Source of the DNA: an uncultured Schlesneria sp.
Lineage (GTDB): Bacteria > Planctomycetota > Planctomycetia > Planctomycetales > Planctomycetaceae
NCBI GenBank assembly: GCA_903834925.1
Contig: CAILLA010000231.1
Coordinates: 1 to 55,396 of the forward strand
Reading direction: 5' to 3'
Length of the DNA: 55,396 nucleotides
Notes under the pieces: generated by a model
Database searches by the model: none
The model's input: the letters and a program-made list of their open reading frames with translations, nothing else
Told to the model about the DNA's origin: nothing
Position numbers and translations under genes: made by a program
Shown: positions 1 to 55,396 of the stretch, in pieces
How the letters are laid out: each line of letters opens with the position of its first letter
Numbering within the stretch: the stretch's first letter is position 1

Positions 1-200
1 CCTATGAAATACGAGGAATGATCGAAGTCGCGCGAACTTGCGCGAACTTTTTGGTCAAATTTCTTGGGGGACTCGATTTCTGGAACATGGAAGAAAAGAT
101 ATTTGAACTCGTCAGGTCGAATTTGGCCAACTTGGCCAAGTTGAAACACAGCTAAAAAGTCTACGAAATACGGAAGTTGGCCAACTTTGCCAACTTTGTT
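1..200 (-). repeat. Dispersed intergenic element, copy E1 (decamers plus GTTGGC blocks)
   Basis: This non-coding stretch is a reverse-complement relative of the region 44084-44376. Bases 19-48 are three 10-bp units (on the minus strand AGTTCGCGCA, AGTTCGCGCG, ACTTCGATCA), and the flank at 1-18 matches the flank at 44359-44376 (TTTCATAGG end). Bases 123-141 and 172-200 hold blocks built of TTGGCCAACTT. The left end is cut by the window edge. It encodes nothing recognisable and lies beyond the 3' end of the RND pump gene. Confidence 0.7.
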
Positions 201-330
201 TAGATGATTTGGTGGGCCTCGAAGACTCGACCGCACCCTACGACGCTTCGACACGCGGGACCGACCGAACAGAAAAGTGGGCGTGGCGGGCGCCTTTCCC
301 TCCTTCCCGATTTTAATCAATTTGAAACTT

Positions 331-370
331 GAAGAGCACTGCTTGACCGAGGACGGTCAAGCAGTGGCAC
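331..370 (-). repeat. Two-hairpin repeat family, half copy D
   Basis: Perfect 13-bp inverted repeat, arms 337-349 and 354-366, with a 4-base loop, flanked by GAAGAG on the left and GCAC on the right. Read on the minus strand it matches hairpin 1 of the copy at 24413 in both flanks and loop context, with one stem pair changed on both sides. Only hairpin 1 is present. It lies downstream of the RND pump operon, where it could act in 3'-end formation. Confidence 0.75.
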
Positions 371-412
371 ATTAGGCCGTGAGGGCTTTCGGCCGTATCG
401 GTCAATTTGCGC

Positions 413-429
413 GGAGGCTACGCGCCTCC
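413..429 (-). terminator. Small GC hairpin after the RND pump gene
   Basis: A 6-bp inverted repeat (GGAGGC / GCCTCC, 5-base loop) begins about 25 bases beyond the stop of the RND gene on the minus strand. There is no T-run after it, so it is at best a weak or factor-assisted terminator. Confidence 0.3.
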
Positions 430-453
430 ACTACGAAGACTGGGAGCCGCCTC

Positions 454-3400
454 TTACCACAATCGGCTTAATCGCAGGCTGAATCGACGAAGCGATTGGC
501 CTACGCCGTCGATAATGGCATAGGTGACGGGGGTGACCAGCAAAGCTAATAGCAAGCTGAGTGATTGTCCTCCGATAATGACTTTGGCCATGCTGGCTCG
601 GGCACCAGCTCCGGGGCCTCGTCCCAGTGCGATCGGGACCATTGCTGCGATCAGCATGACAGTTGTCATTAAGATTGGCCGAAGACGAGTGTGATTCGCT
701 TCCAGGATTGCTGCGGTCCGCTCCATCCCAGATGCCCGTAGTTCGTTGGTCTTGTCAACCTGCAGGATGCCGTTTTTCTTCACGATCCCGATCAGCATGA
801 ACAGGCCGAACATGGCATACAAATCCATCGGAGTTCGGAACATCAGCAGTGACAGCAGGCCGAACGGGATGGTGACTGGTAATGCCGCAAGGATACTGAC
901 CGGGTTTAACCAGCTTTCGAATTGTGCGGCCAGGATCAGGTACATGAACAGGACACTCAGCCCGAGAGCGACCATGAAGTAATAGCCGGTTTCACCCAGC
1001 ATCTTGGCCTGGCCTCCGAAGGTGACTTCGTATTCAGGTGGCATGTTCAAATCCTTCGCGATGACCCGGGCCTGTTGAATCGCTTCATTCAGTGAGACCT
1101 TGTCGGGATGCGCCAGCAATGTCACGGTTCGTTGTCGGTTAAACCGGTCGATTTGACTTGGTCCGCGCGCTTCGGTCACCGTCGCCAGACTGGATAGTCT
1201 CACTTGTCCTGCGGTGGGGGACGGGACTGTTAAACTCTCTAGACTTTGGGGTGTGGCTCGAAAGGGTTGGTCGGCTCGCAGCCAGACGTCGTACTGTTCG
1301 GTCCCTTCCTTATAGCGAGAAACGATCTGGCCACCGACCAGGACGTTCAGGCTGTTAGCAATCGTTTGTACGGGAATTCCGAGGTCACTGGCTCGGTCAC
1401 GGTCGATGGCGACCTGGACTTCTGGTTTGCGAAGGGACAAGGTGGAATCGACGTCGACAAGGCCGGGAATCGCGCGAAGTCGATCGATGAACTCGGACGA
1501 ATACTTACCCAGCTTGTCGATGTCCGGGCCTTGGATACTGACTTGAAACGTGCGGCTGTCCTGCCCGTTCCCGCCGATGGCCGAAACGTCCGAAACAGCC
1601 GTTCGAAGGTCGGGATATTCCTTCAGGATGGTACGGGCACGTTCCTGGACTTCGAACTGAGTGTATTCGCGTTCTTCCAATTCCTTGATGCGGAAGTAGA
1701 TGGAGCCTCGCGTGACATCCCCTTGTCCTTTTCCTGATCCGCCAGTGTTCTGGCCGATAATGGTAAAGCGGTGGCGGACACCTGGAAGGCGGCTCAATCG
1801 CTGTTCGATCTCGGACAGAACCTGATTGGTTCGGTCCAGCGTGTAACCTTCCGGCGTAATGTAAGTCACCTGGAACTCGCTTTGATCATCTCGCGGCACC
1901 AGGTTGATCCCCAAATTCATAACAATGGGAATCGTGGACAGGAAGGCGAGAAGGCTAATGAACATCGTGATAAACCGATGCATCAATGACCAGGCGAGTA
2001 CCCGACCGTAGAGCACATCAATCGTTCGATAAACGAAGCCACCTTTTGATTGCGCGTGCCCCGCTTCACTCGGTTCAAGCTTGAGGAAGTGAGCACACAA
2101 CATGGGTGTCAGCGTGAACGACACAAACAGGCTCATCACAACGGCGAACGCCACGGTTAAGCCAAAGCTACTAAAAAATCGTCCGACGATTCCACCCATA
2201 AAGGCAACGGGGACGAAGATTACAACCAGCGACAAGCTGGTGGCGAGAACTGCCAGGGCGATTTCACGAGTTCCATCGCGTGAGGCGGTAAACGCGTCCT
2301 TGCCGAATTCTTCCATATGGCGAAAGATATTTTCGTGAACCACGACGGCATCGTCGATCACAATGCCGATGGCGAGGATCAGGGCGAGCATCGTGATATT
2401 GTTCAGGGTAAATCCCATGTAGTGCATGAATAGAAATGTCGGGATGATCGACGTGGGGATGGCCAACGTGGCGATGACGGTCGTCCGCCAGTCGCGAATA
2501 AACAACAAGATGGTCGCGGAGACCAGGACGGCAGCGAGCAGCAGATGGAAGTTCACCTCCGCCATCGATTCGCGGATAAAGCGTGCCTGATCCTGGATGA
2601 TTTCAACTTTGATGTCAGCTGGGAGGGCCTGTTTGATTCGTGCGAGCCGAACTTGCACGGCGTCCGAGATGGCGACCGTGTTTGTGCCTGATTGACGTTG
2701 GACGAACAGGCTGACCGCGTTGAGGCCATCCAGACGGCTCAGCCCGCGAGGTTCTTCGATCGAATCCTCGGCTCGACCGACGTCCCGGATGCGGATTGCA
2801 TGCCCCTCGCGATTGGCCACGATCAATTCATTAAACTGATCTGAGGACTGCATGCGACCAAGTGTCCGCAGCACGAGTTCTCGCGAGCCCTGATTGACGA
2901 TTCCACCGGGGATTTCGATATTTTGCGTTTGCAGAGCGACTCGAACGTCTTCGACGGAAAGTTCGTAGGAGGCCAGTTTTTCGGTGTTAACGATGACGTT
3001 GATGGCTCGAGTTCGTGCTCCTGAAAGGAAGACGGCGCCCACGCCCGAGACAGTCTGCAGTTGTTCCTGGATCTGGCGTTTGGCGATTTCGGTCACTTCC
3101 CGCACATCACGGCGGCCCGAGACACCGATCGTCATGATGGGGGCGGCATCCAGATCGAACCGGTTAATGACGGGAGGTTCCATTCCTTGTGGCAATTGAT
3201 TCAGGATGGACGAGATTTTGTCTCGAACCTCTTGAGCCGCGACGTCACCGTCTTTGCTCAGTTGAAACTGGATCATGATCGTCGCCATCCCCTCACGGGT
3301 TGTCGAACGCAGATCTTCAATTCCCGAGACCTGATTGACCGCTTCTTCGATCAGTTTGGTGACAGTCGTTTCAATTTCTTCGGCACTGGCACCGGCCAGA

Positions 3401-3549
3401 CGAGCCGAGATCGTGACGGCACTCAGATCGACCTTGGGAAAGAGGTCAACTCCGAGACTGTAGTACGAGACGATGCCAAGCACGACGGGGATACCGACAA
3501 GTACCCAGGTAAAGACTGGCCGACGGATACAAATCTCAGAGAGATTCAT
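454..3549 (-). CDS. RND family efflux transporter, inner-membrane pump (HAE1/AcrB type)
   Basis: A proton-driven pump of the inner membrane that exports drugs or other hydrophobic compounds with a membrane-fusion protein and an outer-membrane channel. The length (1031 aa) is normal for the family. The N-terminus begins directly with an amphipathic segment and TM1 (about 11-29). The large periplasmic loops are followed by the TM2-TM6 block, in which an Asp pair at residues 399-400 (IDDAVVVHENI) is the known proton-relay pair of AcrB. A Lys pair in the second TM block (GIVKKNGI) fits the relay lysine. It lies 25 bases downstream of the membrane-fusion protein gene on the same strand, so the two are almost certainly co-transcribed. 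No TolC-type gene is in the window. The substrate cannot be read from the sequence; the divergence from AcrB leaves drug or lipid export equally possible. Confidence 0.95.
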   Translation of the reverse strand: MNLSEICIRRPVFTWVLVGIPVVLGIVSYYSLGVDLFPKVDLSAVTISARLAGASAEEIETTVTKLIEEAVNQVSGIEDLRSTTREGMATIMIQFQLSKDGDVAAQEVRDKISSILNQLPQGMEPPVINRFDLDAAPIMTIGVSGRRDVREVTEIAKRQIQEQLQTVSGVGAVFLSGARTRAINVIVNTEKLASYELSVEDVRVALQTQNIEIPGGIVNQGSRELVLRTLGRMQSSDQFNELIVANREGHAIRIRDVGRAEDSIEEPRGLSRLDGLNAVSLFVQRQSGTNTVAISDAVQVRLARIKQALPADIKVEIIQDQARFIRESMAEVNFHLLLAAVLVSATILLFIRDWRTTVIATLAIPTSIIPTFLFMHYMGFTLNNITMLALILAIGIVIDDAVVVHENIFRHMEEFGKDAFTASRDGTREIALAVLATSLSLVVIFVPVAFMGGIVGRFFSSFGLTVAFAVVMSLFVSFTLTPMLCAHFLKLEPSEAGHAQSKGGFVYRTIDVLYGRVLAWSLMHRFITMFISLLAFLSTIPIVMNLGINLVPRDDQSEFQVTYITPEGYTLDRTNQVLSEIEQRLSRLPGVRHRFTIIGQNTGGSGKGQGDVTRGSIYFRIKELEEREYTQFEVQERARTILKEYPDLRTAVSDVSAIGGNGQDSRTFQVSIQGPDIDKLGKYSSEFIDRLRAIPGLVDVDSTLSLRKPEVQVAIDRDRASDLGIPVQTIANSLNVLVGGQIVSRYKEGTEQYDVWLRADQPFRATPQSLESLTVPSPTAGQVRLSSLATVTEARGPSQIDRFNRQRTVTLLAHPDKVSLNEAIQQARVIAKDLNMPPEYEVTFGGQAKMLGETGYYFMVALGLSVLFMYLILAAQFESWLNPVSILAALPVTIPFGLLSLLMFRTPMDLYAMFGLFMLIGIVKKNGILQVDKTNELRASGMERTAAILEANHTRLRPILMTTVMLIAAMVPIALGRGPGAGARASMAKVIIGGQSLSLLLALLVTPVTYAIIDGVGQSLRRFSLRLSRLW

Positions 3550-3574
3550 TGGAAAACGACTTCTGTTGAGGTAC

Positions 3575-4966
3575 TTATTGTGCCGGGGTCAAGTCACGAA
3601 CATTGACTTTGGTGCCGTCCGCGATCACCGATTGACCGCTCGTGATGACCTGGGCACCACGAGGTAATTGCGGTTTGATGATTTCGACCCATTCCGTCGT
3701 TTGTGTTCCGAGTGTCACGGGGACTTCTTTGGCTTGTCCATTTTCATCGAGGAAAATTTTCGTGATTCCAGCAAATTGAATGACCGAGGAAAGAGGGACG
3801 GTTGTCGCTTCGGGGTCGACTCGAGTCAAGATTGCCGCCTTGGCAAAGCTTCCGGGTTTCAATTCACCGTTGGGATTCGGGACCTGGATTTCGACTTGAA
3901 ACGTGCGTGTTGCAGATTCCACTGTCGGGTAGATTCGAGTCACGGTTCCGACATAAGGGGTCGCAGATGTTGCCGCAAAGACATGGACCTGTTGCTGGAG
4001 TTTTATCTCAGAACTGAATCGTTCGGGGACCGGGACACGCAGTTTCAAAATCTGATTGATCACCACGCGGAAGATCTCGGTCCCAGGTCGGACGAGAGTT
4101 CCTTCGGAGACCGATCGTTGAGAAACGACATATTTGACGTGATCGATTCCGGGGACGGAAACTGATGGAATCGGGGCTGCGATTTTGGTGTTTGCCAATT
4201 GTTCACGAGCGACTTCTAAACCGACTTGCTGCATTTGAATTGTGGCAAGATCCGTTTCAGCGGTCAGAAGTTGGTTTTCATATTCTGCCTTGGCCGTCCG
4301 GTAGTCACTCGCCGCGCTTTCGGAATCTTCGGGGGAGACGGTTTTCGAGGCCGCAAGCCGACTGATTCGATCGTTTCGCGATTTGGCGTAATCCATTTGC
4401 GACTTGGCTTTCGCCACGAACGGCACGATTTCTAAGTCCAATCGCGAATCGGGCAGGGCCTGTAGTCCCAGTTTTGCTAATTCGACTTGCAGTGTGCGAT
4501 CTGCCTTTTGGACAGACAATTCATAATCGGTGGGGTCGATTTCGAGTAATTGTTCGGTCGGTGCGACGACGTCGGAAACATCGTGCAGGACCTTGCGGAC
4601 ACGACCTTCAACTCGGGCAGAAATCGAAACTTCTTCGAAACCGTGGAGTGATCCAAATGCCTCGACCAAACGTTGTACCGATCGAACAGAAACCGGTTCC
4701 GTTGTGACGGCGACTGTAGCATCGTGTTCCGCAGTCGTTACGGCGGGTTCGATTTTTTCTTTTGTATGTTTTCCAACCTGTGCGAGAGCGGCCATCCAAC
4801 CCAAACCAAACGCGGTGATCAGCAGGACAAAACCGAACAGACGTTGAATCCAGCGACGACCAGATGGTTGAGATTCCCGATGATCGCCAACTGAGGTTCT
4901 CTCGATGTCGCCCGTCGATGGGTGACCCGAGTCTTTCGATGTGGGATGAATTACGTCCTGACCCAT
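3575..4966 (-). CDS. RND efflux system periplasmic adaptor (membrane-fusion protein)
   Basis: HlyD/AcrA-type adaptor of 463 aa that would bridge the RND pump to an outer-membrane channel. After about 38 cytoplasmic residues rich in Ser, Asp and Arg there is one TM segment (about 39-60, FGFVLLITAFGLGWMAAL). Then come the barrel-sandwich half (VSISARVEGRVRKVLHDVSD), a helical hairpin (about 150-235), the second barrel-sandwich half and a beta-barrel (LKPGSFAKAAI), ending with a membrane-proximal domain. The start ATG at 4966 is preceded by AGGAAAG at good spacing. The gene comes first in a two-gene operon with the pump. The long N-terminal cytoplasmic tail is unusual, because AcrA-type proteins normally start with a lipoprotein signal; anchoring by a true TM helix is inferred here. 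Confidence 0.93.
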   Translation of the reverse strand: MGQDVIHPTSKDSGHPSTGDIERTSVGDHRESQPSGRRWIQRLFGFVLLITAFGLGWMAALAQVGKHTKEKIEPAVTTAEHDATVAVTTEPVSVRSVQRLVEAFGSLHGFEEVSISARVEGRVRKVLHDVSDVVAPTEQLLEIDPTDYELSVQKADRTLQVELAKLGLQALPDSRLDLEIVPFVAKAKSQMDYAKSRNDRISRLAASKTVSPEDSESAASDYRTAKAEYENQLLTAETDLATIQMQQVGLEVAREQLANTKIAAPIPSVSVPGIDHVKYVVSQRSVSEGTLVRPGTEIFRVVINQILKLRVPVPERFSSEIKLQQQVHVFAATSATPYVGTVTRIYPTVESATRTFQVEIQVPNPNGELKPGSFAKAAILTRVDPEATTVPLSSVIQFAGITKIFLDENGQAKEVPVTLGTQTTEWVEIIKPQLPRGAQVITSGQSVIADGTKVNVRDLTPAQ

Positions 4967-5147
4967 GAAACTTTCCTAATCTCTTTCAATGGCGAATTCG
5001 ATGTTCGCGGCAATCTGCTGGACTTGTAAAGGACCTGCGCGAGCAATCTTACGTCGCGATGGATTGTTCGTTGGGTTCAAAGTCATCAATATGGTAGTCT
5101 TATAGCAACGAAACGAACCTTTCGCCTCCATTGATTGAGAACGTAAC
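4967..5147. promoter_or_regulatory. Divergent promoter region, RND operon / TPR gene
   Basis: 181 bp between two divergently transcribed genes; promoters for both must lie here. I see no convincing sigma-70 boxes and no palindromic operator. Confidence 0.4.
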
Positions 5148-6626
5148 ATGTCCGGCGCCGGATATTCCCCTGAAGAGCAACGAAAGCGGAAGCTGGCTTC
5201 CGATTGTCTAAAACGAGCCACGGAAGCCTTAGCCAAGGGAAACTGGGACTACGCCGTCGAAATGTTCATGACAGCGGTGAAGATGGTTCCTGACAACCTG
5301 ATGTATCGACAGTCGCTACGAGGAAGCGAAAGGAAGAAGTACAAGGACAACAAGACGGGTGCCAGCATGGCATTCCTGAAGTTGTCGAGCATTCGATCGC
5401 GGATCAAAAAAGCCCGTGGAGCGAAGAACTGGGTCGACATGGATCTGGCGGCAGAAGAAGCGCTGGCGATTAATCCGTGGGACGGTCAGTTCAATGCGGA
5501 CCTGGGTGAAGCGACTCGCGAACGGGGCTTTCTCGAAATTGCATCATTTGCCTATGAGCAAGCGACGGCTCCCGACGGCGCTCCAACCAACAAAGACTTT
5601 TTGATCGCGTTGGCCGAAGTCTATGAGCTGCGGAAGAATTTTACCGCAGCGATTTCGGTACTCGACAAGGTCATGGCGCTTGACCCACTGAATGGTGCGA
5701 TTCGTTCCAAAATCCAGTCACTGGGTGCGGACATGACGATCCACAAAGCGGGCTATGACGATGCCAAATCGACTCATGAAGTTCGCGAAGACAAACAACA
5801 GGCGATCAAGCAAGGTTACGAAGAGTCGGTCAAAGGGGATGTCAAAACCAATAAGGAAGTGTTGGGGCCTGGTGAATCGGTCGAAGCGGACTTGCAGCGG
5901 ATGATTCGCAAAGAGCCAGCCAATGTGGCTCATTACCAGAAGCTGGCCGATTACTATCGGCGTGAAGGCAAACTGGAAGAATCGGCGAAGACTTATAAGC
6001 TGGCACTCGATGTTAGCGGTGATGCCAACATTCGCGAACAGATGGAGGATGTCGAACTCGATATGGTTCGGCGTAATGTGAACTTTGCGAAGGAGGCAGC
6101 TGCACGCGATCCAAACGATGAGCAATCACGAGCGATTGTCGTTGAACTGGCGAACGAGTTGCTGTCGCAAGAGATCGAAGTCTTCAATCGACGGGTCGAT
6201 CGTTATCCGAACGACCTGAAACTGAAACACGAACTCGCGAAGCGGTACATGCGGTGTAAAAAACACGACAAGGCGATTCCGTTGCTGCAGGCTGCGTCCA
6301 AGGACGTCCGGTTAGAGGCACAAGTTCTTGCCAGTCTCGGTACCTGTTTCCTGGCCAAGAAGCAGAACAACCTCGCAAAACGTCAGTTCGAAAAAGCGTT
6401 AGAGAAGTTGAACTCAACCGAAAATCCGATCCCATACAAAGAATGCTGTTATTATCTTGGACGGTTGGCTGAAGAAGCCAACGACAATAAATCCGCCGAA
6501 ACTTATTACTCCGACATTCTTGCCATCGACTACGACTACAAGGATGTCGCCAAGCGACTGGAAGAGATCCAGGGTGGTGATGAGGAGTCTAACCAGATCG
6601 ATATGGGACACGGCGAAGACGCCTAG
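5148..6626 (+). CDS. TPR repeat protein, cytoplasmic
   Basis: A 492-aa protein without signal peptide or membrane segment. A TPR-like unit at about 20-55 (A.EALAKGNWDYAVEMFMTAVKMVPDN) is followed by a basic Lys/Arg-rich stretch (about 60-95). Further TPR units lie at about 100-200 (AEEALAINPWDGQFNADLGEA; LAEVYELRKNFTAAISVLDKVMALDP), 255-290 and 370-450. Between them (about 200-245) is a charged, probably coiled segment. The C-terminus is acidic (GGDEESNQIDMGHGEDA). TPR arrays bind partner proteins; the partner is unknown. It is followed after 14 bases by the ComM-like gene on the same strand, so the two probably share a transcript, which does not by itself show a joint function. Proteins of this build are frequent in planctomycetes but have no assigned role. 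Confidence 0.85.
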   Translation: MSGAGYSPEEQRKRKLASDCLKRATEALAKGNWDYAVEMFMTAVKMVPDNLMYRQSLRGSERKKYKDNKTGASMAFLKLSSIRSRIKKARGAKNWVDMDLAAEEALAINPWDGQFNADLGEATRERGFLEIASFAYEQATAPDGAPTNKDFLIALAEVYELRKNFTAAISVLDKVMALDPLNGAIRSKIQSLGADMTIHKAGYDDAKSTHEVREDKQQAIKQGYEESVKGDVKTNKEVLGPGESVEADLQRMIRKEPANVAHYQKLADYYRREGKLEESAKTYKLALDVSGDANIREQMEDVELDMVRRNVNFAKEAAARDPNDEQSRAIVVELANELLSQEIEVFNRRVDRYPNDLKLKHELAKRYMRCKKHDKAIPLLQAASKDVRLEAQVLASLGTCFLAKKQNNLAKRQFEKALEKLNSTENPIPYKECCYYLGRLAEEANDNKSAETYYSDILAIDYDYKDVAKRLEEIQGGDEESNQIDMGHGEDA

Positions 6627-6640
6627 ACAGAAATGCGAAG

Positions 6641-8176
6641 ATGCTCGCCAAACTGACGACTTATTCGCTGTTGGGAATCGACGCTCTACCTGTCGAGGTT
6701 GAGGTCGATATCTCGCCCGGCGCCATTCCGAAAACGATCCTGGTCGGTTTGGCCGAAGCCGCCGTTCGCGAGAGTTCCCATCGGATCGAACGAGCACTCG
6801 TGAACTGTGGCTACGTCAAACCGATTGATCGGATTGTCATCAACCTGTCCCCTGCTGATCTTCCCAAAGAAGCGGCATCGTTCGACCTTCCGATTGCATT
6901 GGGGTTGCTAGTCGCCAGCGGACAGCTGGCTTCGGATGTGCTGGCTCAGTACGCCGCGATTGGGGAACTGGCCCTCGACGGGACGATCCGCCCTGCAAAG
7001 GGTGCGTTGTCGATGGCGCTGTCGGCGAAAGAACAGGGATTAAAAGGTTTTGTCGTCCCTGCGGCGAATGCCCAGGAAGCGGCAGTGGTCGAAGGGATCG
7101 AGATTATCCCTGTCACGTCGCTGACAGAAGCGGTCGGCTATTACAGCGGCCAGTTAGATATCCCACCGCAGCCGTTCAGTTGGACGGATGCCGTGGCAAG
7201 CTTCGGCAAATACGGAGTCGATTATTCGGATGTTCGCGGGCAGGAATCGGCAAAACGAGCAGTGACTGTAGCGGCGGCAGGGGCACATCATCTGCTGATG
7301 CTGGGTAGCCCTGGAACCGGTAAGACCCTGCTGGCCTCGCGACTGGGGACAATCCTGCCGGAACTGGCTCCTGAAGAAAGCCTGCAGACGACTCGTATCT
7401 ATAGTGCTGTCGGGCGATTGCAGCCAGGTCAGGCGTTGATGTTGCAGCGTCCGTTTCGCTCGCCGCATCATACGATCAGTGAAGCCGGCCTGGTCGGGGG
7501 AGGAAGTATTCCGACGCCGGGTGAGATATCCCTGGCACACAACGGAGTTTTGTTTTTAGACGAGTTGCCCGAGTTCAACCGCAGGACGTTGGAAGTTCTG
7601 CGTCAGCCATTGGAAGACGGCTGTGTGACGATCAGCCGAGCCATGGGTAGCCTGACATTCCCTGCCAACCTGATGCTTGTCGCCGCTATGAATCCGTGTC
7701 CCTGCGGCTATTTCGGCGATCCCCGTCGTCAGTGTCAGTGCAATCCAATGCTGATCGAACGCTATATGAGCCGGATCAGTGGACCGCTGTTGGATCGACT
7801 GGATATCCACATCGAAGTCCCACCAGTTCCCTTCCGGGAACTTTCCAATCAGACCGCAGGAACCAACAGCGAAACGATGAAGGCTCAAGTCGTCGCCGCG
7901 AGGGAAATTCAACAGCGACGTTTCGGAAAAGGTTCCTTACGATTGAACGGACGGATGCCACCGTCACAGATCCGGATCTTCTGCAAGCTGGAACCCGACG
8001 CCGAATCGCTGCTAAAGAGTGCCATGGAAGAAATGGGCTTGTCAGCGAGAGCTCACGATAAGATCCTACGAATCGGCCGCACGATCGCAGACCTGGAAGC
8101 AAGTGAAAACATCACCGCCGCCCACTTGAGCGAAGCAATTAACTACCGGACGCTCGATCGGTCGTATTGGAAGTGA
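6641..8176 (+). CDS. comM: ComM/YifB-type Mg-chelatase-like AAA+ ATPase
   Basis: A 511-aa protein of the YifB/ComM family, full length for the family. In naturally competent bacteria ComM is a hexameric helicase that drives branch migration during integration of incoming DNA. An N-terminal ChlI/Lon-like fold lies at residues 1-165 (LLGIDALPVEVEVDISPGAIP; INLSPADLPKEAASFDLP). The Walker A is GSPGTGKT at about 222, the Walker B FLDELPEF at about 305, and the Cys-rich NPCPCGYFGD plus CQC at about 350 is characteristic of the family. A C-terminal helical lid follows (about 415-511). The start ATG at 6641 follows the TPR gene by 14 bases. The stop lies only 5 bases from the stop of the convergent DUF1501 gene, leaving no room for a terminator between them. 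The family is certain; a role in competence is inferred from homologues only. Confidence 0.95.
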   Translation: MLAKLTTYSLLGIDALPVEVEVDISPGAIPKTILVGLAEAAVRESSHRIERALVNCGYVKPIDRIVINLSPADLPKEAASFDLPIALGLLVASGQLASDVLAQYAAIGELALDGTIRPAKGALSMALSAKEQGLKGFVVPAANAQEAAVVEGIEIIPVTSLTEAVGYYSGQLDIPPQPFSWTDAVASFGKYGVDYSDVRGQESAKRAVTVAAAGAHHLLMLGSPGTGKTLLASRLGTILPELAPEESLQTTRIYSAVGRLQPGQALMLQRPFRSPHHTISEAGLVGGGSIPTPGEISLAHNGVLFLDELPEFNRRTLEVLRQPLEDGCVTISRAMGSLTFPANLMLVAAMNPCPCGYFGDPRRQCQCNPMLIERYMSRISGPLLDRLDIHIEVPPVPFRELSNQTAGTNSETMKAQVVAAREIQQRRFGKGSLRLNGRMPPSQIRIFCKLEPDAESLLKSAMEEMGLSARAHDKILRIGRTIADLEASENITAAHLSEAINYRTLDRSYWK

Positions 8177-8181
8177 ACCAT

Positions 8182-9612
8182 TCAGGCGAATACTTCATCA
8201 ATGACTTCTCCTTCGTTGACCGTCGCTCGTTCGGGGCGGCCTTGAAGCTTATACGTTAATTCGTAGTGATCGAGGCCCAGGGCAGCCAGGATCGTTGCGT
8301 GCAGGCTGTGAACGTGTACGGGACGATCGACGGCGTGCATTCCGAAATCGTCGGTTGAGCCGACGATCTGGCCTCCTTTGACGCCGCCTCCCGCGAGCCA
8401 CATCGTGAATCCATACGGGTTGTGGTCACGTCCGTCCCCTTTTTCGCTCATCGGCGTGCGTCCGAATTCGCCGCCCCAGACCACGAGCGTTTCGTCGAGC
8501 AGTCCGCGTTGTTTGAGGTCACGTAAGAGAGTTGCTATCGGTCGGTCGGTGGCTCCGCAATGTTCGGTATGATTCTGTTCGATCTTCGCATGGGCGTCCC
8601 ACTTACTGCCGGAACCGGAGTAGAGTTCGATAAACCGAACGCCTCGCTCGACAAAGCGGCGCGCAAGCAAACAGTTCTGGCCGAATGCTTGAGTTCGCTT
8701 GTCGCTCAGGCCGTAGGCGGTCTGAGTCTCTTGGGTTTCTTGAGTCAGGTCGACCGCCTCGGGGGCGTGGGCCTGCATTTGAAATGCCAGTTCATACGAC
8801 GCAATTCTGGCTTCCAAGTCAGTGTCACCACGACGGCTGGCAAGATGTTCGCGATTGAGTTGGTTGATGTAGGCCAATTTATTCCGCTGGCGTTCGTCGC
8901 TGATTTCCGGCGGTGGGTTCAGGTGGAGAATAGGCTGTTTGCCGGTCAGGAATTTCGTCCCTTGATGCCCCGATGGCATAAACCCGGAACCCCAGACCCT
9001 GTTCCCGCCAGGTGGTTCGCGATCGCTATCCAGCAAGACGACGAAGCCTGGCAGATTGTGGTTTTCGTTACCAAGTCCGTAGTTGACCCACGCACCCAGG
9101 CTCGGGCGTCCGGCAAGTATGCTGCCCGTGTTCATCTGCGTGACACCTCCGACGTGGTTCAGCGCATCGGATTTACATGAGCGGATCACGCAAATATCGT
9201 CGGCACATTCACCAACGAGAGGATACCAGTCAGAAACTGGGATGCCGCTTTGGCCATAATTCTTCCAAGTCCTTTTGGAGGCGAGCAGCCCGTTTTCGGT
9301 GACACCCATCGGAGTGATCACGCGTTTAATCGATGGGGGCAGTGGCTTTCCTGCATGCTCGTTGACGAGCGGTTTTGGGTCGAAAGTGTCCAGATGACTC
9401 GGCCCGCCATCCATGAATAGGAAGATGACGTTTTTGGCCTTTCCTGGCAGATGCGGCTTAAGTGCCGGCCCTCCGGCTGCGGTGGCAGATCGACGCTGAT
9501 CGTCGGCCATCAGTCCTGCGAGTGCGATCGCGCCGAATCCACCGCCTGCTCGACACAAGAAATCACGCCGTGAAGTCAATAACTGGCAATGCGGAATTTG
9601 AATTGCGGACAT
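8182..9612 (-). CDS. DUF1501 family secreted protein (sulfatase-like fold), Tat signal
   Basis: A 476-aa DUF1501 protein, an alkaline-phosphatase/sulfatase-like superfamily member abundant in planctomycetes, with no established substrate. The N-terminus has a twin-arginine signal (SRRDFLCRAGGGFGAIALAGL, about 14-34), so export in folded form is expected. Typical family stretches are NVIFLFMDGGPSHLDTFDPKP (about 60-80), VRFIELYSGSGSKWDAH (about 335) and VVWGGEFGRTPMSEKGDGRDHNPYGFTMWLAGGGVKGG (about 385-420), which carry the presumed metal-binding Asp and His residues. In planctomycetes such genes usually follow a DUF1549/DUF1553 cytochrome-like gene; none is adjacent here, so this is an orphan copy. 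Downstream on the same strand are the convergent comM 3' end and no partner. Confidence 0.93.
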   Translation of the reverse strand: MSAIQIPHCQLLTSRRDFLCRAGGGFGAIALAGLMADDQRRSATAAGGPALKPHLPGKAKNVIFLFMDGGPSHLDTFDPKPLVNEHAGKPLPPSIKRVITPMGVTENGLLASKRTWKNYGQSGIPVSDWYPLVGECADDICVIRSCKSDALNHVGGVTQMNTGSILAGRPSLGAWVNYGLGNENHNLPGFVVLLDSDREPPGGNRVWGSGFMPSGHQGTKFLTGKQPILHLNPPPEISDERQRNKLAYINQLNREHLASRRGDTDLEARIASYELAFQMQAHAPEAVDLTQETQETQTAYGLSDKRTQAFGQNCLLARRFVERGVRFIELYSGSGSKWDAHAKIEQNHTEHCGATDRPIATLLRDLKQRGLLDETLVVWGGEFGRTPMSEKGDGRDHNPYGFTMWLAGGGVKGGQIVGSTDDFGMHAVDRPVHVHSLHATILAALGLDHYELTYKLQGRPERATVNEGEVIDEVFA

Positions 9613-9643
9613 CGGGTGACCTCGGCAGGGTCGCGGCGCGAAC

Positions 9644-9669
9644 GGGACTTATGGGACCCATAGGACATT
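9644..9669. repeat. GGGACTTATGGGACC repeat motif
   Basis: A short intergenic sequence (GGGACTTATGGGACCCATAG core, self-complementary at ATGGGACCCAT) that resembles the hairpin between surE and hisF at 17817-17863. It lies just upstream of the DUF1501 start. Its function is unknown. Confidence 0.45.
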
Positions 9670-9760
9670 TGCGACTTGGCAGGAATCGTTGGTTGCAGAC
9701 TGTTACATCATATCGGCATTTATGGCGTGTGCCAGCGCTGGATTTTCTGAAGAGCCGTTC

Positions 9761-11338
9761 TTACTTGGTTCCCAGTTCCTGCAGCCTTGCGGCAATCATC
9801 ATCTGGAACACGAAACAGACCAGTCCTGTCAGGATCCAGACGGTGATCGTGGCGGGAAGCTTCCCCCATAGATCTTGTAACCCATTGGGGCCGACCGCAA
9901 GAAACATCAATTGCCAGACGGGGCAACATGTCGAGATTGGCCCCATCATGAAGAAGGCCATTGGTAATGCACCCCATTTGACGAACAGGCTAAGCAGCGC
10001 GACCAGATGGAGAAAGATCATGATCCCCATCACTGTCGCCCAGAAGTGAGGTTCGATCAACAACTTGGCAAAATTGGCAATTCGAAAGTCTGGCAATAGA
10101 AGTGCCGAACCTGCCAGGCAGATTGCCGCAGGTGCCAACCCCATCAGACAGCCAATCGCTTTCGAATAGCCGATATAGGGAATTGACCGGGGAAGCATTA
10201 ACAGTGATGACATTGTCTGCAAACGAATTTCGTCATGAAACACTCGAGATGCCGAAATGCAGGCTTCGATAATCAAGATGGCCAACATACAGCCGAAGTA
10301 GATTCCGCCGACATCGTTCAGGCTGATCCCCAGCCAATTGCGATTGTAGACAGATACACCGCAGATCAGTGCGAACAGCATGACATAAGCCAACAGCTTG
10401 CCAACGAACAGCGAATATCCACCGCCGATGAACTGAAAGTCTTTCCAGACGAATGGATTACTCCAACAGCGGCCTGGACTGAGAAATTGAACTCGACTTG
10501 TCGATTTCAGGATGACACCGCGCGAAGCACCGCCGGGAGCGGCGTTGTTTACGCTTGGCCCGAAAAGTAGCCAGGCAAGGCCAAAGCAGACAATGCCGAC
10601 GGCAATATTGGAAATGACCTGTTGTGTCAGAATCGGTTGATTGAAACCGGTCTGCATCACTTCTTGTAGTTGAAAGTAAATGCAGGATTTTTCGATCCAT
10701 TCAAGCGAAGTCAATATCGCTGTCTTCCACCAGACGGATTTCGTCCAGCCTGTCGCGATAAGGTCTTTTAATTCGAATCCGGCAATCGGAGGAAGGACCG
10801 TGTAGAGAATCATCAGCAGGGTCGTGACAGCGGCTGCATTTCCACCCCGTTGAAAAACGACCGAACAGACAAGCGCAGTGTTTGCCAGCAAAACGGTGAA
10901 GGCCAATATATCGACGTAGGCGGCAAAAATCTGGTGAGTAGTCACACCTCCCAGGGTGACCGCAAGTAGCATGAAGGGGAATTGGACGACCAATAGCAGC
11001 ATGACTTGAATCAGCCGACTCGTCGATTTCCCAAGCAGAATACCGATATGGTTTAGCCCGGCCATTTGAAGCAGGCCGATGGTTTCTTCTTCTTTCTCTT
11101 CTGTGATTGCGGAAGAGAAATAGCCAATCCCCGCACAGGTGATGAACAGGACGTTTAACCAGGCGATTTGCGAAAAGAACATCAAGCCTGGTGCGCCGAC
11201 GAACGCACTTTGGATTGTCGCCATCAGCATCGAAAGGTAAATGAATCCGACGAAGGCTAATCGGAACAAATGATTCCGTAGCTGCCGCGCATCCATCCTC
11301 AGTGCTCGGGTCAGTAGTGCGACTAAACCGTAATACAT
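9761..11338 (-). CDS. ABC-2 type transporter permease
   Basis: A 525-aa integral membrane protein with about 12 predicted TM segments, consistent with two ABC-2 permease units in one chain. The first unit has the sequence SSAITEEKEEETIGLLQMAGL at about 78-98, the cytoplasmic coupling stretch seen in ABC-2 exporters (the E-E-TI-LL motif), followed by the conserved TM pattern. The second unit starts at about 320 (WKDFQFIGGGYSLFVGKLLAYVMLF) and has SRVFHDEIRLQTMSSLLMLP. It follows the ATPase gene by 99 bases on the same strand, and is third in the operon after the membrane protein at 12580-14493. Such ABC-2 systems export lipids, polysaccharides or small molecules, or drive gliding machinery; the substrate is not readable. 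Confidence 0.9.
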   Translation of the reverse strand: MYYGLVALLTRALRMDARQLRNHLFRLAFVGFIYLSMLMATIQSAFVGAPGLMFFSQIAWLNVLFITCAGIGYFSSAITEEKEEETIGLLQMAGLNHIGILLGKSTSRLIQVMLLLVVQFPFMLLAVTLGGVTTHQIFAAYVDILAFTVLLANTALVCSVVFQRGGNAAAVTTLLMILYTVLPPIAGFELKDLIATGWTKSVWWKTAILTSLEWIEKSCIYFQLQEVMQTGFNQPILTQQVISNIAVGIVCFGLAWLLFGPSVNNAAPGGASRGVILKSTSRVQFLSPGRCWSNPFVWKDFQFIGGGYSLFVGKLLAYVMLFALICGVSVYNRNWLGISLNDVGGIYFGCMLAILIIEACISASRVFHDEIRLQTMSSLLMLPRSIPYIGYSKAIGCLMGLAPAAICLAGSALLLPDFRIANFAKLLIEPHFWATVMGIMIFLHLVALLSLFVKWGALPMAFFMMGPISTCCPVWQLMFLAVGPNGLQDLWGKLPATITVWILTGLVCFVFQMMIAARLQELGTK

Positions 11339-11437
11339 GGACTAACTCGAGAAAGTGAGACGGTCAAAAACAGTGAAATGACATTTCGACACGGGGAGCG
11401 AACCTCACAAATGATGAGGATTCACTTGCGGTCGTTA

Positions 11438-12406
11438 TTATTTCACCCCTTTGGTTGTCAGGTCCATGAAGGCGTCGTTCAAATGCCGTTTATCTTCGGC
11501 AAATCCCACAATCGGAACTCCGAGGTCGAGTAATCCTCTTAATAACGTGTTCGTATCGGTCGCCGTCCAGTCATAAGAGACTCGGTACTCGGGTCGGCCT
11601 TCGACTTGATCTGCGTCGACGACTCCGTGCAGACCTTTCATCCGATCAACGATCCGATCCACTTCTGAACCAAGTGTTACTCGCCACGTCGGATGCTCGT
11701 TTGTCGAAGCCTGCAGGCCACTCATCGAACCGCTGTACATCACCTTTCCCTTGTCGATGATCGTCACCGCATCGCAAAGTTCGGCCAGTTCAGGAAGGAT
11801 GTGGGAACTGATGAAGATTGTTTTTCCCATGGAACGAAGTGCCTTCAGAATCTCCATCAGTTCGATTCGGGCACGTGGATCTAAACCAGATGCAGGTTCA
11901 TCGAGAAGCAACAGGTCGGGGTCATTCACGAGAACACGAGCCAGACTCGTGCGCTGCTGCATCCCTCGTGACAGTCCGCTGATAAGATCGTTTTTTCGGC
12001 CTTCCATGTCAGTCAAGGCGAGAACTTCGTCGATCACGCGCGTTCTTTGGGCGAACGGCAACCCATAGGCCGCAGCAAAGAAGTCGAGATATTCATAGAC
12101 CGTCATCTGCCGGTAGGTACTGAAGTGGTCGGGCATGAATCCGATTTTGCGACGGACCATCTTTTGTTCGTCAACCACGTCGTGACCAAACACCTTGACG
12201 ATACCGAATTGTGGCCGCAGCAGGGTGCAAATAATTTTGAGGGAGGTTGTCTTACCGGCTCCGTTCGGTCCCACGAACCCGTGAAGTGATTGTGGCATCA
12301 CCTTGAAACTGACGTGATCAAGTGCTCGTCGACCCTTGAAGGAATGAACGACGTCATCGACTTCGATGACAGGTCGTTGAGAATTGCCGTTTGTCGAACT
12401 GCTCAT
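11438..12406 (-). CDS. ABC transporter ATP-binding protein
   Basis: A 322-aa nucleotide-binding subunit of the ABC-2/CcmA class. Walker A is GPNGAGKT (about 44), the Q-loop region lies near GFMPDHFSTYRQMTVYEYL (about 90), the signature is the variant LSRGMQQR (about 143), Walker B is LLLLDEPASGLDP (about 163-175), and the switch histidine is in FISSHILPEL (about 195). The C-terminal 90 residues (WRVTLGSEVDRIVDRM onward) form the accessory domain common in this class. It would power the permease encoded next. The upstream gene at 12580-14493 is 173 bases away in the same direction. The N-terminal 15 residues (MSSSTNGNSQRPVIE) look disordered; the start at 12406 is accepted. Confidence 0.95.
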   Translation of the reverse strand: MSSSTNGNSQRPVIEVDDVVHSFKGRRALDHVSFKVMPQSLHGFVGPNGAGKTTSLKIICTLLRPQFGIVKVFGHDVVDEQKMVRRKIGFMPDHFSTYRQMTVYEYLDFFAAAYGLPFAQRTRVIDEVLALTDMEGRKNDLISGLSRGMQQRTSLARVLVNDPDLLLLDEPASGLDPRARIELMEILKALRSMGKTIFISSHILPELAELCDAVTIIDKGKVMYSGSMSGLQASTNEHPTWRVTLGSEVDRIVDRMKGLHGVVDADQVEGRPEYRVSYDWTATDTNTLLRGLLDLGVPIVGFAEDKRHLNDAFMDLTTKGVK

Positions 12407-12579
12407 GTTAGGGCTTTCGGCATGGAAGGATGGTGGTGAATATCTGGAACTATTTGAGACCGATTGATCAAATGATTACGAACGACTTGAGTCACTGCAC
12501 GAACATCGCAAAATCGTGAAAGCTTGCTCGTCCTGAATTCTGTTCTTGAAATTCACGGCAGCAAATCATCAGAAGCATG

Positions 12580-14493
12580 TCATTTGGCTGGTTTGACGTC
12601 TGTGGTTGACAGGTTGATGCAGTACAAGACACGACCTTCTTGATTTCCCAGTCGCTTATTCTGAATCGCAAATTCTCCGGGCATTTTTTTCGCATAGATA
12701 TAGATGCGAATCATATTGGGTGGCAGTCGCAACTGTTCCGCGTCTTTGACACGGCTGACGCTGAGGCTGCGAGACAGCAACAGATCGAACATCTGGTTAT
12801 ATCGGTCAACCTTTGTCGTTTGATTTCCATATTGGTTATAAGGATTCTGATACCCATAGGGATACTGACTGTGCTTTTGTTGAACCTGCAACATGGCAAC
12901 AGCGTTCCCTGCCTCTTGAGCCAAAACAAGCTTGTCGTCGCGCCAATTGAGCATGTAGAACGTGTTACCGATCAAAGCAAATTGCTTCTCGGCATCGTCT
13001 TGTTTCAGCCCGATGACATCCATCTCAAGTTCTGCCAATCGGCCATCCTGAATTTTCAACGACGACAACGTAAGCTTTGGGCCTTCGAACGGCATTTTCG
13101 CTCGTGATGCCAGTTCACGGTTCGAAAACGGGGGGATATCGACCTTGAATACTGCTTCAGCCCCGTTGTTAATCTCACCCTTAACCTGTTCGTGTTCGTT
13201 ACAAGTGGAATAGAGCGAGCCAAAAGCGTTGTGTCGGATTTCATAATCTGCACCACCCGTCACGAAAATATTCGACCAGCTGGCAACATCCATTTGTCCA
13301 TCCGGCAGTGGCTTGGCAATCGCAACAGTATGGACTGCGGTCGCTTCACCGTAGCCGCGCTGGCCGACGTAAGAAAACAACAGGCTGAATAGCGCGACGG
13401 TCCCAAGCAGACCAGCATAGACAACACGAAAATCAGACCATTTTTTTCCCAAAAGGTAACAACCGGGGAATACGAGCCCAATATAAACCCAGAACATCAG
13501 GTGCAATAGGACCCAATTGTGATCGGGTTTGGTCATCTGTTTGAGTTGACTGAGGAACGAGTTCGACTTGAACGGATCGGTTCCATCTGAGAAACCGATA
13601 TTCGGATTCACTGTGCCCTGCTGAGAATCATCGACATGATCGACGATGTCATCAGACTTTTCCGTGTTTGGAATATGGTAATTTTTCGGCAACCCGGCAC
13701 AGATTTGCCGAAGTTCTTCTTCACCGAACTGTGGTCGTGTCAGGGGAACTCGCAGAACGCGTCCGGCACCATACATCTGATCTTCGAGTGGTGTTTTGAG
13801 GACGCTGAGCGGTCCTGTAAAGTCAGGGAACTTGCCACTCGCCTCTTGCAGAACCACAACAGTTCCACCCAGGTAGATCCAATCGAGAAACGCCTGACGT
13901 CGCGCTTCTTCCCAACGAGGGACGTGGTCGAGTGCGACCAACTGCAAAGCATCTGTTGCTGTCACAAACGGTGGAAACAAGTTATCCGGCAGATGAAACT
14001 TGATCGAGCCACCCTTGGCCATCACGCCGTTAGGATCATCAAGCACGACCCGTTGATATTTGGCGACGCGAGGGATGGGCAAATCATAGCTCCCTCCACG
14101 GTAAGAGATCCGCCAGTTCTCGCTGCTATACCCTCCGTCGCTTACGATGTAAGGATAAAACTGGATCCACTTCGACGAATTCGGAGACAACGTCACCGAT
14201 TCGACGAGTGTCGCATCGACGGTTCCGGCTCCACCGAGTGATTTCCTTAAAAGCACTTCGCCGCTGTAGGGCTGTGGGGTGGGATTATTGAGGAGGACCG
14301 AAAGGACGTTGAATCGGTGCGGAGCAACTTTACCGTTGAACCCCCACTTGTAGTCCGCCACGTCCAATGCGGAGGCGAATGACGACAGGCAGGTCCAAAT
14401 CAGACCGAACCAAATGGCAAACAGAAACCAATTGAATCGACTTCCTTTTAACTTCGCTTCTTTTGATTGCTGCGTCAAATTCCATGAACTCAT
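12580..14493 (-). CDS. Large membrane protein of the ABC-2 operon
   Basis: A 637-aa protein not recognised as a named family. The start is placed at ATG 14493, because GGAGAGG lies 8 bases upstream; an in-frame extension to 14640 is less likely. TM1/signal anchor is at about 20-42 (FNWFLFAIWFGLIWTCLSSFASA). A long extracytoplasmic part follows, with an immunoglobulin-like section (VLSVLLNNPTPQPYSGEVLLRKS) and a region resembling glutamine-amidotransferase/ThuA-like folds (DALQLVALDHVPRWEEARRQAFLDWIYLGGTVVVLQE, about 185-220). Two TM segments lie at about 315-358. A further extracytoplasmic domain ends in a KKMPGEFAIQNKRL-type C-terminus. The arrangement recalls GldG-like partners of ABC-2 transporters, with an extracytoplasmic domain and membrane helices beside ATPase and permease. 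Co-transcription with the ATPase and permease is inferred from order and strand. Confidence 0.8.
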   Translation of the reverse strand: MSSWNLTQQSKEAKLKGSRFNWFLFAIWFGLIWTCLSSFASALDVADYKWGFNGKVAPHRFNVLSVLLNNPTPQPYSGEVLLRKSLGGAGTVDATLVESVTLSPNSSKWIQFYPYIVSDGGYSSENWRISYRGGSYDLPIPRVAKYQRVVLDDPNGVMAKGGSIKFHLPDNLFPPFVTATDALQLVALDHVPRWEEARRQAFLDWIYLGGTVVVLQEASGKFPDFTGPLSVLKTPLEDQMYGAGRVLRVPLTRPQFGEEELRQICAGLPKNYHIPNTEKSDDIVDHVDDSQQGTVNPNIGFSDGTDPFKSNSFLSQLKQMTKPDHNWVLLHLMFWVYIGLVFPGCYLLGKKWSDFRVVYAGLLGTVALFSLLFSYVGQRGYGEATAVHTVAIAKPLPDGQMDVASWSNIFVTGGADYEIRHNAFGSLYSTCNEHEQVKGEINNGAEAVFKVDIPPFSNRELASRAKMPFEGPKLTLSSLKIQDGRLAELEMDVIGLKQDDAEKQFALIGNTFYMLNWRDDKLVLAQEAGNAVAMLQVQQKHSQYPYGYQNPYNQYGNQTTKVDRYNQMFDLLLSRSLSVSRVKDAEQLRLPPNMIRIYIYAKKMPGEFAIQNKRLGNQEGRVLYCINLSTTDVKPAK

Positions 14494-14909
14494 GTCGTCA
14501 TCCTCTCCCGAGTCGCACCACTTCATCGGCTCGTTTCCATTTCGCATCAATTGCGAGTTTACGAGAAGTATATCAAGGCATTCCGTCTGAGTGCGAATAA
14601 GATGACACCAACGATCAAAAAATGAAACAGTGCGGGGCAAGAAAATCGTTCGACAGAATCATGAAAGTTCCAGGTTCTCTTATTGGTTGGCGAATCTCCG
14701 AGTTGCGGATTGCCGTTAGTTGCAGCTTTGCGTTGACCAATGAAGGGAACGACGCATAGAGTAACGGTGTTGGGAATTTGCCGCGTTTCCATCGTTTTTT
14801 GCTTGGTGTACTTGTATCCGTGGGGCGGACGGTTCAGTATGTTGCCCAGTACCGCCTGCCAAATTTCGGCGGCGAAATCTTGTCAAAAACAATTGAAGGA
14901 ATTGGACGG
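14494..14909. promoter_or_regulatory. Divergent intergenic region, 416 bp
   Basis: Between the ABC operon (minus) and the SnoaL-like gene (plus). It should hold both promoters. A frame is open from 14778 in phase with the SnoaL-like gene, but its predicted residues look non-homologous to that fold. I see no repeat or clear regulatory box. Confidence 0.35.
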
Positions 14910-15296
14910 ATGTCTGCGGAAGTGGAACTGCTGGATTTGAGTCGCAAGTTGCTCAATTCGATTGATACCGGTGATTGGGCGACATATGCATCAATGTGCG
15001 ATGCGTCGATTACCTGCTTCGAACCGGAAGCCCTTGGTCATCTCGTTGAAGGATTGCCTTTTCATAAATTCTATTTTGATCTTCCCGCAACGGCGACCAA
15101 GCCTGCAAAACAGTCGTCAATCGCTTCGCCAAACGTTCGCTTGATTGGCGATTCCGCTGTTGTTACGTACGTTCGAGTTGTTCAGAAACTCGATGGCCAT
15201 GGGGCACCGGTCACTGCAGCCGCCATGGAGACACGCGTCTGGCAAAAGACTTCTGCTGGATGGAAGCACGTTCACTTCCATCGAACCCCTTGCTGA
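14910..15296 (+). CDS. SnoaL-like / CaMKII association-domain protein
   Basis: A 128-aa single-domain protein of the NTF2-like superfamily, closest in pattern to the calcium/calmodulin kinase II association domain found as a free protein in bacteria. Typical parts are ELLDLSRKLLNSIDTGDWATYASMCDASITCFEPEALGHLVEG (1-50), HKFYFDL, and the closing strand ETRVWQKTSAGWKHVHFHRT (about 108-127). Start ATG 14910 was chosen because the domain begins 5 residues later; the frame is open upstream to ATG 14778, giving 172 aa, and that longer start cannot be excluded. Such domains form oligomeric cones that bind small molecules or modify enzymes; no partner is visible next to it. Confidence 0.85.
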   Translation: MSAEVELLDLSRKLLNSIDTGDWATYASMCDASITCFEPEALGHLVEGLPFHKFYFDLPATATKPAKQSSIASPNVRLIGDSAVVTYVRVVQKLDGHGAPVTAAAMETRVWQKTSAGWKHVHFHRTPC

Positions 15297-15373
15297 CCCG
15301 ACGCCGAACGCTGAATTTAAAAGAAAACTCATGAACACTGCTTCACCATTACGGGCGGAGCAGTGGTTTTACG

Positions 15374-16963
15374 TTATTCCGCTTCCGCTGTCTTACGGAA
15401 AAAAATTACCTGACCATCCCGTTCGATCGGGGGGGAAATCCACTTGGGGTCGACTTTCAGCTTTTCAATGAGCGATTCGCGATTTGCCCTGTCCAGAACC
15501 ATCGTATTGATTCGATAGCGATCGAGAGTTTCTTTCCATCCTTCCCGCTGCTCGATCACCTGCATATAGGCAAGCCAGACGTCGCGTGGAATCAGATGTG
15601 CGTGCGAGTTAACAAGCAACTGTAGGTCTTTCGGACCAACCCATTGAACGTAATCGGCCCATTCGTATGTGACAAAAATCATCCCGCGCGGTGGGTGTTC
15701 AATGAGATGCTCAGCGGCAAAAACTGGCGTGTCCCGAGAAACCGATTGAAGCTTGTCAGCGTGTTTTCCAGTCAGCAGGGCAATTCCCAGCGGACTGAGG
15801 ATAAAACAGATTCCCGAGGATGCGATCGCAGCCAATGCCCATTTCGAACTTTGAGCGGGTTGAGGCACTACAAAAGGTTCATCGTTCCATTTAAGCCAAA
15901 CGGCGAATGCATGTTGAGCAATGACTAATGCAACAACCGGGGCCAGCCAAACAATCATTCTTGAGCACCAGAGCGAGGAAAGCCCCAATCCTAACGAGGC
16001 CAGAACTTCCCAACTCCGAATCCGCCGAGGAGAAATCCGATAAATTGTCGCCAGTAAGATTGCCGTCACGGCGACGATTTGCCCCTCGTGATCTTTGATC
16101 GTCAATGGTTGCCATTCGGCCAAATCTTGCAGGTTTGTATTTGCAGAGAAACGGAACGCTTCCCGGTAAAGTCGAACTGTGTAGGGGTTAATCAATACTG
16201 CAGTGGCTGACAGAATCGTTAAACCGAAAACGCGGCGAGTTTGCCTGTCATGAACACCGCGTCGGACACTGCCCGTTCGAACGAGCACATCCAAGCAACG
16301 GCCCAGGCAAAAGCACCCCAAAAGTCCAATCCCGACACAAAATGACGGATGAAGATTTGCCCACAGAGCGAAAACGCCTGAAACAAAGACGCAGTTTGCC
16401 GTGAAGCTGGCTTTACCTACAAGGCGGGTGAGAAGGGCAACAAAGCAGACGATTCCGGCCAGTTGCGGCCGCAAAATCATCAAGTGGTCCCCACCGACAA
16501 TTAAAAAAATGCAAAGCGATAAGATCGCGAAAAGACCACTTTTCGTCTGGCTGTAAGTACGCCAAGACAACATTGTGCAGCAGGACGTTATGGCGATCGC
16601 AAACAGACCCTGTAAGCCAGCAAGTTGAAGGCGTGGGGTACTGACGACAACAAAACCAATCAATTGACTGAGCCAGGGACCGTCAATAAATCGAACATCT
16701 TTTGAAAGCGGCAACAGCGGTTCCGTCACGGGTAACGATCTTGTTGTCCAGAGATATCGACCGTAACTGAGATGCCCCCAGATGTCCGTATGCCAGATGG
16801 GAAGGTAACTGAGGTAAAGGAAAAGCAGCGCGAGTACGAAAATGATGGCGGCAACTCCCCGTGACGTTCGGAGGCGCTCCAGATGCAAAACGCGCGGAGA
16901 CGAGTCTCTTGACAGCATTCGTTGTGACGATGAGCATTCGATCTCGGAGTTTCGTTGCATCAT
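15374..16963 (-). CDS. Multi-TM membrane protein, GT-C glycosyltransferase-like
   Basis: A 529-aa protein with about 10-12 predicted TM helices starting near residue 37. The first extracytoplasmic loop contains WHTDIWGHLSYGRYLWTTR (about 58-76), whose early acidic residue and aromatic context resemble loop 1 of GT-C fold (dolichyl-phosphate-mannose-type) transferases. The last 130 residues form a soluble domain (RGMIFVTYEWADYVQWVGPK; DVWLAYMQVIEQREGWKETLDRYRINTMVLDR). Planctomycetes carry many such proteins without assigned substrate. It is divergent from surE with 55 bases between the starts. The function as a glycosyltransferase is inferred from topology only. Confidence 0.75.
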   Translation of the reverse strand: MMQRNSEIECSSSQRMLSRDSSPRVLHLERLRTSRGVAAIIFVLALLFLYLSYLPIWHTDIWGHLSYGRYLWTTRSLPVTEPLLPLSKDVRFIDGPWLSQLIGFVVVSTPRLQLAGLQGLFAIAITSCCTMLSWRTYSQTKSGLFAILSLCIFLIVGGDHLMILRPQLAGIVCFVALLTRLVGKASFTANCVFVSGVFALWANLHPSFCVGIGLLGCFCLGRCLDVLVRTGSVRRGVHDRQTRRVFGLTILSATAVLINPYTVRLYREAFRFSANTNLQDLAEWQPLTIKDHEGQIVAVTAILLATIYRISPRRIRSWEVLASLGLGLSSLWCSRMIVWLAPVVALVIAQHAFAVWLKWNDEPFVVPQPAQSSKWALAAIASSGICFILSPLGIALLTGKHADKLQSVSRDTPVFAAEHLIEHPPRGMIFVTYEWADYVQWVGPKDLQLLVNSHAHLIPRDVWLAYMQVIEQREGWKETLDRYRINTMVLDRANRESLIEKLKVDPKWISPPIERDGQVIFFRKTAEAE

Positions 16964-17018
16964 TGCGTACTCTTTACCGACCGTTTTTTGTTTCCGTTCA
17001 ATTTAAAGAAGCTCTTTC

Positions 17019-17783
17019 ATGCAAATCTTGTTGGTCAACGACGATGGGATTCACGCCCCGAGCCTTCATGCACTCTATGCCGAATTATGCCAATGGGGCG
17101 ATGTTACTGTTGTGGCTCCTGCGGTCGAACAAAGTGGCGTCGGCCATTCGATCACGTATTTGCATCCGCTTGTCGCCCATAAAGAATACAAGAATGGCGA
17201 GTTTTTCGGGTGGAAACTCGAAGGAAGCCCGGCAGATTGCGTCAAACTGGGTGTCCTGGAGTTCTGTCAGAAGAAACCAGATATCATCGTGAGCGGCCTT
17301 AATACGGGAGCCAATATTGGAATCAACGTGTTGTACTCGGGAACCGTTGCAGCAGCGATTGAAGGAGCATTCTTTGGGATACCTTCATTTGCATTGTCGC
17401 AGTGGATGGATGGACCACCGGATTTTGCTGCGACCTCTCGCCGAGCAGTTCCCATCTGTCAAAAACTACTTCCAAAGACCAAGCCAGGGCAATTGTGGAA
17501 TATTAACTTTCCACCCCCGAAAAATGGCTGGCCACGAGGTATCAAATTCGTCGCGATGGGGGTCAATCGAGTCGCAGAAGAAGTCGAAAAACGAATTGAT
17601 CCACGTGGACGGACTTATTATTGGAGCGGATTGAACCCAATTCGCAGCCATTTGCTGGACGATGGAACGGACATCAAACAACTGCAAGAAGGGGATATCA
17701 CGATTACACCGCTGCACTTTGATCTCACCGAAAAGGCATATCTCACGCAACTGCAAGCGGAAACTTGGGAATTGCCACAGTAG
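17019..17783 (+). CDS. surE: 5'/3'-nucleotidase SurE
   Basis: A 254-aa SurE-family phosphatase that removes phosphate from nucleoside monophosphates, often linked to stationary-phase survival. The N-terminal MQILLVNDDGIHAPSL (1-16) holds the Asp pair that binds the metal; VVAPAVEQSGVGHSIT (about 33-48) and VSGLNTGANIGINVLYSGTVAAA (about 91-113) are the other metal and phosphate motifs. The length is normal. The ATG at 17019 gives the canonical N-terminus. Its 3' end faces hisF, with a strong hairpin between them. Confidence 0.96.
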   Translation: MQILLVNDDGIHAPSLHALYAELCQWGDVTVVAPAVEQSGVGHSITYLHPLVAHKEYKNGEFFGWKLEGSPADCVKLGVLEFCQKKPDIIVSGLNTGANIGINVLYSGTVAAAIEGAFFGIPSFALSQWMDGPPDFAATSRRAVPICQKLLPKTKPGQLWNINFPPPKNGWPRGIKFVAMGVNRVAEEVEKRIDPRGRTYYWSGLNPIRSHLLDDGTDIKQLQEGDITITPLHFDLTEKAYLTQLQAETWELPQ

Positions 17784-17816
17784 CGAGCATTCGCATTGTT
17801 CGCTGTGAAACTTAAG

Positions 17817-17863
17817 GAATGGGACGGATGGAACTTATGGGACTGATCCCATACGTCCCATTC
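17817..17863. terminator. Hairpin between convergent surE and hisF
   Basis: Outer arms GAATGGGACG (17817-17826) and CGTCCCATTC (17854-17863) are perfectly complementary. Inside them ATGGGA-CTGA-TCCCAT forms a second perfect stem. The position between two convergent stops suggests a bidirectional terminator, though no T-run follows on either strand. The inner sequence resembles the motif at 9644-9669, so it may be a dispersed repeat used as a terminator. Confidence 0.6.
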
Positions 17864-17876
17864 TGCGATTCCAAGA

Positions 17877-18665
17877 TCAGGCCTGGACTCCCAAGGTGTT
17901 AAATCGAATCGGAACACCTCGTTCGGCAAGATATTGCTTTGTCGCACCAATCGGGTGAGTTCCATAATGGAAGATGCTGGCAGCAAGTGCCGCACTCGCG
18001 TGGCCTTCCGTCAGAATCGTTCTGAGGTGTTCTGGATTCCCGGCACCGCCACTGGCGACAACGGGGATTTGAACGGCATCGGCAACTGCTCGAGTAATCG
18101 GTACGTCGTATCCATCTTGCGTTCCATCGGCATCCATCGACGTCAACACAATCTCGCCAGCGCCAAGCCGCTCAACTTCTTTAGCCCAGGCCACCGCTTC
18201 CAAGCCCGTTGGGACTCGACCGCCGTTAACATGAACCTCCCAGACCTCGCGTCCGTCGCGTTGGACCCGTTTCGGATCGATATTCACAACAATACATTGG
18301 CTTCCAAACTTTAATGCCGCTTGCCGTACAAAATCGGGATTCTTGACAGCGGCCGAATTGATCGAAACTTTGTCGCAACCAGCGTTCAAAAGCATGCGGA
18401 TGTCTTCCAGGGTTCGAATTCCCCCGCCGACAGTCAAGGGCATAAAACAGACTTCCGATGTACGCCGGACAACGTCCAGAATGATTCCACGTTGCTCATG
18501 ACTGGCCGTAATATCAAGGAAAACCAGTTCATCTGCCCCATCTTCCTCGTAGCGGGCTGCAACCTGCACGGGATCACCGGCATCGCGCAGATTAAGGAAG
18601 TTCACCCCTTTGACGACTCGCCCCGCGTGGACATCAAGGCACGGAATAATTCGTTTGGCAAGCAT
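17877..18665 (-). CDS. hisF: Imidazole glycerol phosphate synthase, cyclase subunit HisF
   Basis: A 262-aa (beta/alpha)8 barrel that, with HisH, converts PRFAR and ammonia to imidazole glycerol phosphate and AICAR in histidine synthesis. The start [20 protein letters not shown] holds the catalytic Asp of the family; the second catalytic Asp is in VVNIDPKRV (about 130). Other barrel motifs are [31 protein letters not shown] and [18 protein letters not shown] place the start at ATG 18665; a TTG six codons upstream opens the same frame but adds no family sequence. No other his gene is in the window. Confidence 0.96.
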
Positions 18666-18959
18666 GAATTCAAAAACAACCAAAAAGAGAAGTTACTTCG
18701 TCACGATCAGTGGAACTCTAAAGGAATCAGCCTGAAAACGTCAAATCGAACCGTTTAGTCGGCGCGGATTGTGTCGATCACATCGTTGGACAACGTCGCT
18801 TTGACATTCTCATCTTGCCGAGAATTGCTCAAATCGCTCTGCTTTCCGCTCATTTCCATTGTACCGTGTGGCGGATGGCACGGGGCAAAACGAATTCACG
18901 TCTCGTTTTCTACGTAAAATGCTCCCCAAATAAAGCGACACGGCGGAAAGGATTCTGTC

Positions 18960-20090
18960 ATGCAGCGTATCCAATCGTTCATTTTCTTGTCCATTTTGAC
19001 GTTTTCTTGCAGCCCGATCTGGGCCTGGAACGATGTTGGGCACATGGTCGTGGCTCGAATCGCCTACGACAAATTGACGGATTCAGAGCGGGCCGCAGTA
19101 GTGGCGGTACTTAGGAATCATCCACACCTTAAAGAGTTGCTTCTTAAGGACCGACCGTCACAAGCCTCGATCGATGAATGGTTGTTTCTCAGAGCTGCGA
19201 CATGGCCGGACAATGTTCGACCACCTCGCGACCGCCATCGAGAACCCGTGTCATCACATTCGGTCTATCGATTTCACCACCCGACGTGGCATTACGCCAA
19301 CTTTGAATATCGAAGTGGTCAGAGTGAAACGACGCTTCCGAGCCACCCGTTACCACATCATCCCGCACCATCAAATCATGCCGACCAGACGAACATCATT
19401 GAACAATTGGATCATTCCTACCTCATCGTTCGCCGACGCGAAAGAGAATTGTCAGAACCAGAACTCGAATTGCACCCGGAAGAAGCCCGTGCTGTGCGGA
19501 TGTGCTGGCTATTTCATTTGATGGGAGACATCCATCAACCGCTCCATGTCACTACCTTTGTCGAACCTCGAATACCCATCCTGCAACATGGGGACGACGG
19601 AGGTAACAAGCTGGCAATTCGGGTCAATCACGCTTCAGTGCCGAGAAATTTGCATTCTGTATGCGACGACATCCTGGGGACCAACCCCCATTTCGAAAAA
19701 ATCAATCAATTGGCCGAGCGAATATCGCATGAGCCGCGATTTGCCGTATCGCGTTTACCCGAGTTTTCTCGACGAAGGCTCGCACGGGAATTTGCAGAAG
19801 AGAGTTATCAGGCAGCGAAAGAAACGGTCTATCAAAACGGCCATCTTCACTATGGGTTGTGGTCCCGGGTCGAAACTCATGAATTGTCGACCGAAAATGT
19901 TCCAGCGATGACGCAACAGTGGATAGATCAGGTACACGCACTTGCGGAACGGCGTATTGTACTAGCAGGTTATCGGCTTGCTGAGCGGCTGAAATTTATT
20001 GTTTCGCAGGACGTGTACGGCGTCGATTCGCTTGGAAAAATCAGCTCGCCGACAATCTTTATTCAACCAGCGGGACGATCTGTCAGATGA
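18960..20090 (+). CDS. S1/P1 family zinc-dependent nuclease, secreted
   Basis: A 376-aa protein of the S1/P1 nuclease and phospholipase C superfamily, degrading single-stranded nucleic acid or 3'-nucleotides outside the cytoplasm. The signal peptide (about 1-22, ending SPIWA) is followed by mature WNDVGHMVVARIAYDKL, whose N-terminal Trp and the His are zinc ligands in the family. Further ligand motifs are WHYANFEY (about 110), HLMGDIHQPLHV (about 187-198), GDDGGNKLAI (about 213-222) and NLHSVCDDIL (about 230), where the usual Trp of NLHxxWD is a Cys. All metal-binding residues appear present. The gene is single; the C-terminal part (about 270-376) is family-typical helices. A role in nutrient phosphate recovery is plausible but not shown. 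Confidence 0.92.
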   Translation: MQRIQSFIFLSILTFSCSPIWAWNDVGHMVVARIAYDKLTDSERAAVVAVLRNHPHLKELLLKDRPSQASIDEWLFLRAATWPDNVRPPRDRHREPVSSHSVYRFHHPTWHYANFEYRSGQSETTLPSHPLPHHPAPSNHADQTNIIEQLDHSYLIVRRRERELSEPELELHPEEARAVRMCWLFHLMGDIHQPLHVTTFVEPRIPILQHGDDGGNKLAIRVNHASVPRNLHSVCDDILGTNPHFEKINQLAERISHEPRFAVSRLPEFSRRRLAREFAEESYQAAKETVYQNGHLHYGLWSRVETHELSTENVPAMTQQWIDQVHALAERRIVLAGYRLAERLKFIVSQDVYGVDSLGKISSPTIFIQPAGRSVR

Positions 20091-20310
20091 CGAATAGACA
20101 TTCATTGCAATCAAATTGAAGACCCGTCTGGACACAATTTTTCAGATCGAATATACAGCCCGCCTCCCTATCTCGATTCATGTCAGTATTTCGTTTCATC
20201 GGTTTGGTCCGGGTGACCTTGTACACAAGTGTGTTGAAAAACAACTTTGGTCGCGGCATTCGGTCTCGGTTATCTCCCTTCGTTGTTCGCAATCAAAAGA
20301 GTGCCCTTCG

Positions 20311-22188
20311 ATGAAGTATCGACTCATCGCCACGCTGCCGGTGTACCTTGCACTTTATACCTTGTCGTTGACAGCAGCCTTTGTGCTTCGCTTCGACATG
20401 GAAATCGGTGCAGAGGTTTCACGCCGGTTGATCGAATCATTGCCCGTTGTATTGCTCGTTAAAGCGTCGATCTTTACGGCGACACGGGAATGGCGACGAC
20501 GACATCGATATACGACGATGAATGATGTCGCATCGATCGTTTCGACGGCGAGCTTAAGTTCCGCGATCTTGTTAACGATTCATTTGTCGGAAGGATTTGG
20601 CAATAACTTGCCTCGTTCCGTGATTGCAATCGACTGGTTATTGACAATTCTTGCCACCGGACTACTACGAGCCACCGTTCGAACGGCCCTTGAGAGTGCT
20701 CATTACCATCGAACCCAGCCCAAGAAGTTACGAGCGTTGGTCTTCGGTGCGGACTCAAAGTCCATTGCCATTTTACGTGCACTTCAGTCCGCGAAATCCG
20801 AATACAAAGTTGTGGCACTCGTCGATTTGTCGGGTGACGCAGCCAAATCGCTGATCGGCGGTGTTCCTGTCGTTACGTCGACTCGAGGCGTATCCCGGAT
20901 CGCCGATCGATTCAGTGCAAGCCACTTGCTCATTCCAAATGGAATCCCCGGACAGATCGTGCGAGAACTGCATCAGGTTTGCCAGGAACACGGCCTCACG
21001 GCTCGCGTGATTCCCGATGTTAACGAAATTGTGGCAGGTCGGGTCAAGCTCACGATTCGCGACGTCACGATTTCCGACCTCTTGCGACGTGAACCGACGC
21101 AATTGGACATGGCTAGTATCACAGGGTGTATCGCAGACAAAACGGTCCTTGTGACCGGAGCAGCAGGAAGCATCGGGTCTGAATGCTGCCGTCAAATTGT
21201 CGACCTCAAACCAAAAACACTGATTCTCGTAGATCAGTCTGAATTCGGAATGTTCCAGATCGAACAGGAACTTGTCACTCGAAATATCACGGATGTCAAT
21301 CTGGTCTATGTGATTTCGGATGTGAATGATCAGGTAACGCTGGGGCGAGTTTTCGGCGAATATCTTCCCGATCTGGTTTTCCATGCCGCTGCATACAAGC
21401 ACGTGCCATTGATGGAACACAATGTTCAAATCGCAATCCGAAATAACGTACTCGGAACAAAGTCGATCGTTGACCTGGCAGACAGATTCGGAGTCGAACG
21501 CTTTGTGATGATTTCGACCGATAAGGCCGTTCGTCCAACAAGTATCATGGGATCGACCAAATTAGTCGGAGAGAAATATTTGCAAGCGGTTGCAACGAAA
21601 TCCAAGACCAAATTTATCACTGTTCGATTCGGTAATGTGCTGAACTCTGCCGGGAGCGTGGTCCCCACGTTTCGGCGTCAGATCGTCGAAGGTGGGCCGA
21701 TTACCGTTACGCATCCCGATATGACTCGCTTTTTCATGACAATCCCTGAAGCCGTACAACTTGTTTTACAAGCCGGAGCAATCGGAGATAACGGACAGGT
21801 TTTGATCCTCGATATGGGAGAGCCAGTTAAGATTGTCGATCTCGCTCGAGATATGATCGGGCTTTCTGGACTGCGTTACCCCGAAGATGTGGATATTGTG
21901 TTCACAGGACTCAGGCCTGGTGAAAAAATGTACGAAGAACTCTTCTACGGAAACGAAAAGACCGCCAAGAAGATTCACGAGAAAATCTTCTGTGCCGAGC
22001 GAGAGCCGATTGCTCCCAGCACGGTTAAACGACACATTATGGAACTGGAACGAGCCTCGCGAGGAAGTGCGAAGGAATCGCGAGAAGCCATCCGTAGCGT
22101 CATCGCCGAATACGTCAATGACGACGTTTCGACTCCAATGATTCGTCCGTTCCAACCGATCGAAGAACCCATTCGAAAAGTCGCTTGA
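20311..22188 (+). CDS. Membrane-bound UDP-sugar 4,6-dehydratase/epimerase (CapD/WbpM type)
   Basis: A 625-aa protein of the long-chain CapD/WbpM/PglF class, which makes keto-deoxy sugar nucleotides for surface polysaccharides. The start ATG 20311 is chosen because TM1 (RLIATLPVYLALYTLSLTAAFVL) begins at once; the frame extends upstream to 20116 without a plausible domain. About 4 TM helices lie in residues 1-130, then a CoA-binding-like Rossmann domain (ALVFGADSKSIAILRAL, about 145), then the short-chain dehydrogenase domain with VLVTGAAGSIGSE (about 285). The catalytic stretch STDKAVRPTSIMGSTK (about 400) shows the S-M-K triad, with Met in place of the usual Tyr, typical of this membrane-bound class. 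The C-terminus has the VFTGLRPGEKMYEELF motif. No glycosyltransferase gene is next to it. Confidence 0.94.
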   Translation: MKYRLIATLPVYLALYTLSLTAAFVLRFDMEIGAEVSRRLIESLPVVLLVKASIFTATREWRRRHRYTTMNDVASIVSTASLSSAILLTIHLSEGFGNNLPRSVIAIDWLLTILATGLLRATVRTALESAHYHRTQPKKLRALVFGADSKSIAILRALQSAKSEYKVVALVDLSGDAAKSLIGGVPVVTSTRGVSRIADRFSASHLLIPNGIPGQIVRELHQVCQEHGLTARVIPDVNEIVAGRVKLTIRDVTISDLLRREPTQLDMASITGCIADKTVLVTGAAGSIGSECCRQIVDLKPKTLILVDQSEFGMFQIEQELVTRNITDVNLVYVISDVNDQVTLGRVFGEYLPDLVFHAAAYKHVPLMEHNVQIAIRNNVLGTKSIVDLADRFGVERFVMISTDKAVRPTSIMGSTKLVGEKYLQAVATKSKTKFITVRFGNVLNSAGSVVPTFRRQIVEGGPITVTHPDMTRFFMTIPEAVQLVLQAGAIGDNGQVLILDMGEPVKIVDLARDMIGLSGLRYPEDVDIVFTGLRPGEKMYEELFYGNEKTAKKIHEKIFCAEREPIAPSTVKRHIMELERASRGSAKESREAIRSVIAEYVNDDVSTPMIRPFQPIEEPIRKVA

Positions 22189-22385
22189 GCATCGATCTCG
22201 TCGTCCGAAATGGTGTTAATCGTAACCCGTCGTTCGAAAAGAACAAAATGATGGCCGAGCTTAGCGAATAACCTCGTAAAAATCTGGGTGCCACCTCGGA
22301 AATCTGATCACTTCAGTGGAGATGACGTCCCTGCGACGGTATGTTGCTTTGAGTGTTATCCAATACAGACACGCAAGGCCACAAA

Positions 22386-23423
22386 ATGAACCGAATCGCA
22401 CTCGCCGCATCGCTTTGTATTTTTCTCTCACGATCAGTTTTCGCCGGACTTGGAGATAGTCGGCTCGATATTTATTTTGTGGATGTTGAAGGCGGAGCAG
22501 CGACTGTCATCGTTACGCCTGAGGGGGAGTCAATTCTGATCGACTCCGGCTACCCCGATAATGGCGGACGCGACAGAGACCGGATTCTGGACGTCCTTCA
22601 AAACGTCGCCAAACTCGAACATCTTGATCATGCCGTTGTATCACACTGGCACCTGGATCACTTTGGCAATCACGCAGCAATTGCAGCGAAATTCAAAGTC
22701 ATGAACTTCTGGGACCGTGGTATTCCCGATTTGCTCATGGAAGATCCCGGGTTTAACGACCGAGTTGCTCCGTATCGAGCAGCAAGCCAGAACCGATCCA
22801 AAACGTTAAAAGCAGGCGATTTCTTACCGCTGAAAGGCGGGACAACGCCAATCAAAGCTCAAGTTGTCACAGCGAGCGGGGAAGTCATCCCGAATCGAGG
22901 TGAACCCAACTCATTTGCATCCGAATCCAAGCCACAACCCGAGGACACGTCCGACAACGCGAAAAGCATCAGCCTTTTATTGAATTATGGCCGGTTTAAG
23001 TTTCTCTGTTGCGGTGACTTAACCTGGAATACGGAAGCCAAGTTGATGACACCAAACAACCCCATCGGCCAGATCGATCTGTTTATGGCAACGCATCATG
23101 GGTTGAACGTGAGCAATAATCCTGTCATGGTTCTGTCTCTCGATCCACGCGTCTGTGTCAGCTGCAACGGCCCGACGAAGGGGGCCGACCTGGAAACTAT
23201 TAAAACGCTGAAGCGAGTGAAATCCCTCCAGGGGATGTATCAACTTCATCGCAATGTGAGACTTGAAGAAAAGGATCAAGCGCCCGTTGATCAGATTGCG
23301 AACCTTGCCGAAACGGCAAACTGCAAAGGAACCTGGATTAAGGCGTCTGTCGCAAAAGACGGGGCAAGCTATACCGTTCAAGTCGGATCTGACGGCAACC
23401 CGCGTAAATTCGAGTCGAGATAA
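22386..23423 (+). CDS. Secreted metallo-beta-lactamase-fold hydrolase (ComEC C-domain-like)
   Basis: A 345-aa protein with a signal peptide (MNRIALAASLCIFLSRSVFA, 1-20) and a metallo-beta-lactamase fold. The opening strand LDIYFVDVEGGAATVIVTPEG and ILIDSGYPDNGGRDRDRI resemble the ComEC/Rec2 C-terminal and other nuclease-like members. The metal motif is SHWHLDHFGNH (about 84-94, HxHxDH); the following metal residues are in FLCCGDL (about 205) and MATHHGLNVSNN (about 228). ATG 22386 gives the signal peptide directly; the open frame from 22353 would spoil it. The substrate is unknown: extracellular DNA or another phosphoester are both possible. It is followed 149 bases later by the biotin ligase gene. 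Confidence 0.85.
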   Translation: MNRIALAASLCIFLSRSVFAGLGDSRLDIYFVDVEGGAATVIVTPEGESILIDSGYPDNGGRDRDRILDVLQNVAKLEHLDHAVVSHWHLDHFGNHAAIAAKFKVMNFWDRGIPDLLMEDPGFNDRVAPYRAASQNRSKTLKAGDFLPLKGGTTPIKAQVVTASGEVIPNRGEPNSFASESKPQPEDTSDNAKSISLLLNYGRFKFLCCGDLTWNTEAKLMTPNNPIGQIDLFMATHHGLNVSNNPVMVLSLDPRVCVSCNGPTKGADLETIKTLKRVKSLQGMYQLHRNVRLEEKDQAPVDQIANLAETANCKGTWIKASVAKDGASYTVQVGSDGNPRKFESR

Positions 23424-23572
23424 TCTGTTTTCATTGTTTGCTGTCACAATCAAAACATCAGCAACAATGACGGCAACATTGGGGTCGAATTCAAAAGCAT
23501 TGAACACGGAATTGGGAGTTACGTCATCGCCTTGCGGATGGCACGAACGCCGACGGAAAGCACTTTACGATT

Positions 23573-24349
23573 GTGATGGATATCCCACGTTTGCTTGCCG
23601 AGACCGAATTGAAAAAGGTCGCATGGTTTGAAGAAGTTGATTCGACGAACGATCGTGCCTTGCAACTCGCAATTCAGCCGGAACTGCCAACTCCTTATTT
23701 GATTGGAGCTGATCGACAGGTCTCGGGGCGGGGTCGCGGAACAAATCGGTGGTGGGGTTCTGATGGATCGCTGATGTTTTCCGTTGTGGTTGACATGACC
23801 AGTTTTGGACTCATGCCGGTTGACTGGCCGCGGTTTTCCCTGGTGACCGGATTGGCGATCTCGACGATGTTATCGTCATTTCTTCCGGGGTCGGCAGTGG
23901 GGCTTAAATGGCCCAATGATGTCTGGGTGCAAGGACGAAAGGTCTGTGGAATACTGATCGAGCAGTGCGATCGATCTCCCAACCGACTGATTGTAGGCAT
24001 TGGCCTGAATGTGAATAACTCTTTTGAAGGGGCTCCGGAAGACCTGAGACAAATTGCGACATCGATGACCGACTCGGCAAGCGGAAATATTTTTTCCCGA
24101 ACGGATGTTCTCGTACGCTTCCTGAATGAATGGAAGACCTTGACGCAGTATGTTGCCGACGGTTCCATTAATCTTGTTGAGCGTTGGTCGCGAGCATGCG
24201 TCCTTTCTGGTTATCCCGTGAAAATCATCAATGGGAACTTGGAAAGCATTGGCGTATGTGCTGGCATCGATTCAGACGGAGCGCTACTTTTGAGGACAGC
24301 ATTTGCTTTGGAAAAACACTACGCTGGCACTGTAAGGTTGCTGGAGTAG
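23573..24349 (+). CDS. birA: Biotin--[acetyl-CoA-carboxylase] ligase, without DNA-binding domain
   Basis: A 258-aa biotin protein ligase that activates biotin as biotinyl-AMP and attaches it to a lysine of biotin-dependent carboxylases. Motifs are EVDSTNDRAL (about 20), the biotinyl-AMP loop QVSGRGRGTNRWWGSDGS (about 48-65), LKWPNDVWVQGRKVCGIL (about 112-130) with the catalytic Lys, and VGIGLNVNN (about 140). A C-terminal SH3-like domain lies at about 205-258. It lacks the N-terminal winged helix of E. coli BirA, so it cannot act as a biotin repressor. Either GTG 23573 or the adjacent ATG 23576 is the start. Confidence 0.95.
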   Translation: MMDIPRLLAETELKKVAWFEEVDSTNDRALQLAIQPELPTPYLIGADRQVSGRGRGTNRWWGSDGSLMFSVVVDMTSFGLMPVDWPRFSLVTGLAISTMLSSFLPGSAVGLKWPNDVWVQGRKVCGILIEQCDRSPNRLIVGIGLNVNNSFEGAPEDLRQIATSMTDSASGNIFSRTDVLVRFLNEWKTLTQYVADGSINLVERWSRACVLSGYPVKIINGNLESIGVCAGIDSDGALLLRTAFALEKHYAGTVRLLE

Positions 24350-24412
24350 AACGAAGTTTGAGCCAGAATCAATCCCTCTGCTTCTCGTGCTTTGTCAAAC
24401 TTCTGATTTCGA

Positions 24413-24505
24413 GTGCCACTGCATGACCGTCTTCGGTCATGCAGTGCTCTTTCACCGGCAGAACGAGATGCCACTGCTTCTCCGAAGACTCCGAAGCAGT
24501 GGCAC
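24413..24505 (+). repeat. Two-hairpin repeat family, full copy A
   Basis: The best-preserved copy. Hairpin 1 has arms CACTGCATGACCG (24417-24429) and its exact complement (24434-24446) around a TCTT loop, preceded by GTGC and followed by CTCTTTC. Hairpin 2 has arms TGCCACTGCTTC (24469-24480) and the exact complement (24493-24504) around TCCGAAGACTCC. The element fills most of the gap between the convergent 3' ends of birA and uvrA, so it may act as a bidirectional terminator. Confidence 0.85.
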
Positions 24506-24575
24506 AGGGGCCTAATTCAGTAGTTTGACAAGGGGCTAATACTAAGCCGATTGGTTTCGCACTCGACCGTTATCA

Positions 24576-25583
24576 TCATTTCCATTGCTCCGACAAAAAC
24601 TTTCGCAAAACCACTGACTTCACTTGTTCGACGTCAGTAAATCGCAGTCGAATCACATCGAAACCACTTTTGTCGCGCGATGAGATTTCGGGATCGATGC
24701 CCAAGTTTGCAATCTGGCCCAACTGAACCGCACCTGCCTTGACGGAGATTGACAGTTCCAAGGCAGAAGGTCGCTTTGTCAAGAGCGATGCTCTCGGCAT
24801 TTTGTCGATCGTATAGTTCACTATGATTTTTTGCGTCCAATCAACTTCGGCGTTCGGAAGCAGTTCGCTGACAAGAGTTATGAGTTCTTCCAGGACAATC
24901 GGTTCCCATACGATTGCGCCCTGAAGAAAACCCTTTCGCATCAAATGCCACTTTCGGCCAAGTTTTTTCCACGGAGTCAAATCCTCCAGATTGAGTGACT
25001 CGGGATTCGTTCGATCAATAAACGATTGCACGGCCTTCGCAAAAAAACGTTGAAATGCAACGGTCTCGGTTTCAGTAACATCGACAATCGAAATCGTAAT
25101 GTCTTCAAACGGCCCGTTTGTGGATGGACGAATTCGAACGCGCGGTTGACGATTATAGACCGGGATTTCGTCGAGATCATTCACGTCTTTGAGTCCAAGT
25201 TCGGTGATGAGCGTTGCTTCTATAAAGGTCCGTTTTGGAACTCGAAACTTCAATGTCAACAACCATTCGTCACCCGTATACGCATGCAGGAACCATCCAA
25301 TCCCTTTGGCTTTTGCGGCCACTTCCACCGTGCTGCGCTCATTCCAGTTGGTGGGACTGAACTTTTCTGACGCTTCCAGTTCGTCGATAATCCGAGCGAG
25401 AATGACTCCTCTCCATCGTCGTGGTTTACCATTGTTTGCTAACCCGTCGATCGTATGCCACTTTCGTCCGTCGACTTCCCAGGGCATCTTGGCATCCGCT
25501 CCGATTTTCGTCGGATCGAGATCCCCAGCTTTTTTCTTCCGAACGGCTTCTGCATCAAACGTCTCGCGGTCTCCACGCCCTCC
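24576..25583 (-). other. C-terminal extension of tandem UvrA: two copies of an unrecognised domain
   Basis: After the normal UvrA end ([13 protein letters not shown], near residue 2195) come a basic linker and two related units. Repeat 1 (about 2228-2395) begins [14 protein letters not shown] and contains [25 protein letters not shown], a Leu-Gly turn, [20 protein letters not shown] and AFQRFF. Repeat 2 (about 2398-2529) begins [15 protein letters not shown] and contains [46 protein letters not shown] and VLRKFL. Shared order and motifs (PW...GRKWH; W plus beta strands; F/V-rich strand then R/KF-F/L at the end) indicate an internal duplication. I do not recognise the fold. It has no ATPase or Cys motif. 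Confidence 0.75.
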
Positions 25584-28500
25584 GTCAGCTAAAACCTTCG
25601 CAAGAATTTCCCCGGTAAAACTACGGTGGGCAGCTATCGTTGACTGCTGGTCGCTGACGTCTGATACGGCAAATGAAGTAGGCGATTTCTTTCTACTCTT
25701 GATCCCTATTGGTCGGCGAGATTCGTTGTGTGAATTCAGTCGACTAATCGCGAGTTCAGAGACATCCTCCGGGGTTCCTTCGGCGACAATCCAACCACCT
25801 TCGGCACCTGCCTGCGGACCGAGGTCGATTATCCAATCGACAGTCTTGATCACATCGAGATTATGTTCGATGACCACGACTGTATTTCCGGCGTCGACCA
25901 GACTATTCAGAATCTTCAGCAGTTTACGGATATCATCAAAGTGTAATCCGGTCGTTGGTTCATCCAGCAGATAGAGCGTTTTTCCGGATTGAGGACGAGC
26001 CAGTTCGGCAGCCAGCTTAACCCGCTGCGCTTCTCCTCCAGACAACGTCGGTGCCGGTTGTCCAAGAGTCAGATAGTCGAGTCCAATTGCAGCCAGGACC
26101 GAGAGCGGTCCACGAATCTTTGGAATGTTATCAAACAGTTCCAATGCCTGACCGATCGACATCGCCAGCACGTCGGCAATATTCTGACCCCGATAAGTCA
26201 CTGTCAGTGTTTCAGCGTTGTACCGCTTTCCTTGACAGGTATCACATTCAACCCAGATGTCGGGCAGAAAGTGCATTTCAATCAACTTTTGACCATTTCC
26301 CTCACACGCTTCGCAACGCCCGCCAGCTCGATTGAAACTGAAACGCGTGGCACTGTAACCACGAACCTTCGCCTCGGGCATTCGTGAAAACAATTCACGA
26401 ATATGTTCGAAAACACCCGTATAAGTCGCGGGATTTGATGCGGGTGTTGTCCCGAGCGGTTGCTGATCCACAACGATGATCTTGCTGAGAAATTGCAGGC
26501 CGTTGAGTTCGTCATACGGACCTGGTTGTGCAGTCGCTCGGTTGAGCTTTTGAGAGATCGCACGAGCGAGCGTGTCATCGATCAACGAACTTTTTCCGCT
26601 TCCGCTCACACCGGTCACTGCCGTCAGTGTCCCGAGTGGAATTCGCAAGTCGACGTTTCGCAGATTGTGCTGTCGAGCACCCAACAATTCGAGCCAACCG
26701 CCTCCGGGAGGAGTTTCGTAGGAACCAGGCTCTGGTTCGATTGGAAGAGGTTCGTATTCGACGATATCTGCAACGGGTCCGATCCCAGGGACAATTACCG
26801 GTGTTCGATTTGCTACCTTTTTTGTGGCAGACTTTTTGATTGCCGACGCGTCTTGAACCGTAATGCGTTGTATCCGCCGCCGTTTCGGAATGACAATCTC
26901 TTCCCGGCCAGAGAGATACTTTCCTGTAAGCGACAATTCGCTCTTTTGAATTTCGCGTGGCGGCCCTTGTGCGGTAATCGTTCCGCCAAATCGACCAGCA
27001 GCAGGACCAAAGTCATACAGCCGATCGGCCGCTTGCAACACTTCACGATCGTGTTCGACCATGACAATCGTATTGCCCAAATCGCGAAGTTTTACCAGTG
27101 CTGTCAGCAGACGTCCGTTGTCACTGGGATGCAGGCCGATTGTTGGTTCATCCAGCACATACAGAACACCGGTTAAAGCGCGGCCGATTTGACCGGCAAG
27201 TCGAATCCGCTGTGTTTCGCCTCCAGAGAGAGTTGGCAAAGTTCGACCGAGCGTGAGATAGTGCAAGCCGACATCGACAAGAAACTTCAGTCGTGAAGTT
27301 GCCTCAGTCAATAAGTCTCCTCCAATCCGCTTCTGAGCAGCCGTCAACTTGAGTTCGCTTAAGAATGTCAGTGCGTCTTGCAGCGGAAGATCGCAAACTT
27401 GCTTGAGCGTCTTGCCCGATTCAGCGCCCGGCAACGACTTCAAAGGGACAGAGCGTTTCGGTTGAGGAAAAGCGACGAAAGCACCTTCCGGATTCGACGC
27501 AATTTTCACCGAGCTTGCGTCGTCCCGTAGTCGACTCCCCTGACAGGATGAGCAGGGGACGTCGCCGACAAGGCCGTAGAGCTTCATGCGATAGTCGTAC
27601 GAAAGGCTTGCCGCTTGTTCGATCGCCGGATAAAGCCCTTTGTATTGAAAGCGTACGGTTCCCGATGTTGATCCCGAAGTTCGCGACGACTTCGACCTTC
27701 TGGGGGACTGCGAAATTGCGTCTTTCGAGGAAGAGATCAATGGAATCCATGTTTCGCCAGTCCCAAAGAGTACGGCTCGTTGTTGGAGCGGATCTAACTG
27801 AGAAAACGGAACATCCAGCGGTATGTCGCATTCCATCGCCATGGATTCCAGCATTAACCGAAAGAGCGGTGATTTCACCGGATCAGGCCATGCGCTGACC
27901 GCTCCTTGCCTCAAAGAACGAGTCTGATCCGCGACAAGCGCCCCGAGATTTGTCCCTTGTTGAACGCCAATCCCTTCACAGGTATTGCACCAACCAAGAG
28001 GGCTGTTGAACGAAAAGTTATGGGGCGCAAGTTCCTCAAATCCACGCCCACACGATTCGCAGGCCCGAAACAAGCTGAACGGAAGGACTTTCCATTTCTT
28101 TTCGTCACGACTGTCGTCCACAATCGCAACTCGGATCAATCCCTTGCCAAGATCAAACCCAAGTTCGACCGACTCAGCCAGGCGAGATCGGCTCGACCTC
28201 GAAATCGTGATCCGGTCGACGACAATCTCAACCGTATGCTTTCGCTTTCGATCGATTTCTGGAACATCCTCTAAGGCATAGGTCACTCCATTGATTCGAA
28301 CTCGACGGAAACCCTGTTCTCCGACGCGTTCCCACAACTTTGAGTATTGCTGGCCGACCGTGACTTCCTGCGGCGCAAGAACGAGGGCTCGCAGATTTGT
28401 TGAATCCGTCGATGGCGGCAGGTCGGCCTCAGTTGGTCCTTTCTTTCCTGGATTCTTCTGGTCGGTCGTCGATTCCGCGTTTGTGCTGAGATCAAGCAGG

Positions 28501-31500
28501 CGTTCGATCACGTCGTCGACGGTTTGCGATTTGACGGCGATTCCACAGTCAGGACAGTATTGGGTTCCCAGACGCGCGTACAGAATTCGCAGGTAATCAT
28601 AAATTTCCGTCACTGTCCCCACGGTCGAACGGGGCGTATGTCCAACGGTCTTTTGTTCAATCGCAATCGAAGGTTGCAACCCGTGAATGTGGTCAACGCG
28701 TGGCTTCGGCATCTGACCCAGAAACTGCCGTGCGTAAGATGAAAGCGATTCGACGTATCGGCGTTGCCCTTCGGCGTAGAGCGTATCCATTGCAAGAGAA
28801 CTTTTGCCCGAACCACTGGGACCGCAAAAGACACTCATCTGATCTCGTGGAATATTCAGGTCAAGGTGTTGCAGGTTGTGTTGAGCCGCTCCGCGTACCA
28901 CGATCGAAGTGTCCGCACCTTCTGATGATTGCCTGAGTGGTACGGAGGTCTGCCAGCGCGAGCCTATTTGCGAACTTACGATGGTCGGAGCATTTGCTCC
29001 AGCCGACTTCTTCTTCGCGGTCTTTTTTGACGAGCCGGATTCCACTGGTGCGAGGCCCGCAATATTCCGCAACGCCTTGCCTGTGTACGATTCCTCGCAC
29101 TGAATAACTTCTTCTGGCGTCCCTTCCACAAGAATGCGACCACCTCCGGATCCACCTTCAGGACCTAGATCAATAACCCAATCTGCTGTCTTGATCACAT
29201 CCAGATTATGTTCCACCACGATCACGGTATTGCCCGCTTCAACAAACCCGTGCAAGACACGTAGCAAGTGCTCAATATCAACGAAGTGCAGTCCCGTTGT
29301 CGGTTCGTCGAGAATGTAGACAGTCTTACCTGTCGATCGCTTGCTAAGTTCTTTCGCCAGTTTCACGCGTTGAGCTTCGCCGCCGGATAGTGTCGGCGAT
29401 GGCTGACCGAGCTTGATGTAATCCATGCCGACGTCATGCAGCGTCTGAAGCGATTTCATTAGCTTTGGATGGTGCTCAAAGTGCTCGAGACCCTGCTGAA
29501 TATCCATTTGAAGAACATCGTTGACATTCTTCCCTTTGAATCGAACTTCCAGTGTCTCTTTATTGAAGCGTTTCCCCTGGCAAACCGGACACGTGACCCA
29601 GATATCGGCCAGAAAATCCATTTCCAGTTTGTTCGAACCATTTCCCTCGCACGCTTCACAACGTCCACCCGGCACATTGAATGAAAAACGACCGGGCTTA
29701 AACCCACGTAATTTCGATTCTGGCAACTGCGTGTAAAGATCTCGAATCAGATCGAATAGTTTCACATAAGTTGCGGGATTCGACCGAGGGGTCCGACCAA
29801 TCGGACTCTGATCAATATCGATCGCTTTATCGATGTGCTCCAGCCCAACGATCTTGGTGTATTCGCCTGGACGCCCAATTCCCTTATTGACGTCGCGATT
29901 GAGGACCTCCCATAAAATGTCGTTGACGAGCGAACTCTTTCCAGAACCGCTGACTCCCGTCACACAGATGAATTTTCCAAGCGGAAATTTTGCGGTGACA
30001 TTGCGTAGATTATGATGCGTCGCTCCCTGAATCTCGATGGCATGCCCATTTCCTTGACGACGCACTTTAGGAACTTCAATTGTCCGTCGACCGCTAAGAA
30101 ATGCTCCAGTGAGGCTGCGCTTCGATTGTTGGATGTTTTCAACGGTCCCTTCGGCTACGACTTCTCCCCCGCGCACGCCAGGACCTGGTCCAAAATCGAC
30201 CAGATGATCAGCGGCCTTCATTGTTTCATCGTCATGCTCGACAACGATGACCGTATTTCCCTGATCTCGCAGATCTTTGAGGCTATCAAGTAGCATTGTA
30301 TTGTCGCGCGGATGAAGGCCGATCGAAGGCTCGTCCAGAATATAAACCACGCCTACCAGTCCACACCCGATTTGTCCCGCCAATCGGATGCGCTGACTTT
30401 CACCACCAGAAAGGGTCGGTGCCGTTCGGTCCAGCGTCAGGTAATCCAAACCGCATCGAAGCAAAAAGCCCAGGCGTCCACGAATTTCCTTCAACGCTTC
30501 CGATGCAATAAATTGCCCGGTGTCAGAGAGTTCGAGTTCGTCAAAAAATTCCCACGCGGCTAACGTGCTCAATGAACAGACTTCTGGCAGCGACAGTGCC
30601 AAGGGTGGTGTCCCCTTGGATGCGAGCCGAATCGCGTCACGCCGCGATTTCTTTTCCTGATCGTTTCGTCGATCCAAGGCTGTCCGCCGTTCCTCGTGTG
30701 CGATTTCAGCACTTTTCGAGGTCAGTCGATAACTGCTGGCCTCTATATTCAGTCGTCGACCACCACAGCTGGCACAGCCGGTTTCATGCATATACTTTTC
30801 AAGCTGAACTCGTCGCATCGGGTTGCGTGTCTTCCGATATTCATCCAGCAATTCCGGTATGAACCCGGCATAAGTTCCCCCGCGTTTCCAGACACCATTT
30901 CCTGTTCGATAGGCGAATGTGATATTTCGTGATCCAGTTCCATAAAGGAACAGATGCTTTGCGGCATCAGCAAGATCTCGCCATTTTGTCTTGAAAAACG
31001 AATCTTCCTCCAGCCCAAGGTCGATCTCGATCGCGCGGGCAACCCCCTTAAGAATATGCTTTCGCCACTTGCCCACGGAACTGAGCTTCCCGAGCACGAC
31101 GATCGCACCCTTTTGAATCGTGAGCTGATCATCGGGAACCAGTCGATCGATGGCAAAGTCGTATCGAATCCCCAGCCCCTGACAATCGGGACACATCCCT
31201 TGCGGACTGTTGAAACTGAACAACTGCGGTGAGGGTTGCTGATAACTGATGCCACAGTGAGTACAGGCATAGTCGCATGAAAAGAGCTGCTCGACCGATG
31301 ACTGCGCATTAGAATGAGCATCCGATTCCAGCGGATTGTCTCGACGAGAACTGGATTTCCTGGTGGCAGCTTTCGTTACTCTGGCCGATGTCGCGGTTTC
31401 CGAAGAATCTTGCTCGTCATCGGCTGCCATCGACTGATCGCGATCGACTTCGCGGGCGATGACCAGTTTACGCTCCGCCAGATTCAGCGCAGTTTCGATC

Positions 31501-32165
31501 GCCTCGGCAACGCGTGCACGAGGTGTCTTTCCGGCGACCAGCCGATCGACCACGACGTCGATCGTATGCTTCATTTGCTTATCAAGTTGCAAATCGTCTG
31601 TCAGTTGAACGATTTTTCCATCGACACGAGCGCGCAAAAATCCCCGTTTGAGCAAATCGACAAATAAGTCTTTAAATTCACCCTTTTGCCTCTCGATGAG
31701 TGGCGCAAGAACCTGGTACTTGGTTCCTTCGGGGAGCCGCAACACATTGTCGAGAATATGCTCGCGGGTCTGAGCTGTGATCGCGCGGCCACATTGATAA
31801 CAACTAGCGGTTCCTACGCGCGCAAAAAGGACGCGTAAATAATCATAGATCTCTGTGATTGTTCCAACGGTACTGCGGGGATTTCGACCGCTCGCCTTTT
31901 GCTGAATCGAAATGGATGGAGCCAGACCGGTGATCGAATCCACTTCGGGTTTCGGCATCTGCCCGAGAAACTGCCGTGCGTATGACGAAAGGGACTCGAC
32001 ATATCGACGTTGTCCTTCTGCGTAGAGAGTGTCGAAGGCGAGAGAACTCTTCCCCGACCCGCTGACGCCCGTCATCACAATCAATTTGTTTCGCGGCAAA
32101 GTCAGGCTGATGTCTCGCAGATTATGCTCGCGAGCACCACGAATCACGATATCAGAAGCAGCCAT
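24576..32165 (-). CDS. uvrA: Giant tandem UvrA (two UvrA units fused) with duplicated C-terminal extension
   Basis: A 2,529-aa excinuclease subunit A, about 2.7 times the usual 940 aa. UvrA finds bulky DNA lesions and loads UvrB in nucleotide excision repair; normally it is a homodimer. Unit 1 spans about 5-1040, a Lys/Ser/Ala-rich linker 1040-1080, unit 2 about 1081-2195. Each unit has both ATPase modules: Walker A near 33, 739, 1116 and 1855 (GVSGSGKS, or GPSGSGKS in the third), signatures SGGESQR/SGGEAQR/SGGETQR/SGGEAQR near 585, 928, 1647, 2043, and Walker B ending [34 protein letters not shown]. Both units keep the UvrB-binding region and the C-terminal zinc finger (CEACEGNG with CPVC or CDTC). 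Residues 2197-2529 are an extension with two diverged repeats (see its own entry). ATG 32165 is preferred over TTG 32171. Tandem UvrA proteins occur in Planctomycetes and Chlamydiae. The gene stands alone. Confidence 0.96.
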
Positions 32166-32396
32166 GGGCAAAACAACATAAAAGAGGGATCGTCGTCGTC
32201 CGAAAAACCAGTCAAGATGTTACGAAGTATAGACCAGCCATACGCGCCAGCAAGCCTGACCAAGTGTCCCTTGTACTCGTTCGTCCGTGAGGGTTCTTCT
32301 TTCGACGTCGGATTCGTTATGATTCGTCAGGAATTGCCTGGACACAATCGGAGTCAATAACGGTTGATAGATCGCCTTTCAGGAACTGGATTGCAA

Positions 32397-33629
32397 ATGG
32401 ATCAATTGATAAAAACAGGGTTGATACTCGCGTTGGTCTGTGTTGTCGGTTGTGGCCAATCAAAGACTGTCCCGGTCGCCCCCGCGCCTGTTACCGAGAC
32501 GACGTCACCCGAAGCGGTGAAACCGATACTAACAGATTCCAAACCGACCACTCCCATTCCCCTGGTGACGACCGCGAAAGAAGGGACTGCGGAATCGACA
32601 TTTCAACAGACACTAATCGCGTTTCAAGAAGGACGACTTGAAACCGTTTTCGATTTTTTGCCTCCGTCATATCAGGCGGATGTTAACACGCTCGTCCATG
32701 ACTTTGCTGCAAAGATGGATCCTGAAATCTGGTCCACCACCTTCAAATTGCTGGCGAAAGTCGCCAACGTCTTGAAAACAAAAAAAACGCTGATTCTGAG
32801 TCTCGACGGAGTCAAGCGGGCGCCGCAGATCGAGTCGATCAAGCCGCACTGGGATGCGATCGCAACCGGAATTCAGGACTTTGCAACCAGCGAAGTAGCT
32901 GATCTTTCCAAACTGAAACAGGCCAATGTCCGCGAGTTGCTCGCAGCGGGATGCAAGCCGCTTCGTGGAATGCCGCTTCCACAGTTTGGTGACTTACAAG
33001 TCACGACGATCAAATCCGACACCAATACGGCAACCTTGTCATACCGGGAAACCCGAGATGCCGAGCCAAAGCAAGTCGATTTTGTAGTGATCGAAGGAAA
33101 GTGGCTACCGAAATCGATCGCCGACGGATGGTCTTCCGGTATCGCCGATGCCAAGGCGATGCTGGAAGATCTTCCCAATCGAATCTCGGCGGTGAAGCCC
33201 GAAGCCATGAAACAGATCGATGCAATTGATGGAATGGTCGATCAACTGCAAAGTGCAAAAACGTCCGACGATTTTAGCACTGCTGTTGCACCTCTAGTTT
33301 TCACGATTGCTTTCGGAGCCCAGATGGCTCAGCAATCAATCAGCGATGCCGCAACATTCCCAAGGAAAGGGAATGCAGCTCATTGTATTGTCAACCGGGA
33401 ATTGAGCGACCGCGAGTTAACGGCATTCAAAGATGCGGTGATGGCAAAACTGAACGACTCGTCTGCCGATGCCGACTATGAGCTGATCCCGAACAACGGA
33501 AAGACTCGCTGCCGGTTTACTCCTGTTTCCGATGTCAGCGGTCTAACGGCCCTCGTGGCGAAACATTTTGACACCGCAGAGGTTCGCCTGGACCTCGAAA
33601 ATAGAACGATTTACGTCGAATTCAAATAG
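32397..33629 (+). CDS. Predicted lipoprotein of unknown function
   Basis: A 410-aa protein. ATG 32397 is preceded by AGGAA and gives a lipoprotein signal: KTGLILALVCVVGCGQSK, with the lipobox Cys at about 18. A Thr/Pro-rich linker (about 20-65) leads to a helical region (AFQEGRLETVFDFLPPSYQADVNTLVHDFAAKMDPEIW, about 75-115). The C-terminal half has an alpha/beta section (IVNRELSDRELTAFKDAVMAKLNDSSADADYELIPNNGKTRCRFTPVSDVSGLTALVAKHF, about 335-395). I do not recognise the family. It precedes nadB by 31 bases on the same strand, which may be chance. Confidence 0.8.
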   Translation: MDQLIKTGLILALVCVVGCGQSKTVPVAPAPVTETTSPEAVKPILTDSKPTTPIPLVTTAKEGTAESTFQQTLIAFQEGRLETVFDFLPPSYQADVNTLVHDFAAKMDPEIWSTTFKLLAKVANVLKTKKTLILSLDGVKRAPQIESIKPHWDAIATGIQDFATSEVADLSKLKQANVRELLAAGCKPLRGMPLPQFGDLQVTTIKSDTNTATLSYRETRDAEPKQVDFVVIEGKWLPKSIADGWSSGIADAKAMLEDLPNRISAVKPEAMKQIDAIDGMVDQLQSAKTSDDFSTAVAPLVFTIAFGAQMAQQSISDAATFPRKGNAAHCIVNRELSDRELTAFKDAVMAKLNDSSADADYELIPNNGKTRCRFTPVSDVSGLTALVAKHFDTAEVRLDLENRTIYVEFK

Positions 33630-33660
33630 ATCGCGACATCCCCTTCGCAACGATACCAAT

Positions 33661-35319
33661 ATGCCACCTCAGATAGTTTTGCCAAAACGACGTTATCTCG
33701 TTCGCTTCAACCCCAAACGCGTGCCGCATTTATTCACGGATGTCCTGGTGATTGGTGCTGGAATCACTGGCATTCGTGCGGCACTGGCCATTGATCCCAA
33801 ACTGAATGTTGTTCTTGCAACGAAGGATCGACTCAAAGAATCGAACAGCGCTTATGCTCAAGGTGGCATTGCTGGCGTCTTCGATCCGGTTGACGATTTC
33901 GCGAATCATGTCGCAGATACGTTGGCGGCAGGAAAGGGTTTGTGCAATCGAGCTATTGTCGAAACCGTTGTCAGGGAAGCACCCGCTCGGATTCGCGAAC
34001 TCGTCTCGATGGGTGCACATTTTGATCAAACGGATGGCGAAATTGCATTGACTCAGGAAGGTGGACACAGCCACCGACGTGTCGTACATGCGCTTGGAGA
34101 CGCGACGGGGAAAGAGGTGATGCGGGCATTGATCGAGCAAATTCGCAGCGCGCCGCAAGTCGATATTTGGGAAAACACCTTTACGATTGACCTGCTGACA
34201 CACGAAGGCGAATGTCGGGGAGCTCTTGTTTGGAATGCGAGTCACGGTAAGACATTCGTCTGGGCCAAGCAGACCATACTTGCCACGGGTGGAGCCGGTC
34301 GGCTTTATCGCGAGACGACCAATCCTGAAATTGCCACGGCGGATGGCCATGCGATGGCTTTTCGAGCGGGATGCGAATTGCGTGATATGGAGTTCATGCA
34401 GTTTCATCCGACGGTGCTTTATATTGCCGGTTCGTCTCGCCATTTGATTTCCGAGGCGGCGCGAGGTGAAGGAGGGATTCTGCGAGATTGTACGGGCCAC
34501 CGTTTCATGCCTGACTATGATCCCGCCGCTGAACTGGCTCCGCGTGATGTTGTCAGTCGATCCATTACTCGTCAGATGGAAAAGACACGTCACCATTGCG
34601 TTTATCTTGATCTGACGCACCTGCCAAAATCACTTGTTCTCGAACGGTTCCCGCATATTCGACAAGTCTGTACCCAGTTTGGTCTCGACTTATTGCGAGA
34701 CCAGATTCCCGTTCGTCCTGGTGCCCACTATATGATCGGTGGAATCACCGTCGATGACGAGGCGCGTACCTCGCTGCCGCGCTTGTGGGCAGCAGGAGAA
34801 GTGACATCCAGTGGACTGCACGGTGCGAATCGACTTGCCAGTAACAGCCTTCTGGAAGGATTGGTCTTTGGTCTTCGAGCGGGAATCAACGCTTCAGTCG
34901 CGGCAAATGGAGAGTCTGACCAGTTTACGGCACTCGCGTTGAAAACCGACCCTCAGCAATTGTTGCCGATCGAGGGAGCATTCGCTGAAAATGACGATCC
35001 GCTTGGATCATCATCGTTGAAGCTGGACGACTTATTGAATTCGCTCAACAGCGAAATGTGGCGTAATGTTGGAATCGAACGAAACGCGAACGATTTGGAG
35101 TCGGCGCTTCGACAGATCGAGTTCTGGGACCGATATGTCGGGCCACACGAGTTTGCAATCACCAAAGGTTGGGAATTACAAAATCTTTTGCTTGTGGCCC
35201 GCCTTATGGTGGTCTCTGCGATGACGCGTCAGGAAAGCCGGGGGACGCATTACCGCAGTGATTTTCCGGAAACCGATCCGAAACAAGCAGAACATATCCG
35301 TCTGTTGTCGCAACCCTGA
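33661..35319 (+). CDS. nadB: L-aspartate oxidase
   Basis: A 552-aa flavoprotein oxidising L-aspartate to iminoaspartate, the first step of de novo NAD synthesis. The start ATG 33661 avoids overlap with the lipoprotein gene; the frame opens earlier at 33568. The FAD-binding GAGITGIRAAL (about 27) is followed by SNSAYAQGGIAG (about 61) and the substrate-loop stretch GGHSHRRVVHALGDATGKEV (about 138-157). ATGGAGRLYRETTNPEIATADG (about 206-227), EFMQFHPTVLY (about 245) and AAGEVTSSGLHGANRLASNSLLEGL (about 378-402) match the fumarate-reductase/NadB family. The C-terminal helical domain is complete. nadA and nadC are not in the window. Confidence 0.95.
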   Translation: MPPQIVLPKRRYLVRFNPKRVPHLFTDVLVIGAGITGIRAALAIDPKLNVVLATKDRLKESNSAYAQGGIAGVFDPVDDFANHVADTLAAGKGLCNRAIVETVVREAPARIRELVSMGAHFDQTDGEIALTQEGGHSHRRVVHALGDATGKEVMRALIEQIRSAPQVDIWENTFTIDLLTHEGECRGALVWNASHGKTFVWAKQTILATGGAGRLYRETTNPEIATADGHAMAFRAGCELRDMEFMQFHPTVLYIAGSSRHLISEAARGEGGILRDCTGHRFMPDYDPAAELAPRDVVSRSITRQMEKTRHHCVYLDLTHLPKSLVLERFPHIRQVCTQFGLDLLRDQIPVRPGAHYMIGGITVDDEARTSLPRLWAAGEVTSSGLHGANRLASNSLLEGLVFGLRAGINASVAANGESDQFTALALKTDPQQLLPIEGAFAENDDPLGSSSLKLDDLLNSLNSEMWRNVGIERNANDLESALRQIEFWDRYVGPHEFAITKGWELQNLLLVARLMVVSAMTRQESRGTHYRSDFPETDPKQAEHIRLLSQP

Positions 35320-35357
35320 TTGGCATCGCAACAATTGCCACCTGCAATGAGTTTGGT

Positions 35358-35717
35358 TCAGCTCCAGAAGTTTTCGCCGTGCCAATTCATCGGAGGCTGC
35401 GTTTGAACTTCGACGTCCCCATTAACTTGCATTTGGCAGGCGAGACGAAGATTTGTTTCGTTACCCAAGCGTGCGAAAAAGGTTAACGGATGGGCGGTCA
35501 TCGAAACCTTTTCAAACAGGCTTTGGTTCGAAACGTTTTCAAGCCCCTTTTTCACCATAACCTTGCAACTGGTGCAAAGCCCAAACCCCATGCAATTCAC
35601 ATAGTTGTGAGGCGTTGGATACAGCTGGACGCCAGCCTTGATGGCCTCGCGTCGAAGGTTCGACCCTGCTGGAACTTGGATCGTCTTTTTCTCATTAACA
35701 AAAGTCACTGTCGGCAT
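35358..35717 (-). CDS. 2Fe-2S ferredoxin
   Basis: A 119-aa electron carrier of the plant/adrenodoxin fold. The start ATG 35717 has GGAAGAGC about 9 bases upstream and gives MPTVTFVNEKKTIQVPAGSN, the usual opening strand pair. The cluster ligands are in NCMGFGLCTSCKVMV (about 42-56, C-x5-C-x2-C) with the fourth Cys in RLACQMQV (about 97). An extension of the frame upstream to 35864 shows no family residues. It is convergent with nadB, 38 bases away; there is no evidence that it serves NadB. Confidence 0.9.
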   Translation of the reverse strand: MPTVTFVNEKKTIQVPAGSNLRREAIKAGVQLYPTPHNYVNCMGFGLCTSCKVMVKKGLENVSNQSLFEKVSMTAHPLTFFARLGNETNLRLACQMQVNGDVEVQTQPPMNWHGENFWS

Positions 35718-35930
35718 GTTTGATGCTCTTCCAAAAGCAATATGGTCACGAACAGATTTGGCGACAACCGTATGATATTCTCGACGCGAAGTTGAAAGCA
35801 ATGTTCGGAGACTCGGTAGAGGCACGAGTTTGCAGAAAATTGGAGTTTCGGATTTCGAAATCACGTTCCTTCGCCCGTTCGAGAAATCCTGATTTCGGGA
35901 AGGTTTCGGTCATCTCTCGCGTCAATCTGT

Positions 35931-36362
35931 TCAAAACAAGCGTTGATCGGGGTAGTACCGACAAATAATCGTCCGCCTGAGCAACAAAAGAATTGCTAAA
36001 TTAAGAACCTTCCACCACAACAACCAGGACGTCAATTTCCAGGCTTCAATGATGTCTGACACACCAAACAAGAGAAATGCAATCAGATAGGCAATCTCCG
36101 TGCTCGATCGCCGATATCTCAACCAACGGCGAAAAACGAGCATTGCGAAGATGAACCACGCGGTTGCCTCGCAAAGATTAAAGTAGTGACAAAGATGATC
36201 TTGAAGCGACTTAACTTGTCCCGGAGGACGATCCCAAGTCCACCAGGTCTCGACAAAAAGCCAACCAAAAACCTCTTTTACTGACAAGCCTTCAACTCCT
36301 CCGGTTGCTCGATAACGGCATTGTCCAGTGGAGGTCACACTTCTCGCTAGTCCGACACTCAA
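35931..36362 (-). CDS. Small membrane protein of unknown function
   Basis: A 143-aa protein at the most. Three probable membrane segments: about 66-80 (ATAWFIFAMLVF), 90-108 (IAYLIAFLLFGVSDIIEAW) and 111-128 (SWLLWWKVLNLAILLLLRR). The order and the charged loops (RRWLRYRRSSTE) look like a real membrane protein. The first 40 residues have low-quality coding character, so the true start may be further inside, near the stretch VFGWLFVETWWTWD. No family recognised. Confidence 0.65.
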   Translation of the reverse strand: MSVGLARSVTSTGQCRYRATGGVEGLSVKEVFGWLFVETWWTWDRPPGQVKSLQDHLCHYFNLCEATAWFIFAMLVFRRWLRYRRSSTEIAYLIAFLLFGVSDIIEAWKLTSWLLWWKVLNLAILLLLRRTIICRYYPDQRLF

Positions 36363-36455
36363 CAGGTTTGGTGGGGGTGCAGAAAGTGAGAACTGCCGCT
36401 ACGATTCTAACGCGTTGACGGTCAAACTTCACAACACTCATCGAGATGCCTCAAT

Positions 36456-36965
36456 ATGAAAAGCAGCTTGCCGGTTATTTTTGCCTTGTTGACGGGATTG
36501 TTCTGGGGGACTTATGGCCCGGTTCTCGGACAAGCTCGGGCCTTTGAAAAAAGCCCATTCAAACCTTACGTCATGATCGGTATCGCCTACCTCATTTGGG
36601 GAATCATCGGCGGTTTGATTGGTATGGTTTCCAAAGGGGACAGCTTCACTTTTACGAGACAGGGCACAATTTGGGGGTTTGCAGCAGGGACACTCGGAGC
36701 CTGGGGGGCGTTAACCCTTACGCTCGCAATGTTTACCGGAGGAACGGCAATGCCACAGGTTGTTATGCCAATCGTTTTTGGAACCGCAGTCACCGTGAGT
36801 GCAATTGTTGCTGTTCTCACGACGAAGACGCAAGCTGATCCACGGCTTTGGCTTGGGATCATTGGCATGGGAATCTGCATCGTCACTGTGGCATATTTTA
36901 CGCCCCATCAAGTTCCACATGGGGCAAAACCAGCTGAGCCACCGGCGGTAAAAGATCCTGCATGA
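36456..36965 (+). CDS. Half-size DMT/EamA-like membrane protein
   Basis: A 169-aa protein with five probable TM helices (about 5-22, 37-58, 74-94, 98-118 and 125-145) and motifs LTGLFWGTYGPVLG and GIAYLIWGIIGGLIG that recall sugar/metabolite transporters of the DMT superfamily (EamA, GRP/RhaT). Full DMT proteins have two such units and about 10 helices, so this would act as a dimer. The C-terminal tail (about 149-169) is hydrophilic. Its stop overlaps the start of a small open frame by ATGA, and a DUF1501 gene follows. Substrate unknown. Confidence 0.78.
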   Translation: MKSSLPVIFALLTGLFWGTYGPVLGQARAFEKSPFKPYVMIGIAYLIWGIIGGLIGMVSKGDSFTFTRQGTIWGFAAGTLGAWGALTLTLAMFTGGTAMPQVVMPIVFGTAVTVSAIVAVLTTKTQADPRLWLGIIGMGICIVTVAYFTPHQVPHGAKPAEPPAVKDPA

Positions 36966-37123
36966 CCGTGACGGCCAGAATGAGTGGCAAAATGGGTAAG
37001 TCGTCACGTTCGTTTTCTCCTCATCCAATTCCTGTCGGCAACATCTGCGGAATTTACGATGAGGGGAATCCTGTTACTTTGCCACTGAAACCATTGCCGG
37101 AGATCAAAGGTATCCCTCAATAG
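36962..37123 (+). CDS. Possible 53-aa small protein, ATGA overlap with preceding gene
   Basis: A short open frame whose ATG overlaps the TGA of the membrane protein by ATGA, the usual signature of translational coupling. The product starts MTVTARMSGKMGKSS and ends in a Pro-rich section with NPVTLPLKPLPEIKGIPQ. It has no signal peptide, membrane segment or known motif. It ends 32 bases before the DUF1501 start. The only support is the overlap and the in-frame run, so it may not be a gene. Confidence 0.4.
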   Translation: MTVTARMSGKMGKSSRSFSPHPIPVGNICGIYDEGNPVTLPLKPLPEIKGIPQ

Positions 37124-37155
37124 CCTTATCCAATTCAAAATCTCAGGAATCTGGC

Positions 37156-38394
37156 ATGACGATTTCCGCCAATCGACGCGAATTTCTCAAACTGTTTGGC
37201 GCGGCTGGTGTGATCTCATTGGGGGCGAATCCCGCCCAATTCCTCGCGCGGGCGGCTGATGTTGCGGGAAACTCGACGCCCACTGACGGTCGAGTCCTTG
37301 TGCTGATACAACTCGCGGGTGGCAACGACGGTTTGAATACGCTGATCCCTTATGGGGATAGTGCCTATTACAAAGCTCGTCCGGGGATCGGGATTCCGAA
37401 GAATCAAGTGCTGCGCATCAACGATCATGTCGGTCTTCATCCTCGGCTTTCGGGATTGAAAGAGCTGTATGACGAGGGAAATCTTGCGATTGTGCAAGGG
37501 GTCGGTTATCCACAAACCGATCGGTCGCATTTCCGTTCAATGGATATCTGGCAGTCGGCTCAACCCTTAAATCAGGCACCTCGCGACGGGTGGCTTGGAC
37601 GAGCACTCGAATGGCAGTTCGACCACCAGCCGGAACGAGCCGAAGGCCTGACTTTGGGAACAGATAAACTCCCATTAGCCTTCGTCAGCGGACGAGTCAG
37701 CGTTCCGACGTTGCGTCGATTGGAAGATTTTCAACTTGTCGATGGTCATGGTCCTGAGTCTCATCAAAAGTTAAAGAAAGAGACACTGACCCGAATCCTT
37801 CAATCCACGGCAGAAGGAAAGCAAGAACTGGATTTTCTCCGCCGAGCAACAGCCACAGCACTCACAAATGCGGATCGCCTGAAAAGCCTGAATTCCAACT
37901 ACAAACCCGCCGTTGATTACCCTGCCACGGGATTGGCAAATCGGCTGAAGTTGATCGCTCAGATGGTTGCCGCAGAATTACCTGCCAGAATATATTATGT
38001 CTCTCTGGATGGCTTTGACACGCATGCTCAACAAGAGGGTGGCCATGCCGCGTTGCTGGCGGAATTAGGCGGAGCAATCCTCGCGTTCCAGCGTGATTTG
38101 GTCGGTCACGGATTGGCCGACAAAGTATTGCTTTCCACGTTTTCGGAATTCGGTCGAAGAGTTTCCGAAAATGGCAGTCTTGGAACCGACCACGGTGCCG
38201 CGTCGATGCTTTTCGCATTGTCTCCCAATAAAGGGGGATTATACGGAACACATCCCAGCCTGACCGATCTGGAAGATGGAGATCTCAAGCAGACGTCCGA
38301 CTTCCGGTCTGTTTATGCGTCGTTGCTGAACTGGTTGCAGATTCCCAGTGAGCCGGTTCTGGGTGAGCGATTTGCCCCAATCGGTTTTGCCTGA
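37156..38394 (+). CDS. DUF1501 family secreted protein, short type, Tat signal
   Basis: A 412-aa DUF1501 protein of the shorter subgroup. The Tat signal is SANRREFLKLFGAAGVISLGANPAQFLARA (about 4-33). Typical segments are LVLIQLAGGNDGLNTLIPYGDSAYYKARPGIGIP (about 48-81), LHPRLSGLKELYDEGNLAIVQGVGYP (about 94-119), YYVSLDGFDTHAQQEGGHAALLAELGGAI (about 279-307) and TFSEFGRRVSENGSLGTDHGAAS (about 327-349), where Asp and His residues correspond to the presumed metal site. This subgroup often pairs with a DUF1800 gene; none is next to it. It differs clearly from the longer DUF1501 protein at 8182-9612. Confidence 0.93.
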   Translation: MTISANRREFLKLFGAAGVISLGANPAQFLARAADVAGNSTPTDGRVLVLIQLAGGNDGLNTLIPYGDSAYYKARPGIGIPKNQVLRINDHVGLHPRLSGLKELYDEGNLAIVQGVGYPQTDRSHFRSMDIWQSAQPLNQAPRDGWLGRALEWQFDHQPERAEGLTLGTDKLPLAFVSGRVSVPTLRRLEDFQLVDGHGPESHQKLKKETLTRILQSTAEGKQELDFLRRATATALTNADRLKSLNSNYKPAVDYPATGLANRLKLIAQMVAAELPARIYYVSLDGFDTHAQQEGGHAALLAELGGAILAFQRDLVGHGLADKVLLSTFSEFGRRVSENGSLGTDHGAASMLFALSPNKGGLYGTHPSLTDLEDGDLKQTSDFRSVYASLLNWLQIPSEPVLGERFAPIGFA

Positions 38395-38418
38395 TCAACG
38401 AATCCAGCGAGTTCGTCA

Positions 38419-39387
38419 TCAACCGAGTGGTTCCGGTTTGCGATACACGACACCCGCGTCAACCTGATGAAACCCTGCGGACTTCAGAACGGCAATTCCG
38501 GCCACGTCCGTTTCCAAGGCATGCGCTTCAGCCAATTGAATCATCTGATCGCGCACACGTCGACAAACCTCGTCCAACAGTAACTGCCCATACCCCTTGC
38601 GACGCTGCTGCTCGACAACTTGCAAACCTGTGATTCCGATCGCTCGCAACTTCCAACCGGTTGCGTACACATCCAAGCCGACAACACAAACCCTTGCGAT
38701 CAAATTTCCACCAGCTTTTGGTACCAGCCCAAGTTGCATGGAATCAAGACGGCCCTGTCGAGTCGACCACCACCAATCTTTTGGTTCGTAGGCCGTTGCA
38801 GCAGCCAGCTTTGATTGCCGTTTGGCATTCAGCAGCCGAACGCACATGACTTCCGGACCGCCCGGTCCTAAAGTCCTGTGAAAAACAAGATACCGCTCGA
38901 CGGGGGCATACCCAAGCGCCGTTAAGAACGGGGCTGCTGCCGCGTCAGATTCGAGAAACCCTGCGGGCTCGGAACCTCCGTATAAACCGAAATAAAAGGG
39001 ATCGCGTGGGGCGACACACCCTGCAAAAATTGTGTCTGCGCCCGCGTTGCGCAGATATTCCTCAGCCCGACGAATCAATTCACGGCCAATTCCCTGCCGG
39101 CGATATTGTGGATCAACGATGACGGCGCAAATAATGCCCGTCTTTTTTGACAACTGGTGTTTTGTTTCATCGGCCGTAAATCCCGCATGCACAAATCCGA
39201 TGACTCGCTTGTCATCTGAAGTGGCGAGGATCATCCCCGCAGGATCGAAGTAGGTCTGGGCAATGACGAGCCCATCAAATACGTCGCAACTGACCCCTTG
39301 GGCGGCACCGCGACCCAATCCAGACTCGTTCCATAGACGCACGACGTGCGGCGGATCGGAGTTTCGAAACTGGCGGTAGGCCACCAC
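38419..39387 (-). CDS. Tandem GNAT N-acetyltransferase
   Basis: A 322-aa protein with two GNAT domains. Domain 1 has the acetyl-CoA loop VDPQYRRQGIGRELIRRAEEYL (about 90-111) and domain 2 has VVEQQRRKGYGQLLLDEVCRR (about 258-278). The layout resembles mycothiol-synthase-like double GNATs. The start is uncertain: a TTG at 39447 opens the frame, but GAAGG lies about 10 bases before the GTG pair at 39387/39384, and a hairpin occupies 39416-39438; I therefore prefer GTG 39387. Substrate unknown. It follows transketolase on the same strand after a gap of 115 bases. Confidence 0.8.
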   Translation of the reverse strand: MVAYRQFRNSDPPHVVRLWNESGLGRGAAQGVSCDVFDGLVIAQTYFDPAGMILATSDDKRVIGFVHAGFTADETKHQLSKKTGIICAVIVDPQYRRQGIGRELIRRAEEYLRNAGADTIFAGCVAPRDPFYFGLYGGSEPAGFLESDAAAAPFLTALGYAPVERYLVFHRTLGPGGPEVMCVRLLNAKRQSKLAAATAYEPKDWWWSTRQGRLDSMQLGLVPKAGGNLIARVCVVGLDVYATGWKLRAIGITGLQVVEQQRRKGYGQLLLDEVCRRVRDQMIQLAEAHALETDVAGIAVLKSAGFHQVDAGVVYRKPEPLG

Positions 39388-39415
39388 GACTGAATTACCT
39401 TCGTTGCAAGAGTAA

Positions 39416-39438
39416 CCCGGTGCCAGTGAGACACCGGG
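39416..39438. repeat. CCCGGTG / CACCGGG inverted repeat
   Basis: Perfect 7-bp arms separated by 9 bases, located between the transketolase stop and the GNAT gene. No T-run follows, so it could be a weak terminator of transketolase, a dispersed repeat or an operator of the GNAT gene. Confidence 0.45.
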
Positions 39439-39502
39439 CTTCCTCAATTATACAACCGAACCATCGCTTAGCGAGTCACGGAATACATCAACAAATCAAT
39501 AA

Positions 39503-41563
39503 TCACGACTTCGACCCGATTTGTTCCAATGCAGCCGCAACGACATGGTCGACGTCAAAGCCGAAGTGTTTCTGAAGATCCTTATACGGCGCAGAAGCAC
39601 CGAAGGTCGTCATTCCAATGACCCGTCCTGATTCGCCCACGTAACGTTCCCAACCAAATGTCGCCCCTTGCTCCACAGCGACGCGGGCTTTCACTTCAGG
39701 CGGCAAGACGCTGTTTCGGTATTCCAGTGGTTGCTTGCTGAAAATATCCCACGATGGCATCGATACCACTCGGGAACGAATCCCCTTCGCGACGAGTTTT
39801 TCGTGCGCCTCGACAACCAGACTCAGTTCACCGCCGGTTCCAATCAGAATTACTTGCGGCTTTCCGTCAGGTGCATCGGCGAGGATATACGCACCGTGCG
39901 AAACCCCCACTGCCGACGCATACTTGCTGCGATCCAACGTTGGCAGAACTTGTCGAGACAAAACCAGCGCCACGGGATGGTGCTTCAATTGCATAATATA
40001 GCGGTAAGCTTCGACAACTTCGTTGGCATCTCCCGGACGCAGCAAGACCAAACCAGGCATGGCCCGCAACGAAATCAAGTGTTCGATCGGCTGGTGTGTT
40101 GGGCCGTCTTCACCGTCACCGAGTGCATCATGTGTGAACACAAAGATCGTAGGAATCTCCATCAACGCCGACAGTCGCATCGCAGGTCGAGCGTAATCGC
40201 TGAAGACGAAGAAGGTACCGCCAAACGGGCGAATCTTCGATAGCGACAGCCCGTTCATGACCGCCCCCATCGCATGCTCGCGAACCCCGAAATGGAAATT
40301 CCGTCCGCCCGGGGTCGCGGCCTGATAACTACCGGCAGACGCAAATTTGAGCTGCGTCTTGTTCGACGATCCCAGGTCAGCAGATCCCCCAATCAGCCAC
40401 GGAATATTCTGGGCCAGAACATTCAACACCTTGCCAGAAGCCTCTCGTCCTGCAACCCCTTTCGGATCGGCCGGGAAAGAAGGAAGATCGCGATCCCAAC
40501 CCGCAGGAAGTTCGCGTTTCTGCATCTGGTCAATCTGAGTGGCCAGTTCAGGGAATTTTGCACGGTAGGCTGCGAACAGTTCCGTCCAGCCCTTATGTGC
40601 CGCAGCACCTCGAGCACCAATTCCGGCGTCGAAATGCTCGCGGACTCCTTCGGGAACCAGGAATGTCGCGTCCTCGGGCCAGCCATAAAACTGTTTAGTA
40701 AGACGAACCTCGTCGACTCCGAGCGGTTCACCGTGTGCTTCACACGTGTCCTGACGGTGAGGTGATCCATACCCAATATGGCTATCCAGGATAATGAGAG
40801 TTGGACGACTCTTTGTCTTGTGGAAGACCGCAATCGCCTGCTCAATTCGCTCAATGTCGTTGGCGTCCACAACCCGCAAAACGTTCCATCCGTAACTCAC
40901 AAATCGAGTCGCCACGTCTTCCGTGAACGCAAGGCTGGTATTTCCTTCGATCGTGATATGGTTGTTGTCAAAGATCCAACAAAGGTTGTCGAGACCCAGG
41001 TGTCCTGCGAGAGATGCCGCTTCCGAGGCGACCCCTTCCATCAGGCAACCATCGCCGCAAACCGCATAAACGTTGTAGTCGAAAATGTCAAAACCAGGCC
41101 GGTTATATTGATTCGCCAGCCATTTTTGAGCAATCGCCATCCCAACGCTGTTCGCAACCCCCTGACCTAAGGGGCCTGTCGTTGCTTCAACCCCGGAAAC
41201 CATGTGATACTCGGGATGGCCGGCTGCTTTGCTTCCCAACTGTCGGAATCGCTTGATATCGTCGAGCGAAATCGCGGGGGTCCCGTCCGTTTTGGACTCG
41301 GCATTGACCTGCTGAGTCCCGCTGAGATGCAGGACCGACCAAAGCACCATCGATGCATGACCATTGGAAAGGACGAATCGATCGCGATTTGGCCAGTTCG
41401 GGGCCTTCGGATCGAATCGCATGGTCCGATTCCAAAGCGTATAAACCAGCGGAGCCAGCGCCATCGGCGTACCAGGATGCCCGGAATTTGCCTGTTGGAC
41501 TGCATCCATCGACAGCGTACGGATTGTATTGATCGACAACTGAACTATTTGATCATCTGACAT
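39503..41563 (-). CDS. tkt: Transketolase
   Basis: A 686-aa thiamine-diphosphate enzyme of the pentose phosphate pathway, moving two-carbon units between sugar phosphates. The start ATG 41563 has AAGGGA upstream and gives MSDDQIVQLSINTIRTLSMDAVQQANSGHPGTPMALAPL; the frame is open to 41698 but the extra residues lack family character. Key stretches: the HPG loop, the ThDP/metal motif GDGCLMEGVASEAASLAGHLGLDNLCWIFDNNHITIEG (about 151-190), SADLGSSNKT (about 380) and the pyrimidine-domain FVFTHDALGDGEDGPTHQPIEHL (about 462-484). The C-terminal domain is intact (VVSMPSWDIFSKQP). Single gene. Confidence 0.96.
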   Translation of the reverse strand: MSDDQIVQLSINTIRTLSMDAVQQANSGHPGTPMALAPLVYTLWNRTMRFDPKAPNWPNRDRFVLSNGHASMVLWSVLHLSGTQQVNAESKTDGTPAISLDDIKRFRQLGSKAAGHPEYHMVSGVEATTGPLGQGVANSVGMAIAQKWLANQYNRPGFDIFDYNVYAVCGDGCLMEGVASEAASLAGHLGLDNLCWIFDNNHITIEGNTSLAFTEDVATRFVSYGWNVLRVVDANDIERIEQAIAVFHKTKSRPTLIILDSHIGYGSPHRQDTCEAHGEPLGVDEVRLTKQFYGWPEDATFLVPEGVREHFDAGIGARGAAAHKGWTELFAAYRAKFPELATQIDQMQKRELPAGWDRDLPSFPADPKGVAGREASGKVLNVLAQNIPWLIGGSADLGSSNKTQLKFASAGSYQAATPGGRNFHFGVREHAMGAVMNGLSLSKIRPFGGTFFVFSDYARPAMRLSALMEIPTIFVFTHDALGDGEDGPTHQPIEHLISLRAMPGLVLLRPGDANEVVEAYRYIMQLKHHPVALVLSRQVLPTLDRSKYASAVGVSHGAYILADAPDGKPQVILIGTGGELSLVVEAHEKLVAKGIRSRVVSMPSWDIFSKQPLEYRNSVLPPEVKARVAVEQGATFGWERYVGESGRVIGMTTFGASAPYKDLQKHFGFDVDHVVAAALEQIGSKS

Positions 41564-41785
41564 GTGATTTCCCTTTGCCATTTCGTTCGTCAAAATGCAC
41601 GCGTACTTTATCGATGAGACCTCATCCTTCAAAGTCACTTTGACCCGGAAGATCTTCTTCGTGCGGATTTTGCATTTGTTGGCCAAAATCGACGTCATTA
41701 ACGGTTTCGTTACGGCTCAAAACCAAAAAACACAATATGATTGATGGTTTCAGTCAAAATTGGAAACGTAACAACAGGATTCACG

Positions 41786-42304
41786 ATGCTGATCGGAATT
41801 TTTGCAGATAGCCACGATCATCTGGAATATATTCGGCGAGCCGTCAAAGTGTTCAACGATGCTGGATGCGAACTCGTCGTTTTTGCTGGTGATCTTGTCT
41901 CGTCCTTTGCCGTGCCCCCACTCAGGGAATTAAATTGTAAAGTAATCGCCTGCTTCGGTGATAACGAAGGGAATAAACCTGGTGTCACAGCGGGAATGAA
42001 AATCATCGGCACCATCGGCGAACCCCCATTGGGATTTAAAACGTCCGATGGGCGAAAAATTCTTGTGACCCACATGGATCGCTCACTGAGGGATTTAGAG
42101 GGAGATTTCGACGTCGCAATTTATGCACATACACACAAGCCGAGCATCACTCGCGATGAAAAAGGCCGATTGTTCATTAACCCAGGGGAAACCAGCGGTT
42201 GGTCACACGGACGCCCGTCTGTCGCCATTCTCGATACAACCACCCTCGAAGCCCGGATCGTCCAGATTTCCAAATTCTCCGACGAATTTGCGGCAACAAA
42301 TTGA
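41786..42304 (+). CDS. YfcE/MJ0936-type metallophosphoesterase
   Basis: A 172-aa calcineurin-like phosphoesterase of the small YfcE/MJ0936 group, which hydrolyse phosphodiesters with two metal ions. ATG 41786 (with ACAGGA upstream) gives MLIGIFADSHDHLEYI, holding Asp and His ligands. Further motifs are VVFAGDLVSS (about 35), CFGDNEGN (about 57; usually GNxD), LVTHMDRS (about 92), AHTHKPS (about 114) and FINPGETS. Most metal residues are conserved. The 3' end faces the BFD-like gene, with repeat copy B between them. Confidence 0.9.
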   Translation: MLIGIFADSHDHLEYIRRAVKVFNDAGCELVVFAGDLVSSFAVPPLRELNCKVIACFGDNEGNKPGVTAGMKIIGTIGEPPLGFKTSDGRKILVTHMDRSLRDLEGDFDVAIYAHTHKPSITRDEKGRLFINPGETSGWSHGRPSVAILDTTTLEARIVQISKFSDEFAATN

Positions 42305-42407
42305 TTTCGTCACTGGAAGGGCGAGGCGGGCCTGATCAAACGAATGGAATATGGGATGTTTGCATTGCCGGGGATGATACGACGTCAAAACGGAAAGCTG
42401 CGAAAAT

Positions 42408-42509
42408 GGGTGCCACGGTTTTACCGTCTTCGGTAAGGCCGTGCTCTTCGGACAAGTTATCAAACGATGAAGTCACGGGCTTGTCGAAGACTCCAAGACC
42501 GTGGCACCC
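42408..42509 (+). repeat. Two-hairpin repeat family, full copy B
   Basis: Outer arms GGGTGCCACGGT (42408-42419) and ACCGTGGCACCC (42498-42509) are exactly complementary. Hairpin 1 (42414 onward) has TCTT as its loop with two mismatches in the stem; hairpin 2 encloses TCGAAGACTC and ends at ACCGTGGCAC. Order and loops agree with copy A at 24413. It lies between two convergent 3' ends, yfcE-like and BFD-like. Confidence 0.85.
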
Positions 42510-42535
42510 GTGTTTCGGCATTCCACAAAAATCGC

Positions 42536-42856
42536 TTACTTCGATCCCTCGGGCGATTGTATCTCCGTTGGTAAAGGGATGGCTCCCGCTGCTGGCTTTC
42601 CATGCCCGGCTTGAATGTACGCAGCACGTTGTTTCGCATAATCGGCTGGACTTAACACTTCAGCCCCGCTCGCAACTTCACCCTGTGATTCCGCGAAATA
42701 ACGTTTCAGGTAAGAAACACACCATCCGCATCCCGTTCCCGCTCCGCCACATTCGCTGATCTGACTCGCACGCCGTGGTCGATGCACGCGAATGAAATTC
42801 AGGATTTTTCGCTTGGAAATATGGAAGCAGTAGCAAATCGTGTCGTCGGGTTCCAT
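42536..42856 (-). CDS. BFD-like [2Fe-2S] domain protein
   Basis: A 106-aa protein. A BFD-type iron-sulfur fold at about 1-55 has MEPDDTICYCFHISKRKILNFI and CGGAGTGCGWCVSYL, giving the four Cys ligands (two in CYC, then C..C of TGCGWC). The C-terminal 50 residues (PADYAKQRAAYIQAG onward) are a Pro/Gly-rich tail. The start ATG 42856 is used rather than an in-frame TTG two codons upstream. BFD proteins shuttle electrons, for example to bacterioferritin, but no such partner is adjacent. Confidence 0.85.
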   Translation of the reverse strand: MEPDDTICYCFHISKRKILNFIRVHRPRRASQISECGGAGTGCGWCVSYLKRYFAESQGEVASGAEVLSPADYAKQRAAYIQAGHGKPAAGAIPLPTEIQSPEGSK

Positions 42857-43028
42857 CTGCAATCCATACGAATGAGTTTTGAAATTTCAACCGACGATCC
42901 CAAGGATCTCTCGCCAAATTGATCGTTGTGAAGTGTATCCAACGTTCGTGTGGTTGACGACCGATGCATCGTCACGGCACGATACCTCCAGTGATTCCAG
43001 ATCAACTCGACGTTGAGGTTTATTGAAC

Positions 43029-43400
43029 ATGAAAATTCTTGCGCTGGCGATGATGCTCTTCAGTCAACCGGGCGGGAAATTGTTCGTTGCCACGTCACTG
43101 ACTCAACCCAAACAATTCACACCAGGAATTGAAGGACCACAGTGCGATCAAGCGGGAAATCTCTACGCAGTCAATTTTGAGAATCAACAGACGATCGGCA
43201 AAGTTTCGCCCGATGGTAAAGCGGGAATCTTTGTCACTCTTCCCGGCGAAAGTACAGGAAACGGGATTGTGTTCGACCAGCACGGCCGAATGTACGTGGC
43301 GGATTACGTCGGCCATAACGTGCTACAACTCGTCTCGTCCAGTTCCGGGTCGACAAACCAGGACTCGCCTGGAAACGCTGGTCGACAGCCAAATGATTGA
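43029..43400 (+). pseudogene. Truncated SMP-30/gluconolactonase-like gene
   Basis: The 123 aa start MKILALAMMLFSQ and then match the N-terminal part of secreted SMP-30/gluconolactonase beta-propellers: FTPGIEGPQCDQAGNLYAVNF, GKVSPDGKAGIFVTLPGESTGNGIVFDQHGRMYVADYVGHNVLQL. Homology fades at about 102, and the frame closes after QPND, whereas family proteins have about 290-330 residues. A degenerate copy of the two-hairpin repeat starts 40 bases later, so the 3' part may have been lost by deletion or insertion. A short functional fragment is possible but unlikely. Confidence 0.7.
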
Positions 43401-43439
43401 CGAAACTTGTGCGTCGTCAAGACTTAATGTTCGGGTTTT

Positions 43440-43537
43440 GTGCCACGGCATCGGAGTCTTCGGAGACGCAGTCTCTTCGCTTTTTTTCGAGGCAATTGAA
43501 GAGCATTGGGTGACCTAAGATGGCCATCAAGTGGCAC
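43440..43537 (-). repeat. Two-hairpin repeat family, degenerate copy C
   Basis: Opposite orientation to copies A and B: hairpin 2 (GGAGTCTTCGGAGACGCAG at 43453 onward) comes first and hairpin 1 (starting GAAGAGCATT at 43498) second, ending with GTGGCAC at 43531-43537. Several stem pairs are broken, so it is older or degraded. It lies between the truncated SMP-30-like gene and ridA. Confidence 0.7.
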
Positions 43538-43613
43538 CATAATCATTAAGATTTATCAACGTACGTGTCGAACGTTTTTTTATCGAAACCCCCAACAGGA
43601 AAACTCCAGAAAA

Positions 43614-44051
43614 ATGACCCCTCAAGAAATCGCTGAAAAACTCGGACTGACATTTCCAAAATCGGAACCAGGCTACTTAAACCTTTGCATTCGTACGGGC
43701 AACTTGTTGATGACCTCGGGGCATGTCAGCGATTTGAAGGGAAAACTTGGTGCCGGCGTTTCTGTCGAACAGGGATACCAGGCTGCACGAGATTGCGCCG
43801 TCAAAATTCTGAGATCCGTTTTTAACGCTCACGGAACACTGAATGGGCTACGCGTGATCAAAGTTCTTGGCTGCGTGAATTCCACGCTTGAGTTCCACGA
43901 ACAACATCTCGTGATCAACGGAACCTCGGATTTGCTACACGAAATTTTCGGGAAAACAACCGACGGATACCACGCAAGAAGTGCCTTAGGTTTCGCACAA
44001 CTCCCCACGAACGCCGCCGTGGAAGTCGAAGCGATCTTTGAAATCAAATAA
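43614..44051 (+). CDS. RidA/YjgF family enamine/imine deaminase
   Basis: A 145-aa RidA-family protein. ATG 43614 gives MTPQEIAEKLGLTFPKSEPGYLN, then LMTSGHVSDLKGKLGAGVSVEQGYQAARDCAVKIL and VLGCVNSTLEFHEQHLVINGTSDLL. ARSALGFAQLPTNAAVEVEAIFEI at the end carries the Arg that binds substrate carboxylate in the family. This fits the longer YjgF-like subgroup near TIGR07610/YjgF paralogues rather than the classic 130-aa enzyme. It removes reactive enamine intermediates from amino-acid metabolism, or is a paralogue with unknown substrate. An in-frame extension to 43506 shows no family sequence. Confidence 0.9.
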   Translation: MTPQEIAEKLGLTFPKSEPGYLNLCIRTGNLLMTSGHVSDLKGKLGAGVSVEQGYQAARDCAVKILRSVFNAHGTLNGLRVIKVLGCVNSTLEFHEQHLVINGTSDLLHEIFGKTTDGYHARSALGFAQLPTNAAVEVEAIFEIK

Positions 44052-44083
44052 GGCGGTTGAGACCCACCTGAACCATTGAAGAA

Positions 44084-44376
44084 AAGTTGGCAAAGTTGGC
44101 AAAGTTGGCAAAGTTCCCTTTTTTCAGGCGTTTTTGCAGGTTTGAAGTTGGCCAACTTAGCCAACTTCAAACCCGTTGTGACTTCTGATGCCCCTTTTCT
44201 CTTCCATAAGTGCAAATTAGCGTAAATTAGTGTTCCCAAACTCTTCGTATTGAGGACTTTCGCACATACGTTTCCACGCAACTTTTTCTGCTCCGCGATA
44301 ATCCGGCCACCAGGGAATTCGGTATCAAAGTTCGCGCGAGTTCGAGCGACTTCGACCATTCCACATATTTCATAGG
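44084..44376 (+). repeat. Dispersed intergenic element, copy E2
   Basis: Begins with three tandem 9-bp units AAAGTTGGC (44084-44110) plus AAAGTTCCC. A palindromic block GAAGTTGGC ... GCCAACTTC follows at 44145-44169. After about 160 bases it ends with three decamers (44329-44358) and the flank CATTCC...TTTCATAGG (44356-44376), which matches the reverse complement of the window start at 1-48 closely. The two copies differ in spacer length. Confidence 0.7.
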
Positions 44377-44413
44377 GTTTTCGAAGCCATTTTCCATTTT
44401 TTCGTCGTTAAAA

Positions 44414-44503
44414 AGTTCGCGCGAGTTCGCGCGACTTCACCTGACTTCGCGCGACTTCACCTGAGTTCACCCGACTTCGCGCGAGTTCACCGGAGTTCGA
44501 TCC
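44414..44503 (+). repeat. Tandem array of nine 10-bp units
   Basis: Nine units in exact 10-bp register: AGTTCGCGCG twice, ACTTCACCTG, ACTTCGCGCG, ACTTCACCTG, AGTTCACCCG, ACTTCGCGCG, AGTTCACCGG, AGTTCGATCC. Consensus ASTTCRCSYG. The period is one DNA helical turn, so a repeated binding site for a protein lying on one face of the DNA is conceivable. Confidence 0.85.
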
Positions 44504-44526
44504 AGATCACTATGCGTCATTCCTCC

Positions 44527-44827
44527 CAGGCAAGCCAACGATGTTAATCCTTGGATTCTCGTTGAATTTTCTAACCTCCACCAACCACGCTCCACCCGCC
44601 AAGGCAAACAATGATCCGCACGGATCAGCCCGCACCTCAGGTCGGTTGCGGCGGCGATCCGTTTTCAATTCATTCCGAGATGTTAAAGATCAATCGCCGT
44701 CGTCAGGTATTGGTTTCGAAAAATCCAGGCGAGCCGAGGATGTGAATCCTCGGATTCTTCGCCTTTCGACACTCTACTTAAACTTAAGTGCTTTCCAGCC
44801 ACTTCGGCTCCGCCTCCGTAAACAATG
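44527..44827. repeat. Diverged direct repeat pair
   Basis: Copies at 44527-44613 and 44726-44827 share CAGGC-AGCC-A-GATGT-AATCCT-GGATTCT at the start, a middle section that differs in length, and AAACAATG at the end. Both are non-coding. Confidence 0.6.
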
Positions 44828-45144
44828 GCGACATAAAATTACACTATATGGTATCGGCAGTCAATCGAAAAATAGAAATACGTTCTTAACATTTGGAACG
44901 TATTCATGGAATTGGTTCTTTAGTCACAATAAAGGTCACGATCATCGAGCAACTGAAGCCGCAGCCAGCGAAACGGCAGCCAGCAAAGTGTTGCATTTTT
45001 TTTGTCTACCCACATCCCGCAGCGCAGGCGGATCGGCGTTCAAGTGCCTCCTTGAAAAACCGAAATCATCGTTCGTTTGGATGGCCTCGGTCGTCAGATC
45101 CCGTTTTCGATTTTTCGCATTAGCCCTCACTCGTTGTTTTGTCG

Positions 45145-45166
45145 CACGGGCTGAAGCCCATGCTAC
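45145..45166 (-). repeat. GTAGCATGGGCT-type dispersed repeat, copy 1
   Basis: Read on the minus strand it is GTAGCATGGGCTTCAGCCCG plus TG, differing by one base from the copy at 46653-46674. The core GGGCT-CAGCCC is a small palindrome. A common planctomycete intergenic motif, function unknown. Confidence 0.65.
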
Positions 45167-45221
45167 GGGTTTTCGCGCACAATTCTCAAAAGAAAACCTT
45201 GAAGCGATAGTGGGGGCATGG

Positions 45222-45258
45222 AAACAGCCGGGGAGTTCAGCGAACTCCCTGGCTGTTT
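45222..45258. terminator. Strong bidirectional hairpin terminator
   Basis: 16-bp stem with one G-T pair, arms 45223-45238 and 45242-45257, and an AGC loop, flanked by AAA on the left and TTT on the right. It lies about 77 bases beyond the stop of the PEP-CTERM gene on the minus strand and is the likely end of that transcript; symmetric flanks allow termination from both sides. Confidence 0.75.
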
Positions 45259-45334
45259 AATGAGTTATCAATTGTTTGATTCCCTTGTTTGAATCAACAC
45301 GATAAAACCGATAGCAGCGAAGCGTACTGCTGAT

Positions 45335-46003
45335 TTACGATCGGCGTCGACGAGCGGCCAAAAGCGCCAAGCCAGCCCCTACGGCTCCCAGGGCCAGCGA
45401 CGATGGTTCTGGAACCGCAACCGCAGCCGCAGTAAACGTGATCAAATCATCGGTGGATCCCGTAACAACAAGATCACCAGATGATGTATTGTAAGTCTGG
45501 CGTCTCATGTGATTGTTTTGGTTCACACTGAACGGAGATGACAGGTCATAAAACGTTGGATATGTGCTGACATTCACAGCAGAGGTTGCCACGCCGACGC
45601 TGCCAACTGTGCTGAAATCAGCAAAACCAGCGTATTCGGCGACTGAACCCACACTTGGGATAACAATATTCCCCGAGAACGCTCTCATGTCGGTCGGGGA
45701 AGTAAATGTCGCAGTCCCGACTCCGTCGATCGTAATTGAGACAGTTCCCGGCAATGAGTACATGTCGTATTCGATCCCACCGCTATAAAAAACGCCGTAC
45801 AAAATATTCGATGTATCGCCCGTTTGGGTCATCGAGAACGTCTTGTCGGTAAATGCCGTTCCATTCAGTGTACCGGTAATCGTGCCTTGGGATGTAGCGG
45901 TGTACTGCATCTGTCCGGCTTCGAGCTGACCAAAATCAACTAGCCAGAGGCTTGCTGCACACATCACCGCGACCATACGAACAGAAAATAATGCGCGTAC
46001 CAT
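45335..46003 (-). CDS. PEP-CTERM sorting-domain protein
   Basis: A 222-aa secreted protein. The signal peptide (about 1-29, VRMVAVMCAASLWLVDFGQLEA) is followed by a beta-rich body (QYTATSQGTITGTLNGTAFTDKTFSMTQTG; GIEYDMYSLPGTVSITIDGVGTATFTSP). The C-terminus has the sorting signal VPEPSSLALGAVGAGLALLAARRRRS: the PEP motif, one TM helix and an Arg cluster. Such proteins are cut by an exosortase and attached to or released from the surface. Start ATG 46003 has GGAG upstream. The upstream region carries a 50-bp motif shared with the ECF/kinase intergenic region (see 46100-46149). Confidence 0.93.
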   Translation of the reverse strand: MVRALFSVRMVAVMCAASLWLVDFGQLEAGQMQYTATSQGTITGTLNGTAFTDKTFSMTQTGDTSNILYGVFYSGGIEYDMYSLPGTVSITIDGVGTATFTSPTDMRAFSGNIVIPSVGSVAEYAGFADFSTVGSVGVATSAVNVSTYPTFYDLSSPFSVNQNNHMRRQTYNTSSGDLVVTGSTDDLITFTAAAVAVPEPSSLALGAVGAGLALLAARRRRS

Positions 46004-46099
46004 CTTAAAACTCCGGTTACAATTCCGAATCTTTTGATTCTTCTTTCACTCGAAAGAAGTCGGCCCCGAGACGGCAGCGACAATCGAAGTCGCCAGATC

Positions 46100-46149
46100 C
46101 GTTCGGGTGTCTCACAGAGAAAAGCGAGTTTCTTGATTCGCGCGCCTCA
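46100..46149 (-). promoter_or_regulatory. Leader motif upstream of PEP-CTERM gene, shared with kinase gene
   Basis: On the minus strand it reads TGAGGCGCGCGAATC, then about ten bases, then CGCTTTTCTCT, then TGAGACACCCGAACG. The region between the sigma and kinase genes (50032-50085) matches it along nearly the whole length, with a 4-base insertion after CTCT. It ends 97 bases upstream of the ATG. The GAAC element could be an ECF -35 box. Confidence 0.65.
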
Positions 46150-46330
46150 GCAAACTTGAGCCTTTTTTCGATTTTTTCGAAAAATGTTCCGGAAACGTGG
46201 AAAACGCCAACGCTCTCGAGACTGCTTTCTAGTGACTACAGTCAAGTGACGTCGATACCTCTGAACGGACGACTCTTAAGCGCGCTGCGTTCTGACTGTC
46301 GTGCCGTCTCACCAATCTTATGAATGATTT

Positions 46331-46508
46331 GGAAGAGTTTGAAACACGGAGGCACGGAGGGCACAGAGGAAGAGGAGATAAAGAAAAGAACTTTAAGAGG
46401 GGGAAATGCATCATTCTTAAAGATCGTCGGCGTTCCAATTCTGGGTCTCATCCGAATAGGCGTTCCCTCTCCTCTTCCTATGCGCCTCTGTGTTTCAATC
46501 TCTTCAAA
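46331..46508. mobile_element. MITE-like element with terminal inverted repeats
   Basis: Ends at 46331-46353 (GGAAGAGTTTGAAACACGGA plus GGC) and 46484-46508 are near-perfect inverted repeats (GCCTCYGTGTTTCAA-CTCTTC), enclosing about 130 bases without coding capacity. The left end continues with a GGCACGGAGG motif often seen as a dispersed repeat in planctomycetes and relatives. No transposase is present. Confidence 0.6.
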
Positions 46509-46652
46509 CTCGAGAACACGGCGCTTTCCGAAGGATAAGAATTTTAAGCGGCCAAGAGAAGTAGTGCCCAAACACACGATCACTCGCCGTAACACATTAT
46601 TTTCCAGAACCTTTTGACGTCAGGCGATCAAACGCCAAGCTTTTCAAAGTAC

Positions 46653-46674
46653 GTAGCATGGGCTACAGCCCGTG
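46653..46674 (+). repeat. GTAGCATGGGCT-type dispersed repeat, copy 2
   Basis: GTAGCATGGGCTACAGCCCG plus TG, one base different from the reverse complement of 45145-45166. Non-coding. Confidence 0.65.
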
Positions 46675-46690
46675 GGAATCGACCATCCAG

Positions 46691-46810
46691 TCAGTTAAGC
46701 AGCAAGCATTGCCTGGCGACGGCGACGCAGTGGATAAGTTCAAAATTCATGTCCCAGTCAATTGGGACTTTTTCGAGATTGGGTTTGCCACGAGAATCAG
46801 CGAATTTCAT
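46691..46810 (-). CDS. Doubtful 39-aa open frame, possibly a gene remnant
   Basis: Starts MKFADSRGKPNLEKVPIDWD and ends in HCVAVARQCLLLN. The first 20 residues look protein-like, but there is no family, no clear ribosome site and no neighbour that would explain it. It may be a degraded gene end. Confidence 0.25.
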   Translation of the reverse strand: MKFADSRGKPNLEKVPIDWDMNFELIHCVAVARQCLLLN

Positions 46811-46902
46811 TAGAATTTAACGCGAAGGCGGCAAGGCTGTAAGACGCCAAGTAAAGAAGTAACGGAAGTTCTTGCTTTGTTGTCCCTCGCTTGCACGTCG
46901 GG

Positions 46903-49900
46903 CTATGGTGGGGAAATTTTAGTCGACTCGCCGGTTGCGGCTCGAAGTTGCTTCAGGCGGTCGTTTGCTTCGGTGATCAGATACCGGGCCTCGGGCGGAA
47001 TCGCCTTTTCTCGCTGTCTCAGCCCTTCATCGCCCGCTACCAGCAGCGGTTCAGCGTCGGTGTACTTCTTCTGTCCCAGCAGAGCCGCGCCCAGCAGCGA
47101 CTTGTTTGCAAACGTTGCCCAATCTTCGGGCGACGTCTTTTCGCGTATCGCATGGGATTCTCGAAACAGCAATTCGGCCTCTACAAAGGCTTGAGCGTCC
47201 AAGAGCGACCGACCGGCAATGGTCAGTCGCAGGGCCAGTTGAGGACTCTCTGCGGGAAGCATTTTGCGAGCCTTTACCAGCTGTTCCTCAAGCAATCTGG
47301 TAAATTTGGAGTTCTCGCCGGCCTTGGCATAGGCGTCGGCCAGTTGCAAGCCGACCCAGTTTAAAACGGGGTGTTTCCCAGATGCCTGATGTGTCTGTTC
47401 CAGCAGTGGCAGGGCCTTCGCGACTTGCCCGGCGTCTTTGTAGTTCACCCCCAGATTGGCCATGGCGACAAGAGTGTCCGGGTGGTCCGTTCCAAGCCGC
47501 TTCTGCATGAGCGCGACGACCGACTCGAACAGCGGAACCGACTTATCCAACCTCTGGAGGGTCCAGTAACCGCGTGCGAGATTGTTCATGCTTTGGAGAG
47601 TGCTGGGATGTTCGGCACCAAGCCTGACTTTTTTCAGCTCGAGCGTTTCTTCGGTAAACTGCAAAGCTAGGTCAAGCTTTCCTGCAGTCATGTACGCGTC
47701 GGCGAGGTTGCTTCGCGTGATGAGCGTACTGGGATGGTCGGTGCCGATCTTGTCATTCTGGAGTTTCAGCGTTTCCTCGAACAGCGGCAGAGCGAGATTC
47801 AATCTCCCAGAGATTCGATATGCAGAAGCCAGGTTTAGCATGCTGCATAACGTATCGGGATGTTCAGATCCGAGTGTCTCCTTTCTGAGTGTCAGCGCCT
47901 GTTCGAATAATGGCAGAGCCGGGTCGAGCTTTCCGGCTTGCAGGTAGGCCGCAGCCAGGTTGTTCATGCTGAGGAGCGTATTCGGATGCTCAGGGGCCAA
48001 CGTGGTCTGTTGCACCTGCAGCGTCTGTTCCATCAGCGGTACTGCCAGGTCCAGCTTTCCCGCTGCCTGGTAAGCCGAGGCCAGATTGTTCATATCGGTG
48101 AGCGTGCAGGGATGTTCAACCCCCAACGCGGCTTTCCGGAGCCTGAGCGTCTCATGCAACAGCGCCAAGGCCAGGTCGAAGTTCGCGGCATCGAGATGTG
48201 CCCGGGCAAGGCTAGCCATGATGGAAATCGTATCGGGATGTTCCGGGCCGAGATGTTGTCGGATCAGGTCATCAGCGCGTTTCAGGTGGTCGATTGCCGA
48301 CGGAAATTCGCCGATGCCGCGATACGTTTCGCCGATCGTGGAGAGCAGCTCCGCCTGAACGAGGGGTTGGTTGGGGAAGCTCTGCTCGATCACGTCGGGC
48401 GCAAGTTGTTTCGCGGCGCGGTCAAGCAGGTCGCGGATGGTTGGGTTCAGCTTCGCTTCGGATGAAGTCCTGCCCGCCTGCAAAAGGGAGTTGGCTTGCA
48501 TCGTCGAGTCAGCCTGCACCAGCAATTTGTTCTGCAAGAAACTCTTGACGGCCGTGGCGATCTCCCTTTCTGCTTCGGCTTGTTTCCGCTGCGCTTCGGC
48601 TTCCAGTCGTTTCGCTTCTGCCTCCAGTTTCGCTTGGCGCTCGCCTTCGGCGCGCGAGTCCGCCAGCCGCTCGGCCTTCATGGCGAGGTGCATAGCGCCC
48701 TGCGCAGCGACTTCGGCTTTGGTGGCCCGCACCGCTTGCCAGGTACTGATCGCAACACCCGCCACCAGGCCCAGAGCAATCGTCGCAGCCACGGTCAATC
48801 CAGCCTTGTGCTTCTGCCCGAATTTGCTGACTTGATAAAGTGTGCTCGGGGGGGCAGCCAGCACTGGCTCACCGCTGAGGTAATGCTGAATGTCAATCGC
48901 GAAGTCGTTGGCGGTCTGGTAGCGGCGGGTACGGTCTTTGTCCAAGGCTTTCATCACGATCCAGTCGAGTTCGCCTCGCACCAGCTTCGTCAACCGCGCC
49001 CGGTCGATCTGCCGAACCGTCGATGAAAGTGGTGCATTCGTCGAACTCAGCCGGGTACTGGGTTGGGGCGGATCTTCCTCACGGATCAGCCGTTTGATTT
49101 CGTCCCAGGACGCCTGCTTCAGTCTCGCCTTTTCCAGCGGTGTCGTGCCGGTCAGAAGCTCGTAAAGCACCACTCCCAGGGAATAGATGTCAGAGCGAGT
49201 ATCGACGTCGTGATTGTGGCGCTGCGCCTGCTCGGGGGACATGTACGAAGGCGTTCCCAGCACCGTCTCGGGGGCCGTGTGTATGGTCTCGTCTGTCAGC
49301 GACTGATTAATTGCCTTCGCCAGGCCAAAGTCGATCACTTTGGGGATCGTGTTGTTGCCGAATGGGGCGACCAGAATGTTTGAGGGCTTCAGATCGCGGT
49401 GGATGATCCCCTTCTGATGCGCATGCTGGACTGCCGAGCAGACTTGTACGAACAGTTGCAGCCGCTCGGCCATGCTCGCAGAAGTTGCTAGACAATGTTC
49501 GGTGATGGGGACTCCGTTCACGTATTCCATGACGAAGTAGGGCCGGCCGGTTTCGGTGAGACCTCCGTCGAAGACCTTGGCGATATGTGGGTGATCCATC
49601 ACCGCCAGCGCCTGCCGTTCAGCCTCGAAGCGGGCCATAACGGACTTCGAATCCATCCCCGGCTTGATCAGTTTGAGTGCGACCCGGCGCTTCACCGGCT
49701 GCATCTGTTCGGCGACCCAGACTGTTCCCATGCCCCCTTCGCCGATCTGTTCGACCAGTAAGTATCGACCGGCAATGGTGGCGCTCGGTAACAGGCACGG
49801 TACTTGAGTCACTGACGGCTGGGGGGGAGGACTCTTCACGGGGTGATCGAGCAGGTGCCCCTCTCGCTCGTGCGCAAGCAGCAAGACCTCAATCTGACCG

Positions 49901-50016
49901 CGCAGGTCGGAATCGTTACCGCAGGCTTGCTCCAGGTACTCCGCCCGCTCCCGGGCCGTCGTCAAAACGGCCGCGATAGCGAAGATCGATTCGCAGCGGT
50001 CCACGGAGTCGGTCAT
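46903..50016 (-). CDS. Membrane serine/threonine kinase with coiled coil and TPR repeats
   Basis: A 1037-aa protein. The N-terminal 80 residues (ERAEYLEQACGNDSDLRGQIEVLLLAHE) resemble the leader seen in planctomycete kinases. The kinase domain (84-about 385) has GEGGMG (92-97), the ATP-binding Lys in VALKLIKPG (about 115), HRDLKPSN (206-213), DFGLAK (229-234) and GTPSYMSPEQ. TM is 413-431. A coiled coil (about 435-490, Ala/Glu/Arg-rich) follows, then about ten TPR repeats of 42 residues of the kinesin-light-chain type (LG-EHP-TL-SMNNLA-AY--AGKLD-A, about 555-910) and a C-terminal helical part. Kinase inside and TPR outside the membrane is inferred from topology. It follows the sigma gene by 82 bases, and carries the leader motif shared with the PEP-CTERM gene. 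Base composition looks richer in G+C than the neighbours. Confidence 0.95.
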   Translation of the reverse strand: MTDSVDRCESIFAIAAVLTTARERAEYLEQACGNDSDLRGQIEVLLLAHEREGHLLDHPVKSPPPQPSVTQVPCLLPSATIAGRYLLVEQIGEGGMGTVWVAEQMQPVKRRVALKLIKPGMDSKSVMARFEAERQALAVMDHPHIAKVFDGGLTETGRPYFVMEYVNGVPITEHCLATSASMAERLQLFVQVCSAVQHAHQKGIIHRDLKPSNILVAPFGNNTIPKVIDFGLAKAINQSLTDETIHTAPETVLGTPSYMSPEQAQRHNHDVDTRSDIYSLGVVLYELLTGTTPLEKARLKQASWDEIKRLIREEDPPQPSTRLSSTNAPLSSTVRQIDRARLTKLVRGELDWIVMKALDKDRTRRYQTANDFAIDIQHYLSGEPVLAAPPSTLYQVSKFGQKHKAGLTVAATIALGLVAGVAISTWQAVRATKAEVAAQGAMHLAMKAERLADSRAEGERQAKLEAEAKRLEAEAQRKQAEAEREIATAVKSFLQNKLLVQADSTMQANSLLQAGRTSSEAKLNPTIRDLLDRAAKQLAPDVIEQSFPNQPLVQAELLSTIGETYRGIGEFPSAIDHLKRADDLIRQHLGPEHPDTISIMASLARAHLDAANFDLALALLHETLRLRKAALGVEHPCTLTDMNNLASAYQAAGKLDLAVPLMEQTLQVQQTTLAPEHPNTLLSMNNLAAAYLQAGKLDPALPLFEQALTLRKETLGSEHPDTLCSMLNLASAYRISGRLNLALPLFEETLKLQNDKIGTDHPSTLITRSNLADAYMTAGKLDLALQFTEETLELKKVRLGAEHPSTLQSMNNLARGYWTLQRLDKSVPLFESVVALMQKRLGTDHPDTLVAMANLGVNYKDAGQVAKALPLLEQTHQASGKHPVLNWVGLQLADAYAKAGENSKFTRLLEEQLVKARKMLPAESPQLALRLTIAGRSLLDAQAFVEAELLFRESHAIREKTSPEDWATFANKSLLGAALLGQKKYTDAEPLLVAGDEGLRQREKAIPPEARYLITEANDRLKQLRAATGESTKISPP

Positions 50017-50031
50017 GTTTAGCTTCTCGCA

Positions 50032-50085
50032 CGTTCTGGCAGTCTCATCATAGAGAAAAGCGTTTTTTATCTTTTGGGCGCCTCA
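50032..50085 (-). promoter_or_regulatory. Leader motif between sigma and kinase genes
   Basis: On the minus strand TGAGGCGCCCAAAAG, about ten A-rich bases, CGCTTTTCTCT, ATGA, TGAGACTGCCAGAACG. It matches 46100-46149 over about 50 bases with the ATGA insertion and few changes. It lies just after the sigma stop and ends 15 bases before the kinase ATG, so a promoter start here would be extremely close to the gene; a leader or binding site is equally possible. Confidence 0.6.
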
Positions 50086-50098
50086 CTTTTTTTCGAAA

Positions 50099-50653
50099 TT
50101 ATTTCATCTTTTCGTCCAGGGCATTGATCAGCCAGGCGCGGGCGAAGGTCCAGTACCGACTTGCCGTGGCTCGCGAGATCCCCAGGGCGGTCGCCGCTTC
50201 TTCCTCGGAAAAGCCACAAAAATAGCGGAGTTTGACCAGTTCCGCTTTGAGCGGATCTCGGGCTGCGAAGTCGTCGAGGACTTCGTTCAGCGCAAGGAGC
50301 TCGGCCAAAGGGGCCGCAACCACTTCTTCCGCTGTAGAAAGTGGGATGCGTTCACGATCCCCGCCATGTACCGGGCGATGCTTCTGACGGGCGTGATCGA
50401 TCAAGATCCGCCTCATCGCCTCGGCAGCGACACGAAAGAAATGGTTGCGGTCGACGAAGTGGTGATCGCCAACCAGCCGCAGATAAGCCTCGTGTACGAG
50501 TGCCGTTCCGTTGAGGGTATGATCGGGAGATTCGCCAGCCATCCGGGCCGCCGCGAGTTTACGCAATTCTTCGTAGACGAGCGGCAGCAAATCGGCGGCG
50601 GCCTGCGGATTCCCTTTTTGAGCTGCTTCGATAAGGCGGGTGACTTCAGTCAT
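50099..50653 (-). CDS. ECF-type sigma factor, planctomycete Sig-70_X6-like
   Basis: A 184-aa sigma-70 family regulator of the type often paired with Ser/Thr kinases in planctomycetes. ATG 50653 gives MTEVTRLIEAAQKGNPQAAADLLPLVYEELRKLAAARM (region 2 start). Region 2 continues with LNGTALVHEAYLRLV and HFFRVAAEAMRRILIDHARQK. Region 4 (about 125-175) has LRYFCGFSEEEAATALGISRATASRYWTFARAWL with a clear helix-turn-helix. The frame is open to 50719, but the extra residues are not sigma-like. No anti-sigma gene is adjacent; the kinase downstream may take that role in signal relay. The PEP-CTERM gene shares a leader motif with the kinase, so it may be a target. Confidence 0.93.
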   Translation of the reverse strand: MTEVTRLIEAAQKGNPQAAADLLPLVYEELRKLAAARMAGESPDHTLNGTALVHEAYLRLVGDHHFVDRNHFFRVAAEAMRRILIDHARQKHRPVHGGDRERIPLSTAEEVVAAPLAELLALNEVLDDFAARDPLKAELVKLRYFCGFSEEEAATALGISRATASRYWTFARAWLINALDEKMK

Positions 50654-50687
50654 CAAACGTCCGTTTACCAATAGCGGATAGCGGAGT

Positions 50688-51575
50688 CTAAAGTCGATTC
50701 TTCGCTCGATCGCTGGCACGCTGCAGTATCGACCGTTCGCGGTCGGTCAGGCTTTCTGAGCCGTGTTCGTGGATCTTGGCGAGAATCGCATCGACTTGTT
50801 CATCAAGGTTTGACGTCACTTCAGGCTGAAAGACTTTCAAATTCCTCGCCGTGCTGGCTCGCCGGATGGTTCGACGTAGCCGGCTGAAATCGAAGAAATC
50901 ACCGATTGACGAAAGGTGCCATCGCTGTTGCCGGTAGAGATAGCCGAACGCAGCTCCCCAAAGTTCTGACATGTAGGCAACGCTGGCCCATGTCCCCTGG
51001 CCGGAAAATGCTTGCATGATCCGGTAAACGTCTACAACGATGTAGATCGCCAATAAGACCCGAATCTGCATCGGGATCAGCCCAAAGAACAGAATCTCCT
51101 GCCGTGGAAAATGAGTGGCAAAAAGCGCCAATAACGCGATGACGCAGGGATTCGCACCCATTAACGGCATGGGCAAAAACAACTTCAGTCCAAAGCAGGT
51201 GAAGATCACCCCACAAACGAGTGCCGAAGCCAGGTAGAACCACAACAGCTCACGCGAACCATACATCCGTTCGAGGCTGGACCCTAGATACCAGACGGCG
51301 ACCATATTGAATACGAGATTGAACGGTGCATCCCGGAAGTGACAGAAAACAAATGTCACTAACCGCCAGATTTGTCCGTGTAAAACTTTACCAACATCGA
51401 GTTTCAACCACTCTTCGACATACGAAATATGTTCGCCGAAAGTGAAAATCGTCTGTAGAAAAAACAAACCGACCGTCACGATGATCAGCCATTTTGTCGT
51501 CGGAACATCATGGCCCCAGGATGCCACACCCGTTCCATCATCATCGCGCATATAGTCGCGGTTGGTTGAACCCAT
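50688..51575 (-). CDS. Rhomboid-fold membrane protein lacking catalytic residues
   Basis: A 295-aa protein with the rhomboid 6-TM plan (TM from about 29) and a C-terminal helical tail (NLDEQVDAILAKIHEHGSESLTDRERSILQRAS, about 250-285), common in planctomycete rhomboids. Rhomboid proteases cut within membranes using a Ser in GxSG and a His in TM6. Here the motif is GANP (140-143), with Asn for Ser and Pro for the last Gly, and the TM6 stretch SELWGAAFGYLY has Glu where AHLGGALFG has His. The TM2 stretch CHFRDAPFNLVFNM keeps one His and Asn. It is therefore probably inactive, an adaptor or regulator like iRhoms. ATG 51575 is used; TTG 51593 is an alternative. It lies next to, but separate from, the sigma gene. 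Confidence 0.85.
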   Translation of the reverse strand: MGSTNRDYMRDDDGTGVASWGHDVPTTKWLIIVTVGLFFLQTIFTFGEHISYVEEWLKLDVGKVLHGQIWRLVTFVFCHFRDAPFNLVFNMVAVWYLGSSLERMYGSRELLWFYLASALVCGVIFTCFGLKLFLPMPLMGANPCVIALLALFATHFPRQEILFFGLIPMQIRVLLAIYIVVDVYRIMQAFSGQGTWASVAYMSELWGAAFGYLYRQQRWHLSSIGDFFDFSRLRRTIRRASTARNLKVFQPEVTSNLDEQVDAILAKIHEHGSESLTDRERSILQRASDRAKNRL

Positions 51576-51654
51576 CGTCCGTGTTGACCTCAAATCGTCC
51601 GTTGACCACCGAAGAACCCAACTGTCGTTGCCCCGGAAGTATAACCAGATCCCG

Positions 51655-52548
51655 TCATTTCTTCACCGACGACTCGTTCTTTTGACCGACAACGGGTTTG
51701 TTCGTGCCGGGTTGAGGCAATTTGGACGTCAATTCAATGTTCTCACTCAACATCTGCTCGATGTCGGCCTGAACACTTCTGACTTCGCGACGAAGTTTGT
51801 CAATCGTCAAAAGCGTCTGGTTTCGATCCTCTTCCGCTGCCGCGTTGGCGGCGACCAAACCGTCTCGGAATTCCCGTTCCACAGACTGGGTTTTAGGCAA
51901 TTCGTCTCCACCCACAAGTTCCGCCTCTCGCAGTTTCAGCTTTGCATTGGCCTCTGCCAGCAATTTTACCTGGCCATTCAAAGTACGAACTCGGTCTGCC
52001 AGTGTTTCCTCGAGTTTCAAAATTGCCGTCAATTGCTTATCGAAGTTGTCGACATAGCTGGGTGGGACAAGATTACGCCATCGCCAATTGCCAGGCGCCC
52101 AGGTTCGAACCTCTTCTGGCGTCGCCCGCCAATTTGGCTTCAGTGTGGCACCAACATTCTGGATCTCGACCGGCATGAAGGAACCTCGGTAAATCGAAGC
52201 CCCATTGGCATCAATCTCAAATCCATGCATCAAAAGCTTATCCCGCAGACCAGCGTCCGACCCAAAGCCAACCCGAACCGTTCCATCAGCCGGATTCATC
52301 ACAGCCGTTTCAGTAGTGACGGGAAGAAATCCCCAAAGCTCGCGTGATCGAAAAAGTTCGCTATTGAGCGAATCGATCTGAGACTGCAAAGCGACAATCT
52401 TCGGCGAAAGGTCGATGTATTTGTTTTTTGATGCGACCGACTTCGCGGTCCAGCTGTTCCTCACTTGCACCAGCTTTGCGGTCAGTACGGAAGCGGTGAT
52501 CGCCATCAGGACCACGAGAAATGCCAGGACTTTGCCGGAAGTATGCAT
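51655..52548 (-). CDS. Membrane-anchored coiled-coil protein of unknown function
   Basis: A 297-aa protein. ATG 52548 (AAGGATCAG upstream) gives one N-terminal TM/signal (GKVLAFLVVLMAITASVLTAKLV, about 5-27). A coiled coil (about 38-72, ALQSQIDSLNSELFRSRELW), a beta-rich central region (TETAVMNPADGTVRVGFGSDAGLRDKLLMHGFEID, about 78-115) and a second coiled coil (about 165-270, LKLEETLADRVRTLNGQVKLLAEANAKL; LTIDKLRREVRSVQADIEQML) follow. The tail is polar. Pattern resembles planctomycete membrane coiled-coil proteins of unknown role. Its stop lies 79 bases upstream of the rhomboid-like gene start on the same strand. Confidence 0.8.
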   Translation of the reverse strand: MHTSGKVLAFLVVLMAITASVLTAKLVQVRNSWTAKSVASKNKYIDLSPKIVALQSQIDSLNSELFRSRELWGFLPVTTETAVMNPADGTVRVGFGSDAGLRDKLLMHGFEIDANGASIYRGSFMPVEIQNVGATLKPNWRATPEEVRTWAPGNWRWRNLVPPSYVDNFDKQLTAILKLEETLADRVRTLNGQVKLLAEANAKLKLREAELVGGDELPKTQSVEREFRDGLVAANAAAEEDRNQTLLTIDKLRREVRSVQADIEQMLSENIELTSKLPQPGTNKPVVGQKNESSVKK

Positions 52549-53052
52549 AATCTGATCCTTGTCGCGAAATTCAATCTCAGTTTTTTGTTTGGCAGTCCCG
52601 TATGACATACGGCCCGAGGCCGTCTATTGCACCACAATCCGAATCTCAAGAAAGTCGGCAATCTTATTCACAAAAATCGCAAGAAACGAGGTCGCTACAG
52701 ACTGCTTTCTGTTATCGACCCAAACTCAACGAAGACGACAGCAGATTCTCTCAAGTTATCGTGAACGCGATTCCATCGATTATATCCACATTCCGTGGCG
52801 CACGAACCCCTTTGAGTCCCCCGCCACATCGCCAAATCTGACCCGCAAGGTCCGTTCGGAATTCGCGAAAATCGTTACAACCGTTTCAAAACGATATGAA
52901 CCCCTCAAACGACGTGTTCTTGTCACAAAGATCATAGGTTTGGCTAAAGTGGACGGTCAAGGAGAAAGTCGCGTGCAATTGCCTTTCGTGGTAAGTCAGC
53001 TCACAATCTGAGTATGACGCTAACCCAAAATCTCTGTTGAGAGACCCATCCT
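52549..53052. promoter_or_regulatory. Divergent intergenic region, 504 bp
   Basis: Promoter region for the coiled-coil gene (minus) and the MFS gene (plus). A small palindrome CCGTATGACATACGG (52598-52612) lies about 50 bases upstream of the coiled-coil gene and could be an operator. A 150-codon frame at 52559-53011 has no protein-like character and is not called. Confidence 0.4.
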
Positions 53053-54741
53053 TTGAACCAGCCACTCGACTCTCAGCCCTCGCCTGTTACAGCAGAAGCC
53101 ACCGCAAACGGAACACCGGCCCTGGTCGGAACCGGTTTTGGTCAATGGATGGCCCTTGTTGCCGCCCTGTTAGGCTGGATGTTTGACGGCGCGGAAATGG
53201 GCGTCTTTTCGATGGTGGGTCGCGCTGCGATTCAAGACCTGCTGGGAATTTCCGGCCCGTCCACTCCTGAAAGTGAACAACGAATCGGATTTTATTTCAG
53301 TATTGTCATCTCCGTTTTTCTCGTCGGAGCAGCGACGGGCGGGGTCGTTTTCGGCTGGCTAGGGGATCGTATTGGCCGAGTCCGAGCCATGAGCCTTAGC
53401 GTATTAACGTATGCACTCTTTACGGGACTTTGCGGTTTCGCACAAACACCGCTGCAATTGGGCATCCTTCGCTTCATCGCCGCGCTTGGAATGGGTGGCG
53501 AATGGTCACTGGGGGTGGCACTCGTGATGGAAGTCTGGCCCAATCGGTCTCGGGCACTCATGGCAGGTCTGATCGGTGCCGCCGCCAACGCCGGATATTT
53601 GTTGGTCGGTATTATTGGAATTGGACTGACGGCGATGCTGACTCAGTGTGAACAATCGCTCAGCGGCCTCGGTTTGCCGGAATCGACCGTCAAAATGCTG
53701 GTCGCGAATAAGGGCTGGCGACTGATGATGATGTTAGGAACGTTGCCAGCGGCACTGACGTTCTTTTTCCGAATGTTCGTCCCGGAATCGGCAAAGTGGG
53801 AACGCGAGAAAGGTCGCGGGACCACTTCCAATTGGGTGACATCCGACTTATTCGGAGTTCTCATCGGTGCGATTGGGCCGGGAATTATCGTCTGGGTCTG
53901 GGCCGACGACCGAATCGGTGTGACGCCCCGCCTGATTGGAACCCTGGTTGGACTTGTGATTGCCACGATTGGCTACATTTTCCCGGCACTCAGGTTCCTG
54001 CAACGGACATTCAGCAATTCCACCGCCGCACAGAATGAGACGGGACGAACAATTCGTCGGATGTTGCTTGGGGCGTGTCTCAGCGCGGTGGCTTTGATCG
54101 GCACTTGGGGGTCGACGCAATGGTCCATGTCCTGGGCCGGACAATTGACGCAGAACATCAAACAGACGGACGAACCCACATCCGAGTTAAAAAACCCGGC
54201 GAGCGGCACGAAAGCCTTCCAAATGTGGTTTAAAGCAGCAATTTTCAAAAACCCACGCGAATACACCCAGATGTTTACGGCGGTTGGTGCCATCGTCGGG
54301 ACAATTCTCGCCGCGATGCTGGGAGACTGGGTCGGTCGACGACCTGCCTACTGTACCTTGTGTCTACTGTCGATTGCGTCCGTAATCTGGTTTTATCAAT
54401 TTCACTCAAAGTTTGACGAAGAATTCTTGATCGCGTCATTCATTCTCGGAACCTGCACCGCCTCATTCTATGGCTGGCTACCTCTATATTTACCCGAATT
54501 GTTTGCCACCAACGTTCGGGCCACAGGCCAGGGATTCAGCTTCAACTTCGGTCGAATTATCGCCGCGATTGGTACGCTTCAAATTGGTTCGCTACTTAAA
54601 CTTGTCGACCACTACGAAACATTTGCAGGTGTCAAAGGGGGATATCCGATCGCCTGCAGCGTCGTTTGTGGAGTGTATGTACTCGGCATGGCACTGATTT
54701 GGCTGGCCCCGGAAACCAAGGGAAAACTGCTTCCCGATTAA
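53053..54741 (+). CDS. MFS transporter, metabolite:H+ symporter-like
   Basis: A 562-aa major facilitator with about 12 TM helices. TM1 begins near residue 30 with MALVAALLGWMFDGAEMGVF, with the acidic TM1 site of the aromatic acid/metabolite symporter groups. The loop 2-3 motif is GWLGDRIGRVRAM (about 101-113), the equivalent in the second half is LGDWVGRRPAY (about 424-434), and GILRFIAALGMGGEWSLGVALVMEVWP matches TM4-5. A long loop (about 245-405) with unusual helices separates the halves. The frame starts at TTG 53053 with GAGAGAC upstream; a later ATG near residue 33 would cut TM1. Substrate unknown. Confidence 0.9.
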   Translation: MNQPLDSQPSPVTAEATANGTPALVGTGFGQWMALVAALLGWMFDGAEMGVFSMVGRAAIQDLLGISGPSTPESEQRIGFYFSIVISVFLVGAATGGVVFGWLGDRIGRVRAMSLSVLTYALFTGLCGFAQTPLQLGILRFIAALGMGGEWSLGVALVMEVWPNRSRALMAGLIGAAANAGYLLVGIIGIGLTAMLTQCEQSLSGLGLPESTVKMLVANKGWRLMMMLGTLPAALTFFFRMFVPESAKWEREKGRGTTSNWVTSDLFGVLIGAIGPGIIVWVWADDRIGVTPRLIGTLVGLVIATIGYIFPALRFLQRTFSNSTAAQNETGRTIRRMLLGACLSAVALIGTWGSTQWSMSWAGQLTQNIKQTDEPTSELKNPASGTKAFQMWFKAAIFKNPREYTQMFTAVGAIVGTILAAMLGDWVGRRPAYCTLCLLSIASVIWFYQFHSKFDEEFLIASFILGTCTASFYGWLPLYLPELFATNVRATGQGFSFNFGRIIAAIGTLQIGSLLKLVDHYETFAGVKGGYPIACSVVCGVYVLGMALIWLAPETKGKLLPD

Positions 54742-54758
54742 GAGTTGACCGAAACTAG

Positions 54759-55148
54759 GTGTCGAGTAATGAAATGAACGACGACGCTGGCAATATCCCA
54801 AGCGACTTAAGCCCAAAACCTGTCGGAGATCCTGCGCCGATTGAAAACTCGCAGGGTATTTCAAACCGACCTGTCGCACTCGACAATGGACAGGTTGTGG
54901 ATTCGCGTTTGTACGTCCCGGACAATCAGGACTGGGGAGTCGAGATCAAGCGAGACTCGGACCGAATCTACTGTTACGCCAAACAGCCGGGTCAGGACTG
55001 GTTCCACCTGATCTTGAACGGCGAGATCTACGTCACACGTCAGCATGAACGTTACTGTCTCAGCTGTGCCCTCAGGATGGGGTTCCTGACCCAGGATCGC
55101 CTTTTCTGGCAGCACCGAGTTCCCAAAAGGCCAACTCGCGTCCTGTGA
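54759..55148 (+). CDS. Small conserved protein of unknown function
   Basis: A 129-aa protein (GTG 54759) or 124 aa (ATG 54774). The first 45 residues are disordered and Asp/Pro-rich. A compact domain follows: QVVDSRLYVPDNQDWGVEIKRDSDRIYCYAKQPGQDWFHLILNGEIYVTRQHERYCLSCALRMGF (about 45-109), with two Cys near the end (CLSC) that could bind metal or form a disulfide. No family recognised. It follows the MFS gene by 17 bases and may be co-transcribed. Confidence 0.75.
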   Translation: MSSNEMNDDAGNIPSDLSPKPVGDPAPIENSQGISNRPVALDNGQVVDSRLYVPDNQDWGVEIKRDSDRIYCYAKQPGQDWFHLILNGEIYVTRQHERYCLSCALRMGFLTQDRLFWQHRVPKRPTRVL

Positions 55149-55245
55149 GGAGCACTTCGGCTTCCTCATCATTAAAAAACGTCGCCCTTCGAGTTTGAAA
55201 CGTGAATCATTGAGTCAAATTCCAGGATTTCTTCCAAAGTAGCCA

Positions 55246-55396
55246 TCATCGCTCCGCGTGATGAGCATTCGTCGGAACCGATTCAATCGTTGCGTCAGCC
55301 TCGGAACAAATTCTGTGTTTGAATTCCTGAATTGAAAAACATGCTGAATTTGTATTCGCCTGGTTCTCGAACGATGCTCATCACGCGGAGCGATGA
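55246..55396. mobile_element. MITE-like element with 23-bp perfect terminal inverted repeats
   Basis: The sequence at 55246-55268 (TCATCGCTCCGCGTGATGAG plus CAT) is exactly inverted at 55374-55396, the window end. The repeats extend imperfectly inward for another 10-12 bases (CGTTCGAGAACC versus CGTCGGAACC). The 105 bases between have no coding capacity. The element might continue past the window edge. No target-site duplication can be checked. Confidence 0.65.

Follow-up and report, generated by a model that had tools for sequence, protein, structure and literature searches.

Double UvrA and its C-terminal tail

UvrA is among the best conserved repair proteins. In the window, which is the whole 55,396-nucleotide stretch of planctomycete DNA analysed here, a double UvrA with a C-terminal tail (2531 aa, 24576..32171, minus strand) was identified by Pfam, NCBIfam and motif evidence. 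UvrA copy 1 (about residues 1-1040, 29052..32171, minus strand) holds the best TIGR00630 stretch (8-1023), and UvrA copy 2 (about residues 1066-2190, 25602..28976, minus strand) was recognised by Pfam, NCBIfam, motifs and alignment to UvrA copy 1. A linker (about residues 2191-2229, 25485..25601, minus strand), delimited by alignment and dN/dS, leads from the UvrA core to the tail. The tail is composed of copy 1 (about residues 2230-2391, 24999..25484, minus strand; profile match 25008-25484), with a PW-x2-DGRKWH start and a T-G-D/E-E-W hairpin, and copy 2 (residues 2400-2531, 24579..24974, minus strand; profile match 24570-24974), with a PW-x3-GRKWH start and a T-K-R hairpin.

Four LSGGE signatures (residues 587, 928, 1648 and 2043) were found in the ORF, together with two stretches each of UvrA_inter and UvrA_DNA-bind (Pfam) and four stretches of TIGR00630 (NCBIfam). 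The scores were 2420.7 bits for TIGR00630 (cut-off 729.8) and 2496.7 for PRK00349 (cut-off 1147), and the UvrA halves are 40.8% identical to each other across 1120 columns. Two complete UvrA units stand in tandem ahead of the tail, which is why the canonical UvrA end is reached only near residue 2195. No NucS-like nuclease domain was found for the UvrA protein among 25 of its 43 Pfam matches, nor for the tail alone.

The double UvrA of Planctomycetes has already been published (PMC8567305) and likewise has two full UvrA units per chain; the section and figure legend on it in that paper mention no tail. Two full units in one chain are also described by PRK00635 (NCBIfam, 1809 positions), against which the window protein scored 1245 bits, below the cut-off of 3054, and whose 1809 positions leave scant room for a tail. 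In the window's genome the only tail is on the double UvrA; the genome also has a single UvrA (G000:C35), whose 955-aa frame is too short for one. Outside the class, at least six double-length UvrA frames (1869-2016 aa) were present among the frames listed, and the one that was inspected (L270) had no tail domain.

Some loci deviate from this arrangement. The double UvrA gene seems to be split in three f4 loci (L037, L038 and L039), where the tail-bearing frame starts at about window residue 712, and in L033 (G018), where it starts at the equivalent of about window residue 1376. No frame above 200 aa for the missing UvrA part was found within these loci; in G018 a 1277-aa UvrA frame lies some 16 kb off. 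In two draft genomes an in-frame TGA was seen, at the copy 1 start in L036 (G033) and inside the matched stretch in L053 (G037).

Duplication within the tail

The tail of about 335 residues (about 2197 to 2531) contains two copies, each starting with PW-x3-G-x2-WH, and the name PW-WH domain is used here for this unit of about 130-160 residues, tandem in the tail. The PW-x3-GRKWH motifs start at residues 2230 and 2400 (GRKWH at 2235 and 2405), within two residues of the positions of about 2228 and 2398 given in an earlier note, which had been made from the DNA letters and had proposed a duplicated domain after UvrA. Profile-profile comparison agreed with that proposal: copy 1 (53 rows) matched copy 2 (47 rows) with probability 99.1 and E 1.4e-18 over 145 columns, and larger cleaned sets (99 copy-1 and 102 copy-2 rows) gave probability 98.9, E 3.4e-17 and a score of 105. 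The top score among the decoys, 24 profiles per query (18 UvrA-core slices and 6 reversed alignments), was 24.3. On these profiles, the two copies are homologous beyond chance. The parallel strand order and closing helix that had been read from both repeats were also recovered in the tail as modelled by AlphaFold2 (pLDDT 91.4), where helix, three strands, helix, two strands and helix follow in the same order twice.

In a tree of 99 copy-1, 102 copy-2 and 14 NucS-type domains (see below), the three groups separated without exception, with support of 0.972, 0.899 and 0.748, respectively. Therefore the duplication happened once, long ago, rather than locally, and the best explanation is that the double UvrA already carried the tail pair when the class Planctomycetia began to radiate.

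Kinship with NucS-like proteins

The tail gave no credible match in Pfam, NCBIfam, PADLOC and PHROGs, the nearest being DUF900 (E 0.2). In the PDB by sequence, the two-copy profile had no match, and copy 2 and a NucS-like protein of the phylum (L196, 373-aa profile match) reached only E 0.5 and 0.12 or worse, respectively. A match of the NucS-type domain profile to 7on7 (E 0.0003) was rejected, with 27 residues covered and no stretch passing alone. Among PHROGs, phrog_19880 (transcriptional regulator) was weakly matched by one NucS-type domain (E 0.019). The idea of a domain without known motif thus stood as far as family libraries and PDB sequences are concerned, and the tail is real, conserved and explained by no family in the libraries used. 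What did not stand was the implication that nothing is related: 14 NucS-type domains matched copy 1 (probability 95.9, P 5.7e-9, score 57.9, 104 columns) and copy 2 (probability 95.6, P 1.3e-8, score 53.8, 121 columns), against at most 24.3 for the 24 decoys per query and 25.1 for the nuclease-domain profile against its own reversal. Judged from these profiles, the tail copies share descent with the domain that ends NucS-like (PDC-S11-like) proteins. Such proteins come from other planctomycetes and from haloarchaeal plasmids.

In L196 the sequence ...KPWLVDGKTWHL... opens the C-terminal domain. The raw tail had one plasmid match (E 0.9), a haloarchaeal "endonuclease NucS domain-containing protein" with TPWKVDGKRWHL; examples so annotated are WP_266080609.1 and WP_011324512.1. 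More members were found on Halocatena, Natronomonas and Halobacterium plasmids; the Halobacterium gene adjoins BREX genes and a Kiwa KwaB-like gene, and a Haladaptatus gene lies near a helicase and a TIR gene. NucS-like proteins share with the window protein the PW-x3-G-x2-[WY][HY] start and the profile homology, but they carry a single copy behind a NucS-like domain, whereas in the window protein a double UvrA precedes two copies and a nuclease is absent.

Relatives of L196 were present in 30 of 294 phylum genomes. Among 30 loci inspected, the PW-WH domain was C-terminal in L196 and in nine f39-type proteins; the C-terminal part of ten other relatives was DUF4268 in four and no Pfam family in the rest, so that different domains can be exchanged at this position. 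The N-terminal part matched PADLOC PDC-S11. For L196 and three haloarchaeal proteins the best E ranged from 1.2e-46 to 7.4e-32, two f39-type proteins gave weaker values (1.5e-17 and 1.6e-8), and in all cases the C-terminal domain lay outside the matched stretch. Pfam NucS_C scored 19.9-24.0 bits in L196 and the haloarchaeal domain-bearing proteins, at or under the cut-off of 24, and had no match in the four f39-type proteins scanned. These are called NucS-like on phmmer with L196 and on PADLOC PDC-S11 matches (two scanned), and L263, L265 and L266 by eye; the f39-type protein had no match in plasmids. L196 and the haloarchaeal proteins have an E-x-K motif that is absent in L265 and L266, both f39-type; these two may have retained the PW-WH domain with an inactive nuclease domain.

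In six NucS-like proteins (L209, L210, L214, L218, L219 and L221), GGG-x-WY and PG-x-GYVGVG-like motifs mark a C-terminal part for which no Pfam match was found in L209 and L214 and which we take to resemble an EVE-type modified-base reader.

Distribution

The tail was found in 54 of 59 relatives with a single-sequence search and in 55 with the profile, by which a copy-2-only match was gained in G043. The profile gave no tail match in G019, G031 and G055, and in G041 it yielded only an Mrr-type protein (E 0.04). With at most five candidates scored per genome, 53 of 392 phylum genomes matched, 50 of them the window's own genome or others of its family or class; of the three outside the class, two were on UvrA-size frames (f55) and one on the 373-aa frame. 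The tail is near-universal in class Planctomycetia, being present in 50 of the 52 family and class genomes sampled (G413 and G399 unmatched), a fraction that assumes from list order that 319 unlisted unmatched genomes lie outside the class. The pair of copies is kept in most class genomes seen. Copy-1-only tails occurred in G016 and in six of the seven f2 genomes, the seventh (G055) having no tail, and copy-2-only tails in G054 and G043.

With a joint profile and at most ten candidates scored per genome, the domain was revealed in 58 of 392 phylum genomes. Forty were of the class, with frames of 382 to 2726 aa taken for UvrA or pieces of it; G114 (inspected) and G176 had frames of 2268 and 2259 aa; and 16 had frames of 245-406 aa, of which 13 were inspected and were all of the NucS-like type. 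A fourteenth (G264) was matched over its N-terminal part by the search for L196 relatives. Leaving aside G324 and G482, no third context was seen with these ten candidates per genome at most. Apart from UvrA, the tail domain was seen only on NucS-like proteins, in the phylum sample and on haloarchaeal plasmids.

Beyond the phylum, plasmid, phage and viral-contig records and one genome-contig scan were searched. In the last, 448 of 480 stretches were confirmed, and the named loci closest to the window belong to Schlesneria MAGs; the best 80 of the 448 loci are, as we take their titles, planctomycetes in all cases but one ("bacterium isolate RI_361"), and in 71 of these 80 at least one LSGGE was in the same frame. 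The nine without it all lie near a contig start, eight being cut off by it and L091 starting some 54 bases away. No match for the tail or a NucS-type domain was obtained in 50,697 phage records. One of 30 pattern hits in viral contigs was a relative, a uvrA 3' end, and none of seven with L196. An origin of the tail from mobile elements was rejected on the empty phage records and this single viral-contig relative. That contig (L198, IMGVR_UViG_3300048591_001610) starts with the uvrA 3' end and a copy-1-only tail, and the genes after it look phage-like by eye, perhaps a prophage adjoining uvrA. No UvrA tail was found in titles or abstract openings of the literature searched.

Predicted fold

Structure models were made for the whole tail and for copy 2, and VIA-align covers only the chains ranked by Foldseek. 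The confidently predicted fold is most like YdhG/DUF1801, the MotA C-terminal domain ("double wing") and YjbR, which filled the first seven fold matches of the copy 2 model, ranked over type III secretion chaperones; these chaperones and Arp2/3 subunits recur among the fold matches. Both tail copies align to YjbR in the fold comparison, and the repeats agree in predicted topology, the two being superposed only through YjbR. The best whole-tail Foldseek hits (E 6.2e-4), LAGLIDADG nucleases, were rejected for poor superposition (TM 0.15, rmsd 22 A).

The likeness to YdhG/DUF1801 (9t2w, 2oc6) and MmcQ/YjbR (2fki, 2a1v) is one of predicted fold, with no Pfam row for PF08818 or PF04237 in the tail or any of 45 two-copy tails. 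Copy 2 matched DUF1801 with probability 18 in profile-profile comparison, and the PW-x3-G-x2-WH start was seen in none of the DUF1801 and YjbR members listed. The phage T4 MotA "double wing" DNA-binding domain (1kaf, 5jlt) also resembles the tail in predicted fold alone, and tail copy 1 differs from it in an acidic hairpin tip. PMC7641849 argues that YjbR binds DNA in the manner of this MotA domain and describes YjbR fused to EVE modified-base readers.

Hairpin tips and selection

Where the second main strand turns into the third, T stands in 98, K in 102 and R/K in 94 of the 102 copy 2 rows, and T in 94, G in 83, D/E in 76, E in 81 and W in 93 of the 99 copy 1 rows; the tip of copy 2 is invariantly basic and that of copy 1 acidic. 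NucS-type domains have R just ahead of this turn in 13 of 14 and T in 11 of 14, and the nine f39-type rows have more arginines after the T. Against four Schlesneria relatives, dN/dS was 0.05-0.09 for copy 1, 0.12-0.18 for copy 2 and 0.04-0.08 for the UvrA halves, with dS high and near saturation in places; for the linker it was low in three comparisons and not computable in the fourth. The tail is under purifying selection.

Possible function of the tail

The shared NucS-type domain and the MotA-like predicted fold suggest a new DNA-gripping or damage-reading part of excision repair. Of the partners named in the earlier note (DNA, UvrB or another), DNA is favoured for copy 2, and copy 1 may plausibly bind a protein. 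We give an even chance to the reading that copy 2 grips DNA and copy 1 has another role, both together tuning damage recognition. Copy 2, with its T-K-R/K tip, would straddle double-stranded DNA as the MotA domain does and give the double UvrA a second DNA grip near the lesion. Copy 1, with its T-G-D/E-E-W tip, would have taken on a new task, most probably the docking of a protein such as UvrB or a different repair factor, or else the gating of copy 2, and as a net result UvrA loading at bulky lesions would be stronger or more selective.

Tentatively, the tail could instead be a protein-protein module, both copies docking UvrB, RNA polymerase or another factor with incidental DNA contact, much as peptides are bound by the recurrent type III secretion chaperones, whose alpha-beta(3)-alpha-beta(2)-alpha fold is similar; the Arp2/3 matches point the same way. 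Copy 1 would suit this role, since it evolves slower than copy 2 among the Schlesneria relatives, is the copy retained in f2 genomes and has the acidic tip. However, the invariantly basic tip of copy 2 and the rank of YdhG, MotA and YjbR over the chaperones argue against it, and so does the same domain on NucS-like proteins, which have no obvious partner in common with UvrA.

It is improbable that the tail serves regulation or structure within the UvrA chain itself. Its copies would then pair and cover the DNA channel of the covalent UvrA pseudo-dimer, as a substitute for the control available to two free UvrA chains. The restriction of the tail to the double UvrA in the window's genome, and copies that diverged once and stayed paired in most class genomes seen, are consistent with it, but a tail-less double UvrA exists outside the class (L270), and single-copy tails (f2, G016, G043 and G054) mean that pairing is not essential. 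A frataxin/YdhG-like metal-handling domain for an iron-sulfur repair step is hardly credible, given an uncertain sequence link to DUF1801, the basic and not acidic hairpin of copy 2, and UvrA being known for zinc and not for Fe-S.

The class-wide accessory tail opens a testable way into how the search for lesions can be altered, and the PW-WH domain points to a family absent from the Pfam, NCBIfam, PADLOC and PHROGs libraries used. That this family reads bulky or modified bases, in common to defence-type NucS-like proteins and excision repair, seems a long shot; if true, excision repair and phage defence would be linked by common parts.

Among planctomycete proteins, DUF1801 (PF08818) and YjbR (PF04237) profiles matched each other with probability 94-95, and DUF1801 and DUF5655 (PF18899) moderately (70-78); DUF1801 and YjbR matches stood in tandem within one frame in G020 and G024. 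DUF1801 genes directly adjoin the tailed uvrA 3' end on the opposite strand in L160, L161 and L186 (G011:C156 and G012:C84, two genomes of one genus).
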